Below, in pieces: positions 1 through 24,392 of a stretch of DNA of 24,392 nt. Source of the DNA: a virus; IMG/VR virus record IMGVR_UViG_3300025669_000186, positions 1-24,392 of that record; one strand, written 5' to 3'. The notes under the pieces were generated by a model. That model worked only from the letters and a program-made list of their open reading frames with translations, made no database searches and was not told the origin of the DNA. Made by a program: the position numbers and the translations under genes. How positions within the stretch are numbered: the stretch's first letter is position 1; each line of letters starts with the position of its first letter.

Positions 1-59
1 TTCCTTTTGTGGCCGGCGCTATACTCTTGACAAAACTCCTGCTCAGGGCAAAGGTTCAT
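1..59 (-). CDS. 5' end of an unidentified gene (partial, runs off the left edge)
   Basis: An open frame begins with ATG at 59 and reads MNLCPEQEFCQEYSAGHKR before the window ends. A good ribosome site (GAGGTGA, about 6 bases before the ATG) lies inside the end of the upstream gene, which it overlaps by 17 bases in another frame. Two Cys residues (C4, C10) early in the protein could be part of a metal site, but too little is visible to name a function. The call rests on the ribosome site, the open frame to the edge and the habit of overlapping genes in this operon. Confidence 0.42.
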   Translation of the reverse strand, partial: MNLCPEQEFCQEYSAGHKR

Positions 60-201
60 TCTCTATCACCTCATAGTAGAAATCTATCCAGGCTTTTACC
101 GCCATCGTGCCCTTGGGGATTAACACCCACTTATCATGGCACCACTTGTTGAAGGTTTCTTCGTATTTATCCACTTTATCCTTGTATTCTTCTCTGGTCA
201 T
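43..201 (-). CDS. Small hypothetical protein, 52 aa
   Basis: The function is not recognised. The ATG at 201 forms an ATGA overlap with the stop of the phosphoesterase gene, and a G-rich stretch (GGGGGGCGG) sits about 9 bases upstream as a possible ribosome site. A longer reading of this frame would run deep into the phosphoesterase gene, so the short start is preferred. The protein is soluble and mixed-charge (starts MTREEYKDKVDKYEE), rich in aromatic residues (W19, W25, W38, FYY), with no membrane segment and one Cys. It is probably co-translated with the phosphoesterase. Confidence 0.6.
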   Translation of the reverse strand: MTREEYKDKVDKYEETFNKWCHDKWVLIPKGTMAVKAWIDFYYEVIENEPLP

Positions 202-1148
202 CTGTAAATCCGCCCCCCGTACATTATTGTGTGGTCTATAATCGGGATCGGCTCCACGTGGAACCTCTTTCCCTTGAAATGGACTAACGAGAAGCCCTGC
301 TGCCAGTTGGGGTGTTTGATCCAGTCCGGGTTCAGATGGCACAAGCAGAAGTTCTCCCACCAGCCGTAAGTCCCGAATCTGTCCCTCTTGTAGAATACAC
401 CCCCTCTATGGGTATGCCCACATATTCCGTTACCCCCGTGTTTCTCGTGTAGCCTCTTGGCTGTATAGCTTGAGTGTACACTTACTAAATTGCCATGTAT
501 TACCAGGAAATCATTGTTGACCATCAACCCCTGTTCATACTCGAGGAGCTGTACCCCCAAATCTTTCAACCCCATCAATTCGGCAAAGTCCAGGCACTTC
601 AGGGAGGATAATACTGCGGCGTTATTCCACAAGAAAACCGTCAGCCGGTCCTCGTGATTCCCTTTCCCGTATATCTTCTTGGCATTGGGGAATAACTTGT
701 TGTGCCTGTCAAGCATATACTTTGTGGAGTCTATATCTTTCTGTAGGTTATTTATCCTCAGCGGGTTCTTGTTGAACTTCGACAGCCCGTAAAAGTCGTT
801 CATATCACCGTTATAGAACATGTAGTGTATTTCCCGGTCCTGCAAGAACCTCTCCACCAAAGACAAGCAAACGGCATCATGGTAGGGATTATGTGTATCG
901 TTCAAGATAGCCGCCGTTCTTATCTCGTTGGTTGTATTCAGCGTAAGGGGTATGTTTATTTCTCCCGGCTCCCACCCCGTATTATTAGCCCCAACCTTAA
1001 CCCCATACACCTGCCTCATTGCCCTGGTAAAAGAAGCAACATTAGGATACCCACACTCATCAGCCAGTGTCGCCCTCTCCCCTGCTAGATATTTCTGTAT
1101 GATTATCTGGCCCTCGTTGCTATCCTTATCCGGGAGTCGCTTATTCAT
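198..1148 (-). CDS. Calcineurin-like metallophosphoesterase with N-terminal helix-turn-helix-like region
   Basis: This is a predicted two-metal phosphoesterase, 316 aa, of the calcineurin/Mre11-SbcD superfamily. All family motifs are present in order: D84-x-H86, G114-D115 (NGDMND), G163-N-H165-E166 (GNHED), H218 in VIHGN, and G244-H-T-H247. Residues 12-50 look like a small helical DNA-binding segment (ATLADECGYPNVASFTRAMR) of HTH type, which suggests that it acts on DNA rather than on protein. The start is the ATG that overlaps the preceding nuclease gene as ATGA. Next to NinG-like, helicase and ERF genes, a role in DNA end processing or repair is likely. It lacks the usual SbcD capping-domain length, and no SbcC partner is in the window. 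A nucleotide or RNA-end phosphatase remains possible. Confidence 0.85.
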   Translation of the reverse strand: MNKRLPDKDSNEGQIIIQKYLAGERATLADECGYPNVASFTRAMRQVYGVKVGANNTGWEPGEINIPLTLNTTNEIRTAAILNDTHNPYHDAVCLSLVERFLQDREIHYMFYNGDMNDFYGLSKFNKNPLRINNLQKDIDSTKYMLDRHNKLFPNAKKIYGKGNHEDRLTVFLWNNAAVLSSLKCLDFAELMGLKDLGVQLLEYEQGLMVNNDFLVIHGNLVSVHSSYTAKRLHEKHGGNGICGHTHRGGVFYKRDRFGTYGWWENFCLCHLNPDWIKHPNWQQGFSLVHFKGKRFHVEPIPIIDHTIMYGGRIYR

Positions 1149-1537
1149 AAGACCTCCTTGATCTTTTCCTTCAGGTATATTGTCAATGCCTCTATATCGG
1201 GTTTTTGTGGTGTGAATGCGCGGCCCATCAGTAAATCAAAATCATCATCACCCAGCCTTGCCATAAACCAGTTGCGGTGTTCCTCCGGATGGGCAGTTAG
1301 ATACATATGGCACCCCCCGCACAAACCGGCAGCGTTATCCGGGTCCCACCTAACGCTCATCTTCCCTCGACCCCAAAAGTGGGAGCACTGAAGATGCTTC
1401 CAGCCGGGGAATACCGTGCCGTTTTCTTTCTCTGTGTCTGGTTTGATTGTCAGGCATCTCTCACAACCCCCAACCCTGGCGATGGCCCGGCGCCGGATAT
1501 ACTCTGAAAACAACTTATCGAGTGGGTCAATCTTCAA
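1145..1537 (-). CDS. NinG/Rap-like recombination endonuclease (Cys-rich HNH-type fold)
   Basis: A 130-aa protein resembling the lambda NinG (Rap) family of structure-specific nucleases that act on recombination intermediates. Visible marks are a C25-x2-C28 pair, then LQCSHFWGRG, a basic and acidic stretch (VRWDPDN), LCGGCH, and P-E-EH-NWF, the same order as in NinG (Cys-His, R-x-D-x-N, C-x2-C, then a helical Tyr/Arg tail). The start is TTG at 1537, overlapping the previous stop as TTGA, with AAGGGGGAG 5 bases upstream. No other start codon lies before the conserved Cys pair. Its placement in an operon with ERF and a phosphoesterase supports a recombination role. A general HNH endonuclease is the alternative. 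Confidence 0.75.
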   Translation of the reverse strand: MKIDPLDKLFSEYIRRRAIARVGGCERCLTIKPDTEKENGTVFPGWKHLQCSHFWGRGKMSVRWDPDNAAGLCGGCHMYLTAHPEEHRNWFMARLGDDDFDLLMGRAFTPQKPDIEALTIYLKEKIKEVL

Positions 1538-1779
1538 GGCATCTCCCCCTTCTCGGGATTTAACTTAATTGTTGCGTCACAGGCAGGGCATATCTGTGGT
1601 TCGGGAAAAGCCTCTATACTCCAGAATGGGTTGTTGCATATCATGCAAGTCAGGTGGTATTCCTGATTAGTCCCTGGTTCAAATAGAGAGCAGATTTGAT
1701 GGGTAGCACGGCCCACTGAACACTCGTTCTTCTTAACTGCTTCTAGTATCTTCCGTACTTTCTCTTGTCTATCCATCAC
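1534..1779 (-). CDS. Small zinc-ribbon protein
   Basis: An 81-aa protein with a C-terminal zinc ribbon (C45-M-I-C48 and C64-P-A-C67) and an N-terminal helical region (RQEKVRKILEAVKKNEC) that looks HTH-like or dimerising. The start is GTG at 1779, overlapping the upstream stop as GTGA. The ATG immediately after it (1776) is an equally good choice and would shorten the protein by one residue. Possible roles are DNA binding or an accessory factor, but no specific function is recognised. Confidence 0.7.
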   Translation of the reverse strand: MMDRQEKVRKILEAVKKNECSVGRATHQICSLFEPGTNQEYHLTCMICNNPFWSIEAFPEPQICPACDATIKLNPEKGEMP

Positions 1780-2054
1780 TTACCCTCCTTAATATCATCC
1801 AGTAGCTCTTGCTCAAAATCATTAAGTTCCTCTACCGAAATCCTATACCCTACGAGTCTGTAGGAATAAGAATCGTGTACTTCAAGCTCTTTAATTCTAC
1901 TGAGTATCATCTCTACTGCTTTGGTTGCTTGGGCTTTGGCGATTTCTTTATCGGACTTTGATACATCAACTAGACTCCACGGTGACTCGTTAGATGGGAA
2001 AGGTTTGTTCATCGCATCTCTTATCTCTATCTCTGTAAGTAGTAATTCAGTCAT
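1776..2054 (-). CDS. Hypothetical protein, 92 aa
   Basis: The family is not recognised. The protein is acidic and mostly helical, with central KAQATKAVEMILSRIKELE and a Glu/Asp-rich C-terminus. The ATG overlaps the previous stop as ATGA, and GGAGG lies 5 bases upstream, so the gene is well supported as translated. No metal site, membrane segment or signal sequence is seen. Confidence 0.72.
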   Translation of the reverse strand: MTELLLTEIEIRDAMNKPFPSNESPWSLVDVSKSDKEIAKAQATKAVEMILSRIKELEVHDSYSYRLVGYRISVEELNDFEQELLDDIKEGK

Positions 2055-2392
2055 TTTTCCTCCAATGGATATGTTAGTTCGTAGCCGAACTTATCCAGAG
2101 CATCCTTATCAATGAGACTTTCTATGACATATCCCATTTTGTCAGTTACGCAATAATCAACAGAGAAGTTGTCAGGCAACTCCGCCTCTTTATCTACCAG
2201 CATTACACCGAGAGAATCTAGGTCTGATATTATTTCGTCAGCCCTTCTATAATACTTTGCTTTAGCCCATCCATAATCATTGCGCCAACTAAAACCACTC
2301 ACTACTTGTTGGAATACATCAAGATAATAATGCTCAAAGAGTTTAAATGCTATCTCCTCTCGTACCTCTTCCCTCTTAGCTTTTATGTCCAT
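2051..2392 (-). CDS. Hypothetical protein, 113 aa
   Basis: The family is not recognised. The reading frame is open further upstream from a TTG, but the ATG at 2392 has a near-perfect ribosome site (GAGGAGG, 6 bases away) and avoids overlap with the preceding gene, so it is chosen. The protein begins with a charged helix (MDIKAKREEVREEIAFKLFE), has an aromatic-rich centre (FSWRNDYGWAKAKYYRR) and an acidic end. It is predicted to be soluble. Confidence 0.72.
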   Translation of the reverse strand: MDIKAKREEVREEIAFKLFEHYYLDVFQQVVSGFSWRNDYGWAKAKYYRRADEIISDLDSLGVMLVDKEAELPDNFSVDYCVTDKMGYVIESLIDKDALDKFGYELTYPLEEK

Positions 2393-2403
2393 TAGTTGCC
2401 TCC

Positions 2404-2763
2404 TCAATCTAAATACCCTACTCGCCAAACTTTGTCAGTCTGCGGTTCGATGAAGTAACATCCATTACCAATGATAGCGCAGTTTAGAGCGTGTCCTCTC
2501 TTGCCTATCATATCTATCTGGAAGTGCAGGTCGTAGCCATCCTTACGAGCGTCTTCTACCAGATGGATAGCGTAGTCGTCACAGTCACCCTTTACCCAAC
2601 CGTCATCAGTAATAACATAGTATTTAGTCTCGTTTACCGGATTAATTTCTAGCCATATCTCTAGTTTATGAACACTCTCAAACTCCCTTAACTGGCAGGG
2701 ATGATTGACAGGCATAAACATAGCAGGGATAACACCCATAGCCATAAAGATTGATAGTATCAT
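2404..2763 (-). CDS. Transglutaminase-like (papain-fold) protein with N-terminal hydrophobic segment
   Basis: A 119-aa protein with a catalytic-looking Cys-His-acid set: C61 in GDCDDYA, H91 in KRGHALN, and E106 or D110 in YFIEPQTD. This order and spacing fit the bacterial transglutaminase-like cysteine proteinase group. Residues 1-20 (MILSIFMAMGVIPAMFMPVN) are hydrophobic and may be a signal peptide or anchor without a strong basic N-terminus, so export is possible but not certain. The start ATG has GGTGAG 5 bases upstream. It sits between replication genes and small unknowns and is followed by no lysis gene. It could be a peptidase, an amidase or a binding-only relative; the substrate is unknown. 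Confidence 0.65.
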   Translation of the reverse strand: MILSIFMAMGVIPAMFMPVNHPCQLREFESVHKLEIWLEINPVNETKYYVITDDGWVKGDCDDYAIHLVEDARKDGYDLHFQIDMIGKRGHALNCAIIGNGCYFIEPQTDKVWRVGYLD

Positions 2764-2820
2764 TTACTCACCTTAATCCAGGCTAACCAGCACAGGTCAT
2801 ACACATACCAGAATACACTC

Positions 2821-3063
2821 TTAATCCTGCTCACTTTTACCCCCTCTCAAAAAGTTCCTCATGACATAAATCCCCAGGACAAGCATTCCTATTGAGCCTA
2901 TAAATTCGACCCACCGGACGATATGGTTAGGCTCATATAGGTGGATGATTCCATACTGAAGGATTTGGGTATTGATAACGATGTAGTAAATTGACATCCA
3001 GCAGAACAGTCCCAGGGCCACTACCAGGGGTACCACGGTTCTAGCATTCATTCTTCTTTTCAT
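2821..3063 (-). CDS. Small membrane protein with two predicted transmembrane helices
   Basis: An 80-aa protein with a basic N-terminus (MKRRMNAR), hydrophobic helices at about residues 9-32 and 51-68, and a charged C-terminal tail (GGKSEQD). The basic start suggests that the N-terminus stays in the cytoplasm. ATGA overlap couples it to the DnaB gene. The function is unknown. A superinfection-exclusion or membrane-tethering role is possible from its position among early genes, but nothing in the sequence decides it. Confidence 0.65.
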   Translation of the reverse strand: MKRRMNARTVVPLVVALGLFCWMSIYYIVINTQILQYGIIHLYEPNHIVRWVEFIGSIGMLVLGIYVMRNFLRGGKSEQD

Positions 3064-4340
3064 TGCTTAACCTCCGCATAGTTCTCGTAATGATTCTTCC
3101 TCCAGATTAGCTTGATGGCCGGCGCCGGACCTAACTGCCGATTCTTGGCCATCTTGATTTCGAGGATACCAGGCTCAGGGGTGTTGTCATTGTAATACTC
3201 ATCCCTGTAAAGCAACAAGGCGATGTCGGCATCCTCTTCGAGGCTCCCGCTTTCTCTGAAGTCTGATACCCGGGGCCGCCGGTTATCATCTGCGCGGTGT
3301 TCTAATCCCCGGTTAAGCTGACTGCATCCTATCACTGTAATATCTAGCTCCTTGGCTATAGCCTTCATGGTTTTACTAGCACCTGAGACAGCCTGGTGCA
3401 TATTCTGTGACGTGCGGCACTCCTTGAATAACTGGATATAATCGACTACCATGAAATCAAGCCCGTGATCTTCCTTGATCCTGCGAGCGCAACTTGCTAC
3501 CTGGGCTGATGTGCTATCCCTGAAATCGTAGAATAAAGGCCGCGCTTCGACCTTCCCTGCCAGTGTCATAATCTCTCCCCACTTGTCCTCGGATATCGTA
3601 TTGTGCCTTAATTCCCTAACAGTCACATCATACAGCTTGGCTACCTCGCGCTCGAGCAACCCCATCAGGTCCATCTCCAGGGATACAAACAACCCTTTCA
3701 ACCCTTTACTAACCAGCTTTAACGCTACCTCAAAGACTATCTGCGACTTACCCATCGATGGCCTACCACCAACAATAATCCAGTTCTGTCGGTATAGCCC
3801 TGCGGTGATTCTATCCAGATCAACAAACCCCCAGGATGAAGCTAACTTATTGGCCTTCGCTTCGTCAACGTAATCAATCAATCTCTGGGCTGCTTGCTTG
3901 GGGGTAACTATCCCGGTGTTCTTTACCGCGCTATCCCGCAAGGTCTTTATTAGGCTAACGGCAGTATCTAAATCGTGTTCTACATTACCGGAATCAAGCT
4001 CACTTATTTTCTGTGCTTCCTGCATCAACTGCCTCTGTAAATGAGTCTTGCGGACTATCTCGGCATAATGTTCTGCATCTAGCGAGGTGGGGGTATTGGC
4101 TATTAAATGGCTGAGGTAAGCAGCCCCGCCACACTTGTCCAGCACCCCCATGTCGGATAGCTGTTGTGCCACGGTAATCTGGTTTATCTTAATAACAGCA
4201 CGACACGCCTCATATATCCAGCGTGTTCTTTCTCCGTTGAACTCCTCCGGCAAAAGGTCTATTAGTTCCAGGCAACCACCGTCTATTAAAAGACTACCGA
4301 TTACCGCTTCTTCTGCTTCGGTGTTATAGGCTGTTTTCAT
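3060..4340 (-). CDS. dnaB: DnaB-like replicative DNA helicase
   Basis: The phage hexameric 5'-3' replicative helicase, 426 aa, close to the usual DnaB length. The N-terminal DnaB domain (AEEAVIGSLLID onwards, residues 8-105) is followed by a linker and the RecA-like motor from about 165. Walker A is GGRPSMGKS (191-199), Walker B is FMVVDY (296-301), motif III-like GCSQLNR is at 338-344, and the family signature SDFRESGSLEEDADI is at 359-373. It is coupled by ATGA overlap to the helicase-methyltransferase gene upstream and shares an operon with the replication initiator, which probably loads it because no separate loader is visible. Confidence 0.96.
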   Translation of the reverse strand: MKTAYNTEAEEAVIGSLLIDGGCLELIDLLPEEFNGERTRWIYEACRAVIKINQITVAQQLSDMGVLDKCGGAAYLSHLIANTPTSLDAEHYAEIVRKTHLQRQLMQEAQKISELDSGNVEHDLDTAVSLIKTLRDSAVKNTGIVTPKQAAQRLIDYVDEAKANKLASSWGFVDLDRITAGLYRQNWIIVGGRPSMGKSQIVFEVALKLVSKGLKGLFVSLEMDLMGLLEREVAKLYDVTVRELRHNTISEDKWGEIMTLAGKVEARPLFYDFRDSTSAQVASCARRIKEDHGLDFMVVDYIQLFKECRTSQNMHQAVSGASKTMKAIAKELDITVIGCSQLNRGLEHRADDNRRPRVSDFRESGSLEEDADIALLLYRDEYYNDNTPEPGILEIKMAKNRQLGPAPAIKLIWRKNHYENYAEVKQ

Positions 4341-6595
4341 ATTAATAATTTCGCACCCACTTCATTCTCCGCACGCATTAAATTTTTAACGGCTACATTA
4401 TAATATTCCTGTTTTAATTCGATTAGTATCGCTTTGCGATTCAATTTAAGCGCCATAAATGCCTCACTCCCTATACCCCCAAATGGGGACAATACGGTCT
4501 CCCCAGGATTAGAATAAAGTTTAATACACCTTTCAATAGTGCCTAATTGCAAAGGGCAAATGTGCTTTTCATCATCAACGCCCCTGGCTCGATAACATTG
4601 CAATGTCTCAGTTTCTCGGATTCCTATCCAAATGCCATGCGCCCATTCTATCCATGTCTCGTTGTCTAGTTCTCCATTGCCTACCGGATTAATGGGAATT
4701 GCATTATCCCCTGGCTTTTTGAATATTAGTACCTGGTCAATTAACGCGGGCCGGGAATCCGCCGAGTCCCTGCGCAATTGCACAAAAAGCAATGCCTTGC
4801 TCTTAACTCGTATGGCTTGCGCTTGTGGGTTCTTTTGAACAAAAGCACGCCCACTAAATATCCACCCTTCTTTCTCATATGCCCTAATAACCTCGCCGGG
4901 GAAATCCTTGATTCCTATATATCCATCTTTCTGCGCCAATGCAGGTATATCCGATGTATGGACGCAAGTAAGGCGGCCAGGCTTAGTTACCCTTAACACG
5001 CCCTGAATAACAAAAGCGTAATGACGAAAGAACTCTATCCATCCACTACAATTACCTAAATCCCTATCACTGGCAGTATATGTGAACAAGTCGGCAAATG
5101 GGGGGGAATAAACAGATAGGTCCACGCTATCTGGATCCAACTCATCCATGCGTTGGCAACTATCCCCTAGCTTGGCAATCCAATTGGATCCAGTTGATTC
5201 ATCCTCTATATAATCGACAGTTATATTGCTTGATAACCCCAATTCAACCTCCTCATATTTCCTTATTTGTTCTATAAGTTTAGTTCTTAATCTGTGGGCG
5301 AGTGCATCCTTGCGCATAACATTGTAATATATCTCTGCCTCCGCCTCCGAGATAATGATAAAAACATTAACGGGTTCTGTTTGCCCATAGCGATATTGCC
5401 TTCGAATAGCTTGATAGTATGACTCCCACGAATCGTTAATACCCAAGAAAACCATATTGTGTGCATTCTGAAAATTCATCCCAAACCCTCCAATCTTGGG
5501 TTTAGTAATCAATACCGAGAACTTCCCATCTTGGAAATCCTCAAACGACTTTACCTTGTACTCGGGATTATCATTCCCCTTAACCTCAACAGCATCAGGG
5601 AATAATCTTGATGCACCATTACTCTCATTGTCTAATCCAGTCCATATTATCCACTGGGCCCCGTCCTCTTTAATAACTGATTTAAGGCAATCCAATCTAG
5701 GCAATAGCGAGGATTGTCTAGCTTTAACTCTATCAGTAATCCCATGTAGACCAGTAAAAAATAAATGGTCTCCTCTATATTCAGTTTTTACAAAAATAGG
5801 GGTTATCTTTAATTCGGGCAGAATAAAACCATCATCTTCGTATCCTAAATCAGATGGCTTGGTCATAGTCATGGCCCACGAAGATAGCCACTCGAAAAAT
5901 CGATCTTCAGCATGATGCTTCAATCTCCATTCGGTTCCCCCCTTATTGGTCCCCTTCTTGCGGTATGAGTTAATACCAAAATGGAGAGTGTGTTCTTTAT
6001 TGGCATTAACGAAGAAAGTGGCCAGCATCACAGGGACGCTACATATTCCCAAAAACTCAGCGTGGTTGCCAATCTCTGTATAATCGTTGGGGGCAGGTGT
6101 AGCAGTACAACACAATTTATATGGGATAGATGCACATAATGCCGTTAGCTTCTTACGAGTTTTGCCAGTAATGGCCTTTAGGATACTGGATTCATCTAGC
6201 ACCACGGCTTTAAATTGACTAAAATCAAACTCATCTACCATTTCATAGTTTGTAATCCATATCCCGTTGTGTGTTATGTCACATTGATGACGTACATACA
6301 CCACGTCTACCCCTATCTTGCGGGCCTCTCGTACTGTCTGCCTTGCCACGGATAACGGGGCAATTATTAATGTATTCTCATTCATTAACCTCGCCCATTC
6401 TAATTGAATAAATGTTTTGCCCAAACCAGTGTCAAGGAATACAGCACACCTACCTTTGTGTATCGCCCACAACACAATGTCTTTTTGCCAGCTAAACAAC
6501 TGGTCATGCACCCCATCCAACACGCTGATTTTACCAACAGAATCAACTTTTTGATACTTAGTCTGTAAGAAATCTTCGTAGTTAGAATTCACCAT
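4337..6595 (-). CDS. SNF2-type helicase fused to a beta-class DNA methyltransferase
   Basis: A 752-aa two-part enzyme. Residues about 30-440 are a superfamily 2 (SNF2-like) ATPase with motif I DTGLGKT (55-61), motif II LDESS (133-137; DESS instead of DEAH), motif III CTATPAP (163-169), motif V GFGMNFQNA (370-378) and motif VI QAIRRQYRYGQ (395-405). Residues about 470-750 are a DNA amino-methyltransferase with catalytic SPPF (497-500) before the AdoMet motif LSPFGGIGS (702-710), the order of the beta class; SPPF is often seen in N4-cytosine enzymes but N6-adenine is possible. No nuclease domain is present, so it probably protects or marks phage DNA while moving along it. The ATG overlaps the initiator gene by 7 bases; GTG at 6592 would give a GTGA overlap. 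Confidence 0.9.
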   Translation of the reverse strand: MVNSNYEDFLQTKYQKVDSVGKISVLDGVHDQLFSWQKDIVLWAIHKGRCAVFLDTGLGKTFIQLEWARLMNENTLIIAPLSVARQTVREARKIGVDVVYVRHQCDITHNGIWITNYEMVDEFDFSQFKAVVLDESSILKAITGKTRKKLTALCASIPYKLCCTATPAPNDYTEIGNHAEFLGICSVPVMLATFFVNANKEHTLHFGINSYRKKGTNKGGTEWRLKHHAEDRFFEWLSSWAMTMTKPSDLGYEDDGFILPELKITPIFVKTEYRGDHLFFTGLHGITDRVKARQSSLLPRLDCLKSVIKEDGAQWIIWTGLDNESNGASRLFPDAVEVKGNDNPEYKVKSFEDFQDGKFSVLITKPKIGGFGMNFQNAHNMVFLGINDSWESYYQAIRRQYRYGQTEPVNVFIIISEAEAEIYYNVMRKDALAHRLRTKLIEQIRKYEEVELGLSSNITVDYIEDESTGSNWIAKLGDSCQRMDELDPDSVDLSVYSPPFADLFTYTASDRDLGNCSGWIEFFRHYAFVIQGVLRVTKPGRLTCVHTSDIPALAQKDGYIGIKDFPGEVIRAYEKEGWIFSGRAFVQKNPQAQAIRVKSKALLFVQLRRDSADSRPALIDQVLIFKKPGDNAIPINPVGNGELDNETWIEWAHGIWIGIRETETLQCYRARGVDDEKHICPLQLGTIERCIKLYSNPGETVLSPFGGIGSEAFMALKLNRKAILIELKQEYYNVAVKNLMRAENEVGAKLLI

Positions 6596-7233
6596 CCGTC
6601 TGCACCCCTCTTGACCTTCGGTTTGTCTTTTGCGTCCCGTCTATCCCATGAAAGGATAGTAAAATAATGGCTCTTGTAGTGATCCCCCTTGCTGCCTATA
6701 TAGAGGGAGAGATTTTCAATTCTGTCCATGGTCCCTGTATAGTCAAACTTGGCAAATAGCTTATCGTATTCCCCTTGGGTTAACTTTATGTTGGGGTATT
6801 TCGCTATTACCATATACTTTTCCTTTTCCTTTTCCTCTTTACCTACGGGGAGGGCTACCGGAGGGCTACCGGAGGGCTGGGGTAGTACTTCCTTTTTCTC
6901 CTTACCATTCAGGAATTTCCACTTACTAGGGTTTTTAATGTCCTGGTGTTCTAAGAAACTCTGGATTACCCCATATGAATGACCATCTGATTCTATTCGC
7001 CCGATGTCCTGAGTCTCTATGAGGCTGTTAAGCCAGTCCTCAATATCAGCCCCGGTTATATCTGTATCATAGGGGAATATCTGTGCTTTGATTTGGAGGG
7101 GCCGCCATCGGAAGACACCTGTATCATCAGCTAGGTTCCAGAGTCCTATATATAGTAACCGGATATCCCTGGGGAGAGATCCCAAGTTTTCATCTAGCCA
7201 GAACTGCGGCTTGATTGTTCTTATTCTTGGCAT
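6589..7233 (-). CDS. Phage replication initiator (replisome organiser, winged helix N-terminus, DnaD-like C-terminus)
   Basis: A 214-aa protein. The first about 110 residues match the common phage initiator start (PRIRTIKPQFW, LPRDIRLLYIGLWNLADD, then IKAQIFPYD), a winged-helix origin-binding domain. A proline- and charge-rich linker (about 112-140) leads to a C-terminal segment with RIENLSLYIGSKG and YKSHYFTILSW, typical of phage replication proteins that contact the helicase. It would bind the origin and load the DnaB-like helicase two genes downstream. The ATG has AAGGTGG about 11 bases upstream, a wide spacing. The linker DNA holds an 11-bp tandem repeat (see findings). Confidence 0.88.
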   Translation of the reverse strand: MPRIRTIKPQFWLDENLGSLPRDIRLLYIGLWNLADDTGVFRWRPLQIKAQIFPYDTDITGADIEDWLNSLIETQDIGRIESDGHSYGVIQSFLEHQDIKNPSKWKFLNGKEKKEVLPQPSGSPPVALPVGKEEKEKEKYMVIAKYPNIKLTQGEYDKLFAKFDYTGTMDRIENLSLYIGSKGDHYKSHYFTILSWDRRDAKDKPKVKRGADGW

Positions 7234-7273
7234 AATACTACCATACCACCTTTAATGTTTGTTTGGCAAGCCA

Positions 7274-7438
7274 TTAACTATTACCACCACACCCTATAGG
7301 ATTATGGGGTATCTCACTGACTATCCTGATGGCCACAATATCATACCCCCTGTCCTTTGCTTCGTAAACAGCATCACCCCAGTTACGGGCTGGGAACCTG
7401 GCCTTGTCATTGTTCTTTAATGTTACCTCAAATATCAT
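7274..7438 (-). CDS. Small hypothetical protein, 54 aa
   Basis: The function is not recognised. Translation most likely begins at the ATG at 7438, which has AAGGAG 4 bases upstream. The same frame is open to a GTG at 7528 but no ribosome site lies there. The protein has a compact beta-alpha-beta look (MIFEVTLKNNDKARFPARNW, then DAVYEAKDRGYDIVAIRIV), like small phage proteins with a dRBM- or ASCH-type size, but no known motif can be assigned. Confidence 0.65.
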   Translation of the reverse strand: MIFEVTLKNNDKARFPARNWGDAVYEAKDRGYDIVAIRIVSEIPHNPIGCGGNS

Positions 7439-7574
7439 ATTGCTCCTTCCTGAGTCCCTGAGCTTACTCCTTGTCCCTATCGTCTGCCCCCAATATCGGC
7501 GTTGTAACCATGATGCCATTACAACCACTGGCAGACACCCTCAGCTCAAGCACCAACACTATTCCGTTGTCAAA

Positions 7575-8468
7575 TTACCACCCCATTAGCTCTTTGATTT
7601 CTACCAGCTTGCCGTCCGGATCAGCGTTGAAATCGTCAAGCGAGATTTTACAGGTGTGGACTATCCAGCTATCAACAGTCTGGACGCTGGAGAACTTTTG
7701 TTTCTCCTGGATATAGGCTTTGATATCAGCTACCTTGGACTCATCGGCTTTTGGCTTCTTGTCTTCCTGCCAGAGTTCCTTGCTATCTTTCTCTCCTTGC
7801 TCAATATTTGATGCAGGTGTAGCAGTTTCTTGAGCGGTTGCTTCCTCCGGGGAGGATTCCTCTACCTTTTGGAAGGATTCTATCAAGGCTGAGGCTGCTA
7901 CCTTGGTCAGTTCCTTGCTGCTCTTGACCCCGAATTTCTGATGGATAAGATCATGGAAACCAGCCTCATCAAGTCCTGATCCCTTGGCATCGATGTGGAG
8001 CTTCCTGATTTGAGCATCAGTGGCCAATACAGATGAAGTGGATGCTTTCTTCTCCACCGGACCATCTTTCGGCGCCCGCCTTACTGCGCTTTCCCCATCG
8101 TCATCTTCAGGGGCTATTCCTATCATAGCCATTAGCGCGTATCGCCTGGCATAAGTAATAGCTGACCCCATCCCCTGCGGATCGTCCTTGACAGGCTTGA
8201 CGGGGTAACTCGATACTATTAACTGCCCACTGGTATGCAAGAGTATTGTCTGCAAGATTGTCTCCCCGGGTGCTGGAACTGCTATGGCTTGGACTATCGA
8301 CAACCCATTTTCACTCAATGGACCACGGCAGACATCCCATACCGAGGCAAGGTCAGCGTACTTTGATTTGAAGAATGGGTTTTCGGCACCCTTTTTAGCA
8401 GGCACCATCACTCCCTGTGCCTTGGCTAACGATTCAGCCAGGGCATTGAGTTCACCGGAACTATACAT
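7575..8468 (-). CDS. erf: ERF-family single-strand annealing recombinase
   Basis: A 297-aa recombinase that anneals complementary DNA strands during phage recombination and genome circularisation. The ERF core is clear: NPFFKSKYADLASVW (residues 30-44), ENGLSIVQ (53-60), a hydrophobic strand pair, GSAITYARRYALMAMIGIA (about 101-119) and EDDDGE. A charged linker is followed by a helical C-terminal part (DAQIRKLHIDAK, KFGVKSSKELTKV) that may bind partners or SSB. The ATG has GGAGGGG about 4 bases upstream and overlaps a small upstream gene by 8 bases. No exonuclease or SSB gene is recognised next to it. Confidence 0.95.
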   Translation of the reverse strand: MYSSGELNALAESLAKAQGVMVPAKKGAENPFFKSKYADLASVWDVCRGPLSENGLSIVQAIAVPAPGETILQTILLHTSGQLIVSSYPVKPVKDDPQGMGSAITYARRYALMAMIGIAPEDDDGESAVRRAPKDGPVEKKASTSSVLATDAQIRKLHIDAKGSGLDEAGFHDLIHQKFGVKSSKELTKVAASALIESFQKVEESSPEEATAQETATPASNIEQGEKDSKELWQEDKKPKADESKVADIKAYIQEKQKFSSVQTVDSWIVHTCKISLDDFNADPDGKLVEIKELMGW

Positions 8469-8622
8469 TACTCCCCTCCTTTATCTCCGTATTGATTACT
8501 TCAACCGTGCCTATTTCGTTGAGACTTTCTAGTTCACTTTCTACCCCTTCCCTTAATACTATATCATCCTTTACTACCCACTTTATAATAAAAACGTACT
8601 CTTTCCCTGCTCCTAGTTCCAT
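8461..8622 (-). CDS. Small hypothetical protein, 53 aa, just upstream of ERF
   Basis: A short gene supported by an AAGGAG ribosome site 7 bases before its ATG and by an 8-base overlap with the ERF start. It reads MELGAGKEYVFIIKWVV... and ends IKEGSNV. It is acidic with a beta-strand-rich first half and a Glu-rich second half, and has no Cys or membrane segment. The function is not recognised. Translational coupling to ERF suggests an accessory protein. Confidence 0.72.
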   Translation of the reverse strand: MELGAGKEYVFIIKWVVKDDIVLREGVESELESLNEIGTVEVINTEIKEGSNV

Positions 8623-8687
8623 GATTTAACTCCTTCTTTTATTTTGTCATCATTGTTATGATTGGATCGCTATTTATCGGCGTATTA

Positions 8688-9521
8688 TTAACTCTCCTTT
8701 TTTGATGTTACTCTAAGCCCTTCTTCCTGCCAGGCTTTTATACCAGGGATATCACCACCTGCCCGGATTACTTTCAGGATAGCAACGTCATTGGGCACCT
8801 TATATTTATCCGGCACCTCGGCAAAGTCGGTAACCTCGAATCTCCAAGTCTTGGTTATCCCGCTTGTCCCGAGATCGGCGTGGACCTGCTTTGATACGAC
8901 ATCGGGTATTACCACCGGGGCCTCTGCTTGCCCCCCTATGATTTCCCCTGTTTCCTCTAAGACCTTACGGGCTGCCGCATCTGCCTCGCGCTGTAGCCTG
9001 ACCGCGTCTTCTGCTTCCTGCCGGCGCCGTTCCTGCTCCCGTTTGAAAGCCAATACCTTGTCTTTGGTCACCTTGTTGGCCTGCTCTAACGGTATACTGA
9101 TGGATTCAAAAACATCCCGGATGCTTTTCTGGTAGTCCTGTAATGGCTTCAGGTATTCCTTGCGTTTCCCATCCAGCGCCTTCTTTAATTCACTCATTAT
9201 GGTGAGGTCGTTGGTGGCTGATCCGGCATCCCCTATTGTCGCTACTGCACGTTCCTGGGAGTAGATGAGTAGTTTGGTAACCTCGTCACGGAGTTTGATC
9301 ACTGCCGGGTCTAGGGCAGGCAGGACATTCACAACCGCCCGAGATAACCGTGATTCCTGTCCCGGTATCTCTACAATCTTAATTTCTGCCCCGGCTGCTT
9401 CTGGTTCAAGGCGCACTTCTTCTTCTCCGGTTCTCCATGCGTTAGGGTCTGGTGAGGGAACATAATCCCCTTTCTTTATTTGCTTGTCGATCTCATCGAA
9501 AATCTCTAGCTGGTCACCCAT
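8688..9521 (-). CDS. Coiled-coil phage protein paired with the recombinase
   Basis: A 277-aa protein of a type often encoded beside phage annealing recombinases; the biochemical role is not established. The N-terminus is acidic. Residues about 75-195 are helical with heptad-like charged repeats (LAFKREQERRRQEAEDAVRL), a strong coiled-coil candidate. The C-terminus carries a conserved-looking module, TKTWRFEVTDFAEVPDKY then GGDIPGIKAWQEEGLRV, seen at the end of many phage proteins of this kind. The ATG has GGAGGG 4 bases upstream. It may act as a recombination or nuclease accessory factor, by context only. Confidence 0.78.
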   Translation of the reverse strand: MGDQLEIFDEIDKQIKKGDYVPSPDPNAWRTGEEEVRLEPEAAGAEIKIVEIPGQESRLSRAVVNVLPALDPAVIKLRDEVTKLLIYSQERAVATIGDAGSATNDLTIMSELKKALDGKRKEYLKPLQDYQKSIRDVFESISIPLEQANKVTKDKVLAFKREQERRRQEAEDAVRLQREADAAARKVLEETGEIIGGQAEAPVVIPDVVSKQVHADLGTSGITKTWRFEVTDFAEVPDKYKVPNDVAILKVIRAGGDIPGIKAWQEEGLRVTSKKES

Positions 9522-9535
9522 GCTGCCCTCCTTTT

Positions 9536-9625
9536 TTATTCCCGGGTTAACAGGATTACTATAATCATTCCCCCTATTACTAACAACGCTTTTAACATCA
9601 TGCTTATTCCTTCGAGTATATCCAT
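9536..9625 (-). CDS. Tiny single-pass membrane protein, 29 aa
   Basis: A short frame starting one base after the stop of the preceding gene (TAG-C-ATG) with GAAGG 4 bases before the ATG. It reads MDILEGISMM, a hydrophobic run (LKALLVIGGMIIVILL) and a TRE end, so one membrane helix fills most of the protein. Its exact fit between two genes and the ribosome site support translation. The function is unknown; small phage membrane peptides can affect host membrane proteins, which is only a possibility here. Confidence 0.55.
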   Translation of the reverse strand: MDILEGISMMLKALLVIGGMIIVILLTRE

Positions 9626-9626
9626 G

Positions 9627-9809
9627 CTACCTTCCCTTTTTGACTATTCCAACGATATACTCATCCGCATCGTGTCGTATCTCGTTACGCGATAATGGGC
9701 CAGTAGTGGGGTAACTGGCTATGACGTGTGAACCATGTCGTAGAGTGAGGTTATGATCGCCTTCCTCTACTCTTAGCCCGCACTTCTCGTGGATTTCTTC
9801 TAATATCAT
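9627..9809 (-). CDS. Small hypothetical protein, 60 aa
   Basis: The function is not recognised. The ATG has AAAAGGAG 5 bases upstream. The sequence looks like a small beta-rich fold (GLRVEEGDHNLTLRHGSHVI) ending with basic residues (VKKGR). A strong inverted repeat ends 3 bases before the ribosome site and may influence its translation. Confidence 0.65.
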   Translation of the reverse strand: MILEEIHEKCGLRVEEGDHNLTLRHGSHVIASYPTTGPLSRNEIRHDADEYIVGIVKKGR

Positions 9810-9822
9810 GTTCGCTCCTTTT

Positions 9823-9857
9823 GGGGGGCCGGCTCATGCTCCTTTGTCCAGCCCCCC
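9823..9857 (-). other. GC-rich inverted repeat just upstream of a ribosome site
   Basis: Arms of 10 bases (GGGGGGCTGG and CCGGCCCCCC on the minus strand, one G-U pair in RNA) enclose a 15-base loop that contains AAAGGAGCATG. No T run follows, so it is not a normal terminator. The ribosome site of the next gene begins right after the hairpin, which fits an RNA processing site, partial terminator or translation control element. Confidence 0.55.
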
Positions 9858-9888
9858 TTATTATTGCCGCCTCACTACCCCTTTGTTT

Positions 9889-10080
9889 TCATAGGCTACT
9901 CCTCCTCGCTTGCCATGCTGTCATGCCGTTCTTATTATCCCACCTCACCCAGCATTCCGGCAGGTTATTGCAAAAGATGAAGTTGTATTTGGGATCAAGA
10001 TAGAACTCACTAGCTGGCCCGGTAAGACCACAATGTTGGCAGGTGCGTTGAGGGTCTTTGCGTACTAGCATTTTAATCAT
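9889..10080 (-). CDS. Small Cys-rich, probable zinc-binding protein, 63 aa
   Basis: It carries a four-Cys zinc-ribbon-like site: C14-Q-H-C17 and C37 with C43 (FCNNLPEC). A GGGGAG ribosome site lies 8 bases before the ATG at 10080, which overlaps the upstream stop as ATGA; the in-frame ATG at 10086 is too close to that site. The C-terminus is basic and Trp-containing (AWQARRSSL). A nucleic-acid or protein adaptor role is likely but not defined. Confidence 0.7.
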   Translation of the reverse strand: MIKMLVRKDPQRTCQHCGLTGPASEFYLDPKYNFIFCNNLPECWVRWDNKNGMTAWQARRSSL

Positions 10081-10424
10081 TCCCATTTCTCCCCGTTCCA
10101 AACTTTATTATACACCTCTTTCATTACAAACGCCAGCCATAACTTTTCTAATGTATCAAAACATTCCTGTGACAACCCCAGTAGAAGCCACCTAAACCAC
10201 GAACCTAGTAATTCGGGCAGCGATAGTCCCATCATCCTCTGTAGTTGATCTTGCCCTTCAAGTTGCACGCACTCGTCTTTTGTGGAATAGTACCAATCAC
10301 CCTTCCCATCTACAAGAACTGTCTCTGTCCGCCAGCTTATAGAAAAGCTCATTGGAATACCAGCCCCCAAGTCAGGGGTAGCTGCCAATCTCATCTTTAT
10401 ATACTGCTTACTTGTATCCATCAT
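10077..10424 (-). CDS. Hypothetical protein, 115 aa
   Basis: The family is not recognised. The frame is open far upstream through the HTH gene, but the ATG at 10424 makes an ATGA overlap and has AGGAGG 5 bases before it, so that start is used. The N-terminal half looks beta-rich (MSFSISWRTETVLVDGKGDW), and the C-terminal half has an amphipathic or weakly hydrophobic helix (LPELLGSWFRWLLLGLSQE). It is probably soluble or membrane-peripheral. Confidence 0.7.
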   Translation of the reverse strand: MMDTSKQYIKMRLAATPDLGAGIPMSFSISWRTETVLVDGKGDWYYSTKDECVQLEGQDQLQRMMGLSLPELLGSWFRWLLLGLSQECFDTLEKLWLAFVMKEVYNKVWNGEKWE

Positions 10425-10642
10425 TCCCCCCTCCTTAGCATTTTCATTACTGATTTGTAGCATCGTACCAACCAAGACTCCGAAACGGCCTGTCGTCCAT
10501 CCTGTGGCCTCTGGTATGCTTTCCTGATAGCCCATACCCTCTGCTTTGTTATCCCGAATTGCATACCGATATCCCTTAGCGTCATCCGGGGGTTAGCGCA
10601 GTATTCTAGTATGGCCTGGTTCCTGTCATCCTTTCTTTTCAT
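10421..10642 (-). CDS. Small helix-turn-helix protein (sigma-70 region 4-like)
   Basis: A 73-aa protein with a clear HTH: MTLRDIGMQFGITKQRVWAI (residues 20-39), similar to sigma region 4 or small phage regulators. The ATG at 10642 has GAGGTGA 3 bases upstream; the frame is open further up but without a site. It has its own possible promoter and sits among the first early genes, close to the operator-like repeats near 10942-11014, so it is a candidate regulator of this region. That link is an inference. A terminase small-subunit-like HTH is another possibility. Confidence 0.75.
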   Translation of the reverse strand: MKRKDDRNQAILEYCANPRMTLRDIGMQFGITKQRVWAIRKAYQRPQDGRQAVSESWLVRCYKSVMKMLRRGE

Positions 10643-10667
10643 ATTCACCTCACTATTGACTATAACC

Positions 10668-10696
10668 ATACTAGCACATTGTTGACAGATACGCAA
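10668..10696 (-). promoter_or_regulatory. Possible sigma-70 promoter for the HTH gene
   Basis: On the minus strand, TTGCGT and TAGTAT are separated by 17 bases, and the -10 element has an extended TGC immediately before it. The -35 match is weak (3 of 6) and the -10 is good (4 of 6 plus TG). It lies in the short gap before the HTH gene. Confidence 0.35.
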
Positions 10697-10705
10697 GCCT
10701 TTTGT

Positions 10706-10873
10706 TTACTTTTTATCCTCTGCCTTTATTACTTGCCTGCGCCCCCCGCATACCGGGCAGCTATAGTATGTTTCGTTCCAGGCTGTCTTACATTTCATTG
10801 ATTGTTTTCCGCTTTCCTGACATTGGGGGCAGTACCAGTACTCTCGTTCTACCTTCTGTGTGTTGCTTTTCAT
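10706..10873 (-). CDS. Small double-CxxC zinc-ribbon protein, 55 aa (first gene of the early operon)
   Basis: It reads MKSNTQKVEREYWYCPQCQE... and has two ribbon halves, C15-P-Q-C18 and C39-P-V-C42, followed by a basic tail (GGRRQVIKAEDKK). AAGGAGG sits 6 bases before the ATG, and a near-consensus promoter lies about 28 bases upstream, so it is the first gene transcribed in the early unit. Such ribbons are found in transcription-related and host-takeover proteins; the exact role is unknown. Confidence 0.78.
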   Translation of the reverse strand: MKSNTQKVEREYWYCPQCQESGKQSMKCKTAWNETYYSCPVCGGRRQVIKAEDKK

Positions 10874-10900
10874 TTCTACCCTCCTTAACTTCCTGCCCCC

Positions 10901-10929
10901 ATCATAACATACTATTTACGGAAAGTCAA
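10901..10929 (-). promoter_or_regulatory. Strong sigma-70-type promoter of the early (leftward) operon
   Basis: TTGACT (5 of 6) and TATGAT (5 of 6) are separated by exactly 17 bases on the minus strand. Transcription would begin near 10894 and give a leader of about 20 bases that contains AAGGAGG. It is the best promoter match in the window and lies just after the terminator of the late unit. Confidence 0.82.
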
Positions 10930-10941
10930 TACCCCTTTGAG

Positions 10942-10958
10942 CTATTTTCTGAAAATAG
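10942..10958. promoter_or_regulatory. Perfect 17-bp palindrome, operator candidate
   Basis: CTATTTTC-T-GAAAATAG is a perfect 8-bp inverted repeat with a one-base centre, ending 12 bases upstream of the -35 element. This symmetry is typical of a dimeric HTH regulator site. No bound protein can be proven from sequence. Confidence 0.6.
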
Positions 10959-11014
10959 TTTTACAATGCGACTGGCTTTCTTTGCCAATGAGGCGGGCTT
11001 TCTTTTACAATGAG
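10949..11014. repeat. 22-bp direct repeats next to the early promoter
   Basis: Two full units of 22 bp (10971-10992 and 10993-11014) share CTCATTG..AAAGAAAGCC on the minus strand. A third, partial unit (10949-10970) keeps CATTGTAAAA and then runs into the palindrome. The CAATG core recurs exactly every 22 bp, about two helical turns, so a protein could bind each unit on the same DNA face. They may be operators or iterons. Confidence 0.65.
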
Positions 11015-11025
11015 ACGGAGGGCAC

Positions 11026-11060
11026 AAAAAAAGGAGCGCCCCCGGTTTCCCGAAGGCGCT
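11026..11060 (-). terminator. Rho-independent terminator of the late operon
   Basis: An 11-bp stem (AGCGCCTTCGG with CCGGGGGCGCT, two G-U pairs) closes a GAAA tetraloop and is followed by CC and seven T on the minus strand. It lies about 25 bases after the last late gene and upstream of the early promoter, so it separates the two units. Confidence 0.92.
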
Positions 11061-11085
11061 TTACTGAGGGTCTATATTCTATTTT

Positions 11086-11370
11086 TTACCAGATGCCGCA
11101 GTAGGTCATTACAATCAAGCTGGCAGCAACGGGTATGCCTATCTTGGCGGACAGCTTTGTCATCTCCCACTGTACCTCACTCTGGATGCTTCGCCTTGTG
11201 TTGGCGGCAACGCTTCCATTTAGTGCAGTGAGTTTATCACTAATGGCTTTCAAGTCTTGGGTCTTCATTTCATTTAATTCCCGGAATACACTCCCCTGCC
11301 TCTCCTCTATTCTGGCAAGCGCAGTGTCGCAGCCTGTGTAGTCCCGTCTTTCTTCATTGTTTTCCGTCAT
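11086..11370 (-). CDS. XhlA/holin-associated-like protein with a C-terminal membrane helix
   Basis: A 94-aa protein with a long charged helical part (LARIEERQGSVFRELNEMK, residues 18-36, then SDKLTALNGSVAANTRR) and one hydrophobic helix at the end (IGIPVAASLIVMTYCGIW). This tail-anchored coiled-coil plan resembles XhlA-type proteins that work with holins. It is the last gene before the terminator and is coupled by ATGA to another membrane protein. A lysis role is inferred from plan and position; no endolysin is found nearby. Confidence 0.62.
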   Translation of the reverse strand: MTENNEERRDYTGCDTALARIEERQGSVFRELNEMKTQDLKAISDKLTALNGSVAANTRRSIQSEVQWEMTKLSAKIGIPVAASLIVMTYCGIW

Positions 11371-11594
11371 ATCAAACCCATCACTTTCAACGGCACAAAA
11401 GCCGCCACGTTAATACAAACTACTACTAGCCATTCGTATATATCAAGGTAGGAGAAAGTCCCCAGATTTCTATCCTGTTGCCTCTGATAGTATAGATACC
11501 CCAGAGCGACAACAAAGGGGAAAGCTATTGATCCTAATGCACCCCAAACCGTAATTATCCCGACTGCAATATGCCATCGACATCTGAAAGTCAT
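11367..11594 (-). CDS. Small membrane protein, holin candidate
   Basis: A 75-aa protein with hydrophobic segments at about residues 8-36 and 53-74, separated by a charged loop (QRQQDRNLGTF). It is coupled on both sides by ATGA overlaps to other small membrane proteins after the tail genes, the usual place of the lysis cluster. The function is inferred; no holin family motif is recognised. Confidence 0.6.
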   Translation of the reverse strand: MTFRCRWHIAVGIITVWGALGSIAFPFVVALGYLYYQRQQDRNLGTFSYLDIYEWLVVVCINVAAFVPLKVMGLI

Positions 11595-11770
11595 TTCGGA
11601 CTCTTTGCCCGGCGGAAGTAAAACTGGAGGATGAGCGTCTGGATGGTGATGGTAGCACCCAAGACTATATCCGGGAGGCAGAGATGACCACTACCGGCAA
11701 ACCCCCACATTGCAAATATCGCAAGCCCAAAGACTAGAGCTAATACATCGTTCCAGCTCTGGGGTTTCAT
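11591..11770 (-). CDS. Small two-helix membrane protein, holin candidate
   Basis: A 59-aa protein with two hydrophobic helices (about residues 8-25 and 33-52), a short loop containing Cys and Pro, and a basic tail (FRRAKSPK), the plan of a class II holin. The ATG at 11770 overlaps the upstream stop as ATGA and is preferred to a GTG four codons earlier. The role is inferred from topology and position. Confidence 0.62.
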   Translation of the reverse strand: MKPQSWNDVLALVFGLAIFAMWGFAGSGHLCLPDIVLGATITIQTLILQFYFRRAKSPK

Positions 11771-11961
11771 TTGCAACCACACTCATGACAGCATTCGCAT
11801 AACTTATGGGAGACTTTGTGATACCAATGGAATGCCTTGAATCTGGCTTTGGCAGGCAATCGCCTCGCCATATTCGGGGAGCCCAGATTCTTCAACACTT
11901 CAGGTGCCAGGAAATAATGCCCGCAAGTTTCACAAAATACAGCGTAGTCTTCTTTAGCCAT
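11767..11961 (-). CDS. Small Cys/His-rich protein, 64 aa
   Basis: The N-terminal pair C10-E-T-C13 and a dense C-terminal cluster (C55, C57, C58, C61, C63), plus H46 and H48, suggest that one or two metal ions are bound. The rest is basic (ARRLPAKARFKAF). GAGGAG lies 6 bases before the ATG. It follows the tail hub gene and is coupled to the holin candidate. The function is not recognised. Confidence 0.68.
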   Translation of the reverse strand: MAKEDYAVFCETCGHYFLAPEVLKNLGSPNMARRLPAKARFKAFHWYHKVSHKLCECCHECGCK

Positions 11962-11979
11962 TATATTCTCCTCATTATT

Positions 11980-13956
11980 TTATGCTGCTGCCAAAAGGTA
12001 ATCATGTTGTTTCTGTATTCCGTTTAGTTGGGTTAATGTATCAGCGACATTCCTGGTCACATTGGCTAGTTCAATCATCATAATCGAAGGGTCAAGTTCT
12101 AGCTTAGGGTGTTCAATCCATACCACTATAGCTGAGACATCTATGCCTAAATCCTCATCTATCACAGTGACGGTGGATCCCAACTGCAGGGCATCGAAGT
12201 CAAACCCATCATGAGCGGATAAGTCGATACTGTTTATCCGGTAAGAAATAACCGGGGCGCTGTGGTCTGCCAGCAATTCGTTGGCCCACTCCAGCAGGGT
12301 AGCAGAGGAAGCAATAGAGAAATTTATGAATGAGCCGATGTAGATTCCCCCCCAGGTAGCCTGTGATGTTGCGTCCTCTACATAATCATTGGTCTGTATT
12401 GTGCTAAGTTCGATACGTTTACCAGTAGCGGCATTATAACCATAGGCATAAATGCGGTTGAATAATTGGTTGTAGTCAACCTCGCGCTCGATGTCTATTA
12501 AATTCTTGCCATATCTAATCTGCTGCCCCTTGTCCTCTCCGATTGTTACGCTCCATTGTAATAGGCGATTATTGTCAACCTCGATATAACCACCGACCAT
12601 AGCCTGGAGGGAAAGCAACACCCCGAGGATGGACGAGCTACCGGTGCGGATATTACGAACTAGATTTACATAGGTGGGGGCTATTGTTCCTTTGGTAATG
12701 GCAGGGGTTTGCATCGTATAAGCAAGGAGGTCGTCAATTATTTCGTCTATTGTGTCAAAGGTTGAATACTTAAAGACGGTTTCAGTTGTTGCCCCTCCGA
12801 TAAAGACGCTATCATCATCCAGCGCCATGTCATAAATGATACCACCATAATCCGTGCCTTCATCAACTAAAGTCATATCAGAAGTGAGATATCTCCTGAC
12901 TTTATTGGTGGTTGCCCCACCAGCATATAGATAAATCCCGTCTGCTGATAATTTTACCACATGGATTGTGCCCCCATAGGCAGGGGTCTGGTCCACATAA
13001 GCCAATGTTGTCTTGAGGTATTGGCTTACCTTTTCAGTTGTAGACCCTCCCGCATAAAGATAGGTGTTATCTATAGTAATACCCCTAATAATACCGCCAT
13101 AGTCAGCAGTCTGGTCTACATAAGCCATGGTTGCCTTAAGATACCTATTTACCTTATCAGTGGTTTGTCCTCCTACATAAATATGAGTGTCATCTACTGC
13201 GATACTATATGGATTGCCCCCATAGGCAGCAGTTTGGCTCACATAAGCCATAGTTGATTTTAGGTACTTGTTTACTTTTTCGGTGACAGCTCCTCCTACA
13301 TAAAGATGAGTGTCGTCTACAGCTAGGGTATAGATTCCACCACCATAGTCGGCAGTTTGATCCACATAGGCCATAGTCGACTTGAGGTATCGACTTACCT
13401 TATCAGTGGTTTGCCCCCCCACATAAATATGAGTGTCATCTACTGCGATGTGAGATATATACCCACCATAACCAACGGTTTGATCCACATAGGCCATGGT
13501 TGATTTCAGATATCGCCTTACCCTTTCGGTAGTTCCTCCTCCTACATAAATATGGGTGTCATCCTCGACAATGGCACTAATTGTCCCGCCATAACCAACT
13601 GTTGCACTCCGGTAGATAAGATTCACCCCGACATCATAATCCATAACCATGCTTGTGGCCAGTTGAGACATATAGTCCATGGCCTCTACCCGGGTTGTGA
13701 TTTTATCACCGTCCCTGATATCCCACTTCTTTTGCAGCCGGAACTTTTTTATAACAGTGTCAGTATCGTAATTCCTCAGCCATAGTTCATCAGCCAGGGT
13801 TACATCAGCCAACTTACTGTCATCGCTTGGGAGCAGAAAAGACAAGGTGTGCGCTGCATTGACTTTCTGAGTGTAATTGATACTACTGGCGTTTTCTAAT
13901 ATAGAGATGAGATCGCCCGAAGTATCTCGCACCTCAACGATGTATGGTATTGTCAT
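11980..13956 (-). CDS. Tail hub / tail-associated protein (gp37-like) with an inserted seven-repeat propeller-like domain
   Basis: A 658-aa tail tip protein of the Siphovirus gp37-like/Tal type, which forms the hub below Dit. Residues 1-115 and 400-658 are the hub parts (YIVEVRDTSGDLISILENA; RVEAMDYMSQL; LLSLQAMVGGYIEVD; IDIEREVDYNQLFNRIYAYG). Between them, residues 121-400 hold seven repeats of 41-43 residues, each with YGG, a VDDTHIYVGG-like strand, TTDKV.RYLKSTMAYVDQT, fitting a seven-bladed beta-propeller. The ATG overlaps the Dit stop as TAATG. There is no lytic or peptidase domain at the C-terminus. The insert may bind a host receptor; this is inferred from position and fold type. Confidence 0.85.
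   Translation of the reverse strand: MTIPYIVEVRDTSGDLISILENASSINYTQKVNAAHTLSFLLPSDDSKLADVTLADELWLRNYDTDTVIKKFRLQKKWDIRDGDKITTRVEAMDYMSQLATSMVMDYDVGVNLIYRSATVGYGGTISAIVEDDTHIYVGGGTTERVRRYLKSTMAYVDQTVGYGGYISHIAVDDTHIYVGGQTTDKVSRYLKSTMAYVDQTADYGGGIYTLAVDDTHLYVGGAVTEKVNKYLKSTMAYVSQTAAYGGNPYSIAVDDTHIYVGGQTTDKVNRYLKATMAYVDQTADYGGIIRGITIDNTYLYAGGSTTEKVSQYLKTTLAYVDQTPAYGGTIHVVKLSADGIYLYAGGATTNKVRRYLTSDMTLVDEGTDYGGIIYDMALDDDSVFIGGATTETVFKYSTFDTIDEIIDDLLAYTMQTPAITKGTIAPTYVNLVRNIRTGSSSILGVLLSLQAMVGGYIEVDNNRLLQWSVTIGEDKGQQIRYGKNLIDIEREVDYNQLFNRIYAYGYNAATGKRIELSTIQTNDYVEDATSQATWGGIYIGSFINFSIASSATLLEWANELLADHSAPVISYRINSIDLSAHDGFDFDALQLGSTVTVIDEDLGIDVSAIVVWIEHPKLELDPSIMMIELANVTRNVADTLTQLNGIQKQHDYLLAAA
12757..13596 (-). 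repeat. Seven in-frame ~123-bp repeats coding the propeller-like insert
   Basis: Repeat units start at residues 121, 162, 203, 244, 285, 326 and 369 of the tail hub protein. The first six begin exactly 41 residues (123 bp) apart; the last step is 43 residues. Units 2 and 4 share long identical DNA stretches, for example around 13160-13195 and 13420-13450. The last unit is the most diverged. Confidence 0.85.
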
Positions 13957-14702
13957 TATAAGTACCTGTTCCTATAGGCTATATTTAACGTTCCGGTAGT
14001 TGAGAAGCCCGTTACCTTAATTGAATTAGCTACACCTGCTGCAAGCCTGGGGAATTTACCACTTACATCATCCATATCAGCCGTGCCGTCATTGGTAACG
14101 ATCCAAGTAGCTGTATTGATGACTAATGCTTTACCATTCCCGACCGATCCTTCCCATGTTAATTCTTCATCCGTGGTCACATTTTCAACTAGAAGTGTGA
14201 TAGCAGCCAACACCTCCCCTGCTGTTAATGTATAAACCGGGTAAATATAATCATTCCCGCCCGGAGTTTCGGCAATGGTATCGGGGTCGGCATCAACATT
14301 ACTCGTATTTGAAACTGCGCTAGTGCTATAGGCGGCCGGATCGGTACAGGTAAATTCTATATTACCGTTCCATGCAAGCGGTCCATTGAATCCACCCTGC
14401 AGAGTGTTGAACCGAGCCATCCAGTATCGTGTCGATAGGTTATCGAAGATAAGTTGTTTATCAACTCTCCAGTTTAGCTTACCGCGAATACCGTCAAGGT
14501 AGGTTCGCAATACTGTATGAGTAGCGGCTGTTACATTGACCTCAACATTTATAGGCAGAGGAGGTCGGTAACTATCAAAGGCATAAGCTCTGTCCCGGAG
14601 CTGGATGTTTGCGGCTAACTGGGTTAGAGGGATGCTCGCACCCGTTACCACTAGCCCATAATCATCCATATCTACAGCATTGAATGAGAAACTATTACTC
14701 AC
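13956..14702 (-). CDS. Distal tail protein (Dit)
   Basis: A 248-aa protein of the Sipho_tail/Dit family, which forms the hexameric ring joining the tail tube to the tip. The N-terminal part has the family pattern (SFSFNAVDMDDYGLVVTGAS, then RDRAYAFDSYRPPLPINVEV and a WRVDKQLIFDNLSTRYWMARF strand series), and the C-terminal half (about 140-248) is a beta-sandwich-like galectin region. The start is GTG, with GGAGG 7 bases upstream and no usable ATG nearby. Placement directly between the tape measure and hub genes confirms the call. Confidence 0.88.
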   Translation of the reverse strand: MSNSFSFNAVDMDDYGLVVTGASIPLTQLAANIQLRDRAYAFDSYRPPLPINVEVNVTAATHTVLRTYLDGIRGKLNWRVDKQLIFDNLSTRYWMARFNTLQGGFNGPLAWNGNIEFTCTDPAAYSTSAVSNTSNVDADPDTIAETPGGNDYIYPVYTLTAGEVLAAITLLVENVTTDEELTWEGSVGNGKALVINTATWIVTNDGTADMDDVSGKFPRLAAGVANSIKVTGFSTTGTLNIAYRNRYL

Positions 14703-14748
14703 CTTTCTACCTCCGGATATCCCTTATCAGTCAAGTTAAAAATCACCA

Positions 14749-17472
14749 TTATCCAACCCCCACTTGCCGGCTCTGACTCTGCTGTAACCTGAATAACTCC
14801 CGGGCTACCCTGTAGATATCAGCATCTTCGCGCACCACCATCTGAGATATGTTGATATTTGATGTGCCTCCTGATCCTGACGGGCTAACTCGTTCTGGCC
14901 CGGCTTCCCCGGCAATAGCGTAAGGCTTTTGGCTTTTAAGCCCATAAAGCAAGGTGGGCTCAGTGATCATCCCGCCGCCAGCCATCTTCTTTAGTCTATT
15001 GATGGTTATGGTTCCCTCTTTGCTCGGGGCTGATATCGTGGGTGTTTCAAAGGAATAATCAGGGGTAGCCCCTAACCCACCCATTATCCGGTTATACTCG
15101 TCAATAAACTCTTGTGTGTCGGTTAATTTATCGGCGTTCATTTCCTGGAAGGCCAGCAGGTCGGCATTGTAGGTGGTGACTGTTTCCGCTAACCCTTCGT
15201 TAATTGCTGTTTTTTGGTCGGCATAATACCCCTCAGTGTCAAGCTCCATTATGGCATTGTGTAAAGCATTCCCCGATTCCTCTTCCGCCCAAGCATCTTC
15301 AATATCAGCTATCTGATCTTTGATTACATCTTCGCGGGCCTTTTTACCGTCTTTAAGTTCAGCCAGTTGGTCCTCAATACTATCTTTTCTTGCACCCTCA
15401 GCATCATCAAGCTGGTCTTCTAATTCGTTCTTCCTATCACTATACTCGTTTTTTAATGCGTCTTTTAATTCACTGACACGATCTTCTTCGAGTCCTTTAT
15501 CTCTATCTATCCCGTCTTCTTTTGTGTCCCCAAGTAGTTTATTGTGTTCTCCAGCGAGCCTGGCCACCTCCCCGGTCGGGTCCATCGCTATCAGCTCGGC
15601 CATCATCTGCTCGTCAATTAAACCAATGCGCTCTGCCGTGAGGTCACGGTAGTATCCGGCCCGTTCATCCAGTATGCGCTTTTCTTCGTCAGCGACTCGT
15701 GTGGCTCCATCAATGGTCGCCTGGGTAGATTGCTCGACATCGATTACTATATCATCAGATGCTTCCCGTACTTTTCTTTCGAGTTCGGCAAAAGAAGCTG
15801 CCGCCTTATCGGCATCACTCCCTATCTTCTCGGCGTCGATCATATTGGCTACTTTGTCATGGAGAGCCGTTATCTGATCACCAACACCGGGTAGCCACCC
15901 GGTAAACTTGGCTAGAATACCAAGGACTTTCTCGACACCCCCCAGGAAAAAGAGCTTAATCTTGCGCCAAGCCCCCTTAAAAAAGGACACTACCTTGTCC
16001 CAGTTCTTATAGAGTAGTATCCCTGCCGTCACCAGTAGCCCAATCAGGGTGACAATGGCTCCGATAGGGTTGGCATTCATGGCTGCGTTCCATGCCCATT
16101 GTGCCAGGGTGATTAGCTTCATTACTCCGATGGCTATAAATGAGGCCACCTTGTGGGCTACCATGGCAACCTTGTGGGCAATCAGGGAGATAGTATTAGA
16201 GTGGATGATAGCTTGGAGAGCAGCCCACATCTTCATCAGGGGGCCTATCATCATCATCATGACTCCCATAGCTCCGACTGATATGAGGATGGCAGTTGAT
16301 AATTTAGGATGTGCCTCAATCCACTTTGTTAGTTTGTTTATAATGGGAATCATCGCATCCATGACCCTTTGTAGTATAGGAAGAAGGGCATCGCCCAATG
16401 CCGCCTGGGTTAAGGCTACTTCATTTTTGAGTATCTGCATCTTTGAAGCTGTAGTCTCGATTCTCTTGGCTGCTTCTTCTTGCAATGCGGAGTTTTTCAC
16501 CCAGGCTTCGGCTGCTAATTCTTGTGCATCAGTCAATAGGTCCATATTCCCCGATGCCCTCAGCAATGTATCAACTACCCTAATCCCCCCTAACCCTACC
16601 TCGTCAAGGACAGGGGTTATATCTTCCCCCGCCGACTTCATCCGCCCCAACCCTGATACGAATGCCGTTATTGCCCCGGTAGCATCTTCCTTGAAGAGTG
16701 TGGCAAATTCAGCAGTCGTCATCCCGGCTGTGGAAGCAAAGGCTTCTAACTCAGCACTCCCCCCAGCAACAGCGGAGTTCATCTCTATCATGGTCTTAGA
16801 GAAAGCAGTACCACCAGCTTCAGACCTTAACCCCATAGAAGACAAGGCAGCAGAGAACGCCATTATCTGAGTCTCGGTCATTCCGATGGTAGTACCGGCA
16901 CCAGCCAAGCGCATAGCCATATCAACTATTTCTGCCTCTGTGGTGGCACTATTGTTACCTAAGTCAACAATCACTGAGGCTAGTCTCTCAATATCACTTG
17001 TTGCCATGCCTGTGATATTCATAAAACGAGCCAGTGAAGTAGCCGCCTCGTCTCCCGTCATGTTAGTGGCCATTCCTAGTTTTGCAATGGTATCAGTGAA
17101 GGATATTATATCTTCCTTTTTAATACCCAACTGCCCGGCAGCCTCAGCAATCCTCGCCAGTTCAACATAGGTTACGGGCAACTCTTTCGTCATCTCCCTG
17201 AGAGCTTTGTCTAATCCGGCAAATTCTTCTTCGGTAGCATCTACTGTTTTACGCACGCCAGCAAAGGCATCCTCAAAGTCCACAGCCATTTTAAGGGAAG
17301 CACCGCCGATAGCCGCAACCACCCCGGTGATAACCATACCGACTTTCTTCATGCGGTTGGTCCAGTTACCGGCGTGCTTATTTACCTTGCCGTCCACACC
17401 TTTTAGGCTGTTTTCCAAGCCGGAAGAATCACCATTTATTTTTACTACAACATCGCCAGCAGAAATCGCCAT
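14749..17472 (-). CDS. Tail tape measure protein
   Basis: A 907-aa tape measure that sets tail length and is carried inside the tube. The TP901-type core spans about residues 60-345 (FEDAFAGVRKTVDATEEEF, IAEAAGQLGIKKEDI, MSSMGLRSEAGGTAFSK-like stretch, DEVGLGGIRVVDTLLRASG). Hydrophobic helices lie at about 393-422, 440-460 and 468-488. A strongly charged coiled coil follows (about 655-730, ELEDQLDDAEGARKDSIEDQ), and the C-terminus has the common MAGGGMITEPTLLYG and GEAGPERV motif. At about 0.15 nm per residue, a tail of very roughly 135 nm is expected. AAGG lies 7 bases before the ATG. Confidence 0.95.
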   Translation of the reverse strand: MAISAGDVVVKINGDSSGLENSLKGVDGKVNKHAGNWTNRMKKVGMVITGVVAAIGGASLKMAVDFEDAFAGVRKTVDATEEEFAGLDKALREMTKELPVTYVELARIAEAAGQLGIKKEDIISFTDTIAKLGMATNMTGDEAATSLARFMNITGMATSDIERLASVIVDLGNNSATTEAEIVDMAMRLAGAGTTIGMTETQIMAFSAALSSMGLRSEAGGTAFSKTMIEMNSAVAGGSAELEAFASTAGMTTAEFATLFKEDATGAITAFVSGLGRMKSAGEDITPVLDEVGLGGIRVVDTLLRASGNMDLLTDAQELAAEAWVKNSALQEEAAKRIETTASKMQILKNEVALTQAALGDALLPILQRVMDAMIPIINKLTKWIEAHPKLSTAILISVGAMGVMMMMIGPLMKMWAALQAIIHSNTISLIAHKVAMVAHKVASFIAIGVMKLITLAQWAWNAAMNANPIGAIVTLIGLLVTAGILLYKNWDKVVSFFKGAWRKIKLFFLGGVEKVLGILAKFTGWLPGVGDQITALHDKVANMIDAEKIGSDADKAAASFAELERKVREASDDIVIDVEQSTQATIDGATRVADEEKRILDERAGYYRDLTAERIGLIDEQMMAELIAMDPTGEVARLAGEHNKLLGDTKEDGIDRDKGLEEDRVSELKDALKNEYSDRKNELEDQLDDAEGARKDSIEDQLAELKDGKKAREDVIKDQIADIEDAWAEEESGNALHNAIMELDTEGYYADQKTAINEGLAETVTTYNADLLAFQEMNADKLTDTQEFIDEYNRIMGGLGATPDYSFETPTISAPSKEGTITINRLKKMAGGGMITEPTLLYGLKSQKPYAIAGEAGPERVSPSGSGGTSNINISQMVVREDADIYRVARELFRLQQSQSRQVGVG

Positions 17473-17473
17473 A

Positions 17474-17704
17474 CTATCCCTTCTTTACCTTTACCCCTGC
17501 TCTTTGGAATATGTCCATGTCTGTGGTTGTGGCCTTCTTCTTGCCCTCCCCCCTGTATGCCGCCGCCATGCGTTCTTTGCGCTCACTTAGTTTCTCGCAC
17601 ATGAGCGTAAACTCCTCATCTGTCCACTTTTCAAAGATGTAATCAGGTGTTATATGCCATTCGGACAAGAGGAATTCAAGTCCTTCCCCGATTGTTAAGG
17701 CGTC
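17474..17704 (-). CDS. Tail assembly chaperone GT extension (made by -1 frameshift)
   Basis: This frame has no good start of its own (only a TTG at 17668 without a ribosome site) and lies in the -1 frame of the upstream chaperone. After slipping on AAAGGGG it adds 76 residues (DALTIGEGLEFLLSEWHITP..., ending RAGVKVKKG) to 123 residues of the G-type protein, giving about 199 aa. The segment EWHITPDYIFEKWTDEEFTL matches the usual T-domain pattern that recruits the tape measure. It stops 2 bases before the tape measure start, as in lambda-like gene order. Confidence 0.85.
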   Translation of the reverse strand, partial: DALTIGEGLEFLLSEWHITPDYIFEKWTDEEFTLMCEKLSERKERMAAAYRGEGKKKATTTDMDIFQRAGVKVKKG

Positions 17705-18072
17705 CCCTTTGTCGGGATCGTCTCCGATAAAGGGAATGCAAAAGCCATCACCACCTCAAAGGCTACTGCCACCTCTGCCTCGGTGGCTGTTTCCTCTATT
17801 TCCTCCCTGGGTAAATCCTTGGCATACTCAAAGAATAAGTCAATGATTGAATCTTGGCTTTTAACCATTAAAATCTTGACTGCTTCGGCAAACTCGTCCG
17901 GCTTGTCTGTATCAACCTTGGCATACTTCGGCAAGTCGGAAATCAAATCTATAACCTTCTTGCGCCAGGGGCGGGAGTATTTGATTACAAGAGGCTCAAC
18001 GTCATACTCCCGCCCTCCTAGCATTACCTTGAATGGATCATGGTGTACTTTCTGGTCTTCTGTCCTTTCCAT
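17695..18072 (-). CDS. Tail assembly chaperone G-type protein
   Basis: A 125-aa protein in the position and size of phage tail assembly chaperone G, between the tail tube and tape measure. It starts MERTEDQKVHHDPFKVMLGG with a small beta part (REYDVEPLVIKYSRPWRKKV) and continues as acidic helices (DLFFEYAKDLPREEIEETAT). AGGAG lies 6 bases before the ATG. A fraction of ribosomes should shift frame near its end to make the G-T fusion that binds the tape measure during tail assembly. Confidence 0.88.
   Translation of the reverse strand: MERTEDQKVHHDPFKVMLGGREYDVEPLVIKYSRPWRKKVIDLISDLPKYAKVDTDKPDEFAEAVKILMVKSQDSIIDLFFEYAKDLPREEIEETATEAEVAVAFEVVMAFAFPLSETIPTKGTP
17704..17710 (-). promoter_or_regulatory. 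Programmed -1 ribosomal frameshift site (AAAGGGG)
   Basis: On the minus strand the heptamer reads A-AAG-GGG in the zero frame, the canonical X-XXY-YYZ form. It sits 2 codons before the stop of the G-type chaperone and opens exactly the frame of the T extension. A modest hairpin (GGGGAA with TTCCTC) can form about 15 bases downstream. Confidence 0.88.
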
Positions 18073-18094
18073 TATCTGCTCCTTTTATTTATCT

Positions 18095-19171
18095 TTAGGC
18101 TGCGTTATCGACTACGGTGAAGGCTGGCTCCCCGGCGGGTTTCAATGCCTGGAATGTTACCGGGACAACGGTCTTCTCCCCTTTCTTGAAAGGCATCCCA
18201 ACTGAGCCAGTCGCGGTAGCTTTAGGGAAGAACATCTGACGTAAGTAACCAGCAGGGTTAAGACCTTCAAGTCTGAGATTCATGGTCTTATTGACGCTGC
18301 CCCCTACTGTTAGGATGTTACCGGATACCACTGATCCGGCCATCGCAAAGCCCATATTCGCTAGTGAGCCCTCTGCCATATTACAGGTTATCTCAATGGA
18401 CTCCTTGGTGATAACACGGTCTATGGCTACGGTTTCTTCCTCCACCTCGATATCGGATTCATCGGCGTTGTAAGTAAGAGTAACTCCGTCCTCGGTATAG
18501 CCAAGGTCGACAAATGGAGAACTAAGGGATATCGCCGGGCCGGTGCCACCTGGTTCAATGGTGTAGACGGTGCCCATAATCTCGATGCTGTCAATGTAGC
18601 TAGTTCGTGCAGGTGAAGTCTCCCACAACTCTACTCGAACCCTGGTCAGTATCCAGTTCGAGCAATCAGCTCCACTGGTCAAGACCTCAATGGCCGCTTG
18701 CTGCCCGTTAAGAGCGGCTAACCCCCAGTCAAAGAACGAGGCTCCTATCTCGTCAACCCCACCTATACCAGACAAGTCAGCATCAGCGCACTCCTGGTCT
18801 AACCAAGTATTGCTTCCCGTAATACCCTGCAGATCGACATCTGTGATTTCAGCCCAGGCATCGGAGTCGGGGTCTTCAAACCTGAACTCCATCTGAGCAA
18901 AGTTACCGACCACTGCGGAGCTTTTGTGCCAGAAGCTGTTTGTGTCAAGGGCGGCTGTCCAGAGTGCCATTGTTATAGCCCTGTCTGTTAGCGCCGATCC
19001 ACTCAATTCAACGTGGGTGCTACCGGCATCTCCGGAACCAGTCTTGGTGAGCTTCACTGACCTACTTCCTGCATACTGCTCAACAGTAGACCATTCTGCC
19101 CTTGCGTCATTTGGCTGCCTAACGGCCAGGGTCGCCACCCCGGTTAAGACGTTAGCGATTGTGTTCGACAT
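18095..19171 (-). CDS. Major tail tube protein with a large inserted N-terminal domain
   Basis: A 358-aa tail tube subunit. The start MSNTIANVLTGVATLAV and residues about 218-358 (VDLGYTEDGVTLTYNADESD, IEVEEETVAIDRVITKESIE, LEGLNPAGYLRQMFFPKA, FKKGEKTVVPVTFQALKP) fit the usual tail tube pattern. Between them, residues about 20-210 form an extra domain of about 190 residues (SVKLTKTGSGDAGSTHVELS, FRFEDPDSDAWAEITDVDLQ, SGADCSNWILTRVRVELWE) with a beta-sandwich, carbohydrate-binding-like character. Common tube proteins of this type are about 150-200 aa, so this one is roughly double. It would project outward along the tail. Confidence 0.85.
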   Translation of the reverse strand: MSNTIANVLTGVATLAVRQPNDARAEWSTVEQYAGSRSVKLTKTGSGDAGSTHVELSGSALTDRAITMALWTAALDTNSFWHKSSAVVGNFAQMEFRFEDPDSDAWAEITDVDLQGITGSNTWLDQECADADLSGIGGVDEIGASFFDWGLAALNGQQAAIEVLTSGADCSNWILTRVRVELWETSPARTSYIDSIEIMGTVYTIEPGGTGPAISLSSPFVDLGYTEDGVTLTYNADESDIEVEEETVAIDRVITKESIEITCNMAEGSLANMGFAMAGSVVSGNILTVGGSVNKTMNLRLEGLNPAGYLRQMFFPKATATGSVGMPFKKGEKTVVPVTFQALKPAGEPAFTVVDNAA

Positions 19172-19173
19172 GA

Positions 19174-19356
19174 TTATTTACCCTCCTGTTGTAGTTTAAT
19201 ATAATAAAGCGCCTTTTCAGATAAGGCGGCTGATTTTTCTGGTTCTTTGGGTATCGGTTCCTCCTCCTCAACCTCCGTAGGTATCAACTCCCCCTCCTCC
19301 TCCTCTGGCTTTGTATCAATTACAACCGCCTCTTCTTCCTCTTCTGGTAAAACCAT
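19174..19356 (-). CDS. Very acidic small protein, 60 aa
   Basis: Residues 1-42 are dominated by Glu and Pro with repeated EEEE blocks (LPEEEEEAVVIDTKPEEEEG), then a short helix (SAALSEKALYYIKLQQEGK). AGGAGGGAG lies before the ATG, and the gene sits directly upstream of the tail tube gene, so it is likely made in tail amounts. The function is not recognised. It may be a chaperone-like or disordered binding protein for the tail tube. Confidence 0.66.
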   Translation of the reverse strand: MVLPEEEEEAVVIDTKPEEEEGELIPTEVEEEEPIPKEPEKSAALSEKALYYIKLQQEGK

Positions 19357-19438
19357 ACTCCCTCCTTGTAAAACGCCTAGATTTTGATCCTGTGGGGTCT
19401 GGTGTGCTTCCTCACCGCATTGGTATCGGGATATTGTA

Positions 19439-19927
19439 TTATGTGATTATCCGTTTTAGTTCTGCTTTGAGCGCTCGATTTTCCTCTTGAAGTTGCTTTA
19501 TCTTACTTTCGAGCAATGTCAGGGATTTATGCCCCAAGTCCATTATTAGCTGTAGATTCCCAAGCCGATTGTCATCTCTAATCCCATTTTTGTGGTGGAT
19601 AAGTTCCCAAGGGTGTAATAACCTGCCGAGATGTTTTGCCATTACAAGGCGATGTTCAGAAACTAATCCCCTACTGGTAGCCATGTGTCTAAAAAAGTCA
19701 GTAGGCGATACCCATATTAAAATATATCCATTAGAAGCCTTGGATCTACCACCCCTCCAAGCTGGGCTATTTGCTCCGGTGCGTAGATTTCTAGCACAAG
19801 CATCACATCTTGGGTTCTGGGGTTCCCCCCTTTTTAACCATACCCATCGGGCTTGCCCACAGTCAAGACAGGCACAATAACCCTGTTTATGCGTGCCTGT
19901 CTTTCTAATGTCGCCTATCTCTGGCAC
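19439..19927 (-). CDS. HNH endonuclease, homing-type
   Basis: A 162-aa endonuclease with an N-terminal zinc ribbon (C18, C20, C23 and C41-x2-C44), a GANSPAWRGGR motif, a strand region (GYILIWVSPTDFF) and the HNH core EHRLVMAKHLGR...ELIHHKNGIRDDNRLGNLQL, with H-H and N-x8-N positions intact. It ends in a short coiled coil (SKIKQLQEENRALKAELKR). The start is GTG with GGAGG 8 bases upstream. It stands alone between two tail genes and does not break either one, typical of a free-standing homing endonuclease. Confidence 0.88.
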   Translation of the reverse strand: MPEIGDIRKTGTHKQGYCACLDCGQARWVWLKRGEPQNPRCDACARNLRTGANSPAWRGGRSKASNGYILIWVSPTDFFRHMATSRGLVSEHRLVMAKHLGRLLHPWELIHHKNGIRDDNRLGNLQLIMDLGHKSLTLLESKIKQLQEENRALKAELKRIIT

Positions 19928-19945
19928 TACTTCAGCCTCCGTACT

Positions 19946-20353
19946 TTAGCGAAACATAATTGAGAAAAAACAAAGGGTCCGAAAGTAGTTTGGAATAAAT
20001 TCATCCACTAGATCCTGCCCCTGTCCTTCCTCGATTGCTGATAAAATATAGTTAGACCCTACCGCAACATTCTGTATTCCCTGGAGGGCATCGTATAAAG
20101 CCCGGTAGACTTCCCGTGCATCCGTGGATTTATCAGCCCAGCAATCGAATTGTACGCTCGGATTCGGCATATCAGGAATATAAGGAGTTGCGGACCCGCC
20201 CCGGGTAAAGTAACTGACTGCCGGTAGTGTGCCGTTCTCCGGTATCCTGGGGCAGTAAATCCGCGCCCCAACCAAATCAATCAACGGATCCACCTTTGTT
20301 GACGAGGTTGTTAGATAATCCCTTATGATTTTGTTGGTATCAGGTAAGCTCAT
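19946..20353 (-). CDS. Tail terminator / tail completion protein (DUF3168-like)
   Basis: A 135-aa protein with the pattern of the phage tail terminator: IIRDYLTTSSTKVDPLIDLV at the start, VGARIYCPRIPENGTLPAVSYF, then VQFDCWADKSTDAREVYRAL and an acidic C-terminal strand region. It would cap the tail tube and join it to the head connector. It is coupled by ATGA overlap to the gp10-like gene and follows the usual adaptor, closure, gp10, terminator order. Confidence 0.85.
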   Translation of the reverse strand: MSLPDTNKIIRDYLTTSSTKVDPLIDLVGARIYCPRIPENGTLPAVSYFTRGGSATPYIPDMPNPSVQFDCWADKSTDAREVYRALYDALQGIQNVAVGSNYILSAIEEGQGQDLVDEFIPNYFRTLCFFSIMFR

Positions 20354-20751
20354 AAATGCTTCCTCACTTTCCCGGCAAATGAATCTCCCTTAGTATGCTT
20401 CACCAGCGCGGGGTGCATATAGGGCCGGGCAGCCATGCGGCTCGTTCCCGTTTCACCATACCCACCATAGCCAGAGGTAGAATAAACAGCGCCTTCCAGC
20501 TTGCCATCATTTACAATTTTATCCGGCTCTGCATCTTCCCCTTGCTCGACTGTTCCCATCCCTGAAACTTCAGAAGCAAGTGAGCGTGCGTTATGCCCCG
20601 TATCCCAAAAGTCAACGGCCTTTGCGTTCCTGATGCTGTCATTGTGAATAGCTACCACCGTATCCCTCATAGCTAACTTCGTGGCTTTATCGAGCGTATT
20701 CTTGGCTGCTGGAATCCTCAGATTGCTAATTATGTTCATGCTTAGTTTCAT
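20350..20751 (-). CDS. HK97 gp10-like neck/tail protein
   Basis: A 133-aa protein matching the HK97-gp10 family by order and pattern: an N-terminal helix (AAKNTLDKATKLAMRDTVVA), DTGHNARSLASEVSG (the common TG-L-S motif), EGAVYSTSGYGGYGETGTSR and the near-universal ARPYMHPAL end. The ATG at 20751 overlaps the closure-gene stop as ATGA with GTGAGGA upstream; the earlier GTG is less likely. It acts in joining the head and tail. Confidence 0.88.
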   Translation of the reverse strand: MKLSMNIISNLRIPAAKNTLDKATKLAMRDTVVAIHNDSIRNAKAVDFWDTGHNARSLASEVSGMGTVEQGEDAEPDKIVNDGKLEGAVYSTSGYGGYGETGTSRMAARPYMHPALVKHTKGDSFAGKVRKHL

Positions 20752-21086
20752 CGAATTGTCCTCACGAAACACTCTTTATGATGAGAGGTAGCCCCGTCTC
20801 TCCGATCTACTACCATCAGGACTTCATAGGTATCACTGTCAATTACTATTCGGTCCTGCTCGGTAACATCGACATCACCAAGAAAGATAGTGTGATCGGC
20901 GATAACTAACTCTGCCCCAACCTTTATCTCCCGGCCCTGGGTTTTTGCACTGCCGGAGGATAACCTGCAAGCAATATCCGTCAAGTGGTCCGCCCAGGTT
21001 AATGTTGGAGTACCATAATCGTCGGCTACCCCTTCCGTGTATCTCTGCGTAGTACAAGTGTTTATCAATAAACTTAAATAGCTCAA
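20748..21086 (-). CDS. Head closure protein (SPP1 gp16-like)
   Basis: A 112-aa protein with a small beta-barrel pattern (NTCTTQRYTEGVADDYGTPT, DIACRLSSGSAKTQGREIKV, GAELVIADHTIFLGDVDVTE, DRIVIDSDTYEVLMVVDRRD) typical of head-tail stoppers. The start is TTG, overlapping the adaptor stop as TTGA, with GGAGG 4 bases upstream. It seals the portal after DNA packing and receives the tail. Confidence 0.85.
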   Translation of the reverse strand: MSYLSLLINTCTTQRYTEGVADDYGTPTLTWADHLTDIACRLSSGSAKTQGREIKVGAELVIADHTIFLGDVDVTEQDRIVIDSDTYEVLMVVDRRDGATSHHKECFVRTIR

Positions 21087-21409
21087 TCTCCCTCCAAATC
21101 CATCTCGGCCCAGGTCAAAACAGGTGAGTTAGATTCCACCCCACGGAGATGTAGTGCTAATTTGGTCATCTTGTCAGATGCCTTTTGGGTGTAGGAGTAA
21201 TCCCCTATCTTCTCGCCATCGGCATTCGCCACATACTTAGCGGCCCAGGCTTCCAGCGCATCGGCGGCTGCTAGGTTAATACTGTTTGAATTCTCAGTCA
21301 GGAAATAGGTTAGTTCCTCGTCTGTGAATACAGAATCGGTGGTGTCTGTATCGCTTATCTTCAGCCGTACTTTGCCGACTAGGGTAGTGATATCATAAGT
21401 TACTGTCAT
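21083..21409 (-). CDS. Head-tail adaptor (gp6-like connector)
   Basis: A 108-aa protein starting MTVTYDITTLVGKVRLKISD, with FTDEELTYFLTENSNSINLA and AADALEAWAAKY, the helical pattern of phage connector proteins that dock below the portal. The ATG at 21409 overlaps the upstream stop as ATGA, and AAGGAGG lies 8 bases before it. It belongs to the connector set with the next three genes. Confidence 0.86.
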   Translation of the reverse strand: MTVTYDITTLVGKVRLKISDTDTTDSVFTDEELTYFLTENSNSINLAAADALEAWAAKYVANADGEKIGDYSYTQKASDKMTKLALHLRGVESNSPVLTWAEMDLEGD

Positions 21410-23841
21410 TCGCAAGTCCTCCTTCTGCGCCAGTGGGATATCCGGCCCGCATCCAATCGAGAGGATGCCATCCGTCCTATAGCTACTCTCGCTATCTCCC
21501 GCAGCACCCGGCAGTAGTGTATAATTACCGATACTGTAAGGTTGGCCGAGGTCGATACTTTATATGCGAACCTCTTAGTTACGGTAGCAGAGATAATTAG
21601 GTTGGCAGCCAAGCTAACCGTGTATCTATGTATACCAGTTATGACCATGCTGATTGATGTGGTTAATCCAGTGCTAGTTGCCCGTACATGAGTCATTGCC
21701 CTGCTTATAGTTGTTGAAGCCGTAAGCCCCGGAGAGGTTGACCTGACGTAAGCCAAGACACGATTAACTGTTGCCGATACAGCAAGACCGGCGCTTGTGG
21801 TTATCTTCGTTCCCCAAGTTCTTAGTAATGAAACTGAGGCGGTCAAGTTGGCGGCTAAGCCCCTGGTATAAGTAACCGTCCTATCAACGGTTGCCGATAC
21901 GGAAAGTGCGGTATCAGTTATTATAGTCCACGCACTCTTAATGGTAATGCTAACTGCTACAGTCAGTCCAGGTGCGGTTGTCCGTACAAAAGCCAATATC
22001 CTATCAATGGTTGCCGCTATGGTTAAGTTGGCAGAGGTAATAATCGTTCTACTCCGGCTTTTGAGGATTGTAGTTGCCACGGTCAGATTAGCAGATGTGA
22101 CGATTGCTATTCCCCAACTCTTGAGTATGGACACTGCCACGGTTAAGCCTGGGGTTGTTGCTCTGGTATAAGTCATTACTCTACTGATTGCCGCCGATAC
22201 GGTAAGAGCAGCAGCTAAGGCTATATCATAATTCTTGCCCGCAAAAATAGCAACCGAAACTATCAGATTTGATATGGTTGCTCTCGTGTAGGTCACGACC
22301 CGATCTATAGTCGCGGATATACTTAATGCAGTAGAAGTAATAATTGTCCGGTTCCTGCTAAAAGCCACACTAACCGCAGCCGTCAAGTCAGCAGAGGTTA
22401 ATCTTGTATAGGTCACGACCCGATCTATAGTCGCGGATATACTTAATGCAGTAGAAGTAATAATTGTTCGGTTCCTGCTAAAAGCCACACTAACCGCAGC
22501 CGTCAAGTCAGCAGAGGTTAATCTTGTATAGGTCATGGCCAGGGATATAGTCTCAGCTATTGTTAAACCCGGGGATGTTGCCCTATCCCAAGCAGCCTTA
22601 TAAGCTACAGTTGCGGAAACAGTCAGTCCTGGGGATGTAGATATAGGATAGTTTACTGGTGGTGGTGCAGTATCACAAACCAATCCCCAAAAAACGAGAT
22701 TAAGTTGTGGCGTTCCAGATGGGACACACATAATTCCTACAGAGTCATCATCTGATATAGATATTGTATGAGCGGTATCGTTCCCTGTTAAATCCGTATC
22801 GGATATTGTAACCGCTAGTCCGCTGGCAGGTGATGCGCCCTCTTGCCTTATTGTAACCGTGTTAGATTTACCAGCCCCTGGTTCACGCCACAAGGCTACA
22901 TAAAACTTCTTAAATATACACTCCTGGACTAACTGGTATCTCTGGGCTTCTGTGGATGTCCAAGCGGAAACGGAGGCGTGAAGCCAGGGGGTAAGATAAT
23001 GGTATTCAGTGTCGGTAGTATTTGTTCCGTTGTTAGAACCACCCCATATTACACTCTCCCCATCTGTATCCGCCTCAAAGGTCATCCCCATACACACAGC
23101 CGTAGACACTGATGGGCTATTGAGGGGTTCACACGCCACAGTTAGCAAGTCACCTGCCGCTACCGTAACCTCATGTGCAGTATCATTCCCAGACACATCA
23201 TCAGCAGTGATTGTACAAGTTAAAGTTGTATCAGAACCATTCTTTCGTAGTGTAAATTTATATGCGTCTGGGGCAGTCCCTGGGTCTGCCGTCATTTGCA
23301 CATACAAGTCTTTGATTTTACCTGCGGTTGGGCAAACTGATACAGCTTGGTATTCTGTTCCATAATAACCTGGTCTACCAATGGCTTTATAGTATGTGGA
23401 TGAGTTGCCAAGCCATCCATAAGGGCATAAGATTAAACTTTCGTTAGCATTATCACCCTCAAACTCCATTGTCCACCGAGCATAACGAGCATTATCGGGA
23501 GAATCGGGATTACACTCCAAACAAATCCAATCGCCAGCAGCAACTGAAACATCGTGTGCCGTATCAGATGCCACAGTTCCATCAGCGGCTACTGTACAGG
23601 TTAATGTAGTATTAGCAAAAGCACCCTCGCCTACAGCCCTGTGCAGAGTAAACGTATAAGTCCCTGTCCCTGGCACACCATCTAATTCCACACGGAGATT
23701 ACGAAGAGTGCCTGGGTTGGTAACAACACCAGCTTTTGATAAAACGACAGTATCCCAACTTAAGCCGCTAGAGATAACATTATATTCCGTAGTGGAGACA
23801 TGCAGCAGGTTATAAAACCCACCTACTATTATCTGTCTCAT
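21406..23841 (-). CDS. Large repeat protein: three jelly-roll-like modules plus a 20-residue solenoid
   Basis: An 811-aa structural protein with no close family recognised. Residues about 1-137, 138-266 and 272-392 are three related beta modules that share SDTAH or NDTAH, then a VAAGD-like turn and a C-x-P strand (for example TAHEVTVAAGDLLTVACEPL). Residues 401-780 are nineteen repeats of 20 residues, T-S-x-x-L-T-V-S-A-T-I-x-R-x-x-T-Y-T-R in consensus, alternating in pairs of 40. The last 35 residues are Arg-rich. ATGA overlap joins it to the zinc-ribbon gene upstream. Located in the head-connector block, it may be a head fibre, decoration or adhesin; the role is unknown. Confidence 0.8.
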   Translation of the reverse strand: MRQIIVGGFYNLLHVSTTEYNVISSGLSWDTVVLSKAGVVTNPGTLRNLRVELDGVPGTGTYTFTLHRAVGEGAFANTTLTCTVAADGTVASDTAHDVSVAAGDWICLECNPDSPDNARYARWTMEFEGDNANESLILCPYGWLGNSSTYYKAIGRPGYYGTEYQAVSVCPTAGKIKDLYVQMTADPGTAPDAYKFTLRKNGSDTTLTCTITADDVSGNDTAHEVTVAAGDLLTVACEPLNSPSVSTAVCMGMTFEADTDGESVIWGGSNNGTNTTDTEYHYLTPWLHASVSAWTSTEAQRYQLVQECIFKKFYVALWREPGAGKSNTVTIRQEGASPASGLAVTISDTDLTGNDTAHTISISDDDSVGIMCVPSGTPQLNLVFWGLVCDTAPPPVNYPISTSPGLTVSATVAYKAAWDRATSPGLTIAETISLAMTYTRLTSADLTAAVSVAFSRNRTIITSTALSISATIDRVVTYTRLTSADLTAAVSVAFSRNRTIITSTALSISATIDRVVTYTRATISNLIVSVAIFAGKNYDIALAAALTVSAAISRVMTYTRATTPGLTVAVSILKSWGIAIVTSANLTVATTILKSRSRTIITSANLTIAATIDRILAFVRTTAPGLTVAVSITIKSAWTIITDTALSVSATVDRTVTYTRGLAANLTASVSLLRTWGTKITTSAGLAVSATVNRVLAYVRSTSPGLTASTTISRAMTHVRATSTGLTTSISMVITGIHRYTVSLAANLIISATVTKRFAYKVSTSANLTVSVIIHYCRVLREIARVAIGRMASSRLDAGRISHWRRRRTCE
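21502..22641 (-). repeat. Nineteen tandem 60-bp coding repeats
   Basis: The DNA has an exact 60-bp period across 1.1 kb, each unit coding a 20-residue repeat. Neighbouring units alternate (ending TYTR or RTI), giving a 120-bp higher-order unit. Two adjacent 120-bp units (22291-22410 and 22411-22530) differ at only one base, so they copied recently. Confidence 0.9.
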
Positions 23842-24074
23842 AGCTTAACTATTCTCTCCGAGAGTTCTATCTTCAGGTCGTCCCTTATCTTGGTACTGGC
23901 TATCTGGTCTGATTTGGTAGCTACCAACACCACATCATCACCAGCCAGATGCAGATGCCAATAGGTCTTACAACCAGCACATTGATGAGTAAAGTATTCC
24001 GCCATTGATGTGGCTGACAACAGCCTCTCATTATCTACAGGAACCAGCTTTTTTTTACAATTAGGACAAAACAT
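23838..24074 (-). CDS. Small zinc-ribbon protein, 78 aa
   Basis: C3-P-N-C6 and C32-A-G-C35 form a two-knuckle zinc ribbon around a helix (SATSMAEYFTHQ), followed by a beta part (YWHLHLAGDDVVLVATKSDQ) and a charged helical end. The ATG at 24074 has GGAGG 5 bases upstream; a TTG four codons earlier is less likely. It lies in the head region; the function is unknown. Confidence 0.75.
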   Translation of the reverse strand: MFCPNCKKKLVPVDNERLLSATSMAEYFTHQCAGCKTYWHLHLAGDDVVLVATKSDQIASTKIRDDLKIELSERIVKL

Positions 24075-24150
24075 AACTACCTCCAACCTCCTTAACTAGC
24101 CCGCCGTGCCATACCTCGGAACCTGATTTTTCAATTAGTCCGTAAGCCAT
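24061..24150 (-). CDS. Possible tiny protein, 29 aa
   Basis: It reads MAYGLIEKSGSEVWHGGLVK and ends GGSYVLS. AAGGA lies 6-7 bases before the ATG, it begins 12 bases after the preceding stop, and it overlaps the next gene by 14 bases. The evidence is the fit and the ribosome site only. The function is unknown. Confidence 0.4.
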   Translation of the reverse strand: MAYGLIEKSGSEVWHGGLVKEVGGSYVLS

Positions 24151-24162
24151 AAACTATCCTTA

Positions 24163-24392
24163 TTAAGCCTGGTCTATCGTAGATTGGCCGTCTATGGTTA
24201 TGGTGTCGGTGTTCTCAACTGCCAATACAGCGTTAAGGCAGCACTCGATAAAAGCAACGTCATCATCGTTGTTGCAGACGTGAATGCCAGCTACGTTCTT
24301 GGTGGCTGTCGCAGTAAAGACATGGTCAAATAGGATAGTATCGCCTGCTGTATTAACCGTATCTCCGGCAACGGTGTCTATTGCAATGATTG
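24163..24392 (-). CDS. C-terminal end of a head or decoration protein (partial)
   Basis: The last 75 residues of a gene entering from the right edge, ending ITIDGQSTIDQA and two stops (TAA TAA). The visible part is beta-rich and acidic (DTVAGDTVNTAGDTILFDHV, AVLAVENTDTITIDG) with C39 and a CC pair (residues 50-51 of this fragment). Its position before the connector genes suggests a capsid-associated protein, but the family cannot be fixed from this fragment. Confidence 0.6.
   Translation of the reverse strand, partial: IIAIDTVAGDTVNTAGDTILFDHVFTATATKNVAGIHVCNNDDDVAFIECCLNAVLAVENTDTITIDGQSTIDQA

Follow-up and report, generated by a model that had tools for sequence, protein, structure and literature searches.

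The window analysed here is the whole 24,392-nt stretch of virus record IMGVR_UViG_3300025669_000186. Its tail genes follow one another in the order tape measure, distal tail protein (Dit) and Tal, and the Tal gene contains the inserted domain that is the subject of this work (Table 1).

Table 1. Coordinates of the tail genes, hub domains and propeller repeats in the window.
Feature	Position	Strand	Basis
Tape measure protein, 907 aa	14749..17472	-	phrog_13339 E=3.9e-108
Dit (distal tail protein), 248 aa	13956..14702	-	phrog_33 E=7.3e-18, phrog_202 E=2.1e-14
Tail hub (Tal / gp27-like) gene, 658 aa, next after the Dit gene	11980..13956	-	PF06605, PHROG tail families, wider family profile against PDB 3gs9
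Hub residues 1-106, domain D1 (first tube domain); last strand and helix 85-101, hairpin turn 83-84	13639..13956	-	Alignment, model secondary structure
Inserted domain, hub residues 108-400; 293 aa in place of ~4 aa of insert-free relatives	12757..13635	-	Homologue alignments, gap measurement
Repeat 1 (residues 116-156)	13489..13611	-	Self-comparison, blade alignment
Closing strand d0, hub residues 118-121 (model strand 12-15), predicted to complete the last blade (velcro)	13594..13605	-	AlphaFold model
Repeat 2 (157-197)	13366..13488	-	Self-comparison, blade alignment
Repeat 3 (198-238)	13243..13365	-	Self-comparison, blade alignment
Repeat 4 (239-279)	13120..13242	-	Self-comparison, blade alignment
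Repeat 5 (280-320)	12997..13119	-	Self-comparison, blade alignment
Repeat 6 (321-363, 43 aa)	12868..12996	-	Self-comparison, blade alignment
Repeat 7 (364-404); own strands a, b and c only, the fourth being d0	12745..12867	-	Self-comparison, blade alignment, model
Remainder of hub, residues 401-658 (second tube domain, PF06605)	11983..12756	-	ORF and Pfam

The window protein is a gp27-like/Tal hub of a siphovirus-like phage, as supported by several computational comparisons. Pfam family PF06605 (Prophage_tail) matches residues 441-644 with 89.2 bits against a curated cut-off of 31.3 (E=4.4e-25), while PF18994, a family of N-terminal domains, stays below threshold at residues 9-50 (18.2 bits, cut-off 23.6). 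The PHROG matches of the hub are tail families. The N-terminal D1 domain aligns with 11 D1 modules, and its strands are confidently predicted, with pLDDT values of 80-93 across most of the domain in the full-length model. PDB sequence searches with the hub alone or the insert alone returned no useful match; only a wider profile of fused hubs, built from relatives and isolates, reached PDB entry 3gs9 (E=1.2e-6), and also 9m7n. The families and the 3gs9 match lead us to reject the initial annotation's description of the hub as gp37-like. Entry 3gs9 is the Tal of Listeria phage A118 (gp18). It shares the hub family with the window protein by profile but lacks the insert, the site of which corresponds to approximately residues 104-109 of 3gs9.

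The hub ends without a fibre or lysin extension after residues 401-658. Judging by its length, the Dit is probably of the plain type, with no binding module inserted. A scan of genome contigs found no relative and therefore pointed to no host.

The insert interrupts the hub rather than extending its C-terminus, as initially annotated, and its flanks align with insert-free homologues on either side of residues 108-400. The earlier span of 12757-13596 (residues 121-400) is correct at its C-terminal border, while the homologue alignment moves the N-terminal border to residue 108. At the junction, the insert-free relative L006 reads MIITEIETQDLASQLAKETITSYEAEDATVATIVSALLAFQ, where the window reads ITTRVEAMDYMSQLATSMVMDYD, the insert and then DTIDEIIDDLLAYTMQ. 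We measured the gap at this site in the fetched IMG/VR loci using short profiles of the flanking motifs. It spans 24-39 nt in 17 distinct contigs but reaches 894 nt in the window; the L002 gap is longer still, at 930 nt. The distance from D1 to the core is likewise short in more distant fused hubs (L033, L038, L043 and others), and the propeller is absent from the site in five isolated or named phages, such as Bacillus phage vB_BhaS-171 and Geobacillus phage TP-84. A tblastn search of 50,697 phage records returned no match for either the window or the L002 insert.

L002 is the only relative that carries an insert at the site, a diverged propeller again composed of seven repeats. The two inserts align end to end with 34-36% identity (E=2e-52), compared to 52% for the C-terminal part of the hub; between the window and L002, the insert diverges faster than the hub core. 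The propeller is an optional part of the hub family, located in the loop between D1 and the remaining hub, as supported by these computations.

The seven repeats of about 41 residues recognized initially are readily recovered. Residues 116-404 comprise seven YGG-anchored repeats starting at residues 116, 157, 198, 239, 280, 321 and 364, with a period of exactly 41 residues except for the sixth, which has 43. Autocorrelation at an offset of 41 gives +2.50 BLOSUM units per residue, far above the maximum of 500 shuffles (-0.17). Eight columns are invariant across all seven blades (Y7, G8, G9, G24, G25, T28, V31 and Y34 of the unit). At the DNA level, Tandem Repeats Finder (TRF) calls with periods of 123 and 246 span positions 12974-13603.

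Protein identity between blades ranges from 32 to 78%, while 161 of 253 comparisons at fourfold-degenerate sites differ (64%), which is near saturation. Since the synonymous divergence is this high despite protein identity of up to 78%, the repeats are old and kept alike by selection, rather than recently duplicated. GC3 is 0.38 in the insert and 0.49 in the remaining hub; this is compatible with an insert acquired from elsewhere, but proves nothing.

The Pfam families NHL (PF01436), Kelch and WD40 gave no direct match above threshold to the insert repeats. The insert does match large proteins of other environmental phages, one of 1237 aa encoded by L004 (31% identity over 227 aa, E=3e-24) and one of 943 aa encoded by L005 (E=1e-13), both of which themselves match Pfam NHL. 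This indirect similarity suggests that the window repeats are related to NHL-type repeats. The L004 and L005 proteins share the repeat type with the window insert, but their propellers are part of non-hub proteins and reach the NHL threshold that the window repeats do not.

The fold of the insert was predicted with AlphaFold using hub residues 107-412 and an alignment of two sequences, in which L002 was the sole added row. The isolated insert model (pLDDT 83, pTM 0.84) has a strand order of d0, six times abcd, and abc, giving 28 strands. In a Foldseek search of the PDB, the best full-length matches are seven-bladed WD40-type propellers (5yzv_B, TMt 0.90), followed by the seven-bladed designer protein v13WRAP-T (TMt 0.89, rmsd 1.8). 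No match has a lower E-value than the eight-bladed design Tako8, yet the TM score of Tako8 is only about 0.72, with an rmsd of at least 3.5. The insert is therefore predicted to close into a seven-bladed β-propeller with its first and last strands in one blade, a fold that is well supported computationally and agrees with the initial proposal. Neither of the two outcomes that would speak against that proposal, an open fold or an insert that is normal across the family, was found when we looked for them.

The full-length hub model is of lower quality (pLDDT 67, pTM 0.44). The alignment behind it (A7) misplaces L002 across D1 and the first two blades. D1 is confident, while blades 1-2 and the C-terminal core are poor. 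Foldseek matches of this model are either driven by the propeller or meaningless (TM <0.3 on the query). This mediocre model does not fix the orientation or placement of the propeller on the hub.

Insertions into tail hubs have been described before. A review defines "evolved Tals" with carbohydrate-binding modules (CBMs) within the gp27-like N-terminal domain (PMC7291167). The window hub likewise carries a foreign, binding-type module inside the gp27-like domain of a siphophage Tal, absent from its relatives. It is a single seven-bladed propeller instead of two CBMs, the insert matches no CBM family, and the sites are likened by description. In the Tal of phage 80alpha (gp59), Ins1 is located between the tube domains TT1 and TT2, and Ins2 in the second (PMC7048315). 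The window insert is similarly placed between D1 and the second tube domain, but Ins1 has an EscC-like fold; here too the sites are compared by description. The hub of RcGTA contains an oligosaccharide-binding domain within its chain (PMC7296036), which parallels the window insert but differs in fold and belongs to a different kind of particle. Given these examples, the initial view of a hub insertion as unusual was too strong. We found no report of a propeller within a tail hub in a literature search that missed most subscription papers. While hub insertions are known, a propeller at this position appears to be new. The propeller extends the set of modules known from phage tail hubs, the site at which contact with the host opens the tail.

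We consider it probable that the hub is an evolved Tal, the seven-bladed propeller module of which binds the host surface. Judging from gp27 and Tal structures, the hub would form a trimer, which would sit under Dit and surround the tail tip with three propellers. The face formed by the d-a loops, which contain YGG, and the b-c loops, which contain GGxTT, could bind a host-surface molecule, in the manner of the binding modules found in evolved Dit and Tal proteins. The faster divergence of the insert relative to the hub core favours a role in adhesion. So do the different extra domains, one of them discoidin-like, in other members of the hub family, and the occurrence of the same repeat type in large proteins of other phages. 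Moreover, no fibre or receptor-binding protein (RBP) gene was recognized after the hub, where only small ORFs of 60-150 aa precede the replication genes, and the hub itself has no C-terminal extension. Against this reading, the window covers only 24 kb of the genome, so that a separate RBP may be encoded outside it, and the 811-aa repeat protein encoded at 21406-23841 is another candidate adhesin. Receptor binding by the propeller is also suggested by analogy. The RBP of the S. aureus phages phi11 and 80alpha contains a five-bladed propeller domain, and for an S. aureus phage RBP a propeller domain has been suggested to bind GlcNAc of teichoic acid (PMC7048315). There too a β-propeller is part of the host-recognition apparatus, although it has five blades rather than seven and resides in a separate RBP rather than in the hub.

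It is less probable that the propeller is a docking platform within the virion, anchoring a peripheral fibre or accessory protein without contacting the host itself. Propellers commonly serve as protein-binding platforms, as do many of the WD40 proteins matched by Foldseek, and large repeat-rich proteins that possibly need an anchor exist in the window phage and its relatives. However, the insert-free relatives manage without such a dock, a fibre gene to be anchored was not recognized after the hub, and the rapid evolution of the insert compared to the core also counts against docking.

An enzymatic propeller, such as a lyase or hydrolase clearing glycans from the cell surface, is improbable. 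Enzymes exist among seven-bladed propellers, but a Pfam search of the insert matched no enzyme family, and its best-conserved positions recur in each blade, a pattern that fits a scaffold better than a single set of catalytic residues. Finally, the TRF arrays of period 123 might suggest that the repeats arose by recent expansion of the DNA, or by misassembly, and have no structural role. This reading is refuted by the synonymous divergence and by the diverged seven-repeat insert at the identical site of an independent contig (L002), in addition to the open reading frame throughout and the closed predicted fold.

The window hub, fused in one gene, is an exception among its close relatives. In 19 distinct contigs (L026-L032, L035-L037, L039-L042, L044, L045, L047, L049 and L050), two neighbouring ORFs share the hub, and the break between them lies at the turn of the last D1 hairpin. 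The upstream ORF ends in D1 (...KKFRLxxRDIR followed by the stop), and the next ORF opens with MIxTxIxxxxLxSQL, usually with an ATGA overlap at the junction. In the window model, the split point falls in the turn between strands 67-82 and 85-94 of a single hairpin. The D1 ORF has just 81 and 83 codons in L029 and L030, while elsewhere a longer protein, often rich in repeats, carries D1 at its C-terminal end. Fused hubs are present in the window, L033, the more distant loci and the named phages examined. In L002 and L011/L039, the second ORF carries long extra N-terminal segments at the D1 hairpin turn.

This arrangement suggests that the split hub consists of two chains with strand complementation, in which the last strand of D1 would be contributed by the second polypeptide. 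A limited literature search found no description of such a two-chain hub, and profile searches with the two halves of the split hub retrieved no relative of known structure. A -1 frameshift joining the split D1 genes was set aside, as no slippery sequence is seen by eye at the ATGA junctions and, in L017, a stop codon in frame separates the two parts.

Extra hub domains are also found at other positions, after the LSDI motif in L010, L012, L013, L015 and L017, after TIEPTWEDLSG in L016 and L018, and in L011. The extra domain of the L010 hub is discoidin-like (F5_F8_type_C, E=1.8e-5, slightly below its cutoff). In this family, several fixed loops of the hub accommodate differing domains, and at one of these loops the hub is even divided between two genes. 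Tentatively, and with somewhat less confidence than we place in host binding, the family might be regarded as a two-gene plug-in chassis. The final strand of D1 would come from a coupled gene in most close relatives, and propeller, discoidin-like and other binding modules would be exchanged at fixed loops, with the window as a fused version bearing the propeller. The family offers a tractable natural series in which to study how a tail tip acquires binding parts and still keeps its channel function.

Several loci contain two D1 copies upstream of a single hub ORF: L015/L047 (L015 7631-7864 and 8026-8256), L045 (1096-1326 and 1473-1697) and L050 (1056-1289 and 3168-3401). The paired modules could be alternative or competing adaptors on one hub. 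In L002 (5397-8246), L006 and L017, upstream ORFs contain xTVxLDALL repeats of 12-14 residues and terminate in D1.

Three further ORFs of the window, all on the minus strand, merit description. An 811-aa protein encoded at 21406-23841, adjoining the head-tail connector genes, contains repeats of ~20 residues and a 120-bp tandem repeat that is 97% identical over two copies; it is possibly a second adhesin or a decoration protein. An HNH endonuclease ORF (19439-19927) separates the tail terminator gene from the tail tube gene. The ORF at 4337-6595 encodes a 752-aa protein in which a helicase is fused to an N6/N4 DNA methyltransferase domain.
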